64,000 nucleotides of DNA, from assembly GCA_020160955.1 (NCBI GenBank), contig JAIUOX010000007.1, forward strand, positions 1 through 64,000, in the 5' to 3' direction. This DNA is from Pseudomonadota bacterium. Lineage in GTDB: Bacteria > Pseudomonadota > Alphaproteobacteria > Reyranellales > Reyranellaceae. Position 1 is the first letter of the stretch, and every line of letters begins with the position of its first letter. The notes beneath the pieces are model-generated. The model had not been told where the DNA came from, made no database searches, and worked only from the letters and a program-made list of their open reading frames with translations. Position numbers and translations under genes: made by a program. Positions 1 to 64,000 of this stretch are shown piece by piece.

Positions 1-138
1 ATCCCGGCGCTGGTCTACGGCCCGCAGTCCGACGACATCCACGGCTTCGACGAGCGCGTGAACCTGGAATCGATCCGCAAGATCACCCAGTCGACCGCGC
101 TGTTCATCGCCGAGTGGTGCGGGCTGCAGAAGATTTGA
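1..138 (+). CDS. M20-family metallopeptidase, C-terminal fragment
   Basis: The window opens inside this gene; 45 codons run in frame 1 to a TGA. The visible tail reads IPALVYGPQSDDIHGFDERV and ends in a hydrophobic helix (ALFIAEWCGL). This matches the C-terminus of M20 amidohydrolases (ArgE/DapE/carboxypeptidase G2-type), where a His-Gly-x-Asp-Glu segment contributes the last metal or substrate contact. These enzymes hydrolyse amide bonds using two zinc ions. Substrate cannot be inferred from the fragment. A palindromic repeat begins three bases after the stop. Confidence 0.75.
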   Translation: MPALVYGPQSDDIHGFDERVNLESIRKITQSTALFIAEWCGLQKI

Positions 139-141
139 GTG

Positions 142-209
142 AAAGGTCCCTCGCTGCGCTCGGGATGACAAGGAAGAGGCTGTCATCCCGAGCGCAGAGA
201 GGGACCCTT
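142..209. repeat. Dispersed palindromic repeat family A, copy 1
   Basis: An inverted repeat with arms of about 29 bases: AAAGGTCCCTCGCTGCGCTC then GGGATGACA, mirrored as TGTCATCCC and GAGCG..GAGGGACCCTT, around a short AT-richer loop. It fills the gap between the converging M20 and EamA genes and touches the EamA stop codon. Closely similar copies lie at 24912-25000 and 43929-43997. In RNA it would fold into a long hairpin and may act as a bidirectional terminator; that function is inferred. Confidence 0.85.
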
Positions 210-1072
210 CATCTCATCCGCCGCGCGGAGGCGAACAGGCCCGTCGCGACGCCGCCCAGCACGATGACGACGCCGACGAGCCGCAGGCCGCCGACCGGCT
301 CGCCGGTCAGCACCGCCGAGAAGCCCAGCGCGGCGCACGGCACCAGCAGCGAGATCGGCCCGACCTTCGCCGCCGGATAGGTCCGCAGCAGCGTCCCCCA
401 GATCAGGTAGCCCAGCCACATCACCGGCACGGCGGTGTAGAACAGCACGCCCCAGCCGCTGAGCGTCGGGTCGAGCACCGGCGCCAGCAGCGCCCGCGGC
501 CCGTCGAGCACCAGCGCGGCGATGCCGAGCGGCAGCGGCGGCAGCAGGCTCGCCCACACCGTCACCGCGAACATCGACACGCCCCGGGCCGAGCGGAAGA
601 ACAGGTTGCCGGCCGCCCAGGTCAGCGCCGACATCAATGCCAGCGCGACCGCCACGATGCTGATGTTGCCCTCGACCGAGCGGGCAATGACCAGCACGCC
701 CAGCGCCGCGACGGCGAGGCCGAGCCACTGGCCGCGCGTGGCGTGCTCGCGCAGCAGCAGCGCCGCCAGCACGACGGTCAGCGGTCCCTGCAGCTGGACC
801 AGCACCGAGGTCAGGCCGGGCGGCAGGCCGGCCTGCATGGCGAAGAACAGGAAGATGAACTGGCCGGTGAACATGAAGCCGCCGATCCCGGCCAGCGTGC
901 CCCACGGGATCGCCGGGCGCTTCACGAACAGGATCGGCAGCGCGCTCAGGAAGAAGCGCCAGGTGGCGAAGGTGAAGGGCGTGTACTCGTCCAGCCCGAA
1001 CCGGATGACCGTGAAGTTCAGGCCCCACATCGCCACGATGGCGAGCGCGGCGGCGGTATGGAGCGGGCTCAA
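209..1072 (-). CDS. DMT-superfamily EamA transporter
   Basis: The product is 287 residues with about ten hydrophobic segments arranged as two EamA repeats, the usual size and design of drug/metabolite exporters. The N-terminus (ALAIVAMWGLNFTVIRFGL) and the mid-protein stretch with SVLVQLQGPLTVVLA are typical of the family. It is an inner-membrane secondary transporter, probably exporting amino acids or related metabolites; the substrate is not readable. It starts 4 bases after leuD on the same strand, so it is probably co-transcribed with leuC-leuD. That makes a branched-chain amino acid or precursor exporter a reasonable but unproven guess. Confidence 0.88.
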   Translation of the reverse strand: MSPLHTAAALAIVAMWGLNFTVIRFGLDEYTPFTFATWRFFLSALPILFVKRPAIPWGTLAGIGGFMFTGQFIFLFFAMQAGLPPGLTSVLVQLQGPLTVVLAALLLREHATRGQWLGLAVAALGVLVIARSVEGNISIVAVALALMSALTWAAGNLFFRSARGVSMFAVTVWASLLPPLPLGIAALVLDGPRALLAPVLDPTLSGWGVLFYTAVPVMWLGYLIWGTLLRTYPAAKVGPISLLVPCAALGFSAVLTGEPVGGLRLVGVVIVLGGVATGLFASARRMR

Positions 1073-1076
1073 GCGC

Positions 1077-1694
1077 TCACAGCCAGACCCACGGCCGCGC
1101 CGCGCGGTCGGCCGCCTGCCAGGCCTCGATCTCGCCCTTGCGGCTCAAGGTCTGGGCGATGTCGTCGAGCCCGTTCAGCATCGCGTGCTGGCGGCGGGCG
1201 TCGACCTCGAAGGCGATGACGCGCCCCGTGGGCGACACGACCTGGCAGGTCTCGAGGTCGACGGTGATGCGCGCGTTGCCGGGCGAGGCCTTCATCTCGT
1301 CGGCCAGCAGCTGCACCTCGGCCAGCGGCAGCTTCACCGGCAGGATGCCGTTCTGGAAGCAGTTGTTGAAGAAGATGTCGCCGTAGGACGGGGCGATCAC
1401 CGCCTTCACGCCCATGCCGGCCAGCGCCCATACCGCGCCTTCGCGGCTCGAGCCGCAGCCGAAATTGTCGGCCGACAGGATGATCGGCGCGTCGCGGTAC
1501 GGCGCCTGGTTCAGGATGCAGTCCGGGTTCTCGCTGCCATCGGGCAGGCGGCGGATCTGCTCGAAGCAGTAGGGGCCCAGCCCCTGCCGGCCGGTGTTGC
1601 TGACCAGCCGCTCGATGCGGATGATCAGGTCGGTATCGACGTTCTCGCGCATCAGCGGGGCGGCGACGCCGGTCACCTTGGTGAACTTTTCCAT
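1077..1694 (-). CDS. leuD: 3-isopropylmalate dehydratase small subunit
   Basis: LeuD pairs with LeuC to isomerise 2-isopropylmalate to 3-isopropylmalate in leucine synthesis (cytoplasm). The 205-residue length is normal. Visible signatures are the N-terminal ENVDTDLIIRIERL segment and the swivel-domain motif NFGCGSSREGAVWAL near residue 75, plus YGDIFFNNCFQNGILPV. The frame is open far upstream; the ATG at 1694 was chosen because the protein aligns with LeuD from its first residues (MEKFTKVTGVAAPLMRENVD). It lies 14 bases downstream of leuC. Confidence 0.96.
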   Translation of the reverse strand: MEKFTKVTGVAAPLMRENVDTDLIIRIERLVSNTGRQGLGPYCFEQIRRLPDGSENPDCILNQAPYRDAPIILSADNFGCGSSREGAVWALAGMGVKAVIAPSYGDIFFNNCFQNGILPVKLPLAEVQLLADEMKASPGNARITVDLETCQVVSPTGRVIAFEVDARRQHAMLNGLDDIAQTLSRKGEIEAWQAADRAARPWVWL

Positions 1695-1708
1695 GGCGGC
1701 CTCCCGTC

Positions 1709-3103
1709 CTACAGCTTTCTCACGTCGGCGATGGCGCCCTTGATCGCCGCCGCGGCGGCCATCGCCGGGCTGGCAAGGTGGGTGCGGGCACCCGGTCCCT
1801 GGCGGCCGACGAAGTTGCGGTTCGAGGTCGAGACGCTGCGCTGGCCCGGCCCGACGCGCTCGCCGTTCGAGGCGATGCACATCGAGCAGCCCGGCTCGCG
1901 CCACTCGAAGCCGGCGTCGCGGAACACGCGGTCCAGCCCCTCGGCCTCGGCCTGCTTCTTCACGCGTTCCGAGCCCGGCACGATCCACGCCGTGACGTGC
2001 GGCGCCTTGTGCCGGCCCTTCGCCACCTCGGCGGCGGCACGCAGGTCGCTGAGCCGGCTGTTGGTGCACGAGCCGATGAACACCCAGTCGACCTTCGTGC
2101 CCTCGATCGGCTGGCCGGGCTCCAGCCCCTGGTAGTGCAACGCCGCGCGCCACGCCTCGCGCTTGTCCTCCGGCCCCGTCTCTGGATCGGGGATCGCGCG
2201 GTCGACGGCGATCACGTGCTCGGGGCTGGTGCCCCAGGTGATCTGCGGCGCGACCCGCGCCATGTCGACCGTGTGCTCGCGGTCGAATTCGGCGTCGGGA
2301 TCGGACGGCAGCGTCTTCCAGTGCGCGACGGCGTGGTCCCACAGCGCGCCCTTGGGCGCGTAGTCGCGACTGTGCAGGTAGTCGTAGGTGACGTCGTCGG
2401 GCGCCACCATGCCCATGCGCGCTCCCATCTCGATGGTGAGGTTGCACAGCGTCAGCCTTCCCTCGGCCGACAGCGCGCGCACCGCCGAGCCGGCGTACTC
2501 GACGGCGTAGCCGGTACCGGCGGCGGTGCCCAGTTCGCCGATCAGGTGGAGGATCATGTCCTTGGGCGTGACGCCCGGCGCCAGCGGTCCCTCGAAGAAG
2601 ACGCGCATGCGCTTGGGCTTGCGCTGGACCAGCGTCTGGGTCGCCAGCACGTGGCCCAGCTCCGACGCGCCGATGCCGAAGGCCAGCGCGCCCATGCCGC
2701 CGTGCGTGCAGGTGTGGCTGTCGCCGCACACCAGCGTCGTGCCGGGCAGCGTCAGGCCCTGCTCGGGGCCGACGACGTGCACGATGCCGTTGCCGTCCTG
2801 GCCGATGTCGAACAGCCGGATGCCGGTTCGGGCGGCGTTGGCGCGCAGGTCGCGCAACAGCGGCGCGCCCGGCGCGAAGGTCTCCTCGGTGCGGCCGGGC
2901 ATGGTCGAGATCGCGTGGTCGGGCGTCGCGGCGACCAGGTTCGGGTGCGGCGGCACGTAGCCGTTCTCCAGCGACTCGCGCAGCGCGCGGGCCCCCGACA
3001 GGTCGTGCAGCAGCACGCGGTCGATGTGCAGCAGCACGAAGCCGTTGCCGAGATCCGAAACGACGTGGCTGTCCCAGATCTTGTCGAACAGCGTCTTGGC
3101 CAT
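1709..3103 (-). CDS. leuC: 3-isopropylmalate dehydratase large subunit
   Basis: LeuC is the aconitase-like catalytic subunit carrying the [4Fe-4S] cluster. The 464-residue protein has the three expected cluster ligands: Cys346 in GSCTNSR and Cys406/Cys409 in PGCSMCIAS. It also has the family segment VCGDSHTCTHGGMGALAFGI near residue 126. The start is the ATG giving MAKTLFDKIWDSHVV, as in most LeuC proteins, although the frame stays open 62 codons further. It forms an operon with leuD and probably the EamA gene; a TPR gene lies 28 bases upstream on the same strand. Confidence 0.97.
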   Translation of the reverse strand: MAKTLFDKIWDSHVVSDLGNGFVLLHIDRVLLHDLSGARALRESLENGYVPPHPNLVAATPDHAISTMPGRTEETFAPGAPLLRDLRANAARTGIRLFDIGQDGNGIVHVVGPEQGLTLPGTTLVCGDSHTCTHGGMGALAFGIGASELGHVLATQTLVQRKPKRMRVFFEGPLAPGVTPKDMILHLIGELGTAAGTGYAVEYAGSAVRALSAEGRLTLCNLTIEMGARMGMVAPDDVTYDYLHSRDYAPKGALWDHAVAHWKTLPSDPDAEFDREHTVDMARVAPQITWGTSPEHVIAVDRAIPDPETGPEDKREAWRAALHYQGLEPGQPIEGTKVDWVFIGSCTNSRLSDLRAAAEVAKGRHKAPHVTAWIVPGSERVKKQAEAEGLDRVFRDAGFEWREPGCSMCIASNGERVGPGQRSVSTSNRNFVGRQGPGARTHLASPAMAAAAAIKGAIADVRKL

Positions 3104-3131
3104 GGTGCTTTTCCTCCGCGCGGGAGGGATA

Positions 3132-4361
3132 TCAGCACCTCGCGAGGAAACCTGCCAGCGTTGTCGCGTCGTCGCGGTCCCGGACCTCGAAAGACGCATA
3201 CCAGGACGACGGCCCGTTCCGCAGTCCGAGCAGCAGGTTGTCGGCGTCGGAGCGCAGCAGCAGCGTCGGCTTGCCGAGCGCGGCGGCACGATGCGTCGCG
3301 GCGACGTCGTCGCCGACCACGGCCCGGCAGGACTCGACCTGGGCGGGGTCGCGCTCGACCGCGAGCCCGTCGGGAGACGGTACGGTGGTGAACCAGCCGA
3401 TGCGGTCGCCCGCGCCCGCCGCCGGCTTCAGCGCGGGTGGCGGCGGCAGCGCCAGCGGCGACCAGCCGAGCAGGAAGGGCAGGCTGCGCAGCGGCACGGC
3501 GGCCACGAAGTCGTCGAGCGCCGCGCCGCGCGCGATCGTCGGCACCGCCAGCCAGGCCGCGGCACGCGGCCCGGCCTGCACGGCGCAATCGACGCCGTCG
3601 AGCCCGCGCGCCAGCATCAGCGTGTCGCGCACGGCGGCCTCGCCGTCGATCTCGGGCTGCTCGGGGTAGACCAGCAGGCGGCCGATCGCCAACGGCTCGC
3701 CCTGCCAGCGCGGCAAGTCGGGTGCGTAGCGCTCGGCGGCCGAGTCGAGGCGCGCCTCGTAGTCGGGCAGGCCGCGCAGCCAGTCGTCCTGGGCCAGCAG
3801 CAGCGCGGCCCGGCGCAGCCGCAGCACCGCGTCCTCCGGCCGGCTGGTCAGCGCCATGTCGAGATCGGCCAGCGCGCCCATCGTGTCGCCGCGCGCCGCG
3901 GCCAGCGCCGCGCGCGCCGACAGCGCCGGCGCGAGGCGATGGTCGATCGCCAGCGCCTCGTCGTAGGCGGCCCCGGCGGCGTCCAGTTGGCCCAGCGCCT
4001 CGAGGCAGCGCCCGCGATTGTAGAGGATCGCCGCGTCGCCGGGCTTCAGCTTGCCCGCGCGGTCGAGGAAGAACAGCGCCTCGGCATGGGCCCCCAGCAT
4101 CATCAGGCAGCCGGCGGCATTGACCTGCGCGGCGGCATCGCGCGGCAGGAAGCGCGCGCCGCGTTCGAGCGGCTCGCGGGCGTCGGCGAAGCGGCCGAGC
4201 TTCAGCCGCGCCTGGCCGAGCAGGGCCTGGACCTGGCCGGCGTTCGGCTGGGCCTCGGCGATCGACGACAGCAACCGCTCCGCGGTCGCGAAGTCGCCGC
4301 CGGCCGCGGCCTGCATCGCGTCGCGACCCATGTTCTGGATCTGGAGATTGGTGAGCGCCAC
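3132..4361 (-). CDS. TPR protein with glycosyltransferase-like C-terminus
   Basis: A 409-residue protein that probably starts at GTG. Residues 1-210 are tandem tetratricopeptide repeats (for example AGLLGQ-type turns, GRFADAREPLERGARFLP, GQLDAAGAAYDEALAIDHRLAP). The C-terminal half resembles the GT9/heptosyltransferase-like domain often fused to TPRs: LLVYPEQPEIDGEAAVRDTL near 229 and HRAAALGKPTLLLRSDADNLL near 360, the place where such enzymes read ALGKPVWVLLP. No clear nucleotide-sugar signature is retained, so the domain may be degenerate. It has no signal peptide. It lies directly upstream of leuC on the same strand, with no obvious functional link. Confidence 0.75.
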   Translation of the reverse strand: MALTNLQIQNMGRDAMQAAAGGDFATAERLLSSIAEAQPNAGQVQALLGQARLKLGRFADAREPLERGARFLPRDAAAQVNAAGCLMMLGAHAEALFFLDRAGKLKPGDAAILYNRGRCLEALGQLDAAGAAYDEALAIDHRLAPALSARAALAAARGDTMGALADLDMALTSRPEDAVLRLRRAALLLAQDDWLRGLPDYEARLDSAAERYAPDLPRWQGEPLAIGRLLVYPEQPEIDGEAAVRDTLMLARGLDGVDCAVQAGPRAAAWLAVPTIARGAALDDFVAAVPLRSLPFLLGWSPLALPPPPALKPAAGAGDRIGWFTTVPSPDGLAVERDPAQVESCRAVVGDDVAATHRAAALGKPTLLLRSDADNLLLGLRNGPSSWYASFEVRDRDDATTLAGFLARC

Positions 4362-4498
4362 GTGCGGCGTCTAACACGCGCGGCGCCGAAAGAAAAAGCC
4401 GGCGGTCGACAAGGGAGGCTGGAGGTCGACCGCCGGCAGGGATCCGGAGGGGTATGGGGCCCGGGCAGGGTAGGCCGGGCCGGCTCCGGAAAGGGAGA

Positions 4499-4708
4499 TC
4501 AGTCGCGCCAGAACGGCTTGTTGGCCTCGAACTGGACCTGCGATTCGCTCAGCCCGAGGTCGCGCAGGGCACGGTGGTCGAGCTTGGTCATCTCGGCGCG
4601 CTCGCGGGCCCGGCGGCGCCAGGTCTCGACCAGCCGGAACGCGGCGGCGAACGGGGCCGCGGCCAGCGGCGCGGCGACGGGACTGCGGTGAAGGGAAAGG
4701 TCGACCAT
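4499..4708 (-). CDS. DUF1127 small protein
   Basis: A 69-residue basic protein whose C-terminal half carries the DUF1127 (YjiS-like) core: RRRARERAEMTKLDHRALRD, LGLSESQVQFEANKPFW. Small proteins of this family are known in alphaproteobacteria as RNA-binding or regulatory factors in phosphate, carbon and stress responses; the role here is inferred. A GGGGAG ribosome binding site precedes the ATG. It is divergent from the LysR-type gene at 4828, and an inverted repeat sits between them. Confidence 0.85.
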   Translation of the reverse strand: MVDLSLHRSPVAAPLAAAPFAAAFRLVETWRRRARERAEMTKLDHRALRDLGLSESQVQFEANKPFWRD

Positions 4709-4773
4709 GGGATGTCTCCCCGAGAGGTGGTGAACGATGTCTGTGCTGGAAGTGGACCTCGAGGGGGTGCTTT

Positions 4774-4789
4774 ACAAACAACCGTTTGT
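4774..4789. promoter_or_regulatory. Inverted repeat, candidate operator between DUF1127 and gcvA-like gene
   Basis: ACAAAC-AACC-GTTTGT is a perfect 6-bp-arm palindrome in an AT-rich stretch of the 119-bp divergent intergenic region, and it has the T-N11-A spacing favoured by LysR-type regulators. The position suits control of both divergent genes by the adjacent regulator. The function is inferred from position and symmetry only. Confidence 0.4.
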
Positions 4790-4827
4790 CCTGTTTTGAT
4801 AAGTATTGCTCATGTGAAGGGACTGCC

Positions 4828-5712
4828 ATGAAGCGAACCCTGCCGCCGTTGAACGGACTGCGCGCCTTCGAAGCGGCCGCGCGTCACATGAGTTTCACCG
4901 ATGCCGCCGAGGAACTGTCGGTGACCCAGGCCGCGATCAGCCACCAGGTGCGCGGGCTCGAGCAACGTCTCGGATTAAAATTGTTCGTGCGCCGCAATCG
5001 CTCGCTGCTGCTCTCGGAGGCGGGCCAGGCCTACCTGCCGACGGTGCGCGCCGCGTTCGACCAGCTGAGCGAGGCGACGGAGAAGCTGCTGCAGAAGGAT
5101 CGCGGCGGCCATCTCACGGTGACCACGACCTCGTCGTTCGCGGTGAAGTGGCTGGTGCCGCGGCTCGGCGGCTTCCAGCGGCTGCATCCCGAGATCGACG
5201 TGCGCGTCTCGACCGGCACCGGCCTCGTCGACTTCGGCCGCGAGGACGTCGATATCGGCATCCGCTACGGCCGTGGCCACTGGCCGGCGCTGACCTCCGA
5301 GCGGCTGGTCAGCGAGGACATCATGCCGGTCTGCGCGCCGTCGCTGGTCAAGGGGCCGAACGGCCTGAAGAGGCCGGCCGATCTCAAGCGCTTCAACCTG
5401 CTGCACATCGGGCCGTTTCCCGACGACTGGCAGGTCTGGCTGACCGCGGCCGGCGTGAAGGGCGTCGACTTCTCGCGCGGCGTCTCGTTCGACTTCGCGC
5501 TGGCCGCCTACCAGGCCGCGATGGACGGGCTGGGCGTCGCGCTCGGCCGCCACGCGCTGGTGGCGCCCGACCTCGAGGCCGGCCGGCTGGTCGTGCCGTT
5601 CGATTTCAAGATGTCGTCCGAGGCGGCCTACTACCTCGTCTATCCGGCCGAGGCGATCCGCCGCCGCAAGATCAAGGCCTTCCGCGACTGGATCGTCACC
5701 CTGGCCGGCTGA
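4828..5712 (+). CDS. LysR-family transcriptional regulator, GcvA type
   Basis: A 294-residue DNA-binding regulator. The N-terminal winged helix-turn-helix reads LNGLRAFEAAARHMSFTDAA then ELSVTQAAISHQVRGLE (residues 7-45), the GcvA subgroup signature. The rest is a LysR substrate-binding fold (TVTTTSSFAVKWLVPRLGGF; YGRGHWPAL; AYQAAMDGLGVALGR). The ATG at 4828 gives the standard MKRTLPPLNGLRAF start; an upstream in-frame ATG at 4786 is less likely. Its target is unknown. The divergent DUF1127 gene and the downstream LLM oxidoreductase are the natural candidates. Confidence 0.92.
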   Translation: MKRTLPPLNGLRAFEAAARHMSFTDAAEELSVTQAAISHQVRGLEQRLGLKLFVRRNRSLLLSEAGQAYLPTVRAAFDQLSEATEKLLQKDRGGHLTVTTTSSFAVKWLVPRLGGFQRLHPEIDVRVSTGTGLVDFGREDVDIGIRYGRGHWPALTSERLVSEDIMPVCAPSLVKGPNGLKRPADLKRFNLLHIGPFPDDWQVWLTAAGVKGVDFSRGVSFDFALAAYQAAMDGLGVALGRHALVAPDLEAGRLVVPFDFKMSSEAAYYLVYPAEAIRRRKIKAFRDWIVTLAG

Positions 5713-5714
5713 TC

Positions 5715-5730
5715 ATTTGCATTTACAAAT
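5715..5730. promoter_or_regulatory. AT-rich inverted repeat after gcvA-like gene
   Basis: ATTTG-CATTTA-CAAAT, with 5-bp arms and a T-N11-A layout, starts two bases after the LysR gene's stop and directly precedes repeat B1. It is conspicuously AT-rich for this neighbourhood. It could be an operator for the LLM gene or part of a terminator. There is no further support. Confidence 0.25.
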
Positions 5731-5864
5731 TTCCTCCCCATGCGTCAGCATGGGGAGGTGTCGGCGTCTTCGCCGACGGAGGGGTCATGGGCAACCGTCG
5801 GGCTGCCCTTGACCCCTCCGTCCGCTGCGCGGACACCTCCCCGCGCTCGCGCGCAGGGAGGAAA
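5731..5864. repeat. Dispersed palindromic repeat family B, copy 1
   Basis: A mosaic of nested hairpins. An outer hairpin CCTCCCCATGC..GCATGGGGAGG is followed by a long inverted repeat (GGTGTCGGCG..GGAGGGGTC mirrored by GACCCCTCCG..GGACACC) and a closing CCCCGCGC..GCGCAGGGAGG module. The second copy is at 12744-12864. It fills the gap between the LysR gene and the LLM gene, whose ribosome binding site lies just beyond. No open frame within it looks coding. Confidence 0.85.
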
Positions 5865-5889
5865 GAAAAATGAACGAGGGAGGACCGCC

Positions 5890-6945
5890 ATGAAGTTCGG
5901 GTACTTCACGCTGAGCGACAACCGCTATCCCGGCAACACGCGTTCGGCCGAGGATTTCATCAGGGACATCTACGCCGAGGCGCTGTGGGCCGAGAAGGTC
6001 GGGCTGAACTCGGCGTGGATCGGCGAGCACCACTTCAACCTGCTGGGCGTCAACGCCTCGCCGCTGGCGATCCTCGCCCAGCTGGCCGGTGCGACCACGA
6101 AGCTGCGGCTCGCCCCAGCGGTGACGCTGCTGCCGGTCCACCACCCGCTGCATGTCGCCGAGGAGTGGGCGACGCTCGACCTGCTGTCGGGCGGGCGCGT
6201 CGACTTCGCCGCCGGCCGCGGCTACGACCGCAAGGAGTACGAGCCGTTCCAGGCGCCGTTCGAGCACTCGTCCGAGCTGTTCGCGGAGGGGCTGGAGATC
6301 CTGTGGCGGGCGTGGACCGAGCCCGGCAAGTGGTCGCACAAGGGCCGCTTCTACGAGTTCAAGGACGTCGAGATCCGGCCGAGGCCGCTGCAGAACCCGC
6401 TGCGCCCCTACGTCGCCTGCTTCTCGCGGCCGTCGATGGAACTCGCCGCGAGGAACGACTGGAACGTGATCTACGCGCCGTTCGCGGCCGCCATGGTCTA
6501 CGGCTCGCTGACCGACGCGGTGCGCGTCTACCGCGAGACCTGCGAGACCTCCTTCAAGCGGCCGATGCGCAACGCCATGTGCTCCTACTTCGTGCACATC
6601 GCCTCGACTCCGGAGGAGGAGCGCTACGGCAAGGAAGCGCTGGTGCGCTATTTCCAGGACGCGCTGGTCGCCGCCTTCCCGTCGTCGTCGGGGGAGAACG
6701 TGCCGCCGACCTACAAGTACTTCGTCGAGATCGTGAACATCCTGCGCGACATGCGGCCGGAGAAGCTGACCGACAAGTCGATCCTCTGCGGCAGCCCGCA
6801 GCACATCATCGACACGCTGAAGACCGTCGAGGCGGCGGGTGTCGCCGAGGTCATCCTCTACTTCAACTACGGCCAGAAGCCGCACGCGATGGTGAAGGAG
6901 CAGATGGAGCGCTTCATGAAGGAGGTCGCGCCGGCCTTCGCGTAG
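5890..6945 (+). CDS. LLM-class flavin-dependent oxidoreductase
   Basis: A 351-residue luciferase-like monooxygenase, expected to use reduced FMN/F420-type flavin and O2 to oxidise an organic substrate. Family features are the N-terminal strand MKFGYFTLSDN, the AWIGEHHFNLLGVNASPLAI motif near residue 42, LRLAPAVTLLPVHHPLHVAE, and RVDFAAGRGYDRKEY. The ATG at 5890 follows a GGGAGGA ribosome binding site; the frame is open upstream only through the repeat. A MarR regulator starts 10 bases downstream, which suggests it is regulated by, or co-transcribed with, that gene. The substrate is unknown. Confidence 0.92.
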   Translation: MKFGYFTLSDNRYPGNTRSAEDFIRDIYAEALWAEKVGLNSAWIGEHHFNLLGVNASPLAILAQLAGATTKLRLAPAVTLLPVHHPLHVAEEWATLDLLSGGRVDFAAGRGYDRKEYEPFQAPFEHSSELFAEGLEILWRAWTEPGKWSHKGRFYEFKDVEIRPRPLQNPLRPYVACFSRPSMELAARNDWNVIYAPFAAAMVYGSLTDAVRVYRETCETSFKRPMRNAMCSYFVHIASTPEEERYGKEALVRYFQDALVAAFPSSSGENVPPTYKYFVEIVNILRDMRPEKLTDKSILCGSPQHIIDTLKTVEAAGVAEVILYFNYGQKPHAMVKEQMERFMKEVAPAFA

Positions 6946-6955
6946 GGGGATGGGC

Positions 6956-7390
6956 ATGGGACCGCTCGACGCCTACCTGCCGTACCTCCTGAACCGCGCC
7001 GGCGCGCGGCTCGCGGCGGCCTTCGAGAAGGACGTGCGGCCGCTGGGCGCGTCGTTGCAGGCGTGGCGCGTGCTGGCGGCGCTGCGCGAGCGCGACGGGC
7101 GGCGCATGGGCGACCTGTCGGAGACCACGGCGATCGAGGTCTCGACGCTGACCCGGCTGGTCGACGGCATGGAGCGGCGGCGGCTGGTGAAGCGGCAACG
7201 CGATCCCGCCGACGCGCGCGTCGTGCTGTTGCACGTCGCGCCGGCCGGGCGGCGCCTGACCGCGCGGCTGCTGCCGATCGCCGAGCGCTACGAGCGCACC
7301 GCGCTGGCCGGCTTCACGCCGCGCGAGGCCGAGACGCTGCGCCAGGCGCTGCGCCGGCTCTACGCCAACATGGACCGGCTGCCCCGCTAG
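6956..7390 (+). CDS. MarR-family transcriptional regulator
   Basis: A 144-residue winged-helix repressor: helices ASLQAWRVLAALRERDGRRM, then the recognition region LSETTAIEVSTLTRLVDGME and the wing RQRDPADARVVLLHVAPAG. The second of two close ATGs was taken because AGGGGGA then lies at usable spacing; ATG 6950 would add two residues. MarR proteins bind palindromes as dimers and release on binding aromatic ligands. A perfect TTGCGAA-N3-TTCGCAA palindrome lies 45 bases beyond its stop, in front of the next gene. It probably autoregulates the LLM-marR unit or controls the FMN protein downstream. Confidence 0.9.
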   Translation: MGPLDAYLPYLLNRAGARLAAAFEKDVRPLGASLQAWRVLAALRERDGRRMGDLSETTAIEVSTLTRLVDGMERRRLVKRQRDPADARVVLLHVAPAGRRLTARLLPIAERYERTALAGFTPREAETLRQALRRLYANMDRLPR

Positions 7391-7434
7391 TTGCGCGGCC
7401 CAGTTGCGCCGCGCCCCGGAAGCGGCGACAGTAG

Positions 7435-7451
7435 TTGCGAACCATTCGCAA
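7435..7451. promoter_or_regulatory. Perfect palindrome TTGCGAA-N3-TTCGCAA, probable repressor operator
   Basis: The 17-bp sequence TTGCGAACCATTCGCAA has two perfect 7-bp arms. It abuts the AAGGAG ribosome binding site of the gene at 7462, so a bound repressor would block the promoter start or initiation. The size and symmetry fit a MarR- or HxlR-type dimer. The MarR gene directly upstream is the likely binder. No second copy was found by eye upstream of the LLM gene. Confidence 0.55.
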
Positions 7452-7461
7452 AGGAGCCGTC

Positions 7462-8085
7462 ATGGCCCGCCTGACCTCGCTCGCCGACCTGCGCCGCGTC
7501 ATCGGCGACCCCAAGCCGACGACCAAGGCCAAGATCCTCGACGCGCTCGACGAGCAGTCGATCGAGTTCCTCAAGCGCTGCCCGTTCGCGCTGCTGGCCA
7601 CCACCGCGGCCGACGGCACCGTCGAGGTGTCGCCCAAGGGCGACGAGCCGGGCTTCATCCGGGTCGAGGACCCGCGGACGGTGGTGATCCCGGAGCGGGT
7701 CGGCAACAACCTCGCCTTCGGCCTGACCAACATCCTGGCCAACGGCCGGGTCGGCCTGATCGGCCTCGTGCCGGCGACCGGCGAGACGCTGCGCATCTCC
7801 GGCACCGCCGAGGTCTACGACGACCCGGAGCTGGTGGCGTCGCTGTCCTCGATGGGCAAGCCGGCGCTGCTGGCGACGCGGGTGCGCATCCAGCACTGCT
7901 ACTTCCACTGCGCCCGTTCGGTGGTGCGGGCGAAGCTGTGGGACCCCAAGGCCTGGCCGGCCCCCGGCCGCGTCTCGTTCGGCCGCATTATCGCCCCGCG
8001 CGTCGGCGGCGACGCGGCGCTGGCCGAGCAGATCGATGCCGGCGTCGCCGGCGCCTACACGACGCGCCTTTGGAGCAACACCTAG
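7462..8085 (+). CDS. Pyridoxamine 5'-phosphate oxidase-like FMN-binding protein
   Basis: A 207-residue split-beta-barrel flavoprotein of the MSMEG_1061/PPOX-like group. The sequence shows CPFALLATTAADGTVEVSPK, GDEPGFIRVEDPRTVVIPER, NNLAFGLTNILANGRVGLI and a C-terminal RIQHCYFHCARSVVRAKLW. Such proteins bind FMN or F420 and reduce or protect against small electrophiles; the substrate is not evident. The start ATG follows AAGGAG with 5 bases spacing. Its last four bases overlap the end of the convergent NYN gene. Confidence 0.88.
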   Translation: MARLTSLADLRRVIGDPKPTTKAKILDALDEQSIEFLKRCPFALLATTAADGTVEVSPKGDEPGFIRVEDPRTVVIPERVGNNLAFGLTNILANGRVGLIGLVPATGETLRISGTAEVYDDPELVASLSSMGKPALLATRVRIQHCYFHCARSVVRAKLWDPKAWPAPGRVSFGRIIAPRVGGDAALAEQIDAGVAGAYTTRLWSNT

Positions 8086-8897
8086 GCGGCGTCGGCCGGC
8101 TTGGCGGCGCCGCCACGGCCTCTTCCGCCGCGCCGCCGACGCGGGCTACTCGTCGGCGTCGACGATGGCGGCGGCGCGCCCGGCTTGAGGCGCAGGCGCA
8201 GCGAGCCGCCCTCGGTCTGGTCGACCTCGAAGGCGCCGGCCTGGCGGATCAGGTCGGACAGCTTGCGGCAGCCATAGGTGCGCGGATCGAAGTCCGACGC
8301 GATGTTGGCCAGCCGGCGGCCGAACAGGCCGAGCCCGACCCAGCCTTCCTGCTCGGTCTCGATCTGGGCCAGCGCCTTGGACAAGAGCGGCACCGCCGCG
8401 CTGGCCGGCTGGCGGCCGGCGACGGTGGTCTTCTCGCCCGGCACGGCGGCCTCGGGCAGCAGGTTCTCGGTGTAGATGAAGCGGCGGCAGGCCTGGCGGA
8501 AGCTCTCCGGCGTCTTCTGCGTGCCGAAGCCGTAGACGTCGGCGCCTTCCTCGCGCAGGCGCGAGGCCAGCCGCGTGAAGTCGCTGTCGGAGGAGACCAG
8601 GCAGAAGCCGTCGAAGCGGCGGCTGTGCAGCAGGTCCATGGCGTCGATCACCAGCGCGATGTCGGACGCGTTCTTGCCCGAGGTGTAGGCGAACTGCTGG
8701 TAGGGATCGATCGCGTACTTCTGCAGGATCTCGGTCCACGAGCGCAGGCGCGGGCTGGAGAAGTCGCCGTAGATCCGGCGGACGCTCGCCTCGCCGAAGC
8801 GGGCGATCTCCTCGAACAGGCCGCTGGCGATGCGCGGCGAGGTGTTGTCGGCGTCGATCAGGACGGCGAAGCGGCGGGTTCGGTTGTCGTCGGCCAT
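8082..8897 (-). CDS. NYN-domain protein with LOTUS-like C-terminus
   Basis: A 271-residue protein. The N-terminal NYN (PIN-like) nuclease domain is clear: FAVLIDADNTSPRIASGLFE with the acidic pair at residues 15-17, IYGDFSS, GKNASDIALVIDAMDLLHS and LVSSDSDFTRLASRLREEG. These place several aspartates for metal-dependent RNA cleavage. After a linker, residues 167-240 (VGLGLFGRRLANIASDFDPR, YGCRKLSDLIRQAG) resemble an OST-HTH/LOTUS RNA-binding module. The tail is Ser/Arg/Gly-rich (RRRRGGRGRGG). It is probably an RNA-processing factor. It lies 18 bases after the ABC permease gene and may ride on that operon. Confidence 0.88.
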   Translation of the reverse strand: MADDNRTRRFAVLIDADNTSPRIASGLFEEIARFGEASVRRIYGDFSSPRLRSWTEILQKYAIDPYQQFAYTSGKNASDIALVIDAMDLLHSRRFDGFCLVSSDSDFTRLASRLREEGADVYGFGTQKTPESFRQACRRFIYTENLLPEAAVPGEKTTVAGRQPASAAVPLLSKALAQIETEQEGWVGLGLFGRRLANIASDFDPRTYGCRKLSDLIRQAGAFEVDQTEGGSLRLRLKPGAPPPSSTPTSSPRRRRGGRGRGGAAKPADAA

Positions 8898-8915
8898 GAG
8901 GGCCTCCTGTCCGGT

Positions 8916-9812
8916 TCAGCGGGCGTTGGCGCGGCGCTGGAAGATGAGGTTGGCGGCGACGGTCAGCAACAGCGTCACCGTCATCAGGATGAAGGCGATC
9001 GCGCCGCCGAACGGCCAGTTGGTCTGCTGGGTGAACTGGTTGTAGATCAGCGGCGCCATCATCTTGAACAGCGGGCCGCCCAGCAGGAAGGGCGTGGCGT
9101 AGGCATTCATCGCCAGGATGAAGGTCAGGATGGTGCCCGACAGGATGCCGGGCAGGGCGAGCGGCCACAGCACCCGCCGGAACATGGTGCCCGGCGGCGC
9201 GCCGAGGCTGAAGGCGGCCTCCTCGACCGAGCGGTCGATGCCCTCGATCACGCTCTGCAGCGACAGCACCATGAAGGGCAGGTTGACGGCGATGATGCCG
9301 ATCACCACCGCCTTCTCGGTGAACATGATCTCGAGCGGCGCCGAGATGACGCCCAGCCCCATCAGGCTGGCATTGACGAAGCCCTTGTTGCCGAACACCA
9401 CCATCCAGCCGGCGGCGCGCACCGAGTTGCCGACGAACAGCGGCAGGACGATCGAGATGATCAGCAGGTTCTTGAAGCGGCTCTGGGTGCGCGCCACGAC
9501 GTAGGCCAGCGGGAAGCCCAGCACGAGGCAGACGGCGGTGACCAGCACGGCGATGCGCACGGTCGTCCAGAGGATCGCGGTGTAGTAGGGGTCGGTGAAG
9601 AACTTGACGTAGTTGGCGATGGTGATCGCCTCGACCATCATCTTCCGGGTCGGCTCGAACTCGTTGAGGCTGTAGCGCAGCAGGATGGCGAGCGGCGCCA
9701 GCAGGCAGATCGCGACGAAGACGGTGGCGGGCCCGACCAGGGCCGCCGCCGTCAGGCCCTCGCCCCGCCGTCGCTCGACGACGGGGCCGGCCGCGATCGC
9801 CGCGTCGCTCAT
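8916..9812 (-). CDS. ABC transporter permease, PotB-like
   Basis: A 298-residue inner-membrane protein with six hydrophobic segments and the permease EAA loop EEAAFSLGAPPGTMFRRVLW near residue 195, which docks the ATPase. It belongs to the spermidine/putrescine/opine permease 1 group (the type next to PotD-like binding proteins). It is last of the four transporter genes: permease (12742), ATPase (11942), binding protein (10854), this permease. Only one base separates it from the binding-protein stop. Confidence 0.92.
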   Translation of the reverse strand: MSDAAIAAGPVVERRRGEGLTAAALVGPATVFVAICLLAPLAILLRYSLNEFEPTRKMMVEAITIANYVKFFTDPYYTAILWTTVRIAVLVTAVCLVLGFPLAYVVARTQSRFKNLLIISIVLPLFVGNSVRAAGWMVVFGNKGFVNASLMGLGVISAPLEIMFTEKAVVIGIIAVNLPFMVLSLQSVIEGIDRSVEEAAFSLGAPPGTMFRRVLWPLALPGILSGTILTFILAMNAYATPFLLGGPLFKMMAPLIYNQFTQQTNWPFGGAIAFILMTVTLLLTVAANLIFQRRANAR

Positions 9813-9813
9813 C

Positions 9814-10854
9814 TCAGCCCTTGAAGACCTTGTTCCACCAGTCCTGGAAGGCGACGTCGTTCTTCGCCATGTAGGCGTAGTCGAGGTCGACCAGGCGCTT
9901 CTGCTCCTCCGGCGTGAAGCCGATGCGCTTCTGCACTTCCGGGGGCACCTTGGCGTCGGTGACGGTCGGGTTGTAGCCCATGTCGACGGCGAAGGCCTCC
10001 TGGGCCGACGGCGCCATCATGGCGTTCAGCCAGGCGTAGGCGCCTTCCTTGTTGGGGGCGTTCTTCGGCATGACGAAGCCCGAGACGTACATCGGCACGC
10101 CTTCCTTGGGCGCCACGGTCTCGACCTTGATGCCGGCGTTCTGCCACTGCACGGCGCGCGCCTTCCACATGATGCCGCAGGTGATCTCGCCGGTCTTGAG
10201 CGCCTGCGCGAAGGCCTCGTTCGACGGGTAGATGCGCGCCCCGGCCTTGCGGCAGGCCAGCAGCCGCTCCTTGCCCGGCTCGAAGTTGCTCATCGAGCCG
10301 CCCGAGGCCAGCGCCGCGGCGATCATCACGTACTGGCGCTGGATGTCGATGATGCCCAGCTTGTTGCCATGCTTGGGATCGAGCGTGTCGGCGAAGCCGG
10401 TCGGCGCGGCCATGGCGTCCGGGTTGTAGAGCACGACCTTGCCCGAGTAGATGTGGCCGATGCCGTAGGGGTACTTCATCGACGGGATCAGGTTCTTGGC
10501 GTTCGGCATCTTCGAGTAGTCGAGCTGCTCGACCAGGCCGGCCACGTTGGTGTCGTACATGTCGTTGGCGGAGAAGCCCTGCACGTCGCTGGTGCCGCGC
10601 CGCAGCGCCTTCTCGGCCATCATCTTGGCGCGGCGCGGATCCTGCGCCTCCTCGGCGTGGATGCACTCCCACTTGGCCGGCACCATCAGCGGCGTGTCGA
10701 TGTTCTTGGTGAGCAGGCGCGAGTAGTCGCCGCCCCAGGTGCCGATGACGACGCGGCGGTTGTCCTGCGCGTTGGCCGGCAGGGCGGCCCCCGCCGCGAG
10801 CGCCGCGGCGCCGCCCAAGAGGCCGCGCCGGTTGATCGAGAAGCTGTCGGACAT
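9814..10854 (-). CDS. ABC transporter substrate-binding protein, PotD-like
   Basis: A 346-residue exported binding protein. The N-terminus has a twin-arginine-type signal (NRRGLLGGAAALAAGAALPA) with probable cleavage after ANAQ. The mature part shows the polyamine/iron type-2 binding fold: VVIGTWGGDYSRLL, GFSANDMYDTNVAGLVEQLD, YPYGIGHIYSGKVVLYNPDA, ITCGIMWKARAVQWQNAG, APNKEGAYAWLNAMM. It captures its ligand in the periplasm and delivers it to the two permeases. Context with amidohydrolases suggests an amide, dipeptide or opine-like ligand rather than a classic polyamine; this is inference. Confidence 0.9.
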   Translation of the reverse strand: MSDSFSINRRGLLGGAAALAAGAALPANAQDNRRVVIGTWGGDYSRLLTKNIDTPLMVPAKWECIHAEEAQDPRRAKMMAEKALRRGTSDVQGFSANDMYDTNVAGLVEQLDYSKMPNAKNLIPSMKYPYGIGHIYSGKVVLYNPDAMAAPTGFADTLDPKHGNKLGIIDIQRQYVMIAAALASGGSMSNFEPGKERLLACRKAGARIYPSNEAFAQALKTGEITCGIMWKARAVQWQNAGIKVETVAPKEGVPMYVSGFVMPKNAPNKEGAYAWLNAMMAPSAQEAFAVDMGYNPTVTDAKVPPEVQKRIGFTPEEQKRLVDLDYAYMAKNDVAFQDWWNKVFKG

Positions 10855-10877
10855 GAAGACCTCCTGTTGTTTCGTTC

Positions 10878-11942
10878 TTACGCGTTGAAGACCTGCGCCG
10901 CCGGCGCGTTCCAGCCGACCTGCACCGGCTGGCCGACGTCGGGCGTGAAACCGCCCTCGCGGTTGGCGAGCTGCACGACCAGCCGGTCGGTCGGCGACAG
11001 GCGGACATGGATGTCGACCAGGGCGCCGAGGTAGGACACGAATTCCACCGTACCGGGCAGCCGGTTGTCGAGTCGGGCCAGCGCCGCGGCGTCGCCGGCC
11101 GGCGCGATCTCGACCCGTTCCGGCCGCAGGGACAGCGCCGCCTTGCCGGGCGCGCCGCCGGCACAGGCCAGCGCCAGGCCACCGTCGCTACGGAAGCGGC
11201 CGGGCGCCTCGACGGTGCCCTCGAGGAAGGTGGTGCGGCCAACGAAGCCCGCGACGAAGCGGTCGGCCGGGCGCTCGTAGAGGTCGCGCTGGCTGCCGAC
11301 CTGGCGGACCCGGCCCTCGCTCATGACGACCAGCCGGTCGGCCATGGTCAGCGCCTCTTCCTGGTCGTGCGTCACCATCACCGTGGTGAGCCCCAGCTGG
11401 CGCTGCAGCTCGCGGATCTCGACCCGGACCTCCTGGCGCAGCTTGGCGTCGAGGTTGGACAGCGGCTCGTCGAGCAGCAGCACGTCGGGCCGGACGGCGA
11501 GCGCGCGGGCCAGCGCCACGCGCTGCTGCTGGCCGCCCGACATCTGGCGCGGCAGGCGGCCGCCGTAGCCGGCCAGCCGCACCAGCGCCAGCGTCTCCTC
11601 GACGCGGCGCGCGATGTCGGCCTTGGGCACCTTGCGCATCTCCAGCCCGAACGCGACGTTCTCGGCGACCGTCATGTGCGGGAACAGCGCGTAGTTCTGG
11701 AACACCATGCCGGCGTTGCGCTTCCACGGCGGCAGGCGGGTGATGTCGGCGCCGCCCAGCCGGACCGTGCCGGCGGTCGGCTCGATGAAGCCCGCCACCA
11801 TGCGCAGCGTCGTGGTCTTGCCGCAGCCCGAGGGCCCGAGCAGCACGAGGAACTCGCCGTCCTCGATCGACAGCGAGACGTCGCGCACGGCATGGAAGTC
11901 GCCGTAGCGCTTGACCAGGTCCTGGATGTCGAGCCGGGCCAT
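10878..11942 (-). CDS. ABC transporter ATP-binding protein, PotA-like
   Basis: A 354-residue nucleotide-binding subunit. Walker A is GPSGCGKTTT (residues 34-43), the Q-loop VFQNYALFPHMTVAENVAFG, the ABC signature MSGGQQQRVALARALAVRP, Walker B VLLLDEPLSNLDAKLR and the switch TVMVTHDQEEAL. The C-terminal ~110 residues form the TOBE regulatory domain typical of PotA/FbpC proteins. Its ATG overlaps the TGA of the preceding permease (TGATG), indicating translational coupling. The longer open frame upstream is a shadow inside the permease gene. Confidence 0.95.
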   Translation of the reverse strand: MARLDIQDLVKRYGDFHAVRDVSLSIEDGEFLVLLGPSGCGKTTTLRMVAGFIEPTAGTVRLGGADITRLPPWKRNAGMVFQNYALFPHMTVAENVAFGLEMRKVPKADIARRVEETLALVRLAGYGGRLPRQMSGGQQQRVALARALAVRPDVLLLDEPLSNLDAKLRQEVRVEIRELQRQLGLTTVMVTHDQEEALTMADRLVVMSEGRVRQVGSQRDLYERPADRFVAGFVGRTTFLEGTVEAPGRFRSDGGLALACAGGAPGKAALSLRPERVEIAPAGDAAALARLDNRLPGTVEFVSYLGALVDIHVRLSPTDRLVVQLANREGGFTPDVGQPVQVGWNAPAAQVFNA

Positions 11943-12742
11943 CAGACGACCCGGGCCAGCTTGACGTAGCGGTCGGTGATCAGCATCGCGATGCCGATCA
12001 GCAAGATCTGCACCACCGAGACGGCGGCGATCGTCGGGTCGATCTTCCACTCGAGGTACTGCAGCACGACGATCGGCAGCGTGGTGCGGCCCGGCCCGAC
12101 CAGGAACAGGCTCATCTCGAGGTTGCCGAACGAGGTCACGAAGGCGAACAGGCCGCCGGCGACGATACCCGGCCGGATGGCCGGAAGCGTGATGCGGCGG
12201 AAGGTGACGAAGGCGTTGGCGCCGAGGTTCTGCGCGGCTTCCTCGATGCTGCGGTCGACCCCGGCCAGGCTGGCGGTCACCAGCCGCACCACCCACGGGA
12301 TCACGATCACGGTGTGGCCCGCGACCAGCGCGTAGAAGGTGCCCAGCACGTCGACGTCCAGCCCGTTCTCGGCCTCGACCTCGAAGACGTACATCGCGGT
12401 GCCCAGCACGACGCCCGGCACGATCAGCGGCATCATCATCAGGTGCGACAGCGGCAGGCGCAGCCGGAAGCGGCCGCGCACCAGCGCCAGCGCCGCCGGC
12501 ACGCCCAGCGCCAGGCCGAGCGCGGTCGCCAGCACGCCGACCTGGAAACTCATGCGGAAGCCCTCGACGAATTTCGGCTGGTCGAGGATCGAGGCGAACC
12601 AGCGCAGGCTGTAGCCCTCGGGCGGGAAGGAGGGAATCTCCTGCCGGAAGAAGGCCAGCCAGGTGACGAAGACGAGCGGCATCAGGATGTAGCCGAGCGC
12701 GACCCCGGCGGCGCCGTTCAGGGCGATGCGTCGCAGGCTCAT
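11942..12742 (-). CDS. ABC transporter permease, PotC-like
   Basis: A 266-residue inner-membrane permease with about six transmembrane segments and the EAA loop EEAAQNLGANAFVTFRRITL near residue 165. It is the second permease half paired with the gene at 8916. The start at 12742 was preferred over ATG 12757 because GGGGAGG stands just upstream; that Shine-Dalgarno sequence is supplied by the end of repeat B2. The repeat separates it from the amidohydrolases on the same strand. Confidence 0.92.
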   Translation of the reverse strand: MSLRRIALNGAAGVALGYILMPLVFVTWLAFFRQEIPSFPPEGYSLRWFASILDQPKFVEGFRMSFQVGVLATALGLALGVPAALALVRGRFRLRLPLSHLMMMPLIVPGVVLGTAMYVFEVEAENGLDVDVLGTFYALVAGHTVIVIPWVVRLVTASLAGVDRSIEEAAQNLGANAFVTFRRITLPAIRPGIVAGGLFAFVTSFGNLEMSLFLVGPGRTTLPIVVLQYLEWKIDPTIAAVSVVQILLIGIAMLITDRYVKLARVV

Positions 12743-12743
12743 T

Positions 12744-12864
12744 TTCCTCCCCAACATCGTTGGGGAGGTGTCCGCGCAGCGGACGGAGGGGTCACGCTCA
12801 TGACGTTCGACCCCTCCGTCGCCGAAGACGGCGACACCTCCCCGCGCTCACGCGCAGGGAGGAA
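12744..12864. repeat. Dispersed palindromic repeat family B, copy 2
   Basis: It has the same modules as the copy at 5731-5864: an outer hairpin CCTCCCCAAC..GTTGGGGAGG, a central inverted repeat around GGAGGGGTC/GACCCCTCC, and the closing CCCCGCGC..GCGCAGGGAGG. The central arms are swapped relative to copy 1: the CGCGCAGCGG arm is on the left here and on the right there, while the outer modules keep their orientation. It lies between the amidohydrolase and the permease genes and gives the permease its ribosome binding site. Confidence 0.85.
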
Positions 12865-12887
12865 GGAGAGAGGAGTGCGCGTCGTCC

Positions 12888-14120
12888 TCACAGCGTGTTC
12901 TTGTGGAACTGGCCGGCCTTCATGATGACCGACAGGTGCGGGCCGCCGTCCTTGAACAGGCCGAGGTCCTTCAGCGGGTCGCCGTCGACCACCAGCAGGT
13001 CCGCATGGGCGCCCGGCGCGATGACGCCCAGCTTGCCTTCCTGGCGCACCACCTCGGCGCCGATCGTGGTCGCCGAGCGGATCACGTCGATCGCCGGCAT
13101 GACCTCGCCGCGAATGCGGAACTCGCCGGTCTGCTCGTCCTCGAGCGCGCCCAGCAGGTCCGAGCCATAGGCCATCTTCACGCCGGCGCGGCGGCAGTGC
13201 TCGAGCTCGGCGTAGCCGTACTGGAGAACCTCGTCGTTCTTGTCGAGCATCTCCTTCGGCATCCCGAGCTCCTTCGCCCGCCGCTTCATGGCGTCGTAGG
13301 TCACGAGGTTCGGGATCATGTAGACGCCCTTCTTCGCCATCAGCTTCGCGGTCGGCGCGTCGACCAGGTTGCCGTGCTCGATGGTGCGCACGCCGCAGTT
13401 CACGGCGCGGGTGATCGCCTCGGGCGTGTAGGCGTGGGTCAGCACGTAGCGGCCGAACGCGGTCGCCTCCTCGACGGCGGCGCGGATCTCGTCCTCGCTG
13501 AACTGCAGCGAATCGAGCGGGTCGTAGGGCGAGGCGACGCCGCCCGACACCATCAGCTTCACCTGGTCGGCGCCCTGGCGCATCTGCTCGCGCGCCGCCT
13601 TGCGCACCGCGTCGGGACCGTCGGCGATGCAGCGGATGAACACCATGCCGTTGCAGCACAGGCAGGGCGGGCCGATGTCGGTGCGGCGGTTGCGGTCGTT
13701 GTGGCCGCCGGTCGGGCCGATCGAGCGGCACGAGATGAACAGGCGCGGGCCGGGGATCAGGCCCGACTCGACGGCGGTCTTGGTGCCCCAGTCGGCACCG
13801 CCGGCATCGCGCACCGTGGTGAAGCCGCGGTCCAGCATGCGCTTCAGGCGCCCGGCCGAGCGCGCCATCATCAGCGTCAGCGGCACCGCCTCCATGCGGT
13901 TGATGTAGACCTCGCTGTGGTGCGTGTGCACGTGGCAGTCGATCAGGCCGGGCATCAGCGTGCGCTTGCCGCAGTTCACGACGCGCGCCTTCGACGCCTT
14001 GATCGGCTTCGACGACACTTCCTTGATGAGGCCGCCCTCGACCAGCACCTCGTAGCCCGGCCGCGCTTCCTTCCAGCGCGGATCGAGGAGATTCAGGTTC
14101 TTGAAGAGGACGGAGGACAT
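12888..14120 (-). CDS. Metal-dependent amidohydrolase (prolidase/imidazolonepropionase-like)
   Basis: A 410-residue cytoplasmic hydrolase of the amidohydrolase superfamily. It shows LMPGLIDCHVHTHHSEVYIN (metal-binding HxH near residue 62), GFTTVRDAGGADW, DQVKLMVSGGVASPYDPLDS with the probable bridging Lys in VKLM, VLTHAYTPEAITRAV (metal His), CGVRTIEHGNLVD (metal His) and AYGSDLLGAL (catalytic Asp). This pattern fits the Xaa-Pro/Xaa-Arg dipeptidase-like (Sgx9260) branch. It follows its paralogue at 14128-15363 by 7 bases. A role in processing the substrate of the adjoining ABC transporter is inferred. Confidence 0.9.
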   Translation of the reverse strand: MSSVLFKNLNLLDPRWKEARPGYEVLVEGGLIKEVSSKPIKASKARVVNCGKRTLMPGLIDCHVHTHHSEVYINRMEAVPLTLMMARSAGRLKRMLDRGFTTVRDAGGADWGTKTAVESGLIPGPRLFISCRSIGPTGGHNDRNRRTDIGPPCLCCNGMVFIRCIADGPDAVRKAAREQMRQGADQVKLMVSGGVASPYDPLDSLQFSEDEIRAAVEEATAFGRYVLTHAYTPEAITRAVNCGVRTIEHGNLVDAPTAKLMAKKGVYMIPNLVTYDAMKRRAKELGMPKEMLDKNDEVLQYGYAELEHCRRAGVKMAYGSDLLGALEDEQTGEFRIRGEVMPAIDVIRSATTIGAEVVRQEGKLGVIAPGAHADLLVVDGDPLKDLGLFKDGGPHLSVIMKAGQFHKNTL

Positions 14121-14127
14121 CGCGGGC

Positions 14128-15363
14128 CTACTTGAGCGTGTTCTTGTGGAACTGGCCGCCCTTCATGATGACCGGCAGGTGGGCGCCCTGGTCGAGGAAC
14201 AGCTCGAGCTTCTTCAGCGGGTTGCCGTCGACCACGATCAGGTCGGCGAAGGCACCCGGCGCGACGACGCCCAGCTTGCCTTCCTGGCGCAGGATCTCGG
14301 CGCCGACCGTGGTCGCCTGCCGGATGATCTCGATCGGCTTCAGGACCTCGGCGCGGAAGATGAACTCGCGGCTCTGCTCGACCTGCAGCTGGCCCAGCAG
14401 GTCGCTGCCGTAGCCGACCTTGACGCCGGCCGCCTTGCAGATCTCCAGCGAGCGCAGCGCGCCTTCCATCACGATGTCGTTCTTGTCGAGCATGTCCTGG
14501 GTCATGCCGAACTGCGCCGCCCTCTCCTTCATCACGAAGTAGGTGACGAGGTTGGCGATCATGTAGCCGCCCTTCGACTTGAGGAGCTTCGCCGACTTCG
14601 CGTCGATCAGGTTGCCGTGCTCGATGGTGCGCACGCCGTTCGACACGGCGCGGGTGATGGCCTCGGGCGTGTAGGCGTGGGCCAGCACGTAGCGGCCGAA
14701 TGCCTTGGCCTCCTCGCAGGCGGCGGCGATCTCGCCTTCCGAGAACTGCAGCGAGTGCAGCGGGTCGTAGGGCGAGGCGACGCCGCCCGAGCACATGATC
14801 TTCACCTGGTCGGCGCCCTGGCGCATCTGCTCGCGCACCAGCTTGCGGACCTCGTCGACGCCGTCGGCCACCGCCATCGAGTAGACGAGGCCGTTGCAGC
14901 AGCCGCACGACGCGCCCATGTCGGTGCGGCGGCGCGAATCCGAGTGGCCGCCGGTCGGACCGATGGCGCGGCCCGAGATGAACAGGCGGGGGCCCGGGAT
15001 CAGGCCGCTCTCGACCGCGGTCTTGATGCCCCAGTCGGCGCCGCCGGTGTCGCGCACCGTGGTGAAGCCGCGGTTCAGCATGCCCTTCATCAGGTCGGCC
15101 GCCTTGGCGGTCAGCAGGGTCAGCGGGATGTGCTCGAGGTTGCGGATGTTGACCTCGGCCAGGAACACGTGGACGTGGCAGTCGATCAGGCCCGGCATCA
15201 GGGTGCGCTTGCCGCAGTCGACCACCCGGGCGTTCGCCGCCTTGATCGGCTTCGACGACACCTCCTTGATGGTGTCGCCCTCGACCAGCACCTCGTAGCC
15301 GCCGCGCGGCTCGTTCCAGCGCGGGTCGAGCAGGTTCATGTTTCGAAACAGGGTCTGCGGCAT
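14128..15363 (-). CDS. Metal-dependent amidohydrolase, tandem paralogue
   Basis: A 411-residue paralogue of the downstream gene with the same blocks: LMPGLIDCHVHVFLAEVNIR, GFTTVRDTGGADWGIKTAVE, DQVKIMCSGGVASPYDPLHS, VLAHAYTPEAITRAVSNGVR, TIEHGNLID, GYGSDLLGQL. The start ATG at 15363 gives MPQTLFRNMNLLDPRWNEP, matching the start of the other copy (MSSVLFKNLNLLDPRWKEA). The 98-codon extension upstream in frame is a shadow of the divergent kinase-like gene. The pair probably arose by tandem duplication and split substrates. Confidence 0.9.
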   Translation of the reverse strand: MPQTLFRNMNLLDPRWNEPRGGYEVLVEGDTIKEVSSKPIKAANARVVDCGKRTLMPGLIDCHVHVFLAEVNIRNLEHIPLTLLTAKAADLMKGMLNRGFTTVRDTGGADWGIKTAVESGLIPGPRLFISGRAIGPTGGHSDSRRRTDMGASCGCCNGLVYSMAVADGVDEVRKLVREQMRQGADQVKIMCSGGVASPYDPLHSLQFSEGEIAAACEEAKAFGRYVLAHAYTPEAITRAVSNGVRTIEHGNLIDAKSAKLLKSKGGYMIANLVTYFVMKERAAQFGMTQDMLDKNDIVMEGALRSLEICKAAGVKVGYGSDLLGQLQVEQSREFIFRAEVLKPIEIIRQATTVGAEILRQEGKLGVVAPGAFADLIVVDGNPLKKLELFLDQGAHLPVIMKGGQFHKNTLK

Positions 15364-15445
15364 CAAGGCTCTCCGAAGCGGTCGGCCGCACCCTACGATG
15401 ACGCCGCGTTTGACGCTACAGTTTGCGCGGTTAGAGGGCGTAGCG

Positions 15446-15979
15446 ATGAAGCGTGTCGTCGTCTTCGGCACGACAGGATCGGGCAAGAGCTGGCTGGCGG
15501 AGCGCCTCGCGGCGCGCACCGGCCTGCGCGTCGTCGAGCTCGACGCGCTGTACTGGGGCCGCGACTGGCAACCGGCGCCGCTCGACCTGTTCCGCCATCG
15601 CGTCGAGTGCGAGATCCGCGACGGCGGTCCCGAGGACGGCTGGATCGTGGTCGGCATCTACGGCCAGGTCCGCGACCTGACCTGGAGCGCTGCCGACACG
15701 CTGGTCTGGCTCGACCTGCCGCGGCCGCTGGTGATGGGCCGCCTGCTGCGCCGGACGTGGCGGCGCATCCGGACCCGCGAGGAACTGTGGGGCACCGGCA
15801 ACCGCGAGACCTTCCGCCAGGCCTTCCTCAGCAAGCAATCGATCCTGCTGTGGGGCTGGCGCACCCATGCTCTCAACCGCGACCGCTTCGAGCGCGCCTG
15901 CGCCGACCTGCCGCCCGGCAAGACGGTGATCCGCCTGCGCTCGCCGCGCGACGTCGAGCGGTTCCTGGCGTCGGCGTGA
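15446..15979 (+). CDS. P-loop nucleotide kinase-like protein (adenylate kinase/FlaR type)
   Basis: A 177-residue protein with a Walker A loop GTTGSGKSWLAERLAAR at residues 8-24, then LDALYWGRDWQPAPLDLFRH, GWIVVGIYGQVRDLTWSAAD and DTLVWLDLPRPLVMGRLLRR, a layout typical of topology-modulation/FlaR-like adenylate-kinase relatives. It probably phosphorylates a small nucleotide or metabolite; the substrate is unknown. The ATG at 15446 places the P-loop at the usual position. It is divergent from the amidohydrolases. Confidence 0.85.
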   Translation: MKRVVVFGTTGSGKSWLAERLAARTGLRVVELDALYWGRDWQPAPLDLFRHRVECEIRDGGPEDGWIVVGIYGQVRDLTWSAADTLVWLDLPRPLVMGRLLRRTWRRIRTREELWGTGNRETFRQAFLSKQSILLWGWRTHALNRDRFERACADLPPGKTVIRLRSPRDVERFLASA

Positions 15980-15997
15980 CGGGGCCGACCGCGACGC

Positions 15998-16570
15998 CTA
16001 GCGCGGTGCGTCGCCGCTGCGGGCCGCCATTTGGCGCTGGAGATCGCTTAGCGACTCGTTCACCACCTTGTCGACGACCGCCGTGACGGCCGGCATGGCG
16101 TTCAGGCAGATCAGGACCTGCGTGCTGCTCTCGCTGGCTTCCCGGGTGGTATCGAGCGCGATCGGGCTGGCGAGACCGGGACCCGACACCGTCAAGCGCA
16201 GTGTCGCGTCGGCGGCGCAGTAGCTGCCAAAGTTGCCCGCCCCGCTGAAATGGCAGCGCAGCTTGACCGACAGGGACTGCACGTCGACCGTTAACCCGCC
16301 CGGCGTCTTCTTCGCATACGATTCCAGCGCGCGGTCGATCGCGGCCCGCGCTTGCGGGCGGCGATCCGTCTCGAACTTCATCGACCGGCAACTATCGGTC
16401 AGCACCAACGCCGTCTGCTTGAGGTTGGCGAGCCCGGTGATCCGGACGTCGGACTGGGACGGCGTAGTGGCGGCGGCGTCGCCTGCGGCGGGAGAGGTGT
16501 TGTCCGATGCGGTGCAGCCAATTAGCAGCACAATCAAAGAGATAACATAGATAGTGGTATTAAACGTCAA
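15998..16570 (-). CDS. Putative lipoprotein of unknown function
   Basis: A 190-residue protein starting at TTG (16570), with GGAG eight bases upstream. The N-terminus is a short hydrophobic signal ending in the lipobox LIGC, so it is probably an anchored lipoprotein. Downstream it has paired cysteines (DSCRSMKF, LRCHFSGAGNFGSYCAAD, LICLN) and a C-terminal helical segment (VVDKVVNESLSDLQRQMAAR). I recognise no family with certainty. It is divergent from another TTG-started lipoprotein gene at 16650 with 79 bases between them, so they may share control. Confidence 0.7.
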   Translation of the reverse strand: MTFNTTIYVISLIVLLIGCTASDNTSPAAGDAAATTPSQSDVRITGLANLKQTALVLTDSCRSMKFETDRRPQARAAIDRALESYAKKTPGGLTVDVQSLSVKLRCHFSGAGNFGSYCAADATLRLTVSGPGLASPIALDTTREASESSTQVLICLNAMPAVTAVVDKVVNESLSDLQRQMAARSGDAPR

Positions 16571-16649
16571 GGTTGTATCTCCGAGCGCAATTCTCTAAGC
16601 CGTCCCTTAGCTGTGTGCGGGGTCGTTGGAAAGCTTGGAGTAGATTGCC

Positions 16650-17132
16650 TTGTCGATTCGTCGTGCCGCGATCTGCGTGATCGCTCTTTCGCTCGCCGGC
16701 TGTGCCGAGCCCGTTCGTCCCATCCAGGTCTGGTCGCCGCAGACCGCCGCTCAGGCCTCCATCGGCAGCATCTTCATCACGAACAGCGCGCCGCAGGTGC
16801 CGGAGGACGCGATTGCCGCACTCCAGGCGGCGCTCGAGGCGAAGCTCGCGCAGTGCGCGACCGGCCCGACGAAGTACGAGATGCTGGTCCGTGTCGACAA
16901 CTTCAAGCTGGCCAACACCGGGATGGTGATGCTGGTCGGCGACAGCCACGAGGTGGCCGCCGAGGTGAAGTTCGTCCGCCCCGAGGACAAGAGCGTCGCG
17001 GCCGAGTACTACGTCCAGGAGCGGACCAGCGGCGGCGGCTTGATCGGCCTGGCCAAGCTGTCCGGCGGTTCGCGCGCCATCTCGACGGACTTCGCCAAGT
17101 CCGTCTGCGAGAAGGTCTTCAAGAAGGGCTGA
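16650..17132 (+). CDS. Putative lipoprotein of unknown function
   Basis: A 160-residue protein starting at TTG, with GGAG nine bases upstream. The signal RRAAICVIALSLAGC ends in a good lipobox (LAGC). The mature part reads IGSIFITNSAPQVPEDAIAAL, YEMLVRVDNFKLANTGMVML and a C-terminal SGGSRAISTDFAKSVCEKVF. It resembles small outer-membrane-associated lipoproteins that sum or report on envelope components, but I cannot assign a family. It is followed by 164 bases with no convincing gene before the deacetylase-like gene. Confidence 0.7.
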   Translation: MSIRRAAICVIALSLAGCAEPVRPIQVWSPQTAAQASIGSIFITNSAPQVPEDAIAALQAALEAKLAQCATGPTKYEMLVRVDNFKLANTGMVMLVGDSHEVAAEVKFVRPEDKSVAAEYYVQERTSGGGLIGLAKLSGGSRAISTDFAKSVCEKVFKKG

Positions 17133-17296
17133 GGTGGGAGAAGGGGGCGGCTGGTCCGCCACCTTCGCCATCGCCGCCGGCGCGTGCCCTCGAGCGCCGG
17201 CGGGGCGCGCCAGCATGGCCTCGACACCATCTTCGTCGACAGTCGCGATCCCTTCGGGTACGGGTTCGAGGTCGGATAGTCCGACACAGGACACGC

Positions 17297-18250
17297 ATGC
17301 CCAAGCTCTCACGCCTCGTTGCCCTGCTGGGCTTGCTCCTCTTGGGGGCGCCGGCCTCCGGCCAGACCGTGACGGACTGGATCACGGGAGCCCCGCGCGA
17401 GGCCATGCCGATCGGGCAGTGGCCGGGCGGCAAGAAGGTGGCGGTGTGCTTCGTCCTGTATGTCGAGTTCTGGGGCAAGGGGCACGGTCCGAACTTCCGG
17501 TCCGACATGACCGACCGCCACCCCGACATCGTCGACGAGGCGTTCCGGCAGTACGCCATCGAATGGGGCGTGCCGCGGGTCGGCCGGCTCTTCAGGGAGC
17601 TCGACGTGCCGCTCAGCGTGGCGCTGAATGCCGAGTTTCCCGAGAAGCATCCCGATGTCTGGAAGTCGTTCAGGGCGTCCGTGCCCGCGGCATCGATCGT
17701 GGCGCACGGCGTCAACAATTCGACCGAGATGCTGCCGCTCGACAAGGGGATCGAGGCGCAGAAGGCCTACATCCGGAACACGCTCGACCGGATCGAGAAG
17801 AGCACGGGCGTGCGATCGCGCGGCTGGTCGAGCCCCAGCGTCTACCCCAACCTCGACACCTTCCCGGCGACGGCGGCCGAGGGCATCCGGTACACGCTCG
17901 ACGGCATGGACTCCGACGTGCTGTCCCGCCTGCTGACGCCGGGTGGGCCGCTGGTCATGATCCCCTATCCGCCGCAGCCGGTCGACATGGGGCAATATCT
18001 CTCGCGGCTGAAGGAGCCGGTCGATCTCGAACGGCAATGGATCGACTATGTCGGCGAGCTGGCGCGCGAGGCCGCTGCCGACCCCGGACGTCCGGCAACG
18101 GTCGTGGCGATCGGCGTGCATCCCTTCGTCATGGGGACGCCGTCGGGCGCCGCCTCGTTCCGCCGCGTGCTGGAGGCCCTGAAGAAGCAGCCGCTGGTCT
18201 GGCTGACCAATACCGAAGCCGTGATGGCTGCCGCCGGGCAGAAGCCGTAG
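17297..18250 (+). CDS. Secreted polysaccharide deacetylase-like protein
   Basis: A 317-residue protein with a signal peptide (LVALLGLLLLGAPASGQ). The mature part has the NodB-homology fold in its allantoinase/PuuE-like form: KKVAVCFVLYVEFWGKGHGP, VPRVGRLFRELDVPLSVALN, AEFPEKHPDVWKSF, SIVAHGVNNSTEMLPLD, RGWSSPSVYPNLDTFPATAA and VVAIGVHPFVMGTPSGAASF. Metal-type residues are visible (His in VAHGVNN and GVHPF). The substrate could be a glycan or a cyclic amide. The ATG at 17297 was chosen because it starts the signal peptide; the longer open frame is spurious. Confidence 0.85.
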   Translation: MPKLSRLVALLGLLLLGAPASGQTVTDWITGAPREAMPIGQWPGGKKVAVCFVLYVEFWGKGHGPNFRSDMTDRHPDIVDEAFRQYAIEWGVPRVGRLFRELDVPLSVALNAEFPEKHPDVWKSFRASVPAASIVAHGVNNSTEMLPLDKGIEAQKAYIRNTLDRIEKSTGVRSRGWSSPSVYPNLDTFPATAAEGIRYTLDGMDSDVLSRLLTPGGPLVMIPYPPQPVDMGQYLSRLKEPVDLERQWIDYVGELAREAAADPGRPATVVAIGVHPFVMGTPSGAASFRRVLEALKKQPLVWLTNTEAVMAAAGQKP

Positions 18251-18275
18251 GCCGGGTGCTCCGCGGCTTTCCGAC

Positions 18276-19475
18276 CTAGTCCGCCGCCTTCGCCTCCGCG
18301 GCCGGCGCCTTGATGCCGCCGCGGGCGATCATCGCGTCGATCTCGGCGGTGCTGTAGCCCATGTCGGCCAGGACCTCGCGGCCGTTCTCGCCGATGTGCG
18401 GCGCGTGCTGCTGCGGCGGGTGCTCGTTGGCCGGCGGCAGGCCGGGAATGTTGGCGACCGGCATGCGGCCGAACCCGTCCTGCTCGATCCAGTCGACCGC
18501 GCCGGTTTCCTTGACGTGCGGATGCTCGAGGTAGTCGGCGTAGTTGTTCACGCGCTCGCAGAACACTTCCTTGGGCTGCAGGATCGAGATCCACTCCTCG
18601 GTGGTCTTCTTCGGCATCTCCTCCTGCAGCGCCTTGATGATGCGGGCGGCGTTGCGGATGCGGCCCTCGTGGCTCTGCAGCTCGGGGTCCTCGGCGATGT
18701 CCTTGCGGCCGACCAGCTCGAACAGCGCCTTGAAGTGGTGCGGCCGCATGGCGCTCAGCATGATGTAGCCGTTGGCCGACTTGTAGCTGCCGGCCGGCAT
18801 GTAGAGCGGCGGCGGCGTGCCGTTGGAGAACACCCACTCCATCAGCTTGGCGCCCTGGTAGGCGGCGGCGGCGCGCATCAGGCTAGAGTCGATGTAGCTG
18901 CCCTCGTTGTAGCGCAGCTGGCGCATGATCGCCGTCGCCAGCGCCTGGAAGGTGTAGAGGCCGGTCGTGACGTCGACCGCGATCATGCCCTGCCGCCACG
19001 GCGTGCCGTCGGGCAGCTTGTTCATCACCATCATGCCGCTGAAGGCCTGGATCAGGCCGTCGACGGTCGGCCGCTTGCTGTAGGGACCGGTCTGGCCGAA
19101 GCCCGAGACCGAGCAGTAGACGACCCGCGGGTTGACCTTCTTCGCTTCCTCGTAGCCGAAGCCCAGCCGCGAGATCACGCCGGGCCGGAAGCTCTCGACG
19201 ATGACGTCGGCCTTCGCCATCAGCTTCTGCACCACGGCGCGGCCGTCGGCCGACTTGAGGTCGAGCGCGATCGAGCGCTTGCCGCGGTTGAAGGCGACCG
19301 AGTGGGCGCAGTGATCGCCCTTCAGCTCGCCCAGCGCGCGGCCCCAGTCGCCCTCGGGCGGCTCGATCTTGATGACGGTGGCGCCGTGCAGGGCCAGCAG
19401 CATGGTGGCATGCGGCCCGGCCACGCCCTGCGTGAAGTCGAGCACGGTGATCCCGTCGTAGGCGCCCTTGATCAT
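18276..19475 (-). CDS. CaiB/BaiF family (class III) CoA-transferase
   Basis: A 399-residue cytoplasmic enzyme transferring CoA between carboxylic acids. Family blocks are ITVLDFTQGVAGPHATMLLA, ATVIKIEPPEGD, AFNRGKRSIALDLKS, VIVESFRPGVISRLGFGYEE, CSVSGFGQTGPYSKRP and DVTTGLYTFQALA with the expected catalytic Asp at about residue 168. It heads a same-strand group away from the DUF2848, hydro-lyase and SDR genes, so it probably acts in the same catabolic route, activating an acid as its CoA ester. Confidence 0.93.
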   Translation of the reverse strand: MIKGAYDGITVLDFTQGVAGPHATMLLALHGATVIKIEPPEGDWGRALGELKGDHCAHSVAFNRGKRSIALDLKSADGRAVVQKLMAKADVIVESFRPGVISRLGFGYEEAKKVNPRVVYCSVSGFGQTGPYSKRPTVDGLIQAFSGMMVMNKLPDGTPWRQGMIAVDVTTGLYTFQALATAIMRQLRYNEGSYIDSSLMRAAAAYQGAKLMEWVFSNGTPPPLYMPAGSYKSANGYIMLSAMRPHHFKALFELVGRKDIAEDPELQSHEGRIRNAARIIKALQEEMPKKTTEEWISILQPKEVFCERVNNYADYLEHPHVKETGAVDWIEQDGFGRMPVANIPGLPPANEHPPQQHAPHIGENGREVLADMGYSTAEIDAMIARGGIKAPAAEAKAAD

Positions 19476-19555
19476 GAAGCGTCGTTCCTCCCTGGAGTCG
19501 CGACCCTACGGCCCGCGGCGGCCGGGAAGCAAGATCGCCCCTGCAGGGAAGCCAT

Positions 19556-20218
19556 TCACGAAACGACCGGCAACGCCTCGATCGTGTAGCCGTGCGACAG
19601 GGTGCGGCCCAGCACCGGGTCCTCGATCTCCATGTCGAAGCGGGTCGAGGGCCGGATGCCGCCGATCGCCGGCAGCGTGCCGCAGAACATCGCGACGCCG
19701 GACGGCAGGCGCTTGTCGCCGCGCCAGCCGGCGATCAGCTCGCGCATCGGCCGGATCCTGGCCAGCAGGCCTTCCTGGTACGGCACCTTCTTGCCGTGCT
19801 CGGCGATGAAGCTGCGCAGGATGAGCTTGTCCCAATGCGGCTCGACATCCTCGAAGCGCCACGCGTGGCGGCCGACCACCTTGGCGCAGACCTGCTTCGA
19901 CGGCGCGACGCCGTAGGTCTCGAGCTTGCGGTCGGTATGGTCCGAGCCGACCGTGACCCACAGCCGGTCGGGCGTGCCGACCAGCACCGGCTCGGCCTCG
20001 CCGGAACTGTCGTCGCCCAGCACCTCGATGGCGTCGGCCTGGGTCAGCAGGCTGGCGGCGACGCGGTAGTAGAGCGGCACCGACGACGGCGGCTGCACGC
20101 CGATCGCCTTCAGCTCCTCGATGTGATGCTCGAGCGCGGCGACGTCGCGGCCGGTCCAGCCGGCGATCACCAGCGTGTCGATCTCGCAGGCGCGGCCGTC
20201 GAGGTCGAGGCGCACCAT
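19556..20218 (-). CDS. DUF2848 family protein
   Basis: A 220-residue cytoplasmic protein. It reads CEIDTLVIAGWTGRDVAALE, HHIEELKAIGVQPPSSVPLY, YRVAASLLTQADAIEVLGDD, WVTVGSDHTDRKLETYGV, VAMFCGTLPAIGGIRPSTRF and a C-terminal TLSHGYTIEALPVV, the DUF2848 pattern, distantly like fumarylacetoacetate-hydrolase folds. No experimentally fixed reaction is known to me. The start at 20218 lies two bases past the hydro-lyase stop, so the two are tightly coupled; the longer upstream frame is a shadow. Confidence 0.85.
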   Translation of the reverse strand: MVRLDLDGRACEIDTLVIAGWTGRDVAALEHHIEELKAIGVQPPSSVPLYYRVAASLLTQADAIEVLGDDSSGEAEPVLVGTPDRLWVTVGSDHTDRKLETYGVAPSKQVCAKVVGRHAWRFEDVEPHWDKLILRSFIAEHGKKVPYQEGLLARIRPMRELIAGWRGDKRLPSGVAMFCGTLPAIGGIRPSTRFDMEIEDPVLGRTLSHGYTIEALPVVS

Positions 20219-20220
20219 CG

Positions 20221-21021
20221 TCAGAGGACGGCCAGCCGCGAGTTCAGGAGATCGGTCACCAGCATGTAGCCGGGCGCGTGGGTGATGCAGAACTCGGGCT
20301 TCACCGTCGCCACCACCGACTGCGGGGTGACGCCGCACGCCCAGAACACCGGCAGCTCGTCGTCGCGCACCGGCACGGCATCGCCGTAGTCGGGCTTGGA
20401 AATGTCCTTGATGCCGATCATCTCCGGCTTGCCGAGATGGACCGGCGCGCCGTGCACCGAGGGGAAGCGGGTCGTGACCTGCACGGCGCGGATCGCGTCG
20501 GCCGGCCGGAACGGCCGCATCGACACCACCATGGGCCCGCGGAACGGGCCGGCCGGCGTGCACTCGATGTTGGTGCGGTACATCGGCACGTTCACGTTGC
20601 AGCTCTGGTGGCGGATCTCCAGCCCGTTCTCGACCAGCGCTTCCTCGAAAGAGAAGGAACAGCCGAGCACGAACGACACGAGGTCATCGCGCCACACGCC
20701 CTTCAGGTCGTCGACTTCCTCGACCAGCTCGCCCTTCTTCCAGACGCGGTAGCGCGGGATGTCGGTGCGGATGTCGAGGTCCTCGCCCAGCGTCGGCAGG
20801 CGCCAGTCGCCCGGCTCGGACTGGCCCAGCACCGGGCAGGGCTTGGGATTGAGCTGGCAGAAGCGCGCGAAGTCGGCGGCGAATTCCTTCGGCAGGATCG
20901 CGAGGTTGCCCTGGACGTAGCCCGGCGCCATGCCCGAGGTCGGGTGCCGGAAGGCGCCGGCCCGGATGCGGCGGCGCGCGTCGCGCCCGGTTTCGCCCTT
21001 GATGCTGGTGAGCGTGTCCAT
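20221..21021 (-). CDS. Putative hydro-lyase (UPF0317/DUF1445, D-glutamate cyclase-like)
   Basis: A 266-residue protein of the YcsI/DUF1445 group. Recognisable segments are [118 protein letters not shown] and [14 protein letters not shown]. Members dehydrate or cyclise amino- or hydroxy-acids. It stands between an SDR and DUF2848 on the same strand, consistent with a small organic acid degradation route ending in the CoA-transferase. Confidence 0.88.
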
Positions 21022-21051
21022 CGCGGTACTCCTGGAACCTTCCTTCGCTTC

Positions 21052-21807
21052 CTAGACGTGCTGGCCGCCGTTGATCTGGATCTCGGCGCCGGAAACGTAG
21101 CTCGCGCCCTTCTCGCACAGGAAGTGGATGACGTCGGCGACCTCGTCCGGCGTGCCGAGGCGACGCATCGGGATCTGCTCCTCGACGATCTTCTCGGTGC
21201 CGGGCGACAGGATCGAGGTGTCGATCTCGCCGGGCGCGATGGCGTTGACGCGGATGCCGCGCGGGCCGAAGTCGTGCGCCATCTCGCGGGTCAGCGCCGC
21301 CAGCGCCGCCTTGGAGGTGGCGTAGGCCGAGCCCGCGAACGGGTGGACGCGGCTGCCGGCGATCGAGGTCACGTTGACGACGGCGCCCTGCGCGGTCGAC
21401 AGCTCGTCGACCAGGCCGCGGGCCAGCGCCACCGGCGCGAAGAAGTTGACGTTGAACACCTGGCGCCACAGGTCGAACGGCGTGTCCATCGCGCCCAGCC
21501 GTTCGCCGCTCTTGCTCTTGGGCGAGATCGCGGCGTTGTTGACCAGCGCGTCGAGCCGGCCGCCGGCCAGCCGCGCGCGGATCTGCTCGATGCCGCGGCC
21601 GATATCGACCGGGTCGGCGAGGTCGAGCTGGACGTGGTTGTCGCCGCCGCCCGGCCACGGGCACAGCGCGCTGAACGGCTGGCGCGAGATCGTGATGACC
21701 CGCCAGCCGCTCGAGTTGAACTTCTTCACGGTGGCATGGCCGATGCCGCGGCTCGCGCCGGTCAGCACCAGGGTGCGCACGTTGTCGTGTCGGGCGGTTG
21801 GCTTCAT
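21052..21807 (-). CDS. SDR-family oxidoreductase
   Basis: A 251-residue short-chain dehydrogenase/reductase. The NAD(P)-binding glycine motif is TGASRGIGHATVKKF (residues 16-30), with NNAA at about 85, catalytic Ser in VVNVTSIAGSRV, the YxxxK pair in SAYATSKAALAAL, and IRVNAIAPGEIDT. It is first gene of the leftward unit SDR - hydro-lyase - DUF2848 - CaiB and probably interconverts an alcohol and a ketone on the substrate of that unit. The substrate is unknown. Confidence 0.93.
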   Translation of the reverse strand: MKPTARHDNVRTLVLTGASRGIGHATVKKFNSSGWRVITISRQPFSALCPWPGGGDNHVQLDLADPVDIGRGIEQIRARLAGGRLDALVNNAAISPKSKSGERLGAMDTPFDLWRQVFNVNFFAPVALARGLVDELSTAQGAVVNVTSIAGSRVHPFAGSAYATSKAALAALTREMAHDFGPRGIRVNAIAPGEIDTSILSPGTEKIVEEQIPMRRLGTPDEVADVIHFLCEKGASYVSGAEIQINGGQHV

Positions 21808-22068
21808 CGAACGATCCTACTCTGCCTCGGCGGCTTGTGCGCGGGAGATATTGGGAGCGCGGACCCCGACCATAAGAGGTGGCCCTCTCCGGAAGCCGAC
21901 GCCACCTGTTGTGGCTTCATGTGGTGGTGCAGTGAACAAAGATAAGTCTTTGTGAATGAAACATTTTTCTTGATCGAGGCAATTTGGAGGCGTAGGGTTT
22001 GCCTTGGCTTGGCCCACCATTGAGGGCCGTTCGGCCACGTTTTTTGAGCAGTCATTTTGGGGGTCCGA
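21808..22068. other. Intergenic, AT-richer promoter-like region without a supported gene
   Basis: This stretch between the leftward SDR gene and the rightward small ORF is clearly AT-richer in its middle (around 21930-21990) than its surroundings. It probably holds the divergent promoters. No operator symmetry or RNA structure stood out. Confidence 0.4.
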
Positions 22069-22266
22069 ATGTCGGACATTCAGCGAGCTTCGGACTCGCA
22101 GCGGGGCACCAGCCCGGCGCCAGTCCTGCGCACACGACCTGCAACCATGCTGACGGCCATCGGCCTGTGCGTGTTCATCATGATCATGCAACTCCTGCCG
22201 GAGTTCCGCGACGGCGGCATGCCGCGCTTCAGCCCGACCCAGCCCGCCACCATCGTCAGCCGCTGA
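22069..22266 (+). CDS. Small single-pass membrane protein, hypothetical
   Basis: A 65-residue ORF starting at ATG within GTCCGAATGTCGG, with TTTTGGGGG just upstream as a weak ribosome binding site. One hydrophobic segment, MLTAIGLCVFIMIMQLLPEF (about residues 27-46), is followed by a polar tail. The family is not recognised and the gene is supported only by reading frame, membrane segment and position. It lies 77 bases before the kinase gene and might belong to it. Confidence 0.4.
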   Translation: MSDIQRASDSQRGTSPAPVLRTRPATMLTAIGLCVFIMIMQLLPEFRDGGMPRFSPTQPATIVSR

Positions 22267-22343
22267 CGCCGGCTCCCCGGGCCGCACGGCGCTTGTGCGC
22301 CCGGCCCGGAACGCGCATCTAGGGTCGAGGTGCGCTTCCGTCC

Positions 22344-24281
22344 ATGTCATCCGACAACGTCCAAGCTCTTCCCGCCGGCACGCTGATCGGCGATTTCCGG
22401 CTCGACGCGGTGATCGGCCACGGCGGCTTCGGCATCACCTACCGCGCCTTCGACACCCAGCTCGCCAAGATCGTCGCCATCAAGGAATACCTGCCGGTCG
22501 AGTACGCCGTGCGCGACGCCGGCGGCACGGTGGTGCCGCGCGGCAGCCGCTACGCCGAGGATTTCGGCTGGGGCCTCGAGCGCTTCCTCGACGAGGCGCG
22601 GGCGCTGGCCCGCTTCCGCCACCTCCACATCGTGCCGGTGCTGCGCTACTTCGAGGCCAACGGCACCGCCTACACCGTGATGGAGTTCGAGGACGGCCGC
22701 AGCGTCGCCGAGCTGCTGCGCGCGCCCAACGACCGCGTGCCCGCCGACGTCGTGCGCCGCCTCGCCGAGGGACTGCTCAAGGGGCTGGCGACGGTGCATG
22801 CGCAGGGCTTCCTGCATCGCGACATCAAGCCGGCCAACATCATCGTGCGGCGCACCGACGGCGTGCCGGTGCTGATCGATTTCGGCGCCGCGCGCCAGGT
22901 GATGGGCGGCCGCACGCGCACGCTGACCAACGTGATGACGCCGCAGTACGCGCCGATCGAGCAGTACGCGACCGACGGCAAGCAGGGGCCGTGGAGCGAC
23001 ATCTACGCGGCCGCTGCCGTGCTCTACCAGTGCATCGCGGGCCGGGCGCCGCCCGAGGCAGCGGCGCGCGTCGGCCACGATCCCTACGTGCCGCTGGTCG
23101 ACCTCGCGGACCAGCGCTACGACCGCCAGTTCCTCGCCGCGATCGACCACGCGCTGGCCTTCGCCGCGCCCGACCGGCCGCAGTCGATCGCCGAGTGGGC
23201 GGCGCTGTTCGGTCCGACGATCGGCCGCGTCGCCGATGCGCCGACCCAGCGGCTCGAGCCGCCCACCCAGCCCAACCCCGCCGCGTCGCCGGCCTCGGCC
23301 GGAGCGGGCGCGATGGCGCCGCCACGGCTCGGCGGCGCCCGGCGCGCGCCCACGCCCGTCGTCGTGGCCGAGCCGGCGCCGCGCCGCCGTCGCCGGTCGT
23401 GGCGCTGGCTGATCGTGCTGTTCGTGATCGTGCTGGCGGCGGGCGGCCTGCGTCGCATCCAGCCGTTGCTCGACCAGGTGTGGGCGCGGTTCGTGCCGCC
23501 GCCCGCCACCTCGACGGCGACGGCCCCGTCGCAACCCGCGCCGTCCCAGACGCCCTCACCTTCACCGGCGCCGCCGTCGACGCCGACGCAAGCGGCGACG
23601 CCGTCACCGCGTCCGCCGGCCGCGCCTTCGACGGCCAGGCCGTCGCTCGCCGAGCCGGCGGGGCAGGCGGCGACCGCGGCGCGCGCGCTCCAGGAACGCG
23701 CCGAGGAAGCGTCGGGCGCGGCGCGGGCGATGGCGGGCGAGGCGCGCATCGTCGCTGCCCGCGCGGCGCGCCCGGACCTGCCGAACGCCGAACGCCTGTC
23801 GAGCGACGGGCTGTCCTACGTGGGCCAGGTCGTCGACGGCAAGCGGCAGGGGCTGGGCGTCGTCGAGCTGGCGAGCGGCGAACGCCAGGCCGGCGACTTC
23901 AACGACGATCGCCTGAACGGGCTGGGCACGGTGCGGCTGGCCGACGACACGCGCTACGCCGGCCAGTGGCGCGACGGCCAGGCCACTGGCATGGGCGCGC
24001 GCGAGAAGCCGGGCGTCGAACGCACCGAGGGCAGCTTCTCCGGCGGCCGCTTCGACGGGCTGGGCACGCGACGCACGCTGGCCGAGCCGGTGGTCGTGCA
24101 GTCCGGCGAGTTCCGCAACGACCTGCTGGAAGGTCCCGGCGTCGAGCAGGTCGGCGGCGAGCGCTACGCCGGCGGCTTCCGCAACGGCAAGCGCCACGGC
24201 TACGGCCAGGTCACGCTGCCGAACGGCACGGTGCAGTCGGGCCGCTGGGACGACGGAAGGCTGGTCGAAGCGACGCCGTAA
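22344..24281 (+). CDS. Transmembrane Ser/Thr protein kinase with C-terminal MORN repeats
   Basis: A 645-residue protein. Residues 17-290 are a Hanks-type kinase with all catalytic marks: glycine loop GHGGFGITYR (25-34), Lys47 in VAIKEY, Glu84, HRDIKPANI (158-166) and DFG (179-181). A basic patch and one membrane helix follow (RRSWRWLIVLFVIVLAAGG, about 351-369). Then come a Pro/Ser/Thr-rich linker (385-440) and, from 491 to 640, six or so MORN-type repeats (YVGQVVDGKRQGLGV, YAGQWRDGQATGMG, YAGGFRNGKRHGYGQVTLPN). The MORN part would face the periplasm. nasT starts 37 bases downstream, so co-transcription is possible. Substrate and ligand are unknown. Confidence 0.92.
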   Translation: MSSDNVQALPAGTLIGDFRLDAVIGHGGFGITYRAFDTQLAKIVAIKEYLPVEYAVRDAGGTVVPRGSRYAEDFGWGLERFLDEARALARFRHLHIVPVLRYFEANGTAYTVMEFEDGRSVAELLRAPNDRVPADVVRRLAEGLLKGLATVHAQGFLHRDIKPANIIVRRTDGVPVLIDFGAARQVMGGRTRTLTNVMTPQYAPIEQYATDGKQGPWSDIYAAAAVLYQCIAGRAPPEAAARVGHDPYVPLVDLADQRYDRQFLAAIDHALAFAAPDRPQSIAEWAALFGPTIGRVADAPTQRLEPPTQPNPAASPASAGAGAMAPPRLGGARRAPTPVVVAEPAPRRRRRSWRWLIVLFVIVLAAGGLRRIQPLLDQVWARFVPPPATSTATAPSQPAPSQTPSPSPAPPSTPTQAATPSPRPPAAPSTARPSLAEPAGQAATAARALQERAEEASGAARAMAGEARIVAARAARPDLPNAERLSSDGLSYVGQVVDGKRQGLGVVELASGERQAGDFNDDRLNGLGTVRLADDTRYAGQWRDGQATGMGAREKPGVERTEGSFSGGRFDGLGTRRTLAEPVVVQSGEFRNDLLEGPGVEQVGGERYAGGFRNGKRHGYGQVTLPNGTVQSGRWDDGRLVEATP

Positions 24282-24318
24282 AGGTCGATGGCACGGTCCT
24301 TGCGCCCCGCGGTCCGTT

Positions 24319-24906
24319 GTGACCAAGGCGCTGTCCGTCCTGCTGATCGATGACAACCCGGCCCGGGCGGAGATCGTGCAGGCCGGCCTGGCGGCGGCCG
24401 GCTATCGCCTGCTGGCGCGGCTCGACGGCACGCAGGACCTGATCAGCCGGGTGCGCGACCTCGAGCCCGACGTGGTGGTCGTCAGCATCGACAGTCCCAG
24501 CCGCGACACCATCGAGGACATGCGCCGCACCACCGACCAGGCGCCGCGGCCGATCGCCCTGTTCGTAGACGACTCCGATCCCGCGACCATCGCCGCCGCG
24601 ATCGATGCCGGCGTCTCGGCCTACGTCGTCAAGGGCGTCGCGCAGGACCGCGTGCGGCCGGTGGTCGACGTCGCGGTGGCGCAGTTCAACCGCTACCAGG
24701 CGATGCGCGAGGAACTCGACCGCACGCGGCTGTCGCTGGTCGAGCGCAAGACCATCGACCGCGCCAAGGGCCTGCTGATGGAACAGCGCGGGCTGGGCGA
24801 GGAGGCGGCCTACCGCCTGCTGCGCAAGCTGGCGATGGACCAGAACAAGCGCATCGGCGAGGTGGCGCGCGACTTCGTCACCTACGCGCGCGTGTTGAAG
24901 GGGTGA
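24319..24906 (+). CDS. nasT: NasT-type ANTAR response regulator / antiterminator
   Basis: A 195-residue RNA-binding antiterminator, starting at GTG. Residues 1-125 are a receiver-like domain with acidic pair LIDD (10-11), a central Asp in VVVVSIDSPS and Lys in AYVVKGV. Residues 130-190 are the ANTAR domain: ERKTIDRAKGLLMEQRGLGE then EAAYRLLRKLAMDQNKRIGE and VARDFV. In Azotobacter, Paracoccus and Bradyrhizobium, NasT binds paired hexaloop hairpins in nitrate-operon leaders and stops termination, unless NasS holds it when nitrate is absent. A matching leader is present 250 bases downstream. Confidence 0.94.
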   Translation: MTKALSVLLIDDNPARAEIVQAGLAAAGYRLLARLDGTQDLISRVRDLEPDVVVVSIDSPSRDTIEDMRRTTDQAPRPIALFVDDSDPATIAAAIDAGVSAYVVKGVAQDRVRPVVDVAVAQFNRYQAMREELDRTRLSLVERKTIDRAKGLLMEQRGLGEEAAYRLLRKLAMDQNKRIGEVARDFVTYARVLKG

Positions 24907-24911
24907 AAGGG

Positions 24912-25000
24912 AAAGGTCCCTCGCTGCGCTCGGGATGACAGGAAGAGGCCGTCATGCCGCGCGCCTTCCTTGTCATCCCGAGCGTAGCGAGGGACCCTTC
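24912..25000. repeat. Dispersed palindromic repeat family A, copy 2
   Basis: The same inverted arms as at 142-209 (AAAGGTCCCTCGCTGCGCTC..TGACA and TGTCATCCCGAGCG..GAGGGACCCTT), but the loop is longer by about 20 bases (GTCATGCCGCGCG inside). It begins five bases after the nasT stop and ends about 130 bases before the RpoN promoter. It may terminate nasT transcription and insulate it from the operon promoter. Confidence 0.85.
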
Positions 25001-25035
25001 ATCATCATCGCCCTGCCCGTCGCAGGGGCATGATC

Positions 25036-25052
25036 TGCACAGCGAGGCAGCA
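25036..25052. promoter_or_regulatory. Possible NtrC-type site
   Basis: TGCACAGCGAGGCAGCA matches 9 of 12 defined positions of the NtrC consensus TGCAC[C]-N5-GGTGCA (left half 5/6, right half 4/6). It lies about 77 bases upstream of the -24 element, an acceptable distance for an enhancer-binding activator of a sigma-54 promoter. A single imperfect match in GC-rich DNA is weak evidence. Confidence 0.3.
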
Positions 25053-25128
25053 TCGACGCCGACACGCGTCACCGCGCGCCATCGCCGACAATCGCGCCGT
25101 TTCAGGCACTTAGCCGCGCATCGCCGGC

Positions 25129-25144
25129 TGGCACGCTTCCTGCT
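25129..25144 (+). promoter_or_regulatory. Sigma-54 (RpoN) promoter of the nitrate operon
   Basis: TGGCACG-CTTC-CTGCT matches the -24/-12 consensus TGGCACR-N4-TTGCW except for one base. The invariant GG (25130-25131) and GC (25142-25143) are separated by exactly ten bases. Transcription would begin near 25155, at the first base pair of leader hairpin 1. NtrC/RpoN control of nas operons is well known in proteobacteria, so sequence and context agree. Confidence 0.72.
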
Positions 25145-25153
25145 GCTCTGTCC

Positions 25154-25227
25154 GCGAGCCCAATGGCGGGCTCGCTCTCTTCTTGAAGACGGACCAACGA
25201 TGGTCCGTCGCCTGGACAACGGCGTCC
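25154..25227 (+). promoter_or_regulatory. ANTAR-target leader RNA: tandem hexaloop hairpins for NasT
   Basis: Hairpin 1 (25154-25175) has a perfect 8-bp stem GCGAGCCC/GGGCTCGC and loop AATGGC. Hairpin 2 (25188-25209) has a perfect 8-bp stem GACGGACC/GGTCCGTC and loop AACGAT. A weaker hairpin 3 (25214-25227) has stem GGAC/GTCC and loop AACGGC. All three loops carry A at position 1 and G at position 4, the defining contacts of ANTAR-protein RNA. A 12-base linker separates hairpins 1 and 2. Hairpin 3 shares its loop and 3' arm with the 5' arm of the following terminator, so the two folds exclude each other. NasT binding should favour read-through into nasS and the nitrate genes. Confidence 0.88.
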
Positions 25228-25276
25228 TGCACGGTCGGCACCTCCTCCTTGCCCGGCCGCGCGGGGCGCCGTTTTT
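25218..25276 (+). terminator. Attenuator terminator in the nitrate operon leader
   Basis: The 5' arm AACGGCGTCC (25218-25227) can pair over ten positions (one G-U) with the GGGCGCCGTT region at 25264-25273, enclosing a 36-base loop. A run of five T (25272-25276), then CGTTT, follows. This is an intrinsic terminator only about 20 bases before the nasS start, with no gene between, so it can only act as an attenuator. Confidence 0.78.
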
Positions 25277-25295
25277 CGTTTGAGGTGCGGACGGC

Positions 25296-26444
25296 ATGGC
25301 CGAGCTGGAGCGACCGAACATCAAGGTCGGGTTCATCCCGATCATCGACTGCGCGGCCATCGTGCTCGCCGAGGAACTCGGCGCCTACGAGCGCCAGGGA
25401 ATCGAGGTCGAGATCGTGCGCGAGGTGTCGTGGGCCAACGTCCGCGACAAGCTGGCGCTCGGCAAGCTCGACGCCTCGCACATCCTGGCGCCGCTGCCGC
25501 TCGCGCTGACGCTCGGCATCGACAGCGTCGGCGTGCCGCTGGTCAACGCCATGACGCTGCAGGTCAACGGCAACGCGCTGACCCTGTCGACCGCGCTGTG
25601 GCAGGAGATGGAGCAGGCCGCGCCCGGCCTGGTCGCGGCGGACGGCCCGCTCGACGCGCGCGCGCTGGCCGCCGTCGTGGCGAAGCGCAAGGCCGCCGGC
25701 GCGAAGCCGGTGGTGCTCGCCTCGGTGTTCCCCTACTCGGCGCAGAACTACATGGTGCGGCTGTGGCTGTCGTCGGGCGGGCTCGATCCCGACCGCGACG
25801 TGCGGCTCGTCACGGTGCCGCCGCCGCACACCGTGGCCTACCTGTCGGGCGGCGCGATCGACGGCTACTGCGTCGGCGAGCCGTGGAACCAGCAGGCGCA
25901 GGCGCTGGGCATCGGCCGCATCGCGCTGACCGGGCCGGACATCTGGACCGGCATGCCGGAGAAGGTGCTGGGCTGCACCGAGTCGTGGGCGGCCAACAAT
26001 CCCAACACGCTGCGCGCCCTGGTGCGCGCCCTGATCGAGGCCTGCCTGTGGCTCGACGAGCCGGCCAACCGGCCCGAGGCGGCGCGCATCCTGTCGAACC
26101 CGCGCTACCTCAACATGCCGGTCGAGGTGATGGCGCGCACGCTGGAGCGGCCCGGCTTCCACGTCTTCCAGCGCGACTTCGCCAACTTCCCGTGGCGCAG
26201 CCACGCCGACTGGTTCCTGGCCCAGATGGTGCGCTGGGGCCAGGCCCCGCCCGACACCGACATCAAGGCGGTCGCCGACCGCGTCTACCGCACCGACCTC
26301 TACCGCGCCGCCGCCCGCGATATGGGCGTGGCGTGCCCGGACGCCGACCGCCTGCCGCCCGGCGGCCACGGCGAGCCGCTGCCTTCATCCACCGTTTCCA
26401 GGACCGCTCCAGGGACTTCAGCGCAGGAGATTGCCAATGGCTAG
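25296..26444 (+). CDS. nasS: NasS-type cytoplasmic nitrate sensor
   Basis: A 382-residue NrtA-like binding protein without a signal peptide (MAELERPNIKVGFIPIIDCA at the N-terminus), which is the mark of NasS rather than of the transport protein. Family blocks are LGKLDASHILAPLPLALTLG, VFPYSAQNYMVRLWLSSGG, VTVPPPHTVAYLSGGAIDGY and CVGEPWNQQAQALGIGRIAL. Known NasS proteins bind nitrate in the cytoplasm and release NasT. Here nasS is the first gene behind the NasT-dependent attenuator. It overlaps the next gene by 8 bases. The last ~35 residues are low-complexity and may be dispensable. Confidence 0.85.
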   Translation: MAELERPNIKVGFIPIIDCAAIVLAEELGAYERQGIEVEIVREVSWANVRDKLALGKLDASHILAPLPLALTLGIDSVGVPLVNAMTLQVNGNALTLSTALWQEMEQAAPGLVAADGPLDARALAAVVAKRKAAGAKPVVLASVFPYSAQNYMVRLWLSSGGLDPDRDVRLVTVPPPHTVAYLSGGAIDGYCVGEPWNQQAQALGIGRIALTGPDIWTGMPEKVLGCTESWAANNPNTLRALVRALIEACLWLDEPANRPEAARILSNPRYLNMPVEVMARTLERPGFHVFQRDFANFPWRSHADWFLAQMVRWGQAPPDTDIKAVADRVYRTDLYRAAARDMGVACPDADRLPPGGHGEPLPSSTVSRTAPGTSAQEIANG

Positions 26445-27738
26445 CAAGACCGTCTCGTTCGGCCGCCGCCGCCTGATCAAGGGCGCCACCGCCACCGCCG
26501 CGCTGGTCGGCGCCGTGCGCACCGCCTTCCCGGCCGGCGCCTTCGCGCAGGCCGGCGGGCCGGAGACCAACAAGGTGACGCTGGGCTTCATCGCGCTGAC
26601 CGACGCGTCGCCGCTGATCATCGCCAAGGAAAAGAAGCTGTTCGACAAGTACGGCATCACCGACGCCAACGTCGCCAAGCAGGCGTCGTGGGGCACGACG
26701 CGCGACAACATCGTGCTGGGCGGCGGCGCCGGCGGCATCGATGGCGCGCACATCCTGACGCCGAAGCCGTACCAGATCTCGCTGGGCACCACGACGGCCG
26801 AGAACAAGCCGGTGCCGATGTATATCCTGTGCCGCCTCAACTACGACTGCCAGGGCCTGTCGGTCTCCAACGAGTTCAAGGGGCTGGGCGTCACGATCGA
26901 CGCCAAGCCGCTCAAGGAGGCCTTCGCCAAGAAGAAGGCGGCGGGCAAGGAAGTGAAGGCCGCGATGACCTTCCCCGGCGGCACCCACGACCTGTGGATC
27001 CGCTACTGGATGGCCGCCGCCGGCATCGATCCCGACAAGGACGTCTCGACCATCGTCGTGCCGCCGCCGCAGATGGTGGCCAACATGAAGGTCGGCAACA
27101 TGGACGCCTTCTGCGTCGGCGAGCCGTGGAACGAGCAGCTGGTCAACCAGGACATCGGCTTCACCGCCGCGATGACCGGCGAACTTTGGAAGGACCACCC
27201 GGAGAAGTCGCTCGGCATGCGCGCCGACTGGGTCGACAAGAACCCCAAGGCCGCGATGGCCGTGCTGATGGCCGTCATGGAGGCCCAGCAGTGGTGCGAC
27301 AAGATGGAGAACAAGGACGAGCTCGCGCAGATCATCGGCAAGCGCCAGTGGTTCAACGTGCCGCCCGCCGACATCGTCAATCGCATCAAGGGCAAGTTCA
27401 ACTACGGCGACGGCCGCAAGGTCGTCGAGAACTCCGACCAGCTGATGAAGTTCTGGAAGGGCGGCGTGTCCTATCCCTACCAGAGCCACGAGCTGTGGTT
27501 CCTCACCGAGAACCAGCGCTGGGGCAAGCTGCCGATGGATCTCGACACCAAGGCGATCATCGGCAAGGTCAACCGCGAGGACCTGTGGCGCCAGGCCGCC
27601 AAGAACATCTCGGCCGCCGAGGCCGACGTGCCCAAGAGCACGTCGCGCGGCAAGGAGACCTTCTTCGACGGCAAGGTGTTCGACCCGGCCGACCCGAAGG
27701 GCTACCTCGCGTCGCTGCAGATCAAGAAGGTGGCGTGA
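26437..27738 (+). CDS. nrtA: Nitrate ABC transporter substrate-binding protein
   Basis: A 433-residue periplasmic binding protein with a twin-arginine signal (RRRLIKGATATAALVGAVRT, cleavage near AFAQA). It is homologous along its length to the preceding NasS: VTLGFIALTDASPLIIAKEK, DGAHILTPKPYQISLGTTT, MTFPGGTHDLWIRYWMAAAG, IVVPPPQMVANMKVGNMDAF, CVGEPWNEQLVNQDIGFTA. It captures nitrate (or nitrite) for NrtB/NrtD. The ATG at 26437 follows AGGAGA; its stop overlaps the nrtB ATG (TGATG). Confidence 0.93.
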   Translation: MASKTVSFGRRRLIKGATATAALVGAVRTAFPAGAFAQAGGPETNKVTLGFIALTDASPLIIAKEKKLFDKYGITDANVAKQASWGTTRDNIVLGGGAGGIDGAHILTPKPYQISLGTTTAENKPVPMYILCRLNYDCQGLSVSNEFKGLGVTIDAKPLKEAFAKKKAAGKEVKAAMTFPGGTHDLWIRYWMAAAGIDPDKDVSTIVVPPPQMVANMKVGNMDAFCVGEPWNEQLVNQDIGFTAAMTGELWKDHPEKSLGMRADWVDKNPKAAMAVLMAVMEAQQWCDKMENKDELAQIIGKRQWFNVPPADIVNRIKGKFNYGDGRKVVENSDQLMKFWKGGVSYPYQSHELWFLTENQRWGKLPMDLDTKAIIGKVNREDLWRQAAKNISAAEADVPKSTSRGKETFFDGKVFDPADPKGYLASLQIKKVA

Positions 27739-28670
27739 TGGTCGCCGTTCCCAAGGCGGGCGCCGCGATCGTCACCGCGGCGGACATGCCGGTTCCCGAC
27801 GCGCCGGTGCGCCCGGGCGCCGGCAGCGGCGGCGAGATCGTCGCGTTCCGGCCGCCGGTGCGGCCGGCGCTGCAGCGGCTGGGCGAGCTTGCCCGCCACG
27901 TCGCGAGCATCGTGCTGCCGCCGCTCATCGTGCTCTGCGTCACGCTGTTCGTCTGGCAGCTCCTGTGCTCGGAGCCCGGCGCGCGCCTGCCGCCGCCGAC
28001 CAAGGTGGTGGCCGACGCGTGGGATTTCATCGCCGACCCGTTCTACGACAATGGCGGCGTCGACAAGGGCGCGTTCTGGCAGATCAGCAAGAGCCTCGGC
28101 CGCGTCGCCATCGGCTTCAGCATCGCGGCGGTGGTCGGCATCGCGCTGGGCGTCCTGATCGGCCAGAGCACCTGGGCGATGCGCGGGCTCGACCCGATCT
28201 TCCAGGTGCTGCGCACCGTGCCGCCGCTCGCCTGGCTGCCGCTGTCGCTGGCCGGCTTCCGCGACGCCCAGCCCTCGGCGCTGTTCGTGATCTTCATCAC
28301 CTCGATCTGGCCGATCATCATCAACACCTCGGTGGGCGTGCGGAACATCCCGCAGGACTACCGCAACGTCGCCGCGGTGATCCGCCTGTCGTGGTGGGAG
28401 GTGTTCTGGAAGATCACGCTGCCCGCCAGCGTGCCCTACATATTCACCGGCCTGCGCATCGGCATCGGCCTGTCGTGGCTCGCCATCGTCGCGGCCGAGA
28501 TGCTGATCGGCGGCGTCGGCATCGGCTTCTTCATCTGGGATGCCTGGAACAGCTCGCGCATCAGCGACATCATCGTGGCCCTCGTCTACATCGGCATCGT
28601 CGGCTTCCTGCTCGACAAGCTGATCGCGATGGTCGGCCACTTCGTCGGCCACGGCGTGTCGGCGCAGTAG
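27738..28670 (+). CDS. nrtB: Nitrate ABC transporter permease
   Basis: A 310-residue inner-membrane permease of the nitrate/taurine/bicarbonate group with an N-terminal cytoplasmic stretch and about six membrane segments. Characteristic parts are RTVPPLAWLPLSLAGFRDAQ, FIFITSIWPIIINTSVGVRN then IPQDYRNVAAVIRLSWWEVF (EAA-like loop) and TLPASVPYIFTGLRIGIGLS. The ATG at 27738 overlaps the nrtA stop, suggesting coupled translation. It probably works as a homodimer with NrtD. Confidence 0.93.
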   Translation: MVAVPKAGAAIVTAADMPVPDAPVRPGAGSGGEIVAFRPPVRPALQRLGELARHVASIVLPPLIVLCVTLFVWQLLCSEPGARLPPPTKVVADAWDFIADPFYDNGGVDKGAFWQISKSLGRVAIGFSIAAVVGIALGVLIGQSTWAMRGLDPIFQVLRTVPPLAWLPLSLAGFRDAQPSALFVIFITSIWPIIINTSVGVRNIPQDYRNVAAVIRLSWWEVFWKITLPASVPYIFTGLRIGIGLSWLAIVAAEMLIGGVGIGFFIWDAWNSSRISDIIVALVYIGIVGFLLDKLIAMVGHFVGHGVSAQ

Positions 28671-28679
28671 GAGGCGACC

Positions 28680-29480
28680 ATGGACCACAGCTACCTCAAG
28701 TTCGAGCAGGTCGGCATGAGCTTCCGCCGCGGCCAGATGGCCACGGAGGTGCTGCGCGACATCGACCTGACGATCCGCCAGGGCGAGTTCGTGTCGCTGA
28801 TCGGCCATTCCGGCTGCGGCAAGTCGACCTTGCTCAACATCCTGGGCGGCCTGCTGACCTCGACCACCGGCGAGGTGTTCCTCGAGGGCAAGGTGGTCGA
28901 CGCGCCCGGCCCGGACCGCGCCATCGTGTTCCAGAACCACTCGCTGCTGCCGTGGCTGACCGTCTACGGCAACGTCGCGATCGCCGTCGACAAGGTGTTC
29001 GGCTCGACCAAGAGCAAGGCCGAGCGCCACGACTGGGTGATGCACAACCTCGAGCTGGTGCAGATGGCCCAGGCCAAGGACAAGCGGCCGCACGAGGTCT
29101 CGGGCGGCATGAAGCAGCGTGTCGGCATCGCCCGCGCGCTCGCCATGCAGCCCAAGGTGCTGCTGATGGACGAGCCGTTCGGCGCGCTCGACGCGCTGAC
29201 CCGCGCCCACCTGCAGGACAGCGTGATGGAGATCCACGCCCGGCTCGGCAACACGGTGATGATGATCACCCACGACGTCGACGAGGCGGTGCTGCTGTCG
29301 GACCGCGTGGTGATGATGACCAACGGCCCGTCGGCGACGATCGGCGAGGTGCTGACGATCGGCCTCGACCGGCCGCGCCGCCGGCTCGAGCTGGCGACCG
29401 ACGCCGAGTACGCGCGCTGCCGCGCCGCCGTGCTGGAGTTCCTCTACGCCCGGCATCGCGTGCCGGCCCGCGCCGCCTGA
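28680..29480 (+). CDS. nrtD: Nitrate ABC transporter ATP-binding protein
   Basis: A 266-residue ATPase. Walker A GHSGCGKSTLLN lies near residue 42, the Q-loop FQNHSLLPWLTVYGN, the signature VSGGMKQRVGIARALAMQP, Walker B VLLMDEPFGALDALTRAHLQ and the switch TVMMITHDVDEAVLL. It lacks the extra C-terminal binding domain of cyanobacterial NrtC, so it is the NrtD/SsuB type. GGAGG precedes the ATG. It completes the nrtABD importer. Confidence 0.93.
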   Translation: MDHSYLKFEQVGMSFRRGQMATEVLRDIDLTIRQGEFVSLIGHSGCGKSTLLNILGGLLTSTTGEVFLEGKVVDAPGPDRAIVFQNHSLLPWLTVYGNVAIAVDKVFGSTKSKAERHDWVMHNLELVQMAQAKDKRPHEVSGGMKQRVGIARALAMQPKVLLMDEPFGALDALTRAHLQDSVMEIHARLGNTVMMITHDVDEAVLLSDRVVMMTNGPSATIGEVLTIGLDRPRRRLELATDAEYARCRAAVLEFLYARHRVPARAA

Positions 29481-29488
29481 GGCCTGCC

Positions 29489-31279
29489 GTGCAGGCGTTC
29501 GACGACGCGCAGAAGCAGTGGCTGCAAGGCTTCGTCAGCGGCCTCGAGGCGCGCAAGGCCGCCGACCGGCTGGCCGGGCGCGGCGCGGCGTCGTCGCCCG
29601 ACGCCGCCGCCAATGCCGCCGACGCCCTGCAGATCGCCGCGCAGGACCGCGCGGTCGCGGCCGGCGGCAAGCTGGTGCCGGAGGAGACCGCCAAGCGCCA
29701 GCGTCACCCGCTCGACCGCCGCGACGAGGTCGCCGCGCGCGCCGCCGCCGGGCAGTTCCCCAAGGGCATCGACGTCTTCCTGACCAAGTACCAGGGCCTG
29801 TTCTACGTCGCGCCGGCGCAGGACTCGTTCATGTGCCGCCTACGTATCCCCAACGGCGTCCTCGCCGCGTGGCAGTTCCGCGGCCTAGCCGACGCTGCCG
29901 AGACGCTGGGCGGCGGCTATGCCGACGTCACGACGCGCGCCAACCTGCAGGTCCGCGAGATCGGCGCCGCCGACGCGATCCGCTTTCTCGACGCCGTGAC
30001 GGCGCTAGGGCTGACGGCGCGCGGCTCGGGCGCCGACAACATCCGCAACGTCACCGGCAGCCCGACCGCCGGCATCGACCCGCAGGAACTGTACGACACG
30101 CGGCCGCTCGCCCACGCGATGCACCACTACATCCTCGACCACCGCGAGATGTACGGCCTGCCGCGCAAGTTCAACATCGCCTTCGACGGCGGCGGCCGCG
30201 TGCCGGTGCTGGAGGACACCAACGACATCGGCTTCGTCGCCTGCCGCGTCACCGGGGGCGAGGTCGCGCCGGGCGTCTGGTTCCGCCTGCAGCTGGGCGG
30301 CATCACCGGCCACCTCGACTTCGCCCACGAGACCGGCGTGCTGCTGAAGCCGGAGGAATGCGTGTCGGTCGCCGCCGCCGTGGTGCGCGCCTTCGCCGCC
30401 CACGGCGATCGCACCAACCGGCAGAAGGCGCGGCTGAAGTACGTGCTCGACCGGATGGGCCGCGACGCCTTCCTGGCCGAGGTCGAGAAGGAATACGGCC
30501 AACCGCTGCGCCGCGCGGCGGGGGCGGAGATCGCGCCGCGCGTGCTGGCCGACAAGCACGGCCATGTCGGGGTGCATCCGCAGAAGCAGCCCGGCCGCCA
30601 CTACCTCGGGCTGGTGCTGCCGGTCGGCCGGCTGACGGCCGAGCAGATGCGCGGCATCGCCGAGATCGCCGAGCGCTTCGGCAGCGGCACGATCCGGCTG
30701 ACGGTGTGGCAGAACCTGCTGGTCTCCGACGTCGCCGAGCGCGACATCGGCATCTGCATCGCCGCCATCAACGCGCTGGGGCTGGGCGTCGAGGCCAGCG
30801 CGATCCGGCGCGGCCTGGTCGCCTGCACCGGCAATGCCGGCTGCAAGTTCGCCGCCGCCAACACCAAGGGCCACGCGCTGCGGCTGGCCGACCATCTCGA
30901 GGCGCGCGTCGCGGTCGACCGGCCGGTCAACATCCACCTTACCGGCTGCCACCATTCCTGCGCCCAGCACTACGTCGGCGACATCGGCCTGCTGGCGGCC
31001 AAGGTCGAGCGCGGCGACGACAGCGTCGAGGGCTACCACGTCTATATCGGCGGCGGCGCCGCGGCGACCGACGAGCAGGCGATGGCCCGCGAATACGCCC
31101 GCGACATCGCCTTCGACGACCTGCCGGCGCTGCTGGAACGCCTGCTGGCCGCCTGGCTGGCGCACCGCGCGAAGCCGGACGAGACGTTCTTCGCCTTCGC
31201 CGGCCGCCACGACATCGACGCGCTCAAGGCGCTGGCCGACCGCACCCCGCTGCACGCCGTCTCCGCGGCCGCCTCATGA
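29489..31279 (+). CDS. nirA: Assimilatory nitrite reductase, NirA type
   Basis: A 596-residue siroheme/[4Fe-4S] enzyme reducing nitrite to ammonium with six electrons, starting at GTG. The N-terminus (DDAQKQWLQGFVSGLEARKA) is the NirA-specific lead-in, followed by RLRIPNG, DVTTRANLQVREIGA and DNIRNVTGSPTAG. The cluster/siroheme ligands are Cys446 and Cys452 (CTGNAGC) plus Cys487 and Cys491 (GCHHSC). The fit to NirA over NirB is good because there is no N-terminal NAD(P)H-binding half. The adjoining flavoprotein, whose ATG overlaps its stop (ATGA), probably supplies electrons. Confidence 0.9.
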   Translation: MQAFDDAQKQWLQGFVSGLEARKAADRLAGRGAASSPDAAANAADALQIAAQDRAVAAGGKLVPEETAKRQRHPLDRRDEVAARAAAGQFPKGIDVFLTKYQGLFYVAPAQDSFMCRLRIPNGVLAAWQFRGLADAAETLGGGYADVTTRANLQVREIGAADAIRFLDAVTALGLTARGSGADNIRNVTGSPTAGIDPQELYDTRPLAHAMHHYILDHREMYGLPRKFNIAFDGGGRVPVLEDTNDIGFVACRVTGGEVAPGVWFRLQLGGITGHLDFAHETGVLLKPEECVSVAAAVVRAFAAHGDRTNRQKARLKYVLDRMGRDAFLAEVEKEYGQPLRRAAGAEIAPRVLADKHGHVGVHPQKQPGRHYLGLVLPVGRLTAEQMRGIAEIAERFGSGTIRLTVWQNLLVSDVAERDIGICIAAINALGLGVEASAIRRGLVACTGNAGCKFAAANTKGHALRLADHLEARVAVDRPVNIHLTGCHHSCAQHYVGDIGLLAAKVERGDDSVEGYHVYIGGGAAATDEQAMAREYARDIAFDDLPALLERLLAAWLAHRAKPDETFFAFAGRHDIDALKALADRTPLHAVSAAAS

Positions 31280-32865
31280 ACGCGATCACGCCCATCTCGC
31301 CGGCGCTGCCCTCGCTGATCCCCGACAACGCGCCGTTCTCGGAGGACCAGCGCGCCTGGTTGAACGGCTTCTTCGCCGCCTACCTCGGCGTCGCCGGTCC
31401 GGGCAGCGCGGACGGTGACGCGGGCGGCGCGACGGCCGAGCCCGAGGAAGACCTGCCATGGCACGACGCGGCGTTGCCGCTCGCCGAGCGGCTGGCGCTG
31501 GCCGAGGGCCGCAAGCCCGAGCGCCAGCTCATGGCGGCGATGGCGCAGCTCGATTGCGGCCAGTGCGGCTACCTCTGCCAGACCTACGCCGAGGCGGTGT
31601 GGTCGGGCGCCGAGGCCGACCTCGGCCGCTGCGTGCCGGGCGGCAAGGAGACCCAGCGCAAGCTGAAGGAACTGGTGGCGGCGCTGGAGCCGCAGCGCGG
31701 CGGCGTCGCGCCGCTGGCGCCGGCGTCGAAGGCGGGCGCGCCGGTCGGCTCGCGCGACCGGCCGGCGCTCGCCATCCTGGTCGATGCCTACCCGCTCAAC
31801 CGGCCCGGTTCGGGCAAGGACGTGCGCCACGTCGTGCTCGACCTGTCGGCGACCGACCTCGCCTACGAGGCCGGCGACAGCCTGGGCGTGTTCGCGCGCA
31901 AGAACCCGGCGCTGGTGCAGGCGGTGCTCGACCGCCTCGGCGCGACCGGCGAGGAGATGGTGGCGTTCGACGGCGATGCCCTGCCGCTGCGCCAGGTGCT
32001 GCTCAGCAAGGTCGACATCGCGCGCCCGAGCGACGACTGCTTCCTGTTCCTGGCCGAGCGCGCCTTCGACGGCGAGGAAGCGCTGAAGCTGCAGGCGCTG
32101 GCGCGCGGCGAGGGACCGGCCGCGCTGGCCGAGGCCGACCTGCTCGACGTGCTGCTGGCCTTTCCCTCGGTGATGCCGTCGCTGCCCGGCCTGCTGAAGT
32201 CGCTCGACCGGCTGCAGCCGCGGCTCTACTCGATCGCCTCGTCGTCCAAGGCGCATCCGCAGGAAGTGCATCTCACCGTCTCGGCGGTCCGCTGGGACGC
32301 CAACGACCGCACCCGCACCGGCATCGGCTCGTGCTACCTCGCCGACTTCGCCAAGCCCGGCGACGTGATCCCGGTGTTCGTGCAGAAGAGCCACGGCTTC
32401 GGCCCGCCGTCCGACGACACCGCGCCGGCCATCATGGTCGGACCCGGCACCGGCATCGCGCCGTTCCGCGCCTTCCTCGAGGAGCGCGAGGCGCGCGGCG
32501 CCACCGGGCGCAACTGGCTGTTCTTCGGCGACCAGAAGCGGTCGAGCGATTTCCTCTACGAGGACCAGGTGCTCGACTGGCAGCGCCGTGGCGTGCTGCA
32601 TCGTCTCGACCTCGCCTTCTCGCGCGACCAGGAGGAGAAGCTCTACGTCCAGCACCGCATGCTGGAGAACGCCGCCGAGCTGTGGCGCTGGTTCGAGGAG
32701 GGCGCGCACTTCTACGTCTGCGGCGACGCCAAGCGGATGGCCAAGGACGTCGAGGACACGCTGCTGCGCATCGCCGCCGAGCAGGGCGGGCACGACGCTG
32801 CGGGCGCGCGGGCGTGGCTGGACGGGCTGGTCAAGGCCGGCCGCTACCAGCGCGACGTCTACTGA
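31276..32865 (+). CDS. Fe-S/FAD NADPH reductase (sulfite reductase alpha-like) of the nitrate operon
   Basis: A 529-residue electron-transfer flavoprotein. Residues 90-125 hold a four-cysteine Fes-type motif as in RnfB: CGQCGYLCQTYAEA (Cys94, 97, 101) and RCVPGG (Cys119). Residues 160-529 are the CysJ/P450-reductase FAD/NADPH module: RLYSIASSS (316-324) for FAD, GPGTGIAPFRAFLEER (389-404) and YVCGDAKRMAKDVE (480-493) for NADPH, and C-terminal YQRDVY. No flavodoxin domain is present, so the Fe-S motif probably takes its place in passing electrons to NirA and/or NasA. Its ATG overlaps the nirA stop. Confidence 0.87.
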   Translation: MNAITPISPALPSLIPDNAPFSEDQRAWLNGFFAAYLGVAGPGSADGDAGGATAEPEEDLPWHDAALPLAERLALAEGRKPERQLMAAMAQLDCGQCGYLCQTYAEAVWSGAEADLGRCVPGGKETQRKLKELVAALEPQRGGVAPLAPASKAGAPVGSRDRPALAILVDAYPLNRPGSGKDVRHVVLDLSATDLAYEAGDSLGVFARKNPALVQAVLDRLGATGEEMVAFDGDALPLRQVLLSKVDIARPSDDCFLFLAERAFDGEEALKLQALARGEGPAALAEADLLDVLLAFPSVMPSLPGLLKSLDRLQPRLYSIASSSKAHPQEVHLTVSAVRWDANDRTRTGIGSCYLADFAKPGDVIPVFVQKSHGFGPPSDDTAPAIMVGPGTGIAPFRAFLEEREARGATGRNWLFFGDQKRSSDFLYEDQVLDWQRRGVLHRLDLAFSRDQEEKLYVQHRMLENAAELWRWFEEGAHFYVCGDAKRMAKDVEDTLLRIAAEQGGHDAAGARAWLDGLVKAGRYQRDVY

Positions 32866-32870
32866 CGGCA

Positions 32871-35492
32871 ATGGTGGGCCCGGTGGTTCGCACGACCTGC
32901 CCCTACTGCGGCGTCGGATGCGGGCTCGAGATGCGACCGGATGGGCGCGGCGGCGCGACGGTCGCGGGCGATCCGGCCCATCCCGCCAATGCCGGCCGGA
33001 TCTGCTCCAAGGGCGCGGCGCTCGGCGAGACGCTGTCGCTGGCCGATCGCCTGCTGCATCCCGAGGTCGACGGACGGCGCGTGTCGTGGGACGCGGCGCT
33101 CGACGCCGTGGCCGACGGGCTGCGCGAGACGGTCGAGCGGCACGGGCCGGATGCCGTCGCCTTCTACGTCTCGGGCCAGCTGCTGACCGAGGACTACTAC
33201 GCCGCCAACAAGTTCCTGAAGGGCTTCATCGGCACCGCCAACATCGACACCAACTCCAGGCTCTGCATGGCCTCGTCGGTGGCCGGCCACAAGCGGGCCT
33301 TCGGCAGCGATACCATGCCGGGTCGCTACGAGGACTTCGAGCAGGCCGACCTTGTCGTGCTGGTCGGCAGCAACCTCGCCTGGTGCCATCCCGTGCTGTT
33401 CCAGCGGCTTGAGGCGGCGAAGCGGGCGCGACCGTCGCTACGCGTCGTCGTGGTCGATCCGCGCCGCACCGAGACCGGCGACATCGCCGACCTGCACCTC
33501 GCGCTGCGGCCGGGCAGCGACGTCGCCCTGTTCAACGCGCTGCTGGTCGCGCTGCACGATCGCGGCGCGGTCGACCGCGCCTTCGTCGAGGCGCACACCG
33601 ACGGTCTCGACGCGGCGCTGGCGGCGGCGCGCGCCACCGACGTCGCCGACTGCGGCCTGCCGGCGGCCGACCTCGCGACCTTCTTCGACTGGGTGGCGCG
33701 GACCGAGAAGACGGTCACGCTCTATTCCCAGGGCGTCAACCAGTCGAGCGCCGGCGTCGACAAGGTCAACGCGCTGATCAACGGCCACCTGCTGACCGGG
33801 CGGATCGGAAGGCCGGGCATGGGACCTTTCTCGATCACCGGCCAGCCCAACGCGATGGGCGGCCGCGAGGTCGGCGCGCTCGCCACCACGCTGGCCGCGC
33901 ACATGGACTTCGCCCCCGCCGACGTCGACCGCGTCGGCCGCTTCTGGGGCAGCGACCGCGTCGCCGCCAAGCCCGGCCTCAAGGCGGTCGAGCTGTTCGA
34001 CGCGGTGCGCGCCGGCCGCATCAAGGCGCTCTGGATCATGGCGACCAACCCGGTGGCCAGCCTGCCCGACGCCGACGCGGTGCGCGCCGCGATCGAGGGC
34101 TGCGAGCTGTCGATCGTGTCGGAGGCGATCCGGCGCAGCGACACGGTCGATGCATGCCGCATTCGCATGCCGGCGCTGGCGTGGGGCGAGAAGGACGGCA
34201 CCGTCACCAACTCCGAGCGCACGATCTCGCGCCAGCGGCCGTTCCTGCCGGCGCCGGGCGAGGCGCGCGCCGACTGGTGGATCGTGGCCGAGGTCGCGCG
34301 CCGCCTCGGCCACGGCGCGGCCTTCGGGTGGCGCGGCCCGGCCGACCTGTTCCGCGAACATGCCCGGCTGTCGACGTTCGAGAACGAGGGACGCCGCGCC
34401 TTCGACATCGGCGCGCGGGCCGAGATCGGTGACGATGCGTACGAGTCGCTGGCGCCGTTCGCCTGGCCGGCGCCGGCGGCTTCGTCCGCAACCGAACGCT
34501 TCTTCGCCGCCGGCGGCTTCTTCCACGCCGACCGGCGCGCCCGTTTCGTCGCCACCGTGCCGCGGCCGCCTGCCCATGCCGTCGGCAGCGCCTTCCCGAT
34601 CCGGCTCAACACCGGGCGGGTGCGCGACCAGTGGCACACCATGACGCGCACCGCGAAGTCGCCGCGGCTGGCCGGTCACCGGCCCGAGCCGACGCTCGAC
34701 CTTGCCGGCGCCGACGCGGCGGCGCGCGGTCTCGCCGACGGCGACATCGCGGAAGTCACCAGCGCGTGGGGCCGCGCCGTGCTGCGCGTGCAGGTCTCCG
34801 ATGCGGTGCGGCCGGGCGAGGCCTTCGCGCCGATGCACTGGACCGCGCAACTGTCGCGTGCCGGTCGCATCAACGCGGTGGTCAACCCGGCGGTTGACCC
34901 GGTGTCCGGCCAACCGGAACTGAAACACACGCCCGTCGAGGTGCGGCCGGTGACCGTCGCATGGCATGGCACGATTCTCGCTCGCCGCCCGGTCATGCTG
35001 CCGCAGGTTGCATACTGGGCCCGCATCACGGGCGCCGACGGCTTCGTCTATCGCCTGGCGGGCGATCAGCCCGCGGCCGCCGCGCGCCGCGCCCTGTCGG
35101 CGGCGCTGCGGGCGACCAATCCCGGTTCCTGGGTCGAGGGCGACGACGGTCTCGGCCTGGTGATGGGCGACGGCCGCCTCGAAGGCGCGTTGCAGCTGAC
35201 CGATGGCCCCGACGACTCGCTGCGCGATCGGCTGGCGCCGTTCCTGGCGCTCGACCGGCTCGACGCGGACCAGGCGGAGAGCCTGCGTCGCGGCGGTTCG
35301 AGCGATCTGCGCGGCGGCGAGATCTGCGCCTGTCTCGGCGTGTCGGTGTCGGCCGTGCAGGCCGCGATCGATGCCGGCGCGACCTCGTTGAGCGCGGTCG
35401 GCGACGCGACGCGCGCCGGCACCAGTTGCGGCTCCTGCCGGCCCGAGATCCGCGCTCTCGTGCGCGCGGCGCGGCCGCGGCAGGCCGCCTGA
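32871..35492 (+). CDS. nasA: Assimilatory nitrate reductase catalytic subunit
   Basis: An 873-residue molybdopterin (bis-MGD) oxidoreductase reducing nitrate to nitrite in the cytoplasm. The N-terminal [4Fe-4S] ligands are Cys10, 13, 17 and 45 (CPYCGVGC..RICSKG). The molybdenum domain follows (NIDTNSRLCMASSVAGHKRA, VLVGSNLAWCHPVLFQRLE, QGVNQSSAGVDKVNALINGH, GQPNAMGGREVGALATTLAA). A molydopterin-binding barrel holds RLNTGRVRDQWHTMTRT. The last 59 residues are a fused BFD-like [2Fe-2S] domain with Cys819, 821, 853 and 856. There is no signal peptide. It starts 5 bases after the flavoprotein stop. Confidence 0.95.
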   Translation: MVGPVVRTTCPYCGVGCGLEMRPDGRGGATVAGDPAHPANAGRICSKGAALGETLSLADRLLHPEVDGRRVSWDAALDAVADGLRETVERHGPDAVAFYVSGQLLTEDYYAANKFLKGFIGTANIDTNSRLCMASSVAGHKRAFGSDTMPGRYEDFEQADLVVLVGSNLAWCHPVLFQRLEAAKRARPSLRVVVVDPRRTETGDIADLHLALRPGSDVALFNALLVALHDRGAVDRAFVEAHTDGLDAALAAARATDVADCGLPAADLATFFDWVARTEKTVTLYSQGVNQSSAGVDKVNALINGHLLTGRIGRPGMGPFSITGQPNAMGGREVGALATTLAAHMDFAPADVDRVGRFWGSDRVAAKPGLKAVELFDAVRAGRIKALWIMATNPVASLPDADAVRAAIEGCELSIVSEAIRRSDTVDACRIRMPALAWGEKDGTVTNSERTISRQRPFLPAPGEARADWWIVAEVARRLGHGAAFGWRGPADLFREHARLSTFENEGRRAFDIGARAEIGDDAYESLAPFAWPAPAASSATERFFAAGGFFHADRRARFVATVPRPPAHAVGSAFPIRLNTGRVRDQWHTMTRTAKSPRLAGHRPEPTLDLAGADAAARGLADGDIAEVTSAWGRAVLRVQVSDAVRPGEAFAPMHWTAQLSRAGRINAVVNPAVDPVSGQPELKHTPVEVRPVTVAWHGTILARRPVMLPQVAYWARITGADGFVYRLAGDQPAAAARRALSAALRATNPGSWVEGDDGLGLVMGDGRLEGALQLTDGPDDSLRDRLAPFLALDRLDADQAESLRRGGSSDLRGGEICACLGVSVSAVQAAIDAGATSLSAVGDATRAGTSCGSCRPEIRALVRAARPRQAA

Positions 35493-35503
35493 GGGACGCC
35501 GCC

Positions 35504-36910
35504 ATGCAGTCCTTCCCGATCTTCCTGACACTGACCGATCGCCGCGCCCTGGTGGTCGGCGGCGGCGAGCCGGCGGCGCGCAAGGTCGAGCTGCTGCTGT
35601 CGGCCGGCGCGCAGGTCAGCCTGGTCGCCGAGACGGTGGTCGGCGACCTCGCGTCGCTGATCGCCGAGGGCCGAATCTCGTGGGCCGGTGGCGGCTTCGA
35701 CGAAGCCGATCTCGACGACCTGTCGCTGGTCATCGTGGCCAGCGACGACACCGCGCTGGCGCTGCGGGTCAGCCAGGCCGCGGAGCGACGCGGCCTGCCG
35801 GTCAACGTCGTCGACAAGCCGCGCCTGTCCTCCTTCATCATGCCGGCGATCGTCGACCGCGCGCCGGTCACCATCGCCATCTCGACCGGCGGCAGCGCGC
35901 CGGCGCTGGCGCGCCGCATCCGCGGCGAGATCGAGCGCGCGCTGCCCGCGGCGCTCGGCCGGCTGGCGCGTTTTGCCGAGATCTTCCGCGGCCAGGTCCG
36001 GCGCACGCTCGACAACGCGCGCGACCGCCGCCGCTTCTGGGACCGCGTGTTCGGCGGCCGCATCGCCGAGCTGGCGCTGGCCGGCGACGAGATCGCGGCG
36101 CGCCGCGAACTGATCCGCCTGCTCGACCAGGCGCGCCACGACAGCCCGCCGACCGGCATGGTCCACCTGGTCGGCGCCGGTCCCGGCGATCCCGACCTGC
36201 TGACGCTGAAGGCGCACCGCCTGCTGCAGCGCGCCGACGTGGTGGTCTACGACCGGCTGGTGTCGCCCGAGGTGCTGGCGCTGGCGCGGCGCGACGCCGA
36301 GCGGGTGTTCGTCGGCAAGCGGCGCGGCGAGCATGCGCTGGCCCAGGAGGCGATCAACGACCGCCTGGTGGCGCTGGCGCGCGCCGGGCACAGCGTGGTG
36401 CGGCTGAAGGGCGGCGACCCGCTGGTGTTCGGCCGCGGCGGCGAGGAGATCGAGGCGCTGGCGCGGGCCGGCATCGCCGTCGAGGTCGTGCCCGGCATCA
36501 CCGCCGCGCTCGGCTGCGCGGCCAGCGCCGCGATCCCGCTGACCCACCGCGACCACGCGCAGGGCTGCCTGTTCGTCGCCGGCCAGTTGCGCGACGGCGC
36601 GCTGGCGCTCGACTGGCCGACGCTCGCCCGGCCGCGCCAGACCGTCGTCTTCTACATGGCGCTGGAGAACCTCGGGACGATCGCCGACCGGCTGGTCGAG
36701 CACGGCCTGGCGGCGGATACGCCGGCGGTGCTGGTCGAGAACGGCACCCGGGCCGACGAACGGCGGGTGGTCGGCACGCTGGCGACCATCGCCGCGCTGG
36801 GCCAGGCGGCCAGCCTGGAGGGTCCGACCCTGTTCATCGTGGGGGACGTGGTCGGTTTGGCCCTCGCGAACCCTCCTCAATTTCACTTTGTGTCAGGAAT
36901 CAGTCTCTGA
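35504..36910 (+). CDS. cysG: Siroheme synthase
   Basis: A 468-residue bifunctional enzyme. Residues 1-205 form the Met8/CysG-N precorrin-2 dehydrogenase/ferrochelatase (ALVVGGGEPAARKVELLLSA; VVDKPRLSSFIMPAIVDRAP; ISTGGSAPALARRIRGEIE). Residues 215-455 are uroporphyrinogen III methyltransferase (VHLVGAGPGDPDLLTLKAHR, VRLKGGDPLVFGRGGEEIEA, VVPGITAALGCAASAAIPLT). It makes siroheme for NirA, explaining its place as the last gene of the nitrate operon, 11 bases after nasA. Confidence 0.95.
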   Translation: MQSFPIFLTLTDRRALVVGGGEPAARKVELLLSAGAQVSLVAETVVGDLASLIAEGRISWAGGGFDEADLDDLSLVIVASDDTALALRVSQAAERRGLPVNVVDKPRLSSFIMPAIVDRAPVTIAISTGGSAPALARRIRGEIERALPAALGRLARFAEIFRGQVRRTLDNARDRRRFWDRVFGGRIAELALAGDEIAARRELIRLLDQARHDSPPTGMVHLVGAGPGDPDLLTLKAHRLLQRADVVVYDRLVSPEVLALARRDAERVFVGKRRGEHALAQEAINDRLVALARAGHSVVRLKGGDPLVFGRGGEEIEALARAGIAVEVVPGITAALGCAASAAIPLTHRDHAQGCLFVAGQLRDGALALDWPTLARPRQTVVFYMALENLGTIADRLVEHGLAADTPAVLVENGTRADERRVVGTLATIAALGQAASLEGPTLFIVGDVVGLALANPPQFHFVSGISL

Positions 36911-36951
36911 TACGAAGGGCTTGTGGCAAATCTGCAACAGCAGGGTCGTCG

Positions 36952-37701
36952 ATGCGCAGCATTTTCGTAGGTCTGACCATCTCGATGTCCCTCGCCGCCG
37001 CGGTTTGGGGCCCTGCTTCTGCCCAGAATTCGGGCATGCCGCAGGTTGTGCGCGGGGCTAGTGCAGATTCCTCCAAGTCCTCGACGGCCAAGCCGGCCCC
37101 GACCCAGCGCGCCGCCGCTTCGCGGTCGGCCGCGCCGCAGCGCCAGACGCCGCAGGCCCAGCGCCGCAACGCCGCCCAGCCGGAAGCCCTGCGCGGCTCG
37201 CGCTACGGCGGTTTCGCCCCGGCGCCGTCCGGCCCGCCGCCGGTCCTCGACACGACCAGCCCGCGCACGCTCAGCCTGGTCAACTACAACACCCAGGACG
37301 TGCTGACCGTGACCTACTGGTCGAACGGCGCCTACCACCGCCAGGCGCTCGACCAGCTGAACCAGTTCCTGCGCGACACCCGGGAGAACCAGGCGACCGA
37401 GATGGATCCGCTGCTGTTCGACGTGCTGTGGCACACCACGCGCATCGTCGGCTACAGCGGCAGCATCGAGGTGCTGTCGGCCTTCCGCTCGCCCAGCACC
37501 AATGCCTGGCTGGCCAGCGTCAGCCGCGGCGTCGCCCGCGACAGCCAGCACATGAACGGCAACGCGATGGACATCCGCATGCCGGGCGTGCCGGTCTACC
37601 AGATTCGCCAGGCCGCCTACTCGCTCAACATGGGCGGCGTCGGCTTCTACCCGCGCTCGGGCTTCGTGCACCTCGACACCGGCCCCGTCCGCTACTGGTA
37701 A
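36952..37701 (+). CDS. DUF882 / M15-like peptidase, exported
   Basis: A 249-residue protein with a signal peptide ([16 protein letters not shown]), a Ser/Ala/Gln-rich linker (about 35-95) and a C-terminal DUF882 (YcbK-like, peptidase M15 family) domain. Metal-type motifs are [13 protein letters not shown] (HxxxxxxD) and [13 protein letters not shown]. It probably trims peptidoglycan peptides or cell-wall crosslinks in the periplasm. It starts 41 bases after cysG; a separate promoter is likely. Confidence 0.87.
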
Positions 37702-37720
37702 GCGCGTCGCGGCGACCCGT

Positions 37721-38230
37721 ATGCCGCGGATCGAGATCATCGAAGCCGACATCACGCGTCTCGACGTCGACGCCATCGTCAACGCCGCCAACGAGTCGTT
37801 GCTCGGCGGCGGCGGCGTCGATGGCGCGATCCACCGCGCCGCCGGTCCCGGCCTGCTCGAGGAGTGCCGCGCGCTGGGCGGCTGCCCGACCGGCGAGGCG
37901 CGCCTCACCCGCGGCCATCGCCTGAAGGCGCGCCACGTCATTCACACGGTCGGCCCGGTGTGGCACGGCGGCGCCGCCGGCGAACCCGACCTGCTGGCGG
38001 CGTGCTACCGCAACAGCCTGGCGCTCGCCGAGGCGCATGGCCTGCAGAGCCTCGCCTTCCCCGCGATCTCGACCGGCGTGTTCGGCTACCCGTGGGACGA
38101 GGCGACCGCGATCGCCGTGCGCGAGGTGCGCGCCCACGCCGGCGATCGCCGCGTGATCTTCTGCTGCTTCGGTGCCGAGATGACCGCGCTCTACCGCGAC
38201 GTCACTGCCCGAAGCGCTCCGCGTCCTTGA
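37721..38230 (+). CDS. Macro-domain protein (O-acetyl-ADP-ribose deacetylase type)
   Basis: A 169-residue protein that is essentially one macro domain: [65 protein letters not shown], and [20 protein letters not shown]. The NAAN and GGGGVDGAI motifs bind and hydrolyse ADP-ribose derivatives, as in YmdB/MacroD enzymes. The last 29 bases overlap the end of the convergent DUF924 gene. Confidence 0.93.
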
Positions 38231-38774
38231 GGTAGGCCAGCTCGTCGTCGGAGCAGGCGCGGCCCAGCACCTCGTTGCGGTGCGGGAAGCGGCCGAAGCG
38301 GGCGACGATGTCGCGATGCTGCAACGCGAACTTCAGGTTCTCCGGATCGTCGCAGCCTTCGAACAGCGCGCATGCGAGGTGCTGGTCGCCGAGATCCTCG
38401 CTGTGCTCGAACGGCATGTAGAAGAACTGCCGCATCGGCACCGGGTAGGCGACGGGGTAGTGCCGCGCCAGCGCCAGCCGCGCGATCTCGCGTGCCTTGG
38501 CATCGCCCTCGAAGGCGCGGGCCGAGCGGCGATGGATGTTGCGCGGGACCTGGTCGCACAGGACGATCAGCGCCAACGCGCCGTCGGGCGACCTCGCCCA
38601 GGCATCGAGGTCGCCCGCGATGGCACGCGCCGAGGCCGCGCCGAAGCGCTCGCGCAGGTCGGCGTCGAATGCCGGCGTGCTCTTCCACCACAGCTCGCGC
38701 TTCTGGCCATGGCCGGGGTCGTCGAGCGGCAGGAACCATTCGTCGAGCACGTCACGGATCGTCGGAAGCGTCAT
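38202..38774 (-). CDS. DUF924 family protein
   Basis: A 190-residue protein with the DUF924 pattern: [90 protein letters not shown] and a C-terminal [20 protein letters not shown]. It is an all-helical family without an established reaction. Its ATG overlaps the M20 peptidase stop (ATGA), so it is the last gene of the leftward DedA - copper protein - M20 - DUF924 unit. Confidence 0.92.
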
Positions 38775-39919
38775 GCGAGGTCTCCCGTGCCGAGGGTGGA
38801 AAGGAGTCCGGCGAACAGCCGGGCGCGCGGCACCAGCTGCGACACCAGCACGTGTTCCTCCAGCGTGTGCGGGCCGGCACCGACCGCGCCCAGCCCGTCG
38901 AGCGTCGGAATGCCGAGCGCGCCGGTGAAGTTGCCGTCGCTGCCGCCGCCGAACGTGCCGTGTTCCAGCGTGAAGCCGATCTCGCGGGCGCAGGCGGCGG
39001 CCTCGGCATAGAGCCGCAGCGTGCCCTCCGACGGTTCGAACAGCGGCCGTTCGGGACCGCGCTCGACCTCCAGCGTCACGCCCTCGACCGGCGACTGCAG
39101 GCGGCCCATGAAGTCGTGCACGAAGGCCAGGTTGTCGGCCGACGAGGCGACGCACAGCACCTCGGCGGTGCACTCGGTCGGCACGACGTTGACGAACAGG
39201 CCGCCGTGGATGACGCCGACGCTGAACGACACCAGCCGGTCCATGTCGGTCGCGCTCTCGACCGTCTCGACCAGCCGCGCCATGGCGCGGATCGCGCTGC
39301 GCCCGGCGCGGTTGTCGGCCCCGGCATGGGCCGGCTTGCCGCGCGTCGTGAGGCGATAGCGCGCGAAGGCATGGCGGCCGGTGATCACCTTGCCCTGCCG
39401 CGCCGGCTCGGGCACCAGCACCCAGCGATGGCGTCTTGCCTCGGCCTCGATCAGCGCGCGTGTCGCGGGGCTACCCAGCTCCTCGTCGGGGATCAGCAGG
39501 AAGGTCACCGGCAGCGGCGTGTCGCCGTCCTCGGCACGCACGCGCCTCAGCGCGTGCAGCGCGAGGCAGAGCCCGCCCTTCATGTCGAGCACGCCCGGCC
39601 CGTACAGCCGGTCGCCTTCCTGCCGCAGCCGCAAACGGTCCTCGATCGTGCCGACCGGGTGGACGGTGTCGAGGTGGCCCAGCACCAGGATGCCGGGCCC
39701 CGGCTGGCGGCCGGGAAACGACGCGCGCAGCACCGGCGCGCCGGACGGGGCGGTACTGCGCTCGATCGCGGCGCCGGCGGCGCGCAGGTCGGACCCGGCC
39801 AGCGCATACATGCGTGCCACCGCCTCGGGCGTCACCGACGGGCTCTCGACCGACGCCCAGCGCACGATGTCGGCGACGATCTCGTCGGCCGAGAAACGGT
39901 TGGCGCGTGCCGGGTTCAC
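38771..39919 (-). CDS. M20/M28-type metallopeptidase (glutamate carboxypeptidase-like)
   Basis: A 382-residue zinc amidohydrolase starting at GTG. Metal-ligand motifs are GILVLGHLDTVHPVG, YGPGVLDMKGGLCLALHALR, LIPDEELGSPATRALIEAE and the dimerisation-domain GKPAHAGADNRAGRSAIRAM; the late His is in TLEEHVLVSQLVPRA. It resembles carboxypeptidase G2/PgaA-type enzymes that release C-terminal glutamate or similar groups. GTG overlaps the TGA of the copper protein gene. The frame remains open upstream but only as a shadow. Confidence 0.92.
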   Translation of the reverse strand: MNPARANRFSADEIVADIVRWASVESPSVTPEAVARMYALAGSDLRAAGAAIERSTAPSGAPVLRASFPGRQPGPGILVLGHLDTVHPVGTIEDRLRLRQEGDRLYGPGVLDMKGGLCLALHALRRVRAEDGDTPLPVTFLLIPDEELGSPATRALIEAEARRHRWVLVPEPARQGKVITGRHAFARYRLTTRGKPAHAGADNRAGRSAIRAMARLVETVESATDMDRLVSFSVGVIHGGLFVNVVPTECTAEVLCVASSADNLAFVHDFMGRLQSPVEGVTLEVERGPERPLFEPSEGTLRLYAEAAACAREIGFTLEHGTFGGGSDGNFTGALGIPTLDGLGAVGAGPHTLEEHVLVSQLVPRARLFAGLLSTLGTGDLA

Positions 39920-40344
39920 GCCGCGATCTTGCGGCACTCGGCGGCGCAGGCCGCGCAGGCGTCGGCGCAGGCCTTGCAGGTCGCGTGCTTGTCGGCGTGC
40001 TTGCGGCATTCCTTCTCGCACTCGAGGCAGACCGTGAGCGCGACCTTGGCCAGCGCCGGCAGGTTGGCCGAACCCGTGCCGGCCAGCTTCGCGAGCGCCG
40101 TCGTCACCGCCATCATCTCGTCGACCGAGCGGGCGCAGGCGGCGAGGCTGGTGTCGCCGGCGGCGAAGCTCGCGTAGCAATGGTCGAGGCAGACGATGCC
40201 GGCGCGCACGCAGGACAGCGCCGTGGCGACCAGGGCCGCGTTCTTGCCCTCGGCGCCGCCGTGGTCGTGGCCGGCGTGGCTTTGCGCCAGGGCAGGGGCC
40301 GCCAGCAGCGTCGCCGCGGCGGCCAGCACCAGTCGTCTCTTCAT
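39916..40344 (-). CDS. Exported Csp1-like four-helix copper storage protein
   Basis: A 142-residue protein with a signal peptide (RRLVLAAAATLLAAPALAQ) and a His/Gly-rich mature start (SHAGHDHGG). The rest is a four-helix bundle with twelve cysteines spaced along the helices (SCVRAGIVCLDHCYASF, VCLECEKECRKHADKH, CKACADACAACAAECRK). This is the design of Csp1, which stores many Cu(I) ions inside the bundle, and the signal peptide distinguishes it from cytosolic Csp3. It lies between DedA and M20 genes, with no copper exporter or regulator nearby. Confidence 0.9.
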   Translation of the reverse strand: MKRRLVLAAAATLLAAPALAQSHAGHDHGGAEGKNAALVATALSCVRAGIVCLDHCYASFAAGDTSLAACARSVDEMMAVTTALAKLAGTGSANLPALAKVALTVCLECEKECRKHADKHATCKACADACAACAAECRKIAA

Positions 40345-40371
40345 CGTCGTCTCCTCGGTGGCGGCCGAAGC

Positions 40372-41031
40372 TTACGCCTCCCGCAGCGGGCCGGGTAGCG
40401 CGGCCTCGGCGCGCGCGATCAGGCGCTGTTCGTGGCGGCGGGCCAGCAGCAGGCAGACGGCGATGCCGACCACGGCGACGACGACCAGCGCGATCCGCAC
40501 CGGGCGCGAGACCGCCGCCAACTCGTGACCGAACAGCCAGCCGCCGCCGCCGACCAGCACCGCCCAGCCGACCGCGCCGGCGGCGTTGGCGACCAGGAAG
40601 CGCGGCCACGGCATGGCGTTCAGCCCGGCCAGCACGGCGGCCAGCGTGCGCAGGAGCGCCACGAAGCGGCCGAGGAAGACGATGGTGCCGCCGTGCCGGT
40701 GGAACAGGTAGCGGCCGAGCTTGAGGCGCGGCTCGTCGAGCCCGATGCGCGGCCCGAAGCGCAGGGCCAGCGGCAGGCCGAGCTTGCGACCGATCAGGTA
40801 GCCGATGTTGTCGCCGACGATGGCGGCGCCGGCCGCGGTGGCGATCACCGACACGATGTCGAGGTGCCGCGTCGCGCCGGCGTAGAGCGCGGCGGTGACC
40901 AGCGCGGTCTCGCCCGGCACCGGCAGCCCGACGCTCTCCAGCATCACGAGCGCCATCAGCGCCCACAGGCCCCAGGCGGCGATCAGGGCCTCGGGCGACA
41001 GCGAGGCGGGCAGCGAGACGAGCAGGTCCAC
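40372..41031 (-). CDS. DedA-family membrane protein
   Basis: A 219-residue inner-membrane protein, probably starting at GTG (41031). DedA/SNARE-associated features are LMALVMLESVGLPVPGETAL, VGDNIGYLIGRKLGLPLALR, RHGGTIVFLGRFVALLRTLA and LAGLNAMPWPRFLVANAAG. DedA proteins are thought to recycle undecaprenyl phosphate or other lipids across the membrane. The upstream extension of the frame runs antisense through the sulfatase gene and is not coding. Confidence 0.88.
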   Translation of the reverse strand: MDLLVSLPASLSPEALIAAWGLWALMALVMLESVGLPVPGETALVTAALYAGATRHLDIVSVIATAAGAAIVGDNIGYLIGRKLGLPLALRFGPRIGLDEPRLKLGRYLFHRHGGTIVFLGRFVALLRTLAAVLAGLNAMPWPRFLVANAAGAVGWAVLVGGGGWLFGHELAAVSRPVRIALVVVAVVGIAVCLLLARRHEQRLIARAEAALPGPLREA

Positions 41032-41100
41032 GCGGCACCATAGCGGGGTCGCGCCGCCGCGACGATGCGGGCATAGTCGTCGCGGAAACGGAGGAAACGC

Positions 41101-48878: not shown

Positions 48879-51800
48879 TCATCCTCCACAGCGGAGCCGG
48901 TAGCGTTCGTCCACCATGTCGAATGCCGGATTTATCGCCTTGGCCCGGGCGATCTCGACACGAGCCTCCTCGCAACGTCCCATGGCGACGAGAATGCGTC
49001 CCTTCATCGCGATATTGCCCGGCCCACCCGGATTGCTTGCAATTGCGCGGTCGATGTCCGCCAGGGCAGCGTCGCCTTCGCCGATGTCGAGCATGAGAGT
49101 CGCCCGCGCGCCGTGGACGAGGTCGGAGCCCGGATAGCGGGCAACGTACCGGTCGGCCTCGGCGCGCATGGACTTGAGCTCCTGGAGCAGCGCGTCGCGC
49201 TTCAGCAGACGCATGTTCACCTCGAACCGGTGGACGCGCGCCAGCAGTTGGACGCCTGCAATCGTGCCATTTGACTGAAATTCCAGCGCCTCGGAGGCTG
49301 CCTGGAACTGCTGGTCGGCGGCCTTGACCAACGGTTCCAGACGTGACCTCCGGGCCGCCTCGATTTGCTGCCGGACGGTGTCTGACAGGAGCGCGCGGGC
49401 CATCTGTTCGATCTGCTCACGCTTGAAGGGATCGACGAAGGGGTACCTGCGGTCGAATTCGTGCAGTCCCAGCAGGACGCGGGCCTCGAAGGCGAGGGCC
49501 GAGCCGAGCGACGCGACCACATAGTCGAGCCTGCCCGCCGGGTCGTTGCGGAGCATCTCGCGTCCCCTGGAAAGCAGCGTATCGCGTGCAGACTGGAACG
49601 CCGCCATCGCGGCATCGACGTCGGGTTCCTTCGCCCATAGCTTGCCGAAGCCGAAGCCTATACGGGCGTCGCTGTTTTCCGGGTCCAGGTCGACCGCTTC
49701 CTCGAACCAATCCGTAAAGGCGTTGTCCCGTGCCGCGCGCCCCGCCAGCCCGAGTTCGAGATACAACTCCACGAGCCGCTTCGTCGTGGCCGGTGGCGGG
49801 GCTGGCACGTCGACGTTGTCCGGGGCCGTCCGCCGCGCCACGTCGTAAGCAAGCGCGGTAACCAGGGTGTCTTCCGGGTCGAGGGCCTTCGCCCGCAACG
49901 CGAGAGGCACGGCCCCTTCCGAATCGCCGGCCCACAGTTTTGCATAAGCAAGCCAAGCTGTAGCCCGTGCCGAAAGGGGATCGGCCTCGACCGCGCGATT
50001 GAATTGTCGGACCGCCCCTTCGTCGTCGCCGGCATTGAAGGCCGCCATCCCGGCGGTGAACGCGGATTCCGAATCCTTCATCCTCGCATCGGAATCCGGT
50101 GTGGGCACCTGCAGCGAAAAGGGGACCTCGATGAGCCAGCGTCCTGCACCGCGTTCCTTGCCCTGCGAGGATACCATCTCTTCGAGTGCCTCGAGCAGGA
50201 CATTGTAGCCCGATGACAGAGACCGGCGCTCCATGCCGAGGCGCATCGTCACGCCACCAAATATCCTCGGCTTGTTCACGCTCCCATCTGGCGCCATGAC
50301 GGTCAGCGACTTGCTGACGATTGGATACTCACGCGGGGCCGTCTCCGTTGCCGCCAGTTTGCGATACGGCAGGCCCGCCATAGCCTCCAGCTGGCCAGCG
50401 GCTTGGCCGAAATTGAGCATCATTTGTGCAAGGGCCATGGCATCCGAAATTCCCTGCAGCCGTTCGAAAAGCCGTCCGGGGTCGGCTTGGCGGTCGCCCG
50501 CAATTGATTTGAATTTGCGCGAAAACTCGGCGGCCGCGTGTTCCGGGGGCGTCCGGTATTTTGCTCCGGCCGGCGTGGGCAGTTCGCCGGCCTTCTCCGA
50601 TTCTGTCAGCACCTGCAGCTCGGCATCGAATAGGATCGTCCGGCGGGAACCGGATCGCCGCACGGAGCCGGGTCCCAAAGGCTGCGGCTGGAACCAGAAG
50701 CGCGAATGGAAGTTCAGGTCTGTGTAGCCGCCGGTCTCGGAAATGTTGGCGAGGCTGCGATAGCCGTCGACCGCCGGCTTCACCGTGCCCAACAGGATGC
50801 GCTTCATGAGGTAGTCCGCATCCAGCATTACCTTTGCCATCGACGAGTCGGCCGGAATGCCGATCACGCGGGGGTAATTTGGGCCGGTATCGTCATTCGG
50901 CAGGCGATCGAGGGACACGCTCGGCGTCTCTCCGCGATGCGCAGCTCTTGCGGCCAGGATGATCGTGTCGACGTCGATGCGGGCTTCCGGCGTGGTCGCC
51001 CGGTTACCGATGATCCATATGTCGTCCGTGTCGGGCCCCGCGATGAAGCCGAGGATGCGGGCGATGTTGCCGGGATAGCGTAGTTCTGCCGGCAGCGCCG
51101 ACCACTGCCCCGGCGACTGCGCATGGGGCTTCAACTGGTCGTACAGGCGGCCGAGCGAAATCAGGACCGGCTTGTCCACCTCGACGAACGCGGTATCCAG
51201 GCGTTGGTCGGCACCGGTGGCCGATTGCAGGGCGGCCAGCGTCACGCGAAGGGCCACGCCGCCGACGCCGTCTGTCCGCCTGGCTGCAGAGGCGAGCGCT
51301 TCACGGCTCTTGCCGTCGGCTATGAACGCAGTACCGGTCGGCAGGGGCACTTCGCGGATTAGCGGTCCCGAAGCGCCCCCCTGTGAGTAGGTGCGCGCAG
51401 CCTTCTGCAGTAGGGTGAGGTCGAGGATGGTCCCGTCGCCCAGCATGGCCTTGCCAGTCGACTGGTCGTACGACTTGATCGAAAACGCGTTTGTGCCGGC
51501 GTTGCGGGGCGGGGTTGCCGCCTCAGCTACCCTTGCAAGCGTGGCCTCGAAGACGTCGACGTTGAGCCCGGATCCAGGTGCTCCCGCTGCGGCCCGCCGC
51601 CGGAGATCTTCGAGGGCCGGCCATGTGGTCTTTGAGGGTGTCGGACGTCCGACGCTCCCGAGACTGTCGGCAGCCGTCCTCGCAGCGTTGAGGGACGCTT
51701 CCATCTTCGACATCGCATCGAGGTAGAGTTGCGACTTACGGGCGGGGTCCTTAGTCGCATCGGCTGCCTCGATTGCAGCTTGCGCCTGCTCACGAAGGCT

Positions 51801-52127
51801 TCGAGCCTGTTCGTTGTAGATCGATGCCGACGCAACGGCATCTGACACCTTTTGGACCGAGGTGATCGGAGCCGACGAAGGAGCGGCATTAGAAGGAGCA
51901 GGAGGCTTGAACTGTTCAATCAGTACCTTCGCGGCGTCCGTTGCCGCGGCATTTGACTGAACGATCTTGTCGGCTGTTGCGAGGTCGTCCGTCACCTTTT
52001 TCTTGGCCACGCGATAAACTGTAGCCGTCGCTTCCTCGGAGGGTACATTCTGTCCAGAAGCCGGAGATACACAGCCAAGTGCTGCGGCTGCTAACGGCAC
52101 GGTCAACCACCACCAACGGGTAGCCAT
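48879..52127 (-). CDS. Large exported TPR-containing protein of unknown function
   Basis: A 1082-residue protein with an N-terminal signal (WWWLTVPLAAAALGCVSPAS; a marginal lipobox at LGC). Residues 30-150 are helical and Ala-rich. Residues 150-480 contain a domain with VALRVTLAALQSATGADQRL and IARILGFIAGPDTDDIWIIG, which reminds me of DUF1598-like proteins but not closely enough to name. TPR-like repeats begin near 670 (AFTAGMAAFNAGDDEGAVRQ) and continue to the C-terminus (GEGDAALADIDRAIASNPGG). It probably acts in the periplasm or outer membrane as a scaffold, with the 300-residue partner. Confidence 0.75.
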   Translation of the reverse strand: MATRWWWLTVPLAAAALGCVSPASGQNVPSEEATATVYRVAKKKVTDDLATADKIVQSNAAATDAAKVLIEQFKPPAPSNAAPSSAPITSVQKVSDAVASASIYNEQARSLREQAQAAIEAADATKDPARKSQLYLDAMSKMEASLNAARTAADSLGSVGRPTPSKTTWPALEDLRRRAAAGAPGSGLNVDVFEATLARVAEAATPPRNAGTNAFSIKSYDQSTGKAMLGDGTILDLTLLQKAARTYSQGGASGPLIREVPLPTGTAFIADGKSREALASAARRTDGVGGVALRVTLAALQSATGADQRLDTAFVEVDKPVLISLGRLYDQLKPHAQSPGQWSALPAELRYPGNIARILGFIAGPDTDDIWIIGNRATTPEARIDVDTIILAARAAHRGETPSVSLDRLPNDDTGPNYPRVIGIPADSSMAKVMLDADYLMKRILLGTVKPAVDGYRSLANISETGGYTDLNFHSRFWFQPQPLGPGSVRRSGSRRTILFDAELQVLTESEKAGELPTPAGAKYRTPPEHAAAEFSRKFKSIAGDRQADPGRLFERLQGISDAMALAQMMLNFGQAAGQLEAMAGLPYRKLAATETAPREYPIVSKSLTVMAPDGSVNKPRIFGGVTMRLGMERRSLSSGYNVLLEALEEMVSSQGKERGAGRWLIEVPFSLQVPTPDSDARMKDSESAFTAGMAAFNAGDDEGAVRQFNRAVEADPLSARATAWLAYAKLWAGDSEGAVPLALRAKALDPEDTLVTALAYDVARRTAPDNVDVPAPPPATTKRLVELYLELGLAGRAARDNAFTDWFEEAVDLDPENSDARIGFGFGKLWAKEPDVDAAMAAFQSARDTLLSRGREMLRNDPAGRLDYVVASLGSALAFEARVLLGLHEFDRRYPFVDPFKREQIEQMARALLSDTVRQQIEAARRSRLEPLVKAADQQFQAASEALEFQSNGTIAGVQLLARVHRFEVNMRLLKRDALLQELKSMRAEADRYVARYPGSDLVHGARATLMLDIGEGDAALADIDRAIASNPGGPGNIAMKGRILVAMGRCEEARVEIARAKAINPAFDMVDERYRLRCGG

Positions 52128-52239
52128 AGCCTTTGATCGCTCGTCCTGGTGGATTAGCGCGGACCACCGGGTAATTGTGTATTGCGAGCGGCTGCGCATC
52201 TTCAAGGGCTCTCCGGATTCTTTCGCGATTCTGCTGGCG

Positions 52240-52434
52240 CTATGGGGCTTCCCAAATCCAACCTACTACCAGAGCACCCATAACGCCGGTCGCAAGGAAG
52301 ATGATGACATCTAAGCTGGTGCCGCCGCGTACGATCTCGCTCTTCTCGCACAATTTCGTGCCCGCGAAGCCGCAGCCGAAAAAGGCAAAAATCAGTGCGA
52401 GGAACTCAAAGATGCCGCTTCCCAAGGACTGCAT
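52240..52434 (-). CDS. Small two-helix membrane protein, hypothetical
   Basis: A 64-residue ORF. It reads MQSLGSGIFEFLALIFAFFG then CGFAGTKLCEKSEI, and after a polar turn SLDVIIFLATGVMGALVVGW. Two hydrophobic helices and GGGGAG upstream at slightly long spacing support it. It could start further upstream at an in-frame ATG (MLRGARLP or MPAPALNF). No family is recognised. Confidence 0.45.
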   Translation of the reverse strand: MQSLGSGIFEFLALIFAFFGCGFAGTKLCEKSEIVRGGTSLDVIIFLATGVMGALVVGWIWEAP

Positions 52435-52637
52435 TGGTAATCGGGCTCCCCGTAACATCAGTCTGTTAGTCGGTCCAAAATTGAGGGCGGGCGCCGGCAA
52501 GACAGCAAGACAAGATCGTAAGGTACGGATTGTGAACTAGGCAAGAAGACCGTGTGGACGTCAATTGGGGTGCGGTCGAGTAGTGAGGGTGTTCGGACTA
52601 TGTCTCGGCCGGGATTCAATATGGCTTGCGTTTTGGC

Positions 52638-52925
52638 TTAGCGGTTGGCCAATCTTATCTGCTCCAACTCCTGAACCAATTGAGTAAGCATTGGGCTTGG
52701 ATCGTGGGGCGAAAAATCAGGAAGAGTGCTGGACGAGCGTCGGTCAGGCGGCATTTTCGCGTAATCGATGAAAGTCTCTCCTGCAGCGATATCTCGGTCC
52801 TTCAGAGCCTGCAGCGCGCGCTGGGCGCAGTAGGCCTCCCACCGGCCCGGCTCAACTCCGCGCACGGCAAAAGATGTCAGAAATCGATGAATTCTTTCGG
52901 TTAGCGTTCGTTCGCTGATGCTCAT
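52638..52925 (-). CDS. Small hypothetical protein
   Basis: A 95-residue soluble protein. The start reads MSISERTLTERIHRFLTSFA then VRGVEPGRWEAYCAQRALQA and LKDRDIAAGETFIDYAKMPP. GGTGAGG precedes the ATG. Composition and helix pattern are protein-like, and the opposite-strand ORF of similar length is not. The family is unknown; no conserved cysteine or catalytic motif is visible. Confidence 0.55.
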   Translation of the reverse strand: MSISERTLTERIHRFLTSFAVRGVEPGRWEAYCAQRALQALKDRDIAAGETFIDYAKMPPDRRSSSTLPDFSPHDPSPMLTQLVQELEQIRLANR

Positions 52926-53076
52926 AGAGCCTCACCTGAAGTCTAACCTTGGACTAAAGACGAGCGCTTCCCAGCAAGCGGCGCTCGTCATCAGCGCGTA
53001 AATGTTGCTTAAGCTCAAATTGCACGCAATAGGCCAATCGTAACGGGCGGCCGCGATCCAGAAAGGGACATTAAAA

Positions 53077-53119
53077 GTGATGGCCGGCTATTGCTGGGGG
53101 GGCAATGGCCGACCATCAC
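53077..53119. repeat. Strong isolated hairpin
   Basis: GTGATGGCCGGCTATTGC pairs with GCAATGGCCGACCATCAC across a 7-base TGGGGGG loop: 18 positions with one C-A mismatch and one G-T wobble. There is no T-tract after it on either strand, so it is not a classic terminator. It is not related to repeat families A or B. Confidence 0.6.
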
Positions 53120-53634
53120 ACGATCGGCATCAGCGGGTGGGGGTCTGATGCGAGGTGCACGCGGCACCCATCGGGATCCCTACGCGAGAAGTTTGATGGC
53201 GGCAGTGCGACGAATGCATCCCTGTGGATAACGGGCTCCGACTTGGCTGCGCCTCCGCAAGGGCAACAATGGCCGGCAGCTGGAAGTGCAGAAGTCGCAG
53301 GTTATTCATAAGGCAGACAGCCCTGGTTGAGGGCACACGCTGGCTCGGCGGGAGATCAACCAGTCTTCGCTGGGGAAAGGCTCAATTCGCAACTTCGAGG
53401 CCGCAGTCACTCAGATTGGGCTCTTTTAGACTATCGCAGGAATTGCACCGGTGAACTTGCAGTCATTCTGCAATCCAATCCGGTCCACTATTGCGGTTTG
53501 AGCAATCGGGGAAGCGGTCTCCTGACCATAGCCAACGACTACGACTGAGATGTGAGGGCCATCACCGGCGAGCCATCGAGGTCTTGGTAAGTTCTGCGCT
53601 CTTGGCGTGTAACGCCGGAAAATTGGAGGGGCCC
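53120..53634. other. Gene-free stretch, possibly with a decayed HTH gene
   Basis: No intact gene is supported across these 515 bases. Around 53340-53430 the forward strand reads ARREINQSS, then KGSIRNFEAAVTQ, before a stop. This recalls the end of an XRE-type helix-turn-helix (the STIRNFEAGR motif), so a decayed regulator is possible, but the similarity is short. Confidence 0.3.
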
Positions 53635-54249
53635 GTGAGCAGCACTCGCCGCCACTGGGAGGATGTCTACAAGCGAAAGCCGGTCACCGATTCAAGCTGG
53701 TACCAACCCCATCTAGATCGCTCGCTTGCTTGGATAGAGGCACTGGCCAGGCCGGCCGATGCATTGATCGATATTGGTGGTGGTGCGTCCACACTGGTCG
53801 ATGATTTGTTGCTTCGGGGATTCCAGGATGTGACGGTGCTGGATGTCTCGGGCGCAGCGCTAACGGTAGCTAAAGACCGGCTTGGCGAAAATGCAAGGAA
53901 GGTTTGCTGGCTCGAAGCCGACATTGTTGATTGGCAGCCACCCAAGGTCTACCGCACCTGGCATGATCGGGCCGTGTTCCACTTTTTGACTACGCCTGAG
54001 CACCAGGAGGCATACTTGGAAGCGCTTCACGCTGGTACAGAGCCGGGGTCCCTCGCCATAGTGGCCACCTTTGCCCTAGATGGCCCTGAAAAGTGTAGCG
54101 GACTGAAAGTTCAGCGCTACAGTACAGAGACCTTGGCGCAGCGATTCGGCGCGGCGTTTGAACTGATAGATCAAGGGCAAGAATCCCACAGGACGCCGAG
54201 GGCAGCTGAGCAGCGCTTCAGCTTCGTGGCTTTGCGCCGGCTGCGCTGA
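53635..54249 (+). CDS. Class I SAM-dependent methyltransferase
   Basis: A 204-residue methyltransferase, GTG start behind TTGGAGGGG. The SAM-binding region is ADALIDIGGGASTLVDDLLL (motif I), then VTVLDVSGAALTVAKDRL (motif II) and VCWLEADIVDWQPPKVYRTW, with WHDRAVFHFLTTPEHQEAYL after it. N-terminal HWEDVYKRKPVTDSSWYQPH is typical of a small subgroup acting on thiol or tellurite/selenite-like small molecules, though this is inferred. It stands alone, with gene-free DNA on both sides. Confidence 0.87.
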   Translation: MSSTRRHWEDVYKRKPVTDSSWYQPHLDRSLAWIEALARPADALIDIGGGASTLVDDLLLRGFQDVTVLDVSGAALTVAKDRLGENARKVCWLEADIVDWQPPKVYRTWHDRAVFHFLTTPEHQEAYLEALHAGTEPGSLAIVATFALDGPEKCSGLKVQRYSTETLAQRFGAAFELIDQGQESHRTPRAAEQRFSFVALRRLR

Positions 54250-54732
54250 CCTGAGATCAGGGGGCGGGAATGACAGGTTCAAGTAATGAAATCCGGGTCA
54301 CCTACCAACTGACATTTGCCAGCTCTTGCAAGGATGTCCTGCCTTCAGTCGTTCAAATTGAGTGCCCCAGAACCGCACTGAGGGAAATTGCCCGGCGCAA
54401 GCGTATGGGGATGCGGGTAGCTTGCATTGAGCAGCTCGTGGGTCGCGACTCCGAACGCATCACCGTCAACCGACTGCAACTGCATGGGCATGGAGTTCGT
54501 GGATCCGGGCCGCGCGCGAGTTCCTATGATCGATCCCAGCACACCGACAAGGATAGCGCGCCCTAGCCGCTATGCACTGATCGAAGGGGAGCAGCCTCCC
54601 ACTGGTGTGGAATAGAATAAGATTGCACTAGCGCCGCAAGAAAAATCGGGCGTTTGAGCTACATCATTCAACTAGTGGGGGCGCTCTGTATATTCGCAAA
54701 AGAGTACGCTGACTTGATGTGAGACATTCTAC
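54250..54732. other. Gene-free stretch of about 480 bases
   Basis: Only short ORFs (up to 98 codons) occur, on both strands, without ribosome binding sites or family resemblance. It is AT-richer at 54610-54730, where the promoter of the sensor gene probably lies. No repeats or RNA structures stood out. Confidence 0.4.
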
Positions 54733-56022
54733 ATGGAGAAGCCCGGGCATTTGTCGCAGGCCGACTTGGAAGATGCTGTTCAGGGATCGCATCGTTGGTT
54801 GATCGGAACTACTCTCGGTCTGGTCCTTTGCGCATTTTCTCTGCTGTTGCTGGGACTTCTTGAATGGCCCAGTTCCGAACCGACGCCATTCCCAACAGGC
54901 GAGAGAACGCTTCGCGATAGGAGCTGGGTCGCGCTCGGCGTGGCGGCTTGTGCCTTGGTGGCAGTTGCGCTCATCCTGAGTTTCATCGGCTTTCCGACCC
55001 GTTCTTTTCGCGTATCGATAAAGGGTCAGCGGTGGCGGCTTGTAGCCGCTTTCGCCGTGTTCGCCGCCGCAACCGGGACATCTGGGTGGCTTCAAGTAAA
55101 CTCCACCTTGAATGCTTACCGGGCTGCCCGGCTAGAGGATCAGGTTGCCATTGCTCGGCAAAAGGCCGCTCAGATTGATGATTGGACGGGAGAGCGTCTT
55201 GGCGACCTGCGGTTTCTTGTAGATGCGCTGAGGGGCTTTCCTTTGGTGGGGGCCGACGGGAAATCCGAGGCGGTGGCGCTTGCGGACCTTCTGCTGGCGC
55301 AGTTCCTTTCGTCTTACGCCGAGCGGGCGGCAGCTGGGATCTTTCGGCCCGATGGCCAACCCATTGCCCTCCAGGGGCAATTCAGCCCGGGCTTGGCCGA
55401 GCAGTTGCGCACAGACATTGCCCTGACGGCCAAGTCCAATAAGCCCTACATCGGCGTCATCGGGAGCGGCGGGGTACGCGAAGCCGGCCTGTCTCTGACG
55501 TTTCTGGCTCCATTGGAAAAGCGGGACGCTCCCGTAGCTGATCGGTTGGTGGTGGCAATCGTGGTCGATCCGACTGTCTCATTGCTCAAGAGGTTCAGCG
55601 AGTGGCCGCTTGGCGGCAAAGGGGTTCTATCGCTCGGATTTCGGTCGGGTAGCGATCTCGTCCATATTGTTGATCCAGGTCGGCAGACCGGCGCCTCGGT
55701 CCTATCGCTGCGCGCGCCCATACGAGAGGAACGTCTTGGAAGGGTGCCCGGCGACACTAGGGGTGAGGCGAGTTGGCAGGGGGTTGGGCAGGGAGGGCAG
55801 CAAACCCTTACCGCGACCTACTCCCTCAAGGACCTACCTTGGATAGTAATGGCACGCACGGACTTGAATGAGGCCATGGCCCCAATAGCCCGACAGATTT
55901 GGGCTCTGTGGGTCGCAACGGCCGTCGTAATCGCTTTCGGGGGGCTGTTGATGCTCACGGTCGCAAGCCAGATGAGGCTTTCGAGACTAATCATCGAGGG
56001 TCAGAGCCAACAGCAGACATGA
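54733..56022 (+). CDS. Membrane sensor protein (Cache/PDC-like) without output domain
   Basis: A 429-residue protein. Two N-terminal helices (LIGTTLGLVLCAFSLLLLGL; VALGVAACALVAVALILSFI) and a third (WRLVAAFAVFAAATGTSGWL) precede an extracytoplasmic PDC/Cache-like domain (about 125-385: EDQVAIARQKAAQIDDWTGE, FLSSYAERAAAGIFRPDGQ, YSLKDLPWIVMARTDLNEAM). A last helix (LWVATAVVIAFGGLLMLTVA) ends in a 15-residue tail. Where a histidine kinase or GGDEF domain would follow, the gene stops. It is either a truncated sensor or a sensor working through partners. Confidence 0.75.
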   Translation: MEKPGHLSQADLEDAVQGSHRWLIGTTLGLVLCAFSLLLLGLLEWPSSEPTPFPTGERTLRDRSWVALGVAACALVAVALILSFIGFPTRSFRVSIKGQRWRLVAAFAVFAAATGTSGWLQVNSTLNAYRAARLEDQVAIARQKAAQIDDWTGERLGDLRFLVDALRGFPLVGADGKSEAVALADLLLAQFLSSYAERAAAGIFRPDGQPIALQGQFSPGLAEQLRTDIALTAKSNKPYIGVIGSGGVREAGLSLTFLAPLEKRDAPVADRLVVAIVVDPTVSLLKRFSEWPLGGKGVLSLGFRSGSDLVHIVDPGRQTGASVLSLRAPIREERLGRVPGDTRGEASWQGVGQGGQQTLTATYSLKDLPWIVMARTDLNEAMAPIARQIWALWVATAVVIAFGGLLMLTVASQMRLSRLIIEGQSQQQT

Positions 56023-56091
56023 CCCCCCATGTGCACATGAGTTGGGCAAGCGTAAGAATGGGGAGCGGGTCCTCGGACCTCGGCGGCGAAC

Positions 56092-56610
56092 ATGAAACTC
56101 GTTTCGAACCTATACCTGACCCATGGGCTCATGTTGTTGTGTGCAGTGGCCGCGGTGGGCCTGTCGATACCCGAGGCGCGAGGGCGCGTCATGGCGGCGT
56201 GGCGTGTCCCGGTGGCTGCGTTCCTTGCCGTGTTGTCAGCTGTCATCCTGATCGCATACCCGACCTGGGGGGAACTCAAGAATCCTGCGCTTTGGGCCTT
56301 CGCAATTGTCGCCACCGTGGTCGGCATTGCTCGCGGGTACTGGATGCAACTCGATGTCGATCATGGGCATGGCCTGATCCGGCTCACCAAGGGACGCGAC
56401 GGCATCGTGATGGCCATCGCGCTCTTGGTGCTGGTGTGCCTTGAGGTCGTCGTTGCCGCGATCCGCCCGGCCGACCAGCCGACCATGGAGCTTGGCTTGA
56501 GCATCCTGGCATTCTTTCTTGCTGGCCGAGCGGCAGCCGTGGCCTGGCGTGCCCGCCATGAGCCGCAAACCGACCTCCACGATAGGCCACCGCCGCCTGT
56601 CGAAGAGTAA
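56092..56610 (+). CDS. Four-helix inner-membrane protein, hypothetical
   Basis: A 172-residue protein with four hydrophobic segments: LYLTHGLMLLCAVAAVGLSI, VPVAAFLAVLSAVILIAYPT, ALWAFAIVATVVGIARGYWM, and a later pair VMAIALLVLVCLEVVVAAI / LGLSILAFFLAGRAAAVAW. A polar, His-containing loop (QLDVDHGHGLIRLTKGRD) lies between. The tail is rich in Pro/Glu. I recognise no family. It follows the sensor gene on the same strand by 69 bases. Confidence 0.7.
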   Translation: MKLVSNLYLTHGLMLLCAVAAVGLSIPEARGRVMAAWRVPVAAFLAVLSAVILIAYPTWGELKNPALWAFAIVATVVGIARGYWMQLDVDHGHGLIRLTKGRDGIVMAIALLVLVCLEVVVAAIRPADQPTMELGLSILAFFLAGRAAAVAWRARHEPQTDLHDRPPPPVEE

Positions 56611-56705
56611 TGGGACGGCTAGTCTTCATGAGTTGATCGTCGCGGACTCGCACACGTTGTGAGAATGATCACAGCGCTGCTTCGATTCAGTTGGTAGGCT
56701 TCGCA

Positions 56706-57068
56706 ATGTCGATCCGAAAGGCTGTTGCAGTTATTATGGGTGTTGCATTGGTGAGCACGCCTATCTTGGCTGACCATGTTCAGCATTCGTTGGCGACTGC
56801 TCCCAGGCTAATTGCGGACTGCAAATCGGATGTCCCTGTGCTAAGGGCAATGTGCGTTGGATATCTTGCCGCCATCGCAGATGGAGTGGCGCGCCATCAA
56901 AAGATTGGCTCTGCGAAGCGCACAGTATGCGTTCCAGAGAACGTCGATATCGAGGCGTTTCGCGGCGTCTTTCTTAAGTTTGTGGGAAAGAATCCACCGG
57001 CGGTCGACGGCCATTCATTCGAGACTGTTCAAGCGGCGTTGGAGGCCGAGTGGCCTTGTCCCAAGTAA
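56706..57068 (+). CDS. Rap1a/Tai-like exported protein
   Basis: A 120-residue protein with a signal peptide (AVAVIMGVALVSTPILA). The mature part has the Rap1a/Tai pattern: LIADCKSDVPVLRAMCVGYL (CxxxxxxxxxxxCxGY), AAIADGV, TVCVPENVDIEAFRGVFLKF, and a C-terminal VQAALEAEWPCPK. Family members include immunity proteins to type VI amidase effectors, but many are solitary proteins of unknown role. No effector gene or T6SS gene lies nearby, so immunity is not implied here. Confidence 0.72.
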   Translation: MSIRKAVAVIMGVALVSTPILADHVQHSLATAPRLIADCKSDVPVLRAMCVGYLAAIADGVARHQKIGSAKRTVCVPENVDIEAFRGVFLKFVGKNPPAVDGHSFETVQAALEAEWPCPK

Positions 57069-57150
57069 GCGCCAGGCTGGGTCGTTCTCTTGGGCTCTTC
57101 GTGCGCTAAGGTCGATCTACCCGGAAAATGACTATGCTTCTATCGGCAAC

Positions 57151-57336
57151 CTAGCGCCGGAGTTGCTGGAAACAGCCTCGCATCAGCTTCCACGCGATCA
57201 CCAATAGTACCAAGGAAGTTATGAGATAGGGCGCTACATCGTAGGGCGTCTGCAAGGCTTTGGTGAAACTGGCAGCTCCCAGTATAAGGCCGCCGACCCC
57301 CATGAAATGGCGGAGGCGGAAGAGGATATCCTCCAT
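57151..57336 (-). CDS. Small two-helix membrane protein, hypothetical
   Basis: A 61-residue ORF. It reads MEDILFRLRHFMGVGGLILG then AASFTKALQTPYDVAPYLIT, and SLVLLVIAWKLMRGCFQQLR. AGGAGA lies eight bases before the ATG. Two helices and a basic C-terminus suggest a small inner-membrane protein. The family is not recognised. Confidence 0.5.
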   Translation of the reverse strand: MEDILFRLRHFMGVGGLILGAASFTKALQTPYDVAPYLITSLVLLVIAWKLMRGCFQQLRR

Positions 57337-57400
57337 TGCTACAGTCTCCTCTCCTTGGCGAATTTGCTCTCGTTCTAGTAGCCCTAAGTCTTGTGATGCA

Positions 57401-57685
57401 CTAGGAGAGTGCCTCCTCAATCGCCAGAACTAATGCGCTATGGCCGGAAGCTCGTAGCACCGGCAGGGCTGCTGTAAGCAGGGTGCGAAGCATCGGTTCT
57501 TGAGCATTTCGCGGAACCAAGCTCGCTCTAGAGCCGCCCTCTAGTTCATCCGGAGCCGAAAGAGCCACGATTGCGGTATCGGCCAGAAAGCGAAGCTTCG
57601 CGAGTGTAACGTCGTCGGCATCGGGCTGAGGCAGTGTGCACTCCGAGATTGGAGCGGCTAGTAACGCATACGCTCTGCCAGAGGG
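57401..57685 (-). other. Open frame continuing past the response regulator stop codon
   Basis: Directly after the TAG of the response regulator, the same frame stays open for 94 codons and reads like protein (DVTLAKLRFLADTAIVALSA; PMLRTLLTAALPVLRASGHS; ALVLAIEEALS), then ends in TAG. It has no early ATG, GTG or TTG. It could be a former C-terminal extension cut by the TAG, a separate decayed gene, or chance. Confidence 0.3.
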
Positions 57686-58447
57686 CTAGGCTTTTGCTAG
57701 CCAAGCTGATGCGGATTCGACGGTTTCAAACAGTTCGATTTTCCGCTCCGCGCCGCCCAGCGCTTTGAAGCGCTCCACAGCAGCGCGACCGTGTGCCGAG
57801 GTCGCAACGGCACCAATGTTGCCCCTGGGGTCAAAAGCTGAATTTTCCCGTACTCGCCGGCCGAGGAGGTCAAAATCCTCGTCATTTAAGCGGCTGTCTA
57901 GGCTTCTGGCATCGAAGAGCTTTGCATACGGCATGGCCCCTGCGCTGGCTAATTTGTCGAAGTAGTCGAGCATTTCGCCTAGAAAGATGGGTCCCTGTGC
58001 CCTCACGCGCACAAGCCGATGTGAGTGATCGATCTCCACGAGCAGTCCGCCACCAATTAACTTTACGCCACGGTAGGATTCTAGAGTTGCACTGACTACG
58101 GCAATCAGGTCGTCGGCCTTATAGGGCTTCGCTATCCATCCAAGTGGATGAGCCGGCTCTGCCAGTCGACGATTCTCCGCGTTACCAGATGCCGAAACAA
58201 ACAGGGAGCGAATGCCGGTTTTCACAAAGATTTCTATCGCGGCAGAAATGCCACTCGAGCCGTCCGCCAAATTTACATCCATCAATATGATGTCCGGCCG
58301 TGACTTGAGAGCAGCGGACACAGCTGTCGTGTGTTGGTTTGCCATTGCCACCACCTCGAAGCCGGCTGACTCAAGAATGTCCTGAGCCAACGTTGCCAAA
58401 AGGAATTCGTCTTCCACGATCAGCAAGCGTCCCGTCGCGGTTGGCAT
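57686..58447 (-). CDS. Response regulator receiver with STAS/SpoIIAA-like C-terminal domain
   Basis: A 253-residue signalling protein. The receiver (1-125) has acidic residues in LLIVEDEFLLATL, Asp57-type phosphoacceptor in DIILMDVNLADGSSG and Lys in LGWIAKPYKADDLI. Residues 140-253 (VEIDHSHRLVRVRAQGPIFL; YAKLFDARSLDSRLNDEDFD; LGGAERKIELFETVESASAW) resemble a SpoIIAA/STAS-like domain. The start at 58447 has GGAG at good spacing; ATG 58474 is an alternative. There is no DNA-binding domain, so output is probably through protein contact. Confidence 0.82.
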   Translation of the reverse strand: MPTATGRLLIVEDEFLLATLAQDILESAGFEVVAMANQHTTAVSAALKSRPDIILMDVNLADGSSGISAAIEIFVKTGIRSLFVSASGNAENRRLAEPAHPLGWIAKPYKADDLIAVVSATLESYRGVKLIGGGLLVEIDHSHRLVRVRAQGPIFLGEMLDYFDKLASAGAMPYAKLFDARSLDSRLNDEDFDLLGRRVRENSAFDPRGNIGAVATSAHGRAAVERFKALGGAERKIELFETVESASAWLAKA

Positions 58448-58793
58448 AAGTACTCCGTGCGCATGAAAGCTCATTTGCGCTTCTACGCTAGGTGGCGTTG
58501 CGGAGATCCGATTCGTGCGCTTTTGTACAATGAATGCGACTCCGCACGTTCGCATGGCAAACCCCCATGCCCACTTCAGTACAAGTGAAAGGGGAGCAGG
58601 TCAGCGCGCTGCGCTGCGCTCAACGCGACCGGCCGACGAGCGACTTTGAGACCTTGTTGCCCCTTAGTCTGTCACTGAATTCGACAATTGATGGCTCCTC
58701 CTCTGCCATCGAAAGCCGATGGGCTCTGATGCGAAGCGCACGAGCGCAGGTTCCTTGGGGCTCGATCGTGTTAGCAGGCCACGAGTTACTCTA
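58448..58793. other. Gene-free stretch of about 350 bases
   Basis: Only shadow ORFs occur. It separates the response regulator from the histidine kinase remnant. No promoter, repeat or RNA structure is clear. Confidence 0.35.
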
Positions 58794-59235
58794 TCAATTC
58801 GGTAGCCGGACCCTAACTTTAAGTCCTCCCAGACTTGAGCGTTGGAAGCCCAGGGAGCCGCGGTGCACGTCGACCAGGTCCGAGACGATCGACAGGCCGA
58901 GCCCCCATCCCGGCACCTTCTCGTCAAGCCGCTTGCCCCGGCCGACAAACTCGACTTCGCGCGCGGCGTCGAGTCCCGGCCCGTCGTCCTCGATGTCGAG
59001 CGACAGTCCGCCGTCCGCCGCGGCCGCCGTCAGCCGCACGCGCCGGGTCGCCCACTTGCAGGCGTTCTCCAGCAGGTTGCCGACGATCTCCTCGAGATCC
59101 TCGCGGTGGCCACGGAACGCGGCGGCCTGGTCGGCCACGACCTCGATCGACAGGCCGCGCTCGCGGTAGACCTTCGACAGCACGGCCACCGCGGCCTCGG
59201 CCACCGGCCGCACCGGCGGGCGCGGCGCGTAGCGG
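58794..59235 (-). pseudogene. Histidine kinase C-terminal remnant (HATPase_c)
   Basis: The reverse strand encodes VYRERGLSIEVVADQAAAFR, GHREDLEEIVGNLLENACKW (N-box), DIEDDGPGLDAAREVEFVG (G1), and VPGWGLGLSIVSDLVDVHRG (G2) to a stop, the ATP-binding half of a PhoQ/EnvZ-type kinase. The part upstream of about 59235 no longer resembles a kinase: no H-box, HAMP or membrane helix exists, and the frame enters DNA that encodes the cytochrome remnant on the other strand. The gene is thus broken. It is much more GC-rich than the flanking DNA. Confidence 0.72.
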
Positions 59236-59281
59236 TGCCGGCCATCTCGCGGCCAACGGCGCGACGCGCGGGCTGGCCCGC

Positions 59282-59468
59282 AAGTAGATACGGTGGGTGG
59301 CGCCCGACGGCGCCCCCGTAGCGCGTCGCCGAGAACCCGGCCTTCCCGCGCAAGCACCCGTTCCCCGACGCCACCTGGCACGATTTCAAGGTCGTGACGA
59401 AGTCGAACTGCCTCGCGTGCCACACCCTTGCTGCCGAGGGCGATTTCGAAGCAGCGAAACGCCCGTAG
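59282..59468 (+). pseudogene. Diheme cytochrome c C-terminal remnant, frameshifted
   Basis: Forward frame from 59334 reads AENPAFPRKHPFPDATWHDF then KVVTKSNCLACHTLAAEGDF and EAAKRP before TAG. CLACH is a c-type heme site and the block matches the C-terminus of small diheme cytochromes c. The expected preceding segment WVAPDGAPVA appears just upstream in another frame. Removing one C near 59324 would join the two, so a one-base insertion is likely. No upstream part or first heme site is present. Confidence 0.7.
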
Positions 59469-59783
59469 CAGCGTTCGATGCCACTAACTTCTCAGCCAAT
59501 GCCACTAGGCTCGGCAGTGGCCTCGGTCGTGGATTTGGGTGGGATACGACCGAGGCCTGCCTTGCTGGGTTGGATGAAGACCCCAAGACAACGTTTGTAA
59601 TCTAATACTTGGGACGCGTCTGTTAGATCAGAAATAATGACGCACTGCCCAGAATTTGAGTGAAGACGGAAGCGCACCGCGACGCAGTCGCAATGGGGCA
59701 CCTAGTCCGCCTTTGAACAGAAGCGCAGGCGCAATGACATGCCGATTTTAATCCCGACATTGTCGACGCGCAGCCACTTACAG
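59469..59783. other. Gene-free stretch of about 315 bases
   Basis: Lies between the cytochrome remnant and the dmeF stop. No supported ORF, and no symmetric element was found. It is AT-richer than the remnants before it. Confidence 0.35.
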
Positions 59784-60752
59784 CTAGTCCATCTGGTCAT
59801 GCATCTCCGGACTGAGATGGATCTCGATCGTGGAGTGTACAATTTCTTCGTGAATTGCTAGCCGCCGGCGCACAGTCTCGGCGGTCAACTCCACATCGTG
59901 AGTTACGATCGTGAGGGCACAGGAATAGACGGACTTGCCCACGCGCCAGACATGCAGGTCGGTTACGCGGCTCTCGCCCGGTAGAGACGGGTCCTCCACG
60001 ACCTCGCGGATCTCCTCGACCACTGGGTGGTCCATCTCGCGGTCGAGTAGCACCTTGGCAGTCTCTCCGATCAGGCCTTTCGCCCAGACGGCGACGAGCA
60101 CCGCGCCGACAATGCCCATGGCCGGGTCGAGCCACGACCAGCCGAATATCCAGCCGCCGGCCAGCGCGGCAATTGCCAGCACGGACGTCGCTGCGTCGGC
60201 CAAAACGTGTACGTAGGCTGACCGTAGATTGAGGTCGTGCTTGTGGTCATGGTGGTGGTCGTGGTCATGGTCATGCGCGGGCCCGTGATCATGCACGCCG
60301 CCCAAGATGACGGCGCAGGCTGCGTTCACCAGCAGGCCACCGACGGCGACGACGATAGCCTCGGCATAGTGGATAGGCGTCGGCGAGAAAAGGCGCTCGA
60401 CCGAGGCGAAGGCCATCATCGCGGCGATGCCAGCCAGCAAGATGGCGCTGGCGAAGCCGCCAAGCACCTCGATCTTCCAGGTGCCGAAGGCGAAGCGGGG
60501 GTCTCGTGCAAACTGCCTTGCGCTGGCGTAAGCAAGGGCCGAGAGGCCGATAGCCAGTGCGTGGCTACTCATGTGCCATCCGTCGGCTAACAGGGCCATG
60601 GAGTTGAACCACCAGCCAGCGACGATCTCGACCACCATGGCGACAAGTGTAACCACAGTAACGATCTGCGTTCGCCTCTCGGCACTGCGGCTGCCGGCAT
60701 CAAACGTGTGGTCATGAACCCAAGAAGAGAGTTGTTCGGTATGCATGTGCAT
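59784..60752 (-). CDS. dmeF: CDF-family metal exporter, DmeF type
   Basis: A 322-residue cation diffusion facilitator. The N-terminal HDHTFD motif and the LADGWHMSSHALAIGLSALA membrane segment (Asp/His metal site) are DmeF hallmarks. A second site is HVLADAATSVLAIAALAGG (HxxxD). Between membrane helices 4 and 5 is a His/Asp-rich loop (HDHGPAHDHDHDHHHDHKHD). The C-terminal cytoplasmic domain ends with IEIHLSPEMHDQ. DmeF proteins export cobalt, nickel and other divalent metals in alphaproteobacteria using the proton gradient. The usual dmeR repressor gene is absent nearby. Confidence 0.92.
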   Translation of the reverse strand: MHMHTEQLSSWVHDHTFDAGSRSAERRTQIVTVVTLVAMVVEIVAGWWFNSMALLADGWHMSSHALAIGLSALAYASARQFARDPRFAFGTWKIEVLGGFASAILLAGIAAMMAFASVERLFSPTPIHYAEAIVVAVGGLLVNAACAVILGGVHDHGPAHDHDHDHHHDHKHDLNLRSAYVHVLADAATSVLAIAALAGGWIFGWSWLDPAMGIVGAVLVAVWAKGLIGETAKVLLDREMDHPVVEEIREVVEDPSLPGESRVTDLHVWRVGKSVYSCALTIVTHDVELTAETVRRRLAIHEEIVHSTIEIHLSPEMHDQMD

Positions 60753-60776
60753 CCTGTGAGGCCTTAAGCGCGATCG

Positions 60777-60789
60777 GGACGGGCCGTCC
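60777..60789. promoter_or_regulatory. Palindrome upstream of dmeF
   Basis: GGACGG-G-CCGTCC is a perfect 13-base palindrome 25-37 bases before the dmeF start in the divergent region with the glycosyltransferase gene. It could be an operator or a stem in the leader. Short GC palindromes are frequent, so support is slight. Confidence 0.25.
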
Positions 60790-60908
60790 TGCCGTCTACG
60801 CGCTCTGTACCGTTCAGTGCGGCGCGCCGCTAGCGCCTAATCGGCGCATAGGCACTGAATTTGCAATGGATCGCTCAGAAGTTGCTCCCTGTCGCAGATT
60901 GCAATCCA

Positions 60909-61919
60909 ATGGCTAACCACCTTCGCTGCTCTGTAATTATTCCCACCCGCGATTCATTGCGACATTTGCGGTTGGCACTGTCGTCGGTCCAGCAACAGGG
61001 GATTCGCGAAATCGAAATCCTGGTAATTGACGATGGCTCCACTGACGGGACCTCCGACTGGCTGGCTGAGCAGAGTTTCGACCGGCATCAACTACGCATT
61101 CTTCGTGGGCCCGGAAAGGGTCCGGCCATGGCACGCAATCTGGCGATCTCGAACGCCCGTGCCCCCTTCGTTGCGTTTCTCGACTCGGATGACATGTGGT
61201 GGCCATCCAAGCTTTCTCGGCAGCTGGCATTCCACGAGGCAAATTCTCACGTTGGGCTTTCTTTCACTGACTACCTGCATGTCGATGGTGATAGTCGAAG
61301 CTATGGTTCTTGCTTTCAGTACTGGCGCTTCAACGCGGGCGCGGACGCGGCGGCTTTCAAAATTTTGCAGGACGCTGAGGCGACGATTCTAGGTACCAAC
61401 GTTATCGGCACCTCTACCGTAATGGTGAGAGCATCTGATTTGAGAAGGTCTGGTGGCTTTTCAAACGTACTGCCGTCAGCGACGGACTGGGATCTCTGGC
61501 TTCGCCTCGCCGGGAGTGTGCGTATCGCGGCAACTCCTGCTACCCTGGCTACCTACTTGATCAATCGTCCAGGCAATATGACTTCCCGCGCCCAAGCGCG
61601 GATCGATGCGATTGAGGAAGTGTTGGCGCGGTATCGGCAGCAGGACAGTGCTGTTTACCGGCGGGCTCAGCGGCTCGTGAAAGCCCGCTTGGCTGAGGCA
61701 CGTGCAGACTCGCACCTGTTAGCCGACGAGCACTTTCAGGCGCTATTCGACCGCTTAAGGGTTCTGGCGATGCGGCCGAGCAGGCGGACTATCCGCGCCA
61801 CTGGTGGACAGGTTCGCAACGTGCTGCGCCTAGCGCAGCAATGGAGTGGAGGCGAAAACTGGATCCCGCGCGCTCCGACAGTCCAGCGGCCCGAAAGCGG
61901 CGGACCCGAAAGTTGTTGA
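60909..61919 (+). CDS. Glycosyltransferase family 2
   Basis: A 336-residue GT-A enzyme. Motifs are CSVIIPTRDSLRHLRLALSS at the N-terminus, ILVIDDGSTDGTSDWLAEQS, RILRGPGKGPAMARNLAISN, FVAFLDSDDMWWPSKLSRQL (DxD metal site) and SGGFSNVLPSATDWDLWLRL (acceptor-side D/ED motif). It transfers a sugar from a nucleotide donor to a surface glycan. The ATG at 60909 gives the standard start; the 16 codons upstream are not needed. No polysaccharide cluster accompanies it. Confidence 0.92.
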   Translation: MANHLRCSVIIPTRDSLRHLRLALSSVQQQGIREIEILVIDDGSTDGTSDWLAEQSFDRHQLRILRGPGKGPAMARNLAISNARAPFVAFLDSDDMWWPSKLSRQLAFHEANSHVGLSFTDYLHVDGDSRSYGSCFQYWRFNAGADAAAFKILQDAEATILGTNVIGTSTVMVRASDLRRSGGFSNVLPSATDWDLWLRLAGSVRIAATPATLATYLINRPGNMTSRAQARIDAIEEVLARYRQQDSAVYRRAQRLVKARLAEARADSHLLADEHFQALFDRLRVLAMRPSRRTIRATGGQVRNVLRLAQQWSGGENWIPRAPTVQRPESGGPESC

Positions 61920-61949
61920 TCAGTCTTTGGAACTCGCCGATTGGGTCAC

Positions 61950-62870
61950 TTACGCCCGGAAGCCAATTCGCCATAGCGGCTTGATCGCTTCCATGATCGC
62001 CACCACGCAGAGGCCGGCCGCCAGCGACACGGCGAGGTCGTCGAGATGCAGCGGGCCGAACCGGAACAGATCCATCGCCGGCGGCCAGGTGAGCGCGATC
62101 GTCAATACGCCGGCAACCAGCGACAGAAGGAACCACAGGAAGAAGTTCGGACGCCGCAGAGCCATGGACAAAGATGACGAGAAGGAGCGATTCACGACGA
62201 TCAACCCGACATTGATCAGGACGAGCGAGGTGAACATGAGGGCGCGCAATTCGTCGGCCGGCATGTCGCGGCCGATGCCCACGACCAGCACGACCGCGAG
62301 TGCTGCGAGCGCCAGGCCGCCCTGCACGAGGCTGAAAACCATCATCGAGGGCGACAGCAGGCGGCTGTCCTCGGCCCGTGGCGGCCGCTGCATCAGATCC
62401 CGCTCTTCCGCCTCGGCCTCGAAGGCAATCGAGCAGACCGGATCGATGACCATCTCGAGGAACGCGATGTGTATGGGACTGAGCATGAACGGCAGGCCGA
62501 ACAGCAGTGGCAACAGCGCCAGGCCCGCGATGGGTATGTGCACCGCCACGATGTAGGCGCTCGCCTTCCGGAGATTGTCGTAGATGCGCCGTCCCAGGCG
62601 AATGGTCCGCACGATCGAGCCGAAATCGTCATCGAGAAGCACAATGGCGGACGCCTCGCGCGCGACGTCGGTGCCGCGCCCCCCCATCGCGACACCGATA
62701 TGCGCGGCCCGCAGCGCCGGCGCATCGTTCACGCCGTCGCCCGTCATCGCCACCACCTCGCGGTCGGCTTTCAGGGCCTGCACGAGGCGCAGCTTCTGCT
62801 CCGGCATGATTCGCGCGAACACGTTGGTGGAACGCACGGACTCGCGCAGAGCCGCGTCGTCGAGGCGAGT
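61950..62870 (-). CDS. P-type cation-transporting ATPase, C-terminal fragment
   Basis: About 305 codons of the C-terminal part. It reads LDDAALRESV then RSTNVFARIMPEQKLRLVQA, MTGDGVNDAPALRAAHIGVA (P-domain hinge), VLLDDDFGSIVRTIRLGRRI, and six membrane segments ending near MEAIKPLWRIGF. This is the P2-type (Ca2+-ATPase/MgtA-like) arrangement. The phosphorylation motif DKTGT and all N-terminal parts are missing: homology stops at about 62870, where the frame runs into an unrelated histidine kinase gene. The first visible start codon (GTG 62837) is internal to the family, so the gene is truncated, not complete. Confidence 0.85.
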   Translation of the reverse strand, partial: TRLDDAALRESVRSTNVFARIMPEQKLRLVQALKADREVVAMTGDGVNDAPALRAAHIGVAMGGRGTDVAREASAIVLLDDDFGSIVRTIRLGRRIYDNLRKASAYIVAVHIPIAGLALLPLLFGLPFMLSPIHIAFLEMVIDPVCSIAFEAEAEERDLMQRPPRAEDSRLLSPSMMVFSLVQGGLALAALAVVLVVGIGRDMPADELRALMFTSLVLINVGLIVVNRSFSSSLSMALRRPNFFLWFLLSLVAGVLTIALTWPPAMDLFRFGPLHLDDLAVSLAAGLCVVAIMEAIKPLWRIGFRA

Positions 62871-62885
62871 GCCTGCTTGAGGAGC
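62871..62885. other. Junction between unrelated truncated genes
   Basis: On the reverse strand the kinase homology ends at GRLPVAL (down to about 62885) and P-type ATPase homology begins at GTRLDD (from about 62870). Both genes lose their expected continuation here, in the same 15 bases. No insertion sequence, repeat or att-like site is visible at the join. Confidence 0.65.
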
Positions 62886-63940
62886 GCGACGGGGAGCCGG
62901 CCGGCCGAGCCGGCCGGGGTCTCGACGAGGTCGTAGGACACCCGGCGGGCCGGGGTCGTGCAGGCCTCGACGAGGGTGGGCAAGTCGGCGAGCGTCGGCT
63001 GCGGGGTGCGGTCGGACGGGCCGGACACGGCATCCGGGCGTTCCACCTCGCGCAGCGTGCCGAGCAGCCCGCGCATCGAGCTGACGGCCTCGCGGGAGGA
63101 GCCCTCGATGCCCTCGAGCGCCCGCTCGGTCGCGCGGGGGTCACGGCCCATGACCCGGCGCGCGGCGGCCGCCTGGATGCCGATGACCGAGACGTGGTGG
63201 GCCACGACGTCGTGGAGCTCGCGCGCGATCCGCAGCCGCTCCTCGGTGACGGCCCGGTGGCGCAGCTCCTCGGTCTGGGTCGTGATCGTCGCGGCCTGCC
63301 GCTCGAGCACCGCCCGGTCGCGCGCCGAGCGCCACTGCATCTGGCCGATGACGACCGCCCCGCCGAAGTAGACGACGTTGATGACGAGGGTGAGCAGGAC
63401 GCCCGCGGGGATCTGCGGGAGGACGCCGTAGCGGCGGCTCGCGTCGGTGCCGTCGAGGAACTCCTGGGCCGCGTTGCCGACCGCGAACTGGAGGGCGATC
63501 CACGCGAACATGACGACGACGATGACCCCGACGACGACGAGCATCCAGCGCCGGTCGCGGGCCCAGGCGACCCCCGACATGAGCGCGACGAAGTAGACGA
63601 CCTGCATCGTGAACTGGCCCATGACCATCGGCATCGTCACGCCGACGACGATCATGTGCACCGCCGCGAGCCCCGCGACGAGCACCGGCCACCGGCGGCG
63701 ACCGACGAGCAGGGCCGAGCCGGTGACGACGGCGACCCACTGCACCCACCAGGCCGCCTCGACCTTGTCGAGGACGCCGACGCTGCGGACGAGCTCGAGC
63801 GAGACGAGGCCGAAGAGGACGACCGCGACGGCGGTCAGCACGTCGCTGCGGCCGACCGGCGGCGACGGGCGCTCCCAGCGGTCGTCGGCGCCGAACCAGC
63901 GCAGCACGCGGGCGCCGAGGCTCGGGCGGGGGTCGGGCAT
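62886..63940 (-). CDS. Actinobacterial-type sensor histidine kinase, C-terminally truncated
   Basis: About 352 codons of a NarL-family (HisKA_3) kinase: a basic N-terminus, four or more membrane helices (VLTAVAVVLFGLVSLELVRS; WWVQWVAVVTGSALLVGRRR; WMLVVVGVIVVVMFAWIAL; VLLTLVINVVYFGGAVVIG), then the H-box RIARELHDVVAHHVSVIGIQ and AAARRVMGRDPRATERALEG. The HATPase domain should begin after GRLPVAL but is missing. Protein style, extreme GC at all codon positions and Asp/Val-rich codon runs are typical of Actinobacteria and unlike the rest of the window. The 60 bases upstream of the ATG are also very GC-rich. Confidence 0.8.
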
Positions 63941-64000
63941 GGCTCCCAGCCTAGGTCGGGCGCGCCCACGTGGCCCTCCCCCGCGAGGAGGAGCGGCACC

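Follow-up and report, generated by a model that had tools for sequence, protein, structure and literature searches.

The RNA target of ANTAR proteins, NasT among them, is described as a two-hairpin motif in the available text of two accounts (PMC7496416, PMC3369931). The leader that precedes the nitrate assimilation genes of a Reyranella relative instead presents three hairpins whose six-nucleotide loops have an A at position 1 and a G at position 4 (A1/G4 hexaloops). The locus raises the question of which of these loops serve NasT, in what order, and how the hairpins relate to the terminator that follows them. It was analysed within a stretch of 64,000 nucleotides, hereafter the window, for which the closest named records belong to Reyranella and to other Rhodospirillales/Alphaproteobacteria, many of them metagenome-assembled.

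In the genome assembly, which at 87% completeness may lack a further one, a single protein with an ANTAR match was found, the product of the nasT gene that adjoins the leader (Table 1). Its ANTAR domain aligns with that of EutV (chain 6wsh_A; numbering shifted by 2), whose RNA-contacting residues have been named for the 6WSH structure in the available portions of PMC8934654, and the contacts R142, K143, K147 (as R), K149, E160, Y164, R168 and M172 are all kept in NasT. The first gene behind the leader is taken as nasS from its position, its size and the lack of an export signal, such that a receiver-ANTAR protein stands beside an NrtA-like protein that is cytoplasmic by sequence, as in a NasS-NasT pair. 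A loose pattern places an RpoN-type site just upstream of nasT itself in 43 of the 44 loci that bear a leader; in the remaining locus the contig ends there. The site lies almost at the GTG start of nasT in the window and eight other loci, which would make the nasT mRNA nearly leaderless. Further upstream, a gene for a protein kinase that also matches a MORN repeat (22344-24281) stops 37 bases before nasT. Between nasT and the leader there is an inverted repeat (24916-24995; arms gtccctcgctgcgctcgggatgac / gtcatcccgagcgtagcgagggac), which looks like a dispersed palindromic repeat because near-identical arms are found at two further sites of the window (146 and ~43945-43992) and the repeat core recurs in L040, alone among the 44 other leaders.

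Table 1. Features of the nasT-nasS locus and of the leader between the two genes (window coordinates).
Feature	Position	Strand	Description	Evidence or sequence
RpoN-type -24/-12 site before nasT	24289..24304	+	inferred promoter	TGGCACGGTCCTTGC
nasT	24319..24906	+	receiver + ANTAR protein, 195 aa	PF03861 73.6 bits; PF00072 37.4 bits
RpoN-type -24/-12 promoter of nasS operon	25129..25144	+	predicted	TGGCACGCTTCCTGCT, TGGCACG-CTTC-CTGCT
H1	25154..25175	+	8-bp hairpin at about +1 of the predicted RNA	GCGAGCCC(AATGGC)GGGCTCGC
H2	25188..25209	+	8-bp hairpin	GACGGACC(AACGAT)GGTCCGTC
H3	25214..25227	+	4-bp hairpin, likely antiterminator	GGAC(AACGGC)GTCC
Intrinsic terminator	25218..25276	+	predicted; followed by a T run (RNA: U)	5' arm AACGGCGTCC; 3' arm GGGCGCCGTT
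nasS	25296..26444	+	NrtA/CmpA-like, without signal peptide; first gene after the leader	PF13379 281 bits
nrtA-like	26431..27738	+	nitrate-binding protein, twin-arginine-like N-terminus	PF13379 358.5 bits
nrtB-like	27738..28670	+	permease; start codon not fixed	PF00528
nrtC/D-like	28680..29480	+	nitrate transporter ATPase	TIGR01184 337.8 bits, above cut-off
nir	29480..31279	+	assimilatory nitrite reductase (NIR_SIR domains); start codon not fixed	PF01077, PF03460
Oxidoreductase	31276..32865	+	FAD/NAD oxidoreductase; start codon not fixed	PF00667, PF00175
nasA-like	32868..35492	+	molybdopterin nitrate reductase, C-terminal BFD domain; start codon not fixed	PF00384, PF01568, PF04879, PF04324

The RpoN consensus is TGGCACG-N4-TTGC[A/T], with GG and GC at -24 and -12. 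The predicted promoter of the nasS operon departs from it by one mismatch, and an rpoN gene is present in the genome. The shortened pattern TGGCA-N7-TGC, with seven matches across the window against 2.8 expected, is weak when taken alone, yet it counts because 43 of the 44 leaders carry it, the single miss being masked sequence. A preliminary description of this DNA had read behind such a promoter two perfect 8-bp hairpins clear of the terminator and a third of 4 bp overlapping it, all with A1/G4 loops, and all of these elements are present, the terminator as a prediction. The loop and 3' arm of H3 do double as the 5' arm of the terminator, with the letters 25218-25227 in common, while the GGAC arm of H3 falls outside it. 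Four of the features that, with protein-dependent read-through, define ANTAR hexaloop leaders (Ramesh 2012) can be recognized: stems of at least 3 bp with an A1/G4 hexaloop (three such hairpins), two hairpins joined by a short linker (H2 and H3, 4 nt apart, the additional H1 making this a variant), a last hairpin that is mutually exclusive with an intrinsic terminator, here a predicted one, and a cognate ANTAR protein encoded in the genome, next to the leader. A search of the window against Rfam returned no family at the gathering score. Among 5000 dinucleotide shuffles of positions 25150-25290 none contained three non-overlapping A1/G4 hexaloop hairpins and 14 contained two, and the leader stretch folds better than 200 of 200 shuffles (z -6.2).

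For comparison, loci were gathered by NasS from 60 genomes in addition to the window's own, and by NasT as the best 80 from 84,980 species genomes. The 68 loci that contain both nasT and nasS represent 45 distinct leaders of the genus, that of the window included. Three A1/G4 hairpins are found in 40 of these, and the motif GGAC(AxxGxx)GTCC in 44. The one exception (L054) has none of the three hairpins, lacks TGGCA-N7-TGC in the stretch searched and retains only the first 48 residues of nasS. Loci with a remnant nasS (L054) or a partial nasT match (L076 and L079) have no H3-type hairpin. An alignment was made of 40 of the 44 leaders, excluding the four without H1; the hairpin finder, which requires A1, misses H1 and H2 of L047, where loop 2 starts with G. 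The H1 loop has A1, A2 and G4 in all 40 aligned leaders and the H2 loop A1 in 39 and G4 in 40, while A1, G4 and the GGAC/GTCC stem of H3 are invariant (40/40). Mean column identity reaches 0.87, 0.81 and 0.88 in loops 1, 2 and 3, compared to 0.57 in the H1-H2 linker and 0.51 in the H2-H3 linker; the two H3 arms are identical throughout (1.0). This conservation of the loops shows selection for a putative binding motif rather than an order of use. By the preliminary description, free variation of loop 3 and its stem in relatives would have reduced the leader to an ordinary two-hairpin one; both prove to be conserved.

The stems are likewise maintained as stems. Over the three hairpins 94.0% of the alignment cells are paired, compared to 41-58% in slid controls, and two-sided changes occur in 10 of the 20 stem pairs, all of them among the 16 pairs of H1 and H2, a count reached by one of 500 shuffles. 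The H2 stem is 96.9% paired and covaries. In H1 the CC/GG closing pairs are kept in all 40 rows, while outer pairs fail in some leaders, one of them being broken in 15/40 rows. H3 is the weakest hairpin yet the most conserved of the three, and as its four pairs are invariant they give no covariation signal. Apart from the GGAC arm, this invariance could be partly due to the terminator, in which 92.2% of the pair cells are formed (43-62% when slid). Covariation in the terminator consists of a single pair, in which loop-3 position 5 covaries with the 3' arm (18 compensatory cells); the two-sided-pair count is matched by 183 of 500 shuffles, the number of pair types is reached by 500 of 500, and the pair at loop-3 position 3 fails in 30/40 rows. 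Loop 3 thus most likely belongs to both the hairpin and the terminator.

The strength of H1 and H2 and their position clear of the terminator might be taken to mean that these two form the NasT site and that H3 is a by-product of the terminator sequence. We regard this as very improbable, as the GGAC arm is invariant though it lies outside the terminator, four leaders drop H1 but keep H2 and H3, and two hairpins clear of the terminator would have no obvious way to stop it. The shuffling result and the conservation of H3 also led to the rejection of H3 as a chance feature or terminator by-product. The energies computed with RNAfold are -16.4 kcal/mol for H1, -14.3 for H2, -4.0 for H3 and -39.6 for the terminator, and across the 44 leaders the stretch from loop 3 onward ranges from -19.7 to -42.5 kcal/mol. 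H3, being far weaker than the terminator, would therefore win only if held before the 3' arm of the terminator is made. A minimum-energy pairing of GUCC at 25150-25153 with the GGAC arm was rejected, since the RNA is predicted to start downstream of this GUCC.

The leaders that lack H1 bear on which hairpins form the core. They make up four of the 44 (L046, L059, L067 and L070), and all retain H2 and H3. In a tree of NasT and NasS, L046 is placed next to L047 (support 0.84), while L059, L067 and L070 form a cluster elsewhere (0.995); as each position is surrounded by groups that have H1, the hairpin was most simply lost twice; five outgroups were labelled three-hairpin by hand for this tree, the first hairpin of L080 being weak, with two hairpins counted there by the rule-based scan. 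The -12 G of the promoter lies 13-16 nt upstream of H2 in all four, and in 39 of the 42 leaders measured it lies 11-19 nt before the first hairpin (52-53 nt in three). As this spacing is kept with or without H1, the first hexaloop tends to stand right where the RNA is predicted to begin. Leaders L045, L052 and L075 have ~37 nt extra between promoter and H1, where a further hairpin is possible by eye. Gap lengths, which are approximate since the hairpin finder over-extends some stems, are 1-6 nt between H2 and H3 (4 nt in the window, as in 26 of the 43 leaders measured) and 5-18 nt between H1 and H2 (39 leaders measured). Given the retention of H2 and H3 and of the promoter spacing in the H1-less leaders, together with the short gaps seen elsewhere, H2 and H3 are likely the classical ANTAR pair and H1 is most likely an extra hairpin. 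The earlier emphasis on the strong H1-H2 as the core, with H3 as an add-on, is not supported by the four H1-less leaders, which retain H2 and H3, and an H1-H2 core pair was rejected on these leaders, their promoter spacing and their placement in the tree.

With five of the 45 leaders lacking H1, one of them lacking every hairpin, H1 is not needed everywhere. The two lineages that do without it, and the position of the first hairpin close to the predicted RNA start in 39/42 leaders, would also suit a switch made of H2 and H3 alone, with H1 a 5'-end stem that serves RNA protection or promoter escape and does not bind NasT. A protective stem needs no A1, A2 or G4, yet H1 has them in every aligned leader, as it does the CC/GG closing pairs, and we consider a purely structural H1 unlikely. 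The best reading is that of a NasT leader with three usable loops, in which it is possible that NasT bridges loops 2 and 3 or that the three loops are used in turn.

Outside Reyranella, 66 loci were scanned for a terminator overlapping an A1/G4 hairpin with at least one further such hairpin upstream. These comprised 32 loci found by NasT, 27 found by NasS, for which 67 of 385 genomes gave a match and the best-scoring places were taken, and seven plasmid loci, drawn from 60 of the 245 plasmid records with a NasT match. Leaders were obtained from 25 of the loci, 14 with three hexaloops and 11 with two, where shuffling expects ~0.9 with an extra hairpin; the remaining 41 gave no leader by this rule. 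The three-loop leaders come from other Alphaproteobacteria, with Skermanella, Parvibaculum and Azospirillum among them, and from one Colwellia; that of Azospirillum has an additional hairpin upstream. Several of the 14 come from one genus and are not independent cases, and for L078 and L085 the hairpin counted as the third lies 46 nt off and may be chance, a weaker A1/G4 hairpin lying nearer. Six of the 11 two-hexaloop leaders, those of Shinella, Ensifer and Methylocella among them, have a gap of 0-4 nt, like H2-H3, while the other five, of which L146 and L158 are doubtful, have 12-28 nt; the evidence leans towards H2-H3 as the classical pair, though it is not uniform. In two loci of one genus (L124 and L127) a plain GC-rich hairpin, recognized by eye, replaces the middle hexaloop between two A1/G4 hairpins, as if it were a folded spacer that keeps the loops close.

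A model search of the 385 genomes, which is insensitive as nine candidates were scored per genome, yielded matches at E 0.01 in 24 genomes. Most matches weaker than ~1e-4 look like chance, the exceptions being L130, a two-hexaloop leader, and L140, with a leader elsewhere in the locus. In the genome of the window, beyond the leader itself, the model found only weak matches (best E 0.36; 150 of 13325 first-look candidates scored). The extra hexaloop in 14 of the 25 leaders outside Reyranella, several of them close relatives, suggests that pair-only models omit part of the element.

We propose, as the probable mechanism, that NasT freed by nitrate loads serially on H1, H2 and H3 and holds H3 against the predicted terminator. 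The direct basis is the anatomy, the conservation and covariation, the H1-less leaders and the computed energies, from which we infer all binding, the loading order and the regulation. At nitrogen shortage the RpoN polymerase would start at ~25155, the predicted start, right at H1. Without nitrate, by analogy with Paracoccus, NasS would retain NasT, and transcription would stop at the terminator, which is much more stable than H3. When nitrate is present, the first hairpin boarded by NasT would be H1. From the completion of H1 to the start of the terminator's 3' arm 89 nt are transcribed, against only 55 nt for H2, which is completed 34 nt after H1. Transcripts elongate at ~40-50 nt per second, which would allow NasT ~2 s for boarding from H1 vs ~1.2 s from H2. 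NasT, or a second dimer, would then move to H2 and on to the weak H3, 4 nt downstream, which, at -4 kcal/mol against ~-40 for the terminator, the protein would have to capture during transcription. With H3 held, loop 3 and the 3' arm would be denied to the terminator and the nasS-nrt-nir-nasA genes transcribed. H1 would thus act as an added recruitment hairpin, a second recruitment site upstream of the pair. Because the leader precedes nasS, NasT would raise its own antagonist, read-through increasing NasS as a brake on NasT.

The same three loops could alternatively be occupied simultaneously by three NasT dimers in one larger assembly, with no serial hand-over. For Paracoccus NasT released from NasS, about six monomers have been estimated in the available text of PMC3795266, which fits three dimers, and two EutV dimers are reported per two-loop RNA (PMC8934654, available portions). 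However, the leaders described for related proteins in the accessible part of PMC7496416 have two hairpins, relatives without H1 exist, and H1-H2 gaps of 5-18 nt, set against 1-6 nt for H2-H3, do not suggest a rigid single array, which makes a simultaneous assembly rather improbable. Serial loading that ends on H3 remains our preferred explanation. By extension, and more tentatively, three-hexaloop leaders may constitute a widespread second ANTAR architecture, in which a dimer boards at the 5' end and is relayed from loop to loop, the number of upstream loops sets the boarding time and the nitrate sensitivity, and the placement of nasS adds a self-limiting loop.

The ANTAR accounts considered here disagree over the path of the dimer, which is either placed on both loops at once or handed from one to the next. 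In the available text on EutV a dimer is modelled to bind a recruitment hairpin and then pass to the antiterminator hairpin, and a 20-nt extension of the linker abolished the effect (PMC8934654). The corresponding text on NasR has a dimer on both hairpins, with two hairpins bound at ~1 uM, one at ~12 uM, and both required for full affinity (PMC7496416). The natural series of two- and three-loop leaders described here, with the same protein family, promoter spacing and last hairpin, offers a ready-made test of spanning against moving.

Among known systems, EutV/eutP of Enterococcus faecalis, as far as the available text covers it (PMC3369931, PMC8934654), shares with the present leader the A1/G4 hexaloops, short stems, short linker, last hairpin overlapping a terminator and ANTAR contact residues. 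It differs in having two hairpins rather than three, the first here lying at the predicted RNA start, and in a regulator that is phosphorylated, while NasT would be freed by a nitrate-binding partner. The nasF leader of Klebsiella oxytoca is similar in its nitrate-responsive ANTAR antitermination before nitrate assimilation genes and in its P1P2 two-hairpin motif (PMC7496416), but NasR itself senses nitrate, and two hairpins are described in the text available. The nasA leader of Paracoccus denitrificans has the same function and the same protein pair, NasS-NasT, in which nitrate releases NasT from NasS and NasT binds the nas leader RNA, according to the accessible parts of PMC3795266 and PMC5424462. 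There, however, the leader follows nasS and two hairpins, HI and HII, are described (PMC5424462, PMC3795266). Annotated records of Shinella and Methylocella likewise place the leader after nasS, in contrast to the window, where it precedes nasS.

A literature search that covered few subscription papers retrieved no three-hexaloop ANTAR leader; PMC6759348 cites a further study of a NasT leader, in Pseudomonas. The nearest parallels are EutX/Rli55, which combines a dual hexaloop with one further single hexaloop with G4 (PMC8934654, available portions), and one Desulfotomaculum with at least 13 motif matches in six transcription units (PMC3369931, likewise). Given these, several sites per transcript may occur elsewhere as well. 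EutX/Rli55 is, however, a small RNA that sequesters EutV, and not a leader with an extra loop before the pair that overlaps the terminator. We suggest that the three-hexaloop leader represents a new variant of the ANTAR leader, alongside the two-hairpin devices already known.
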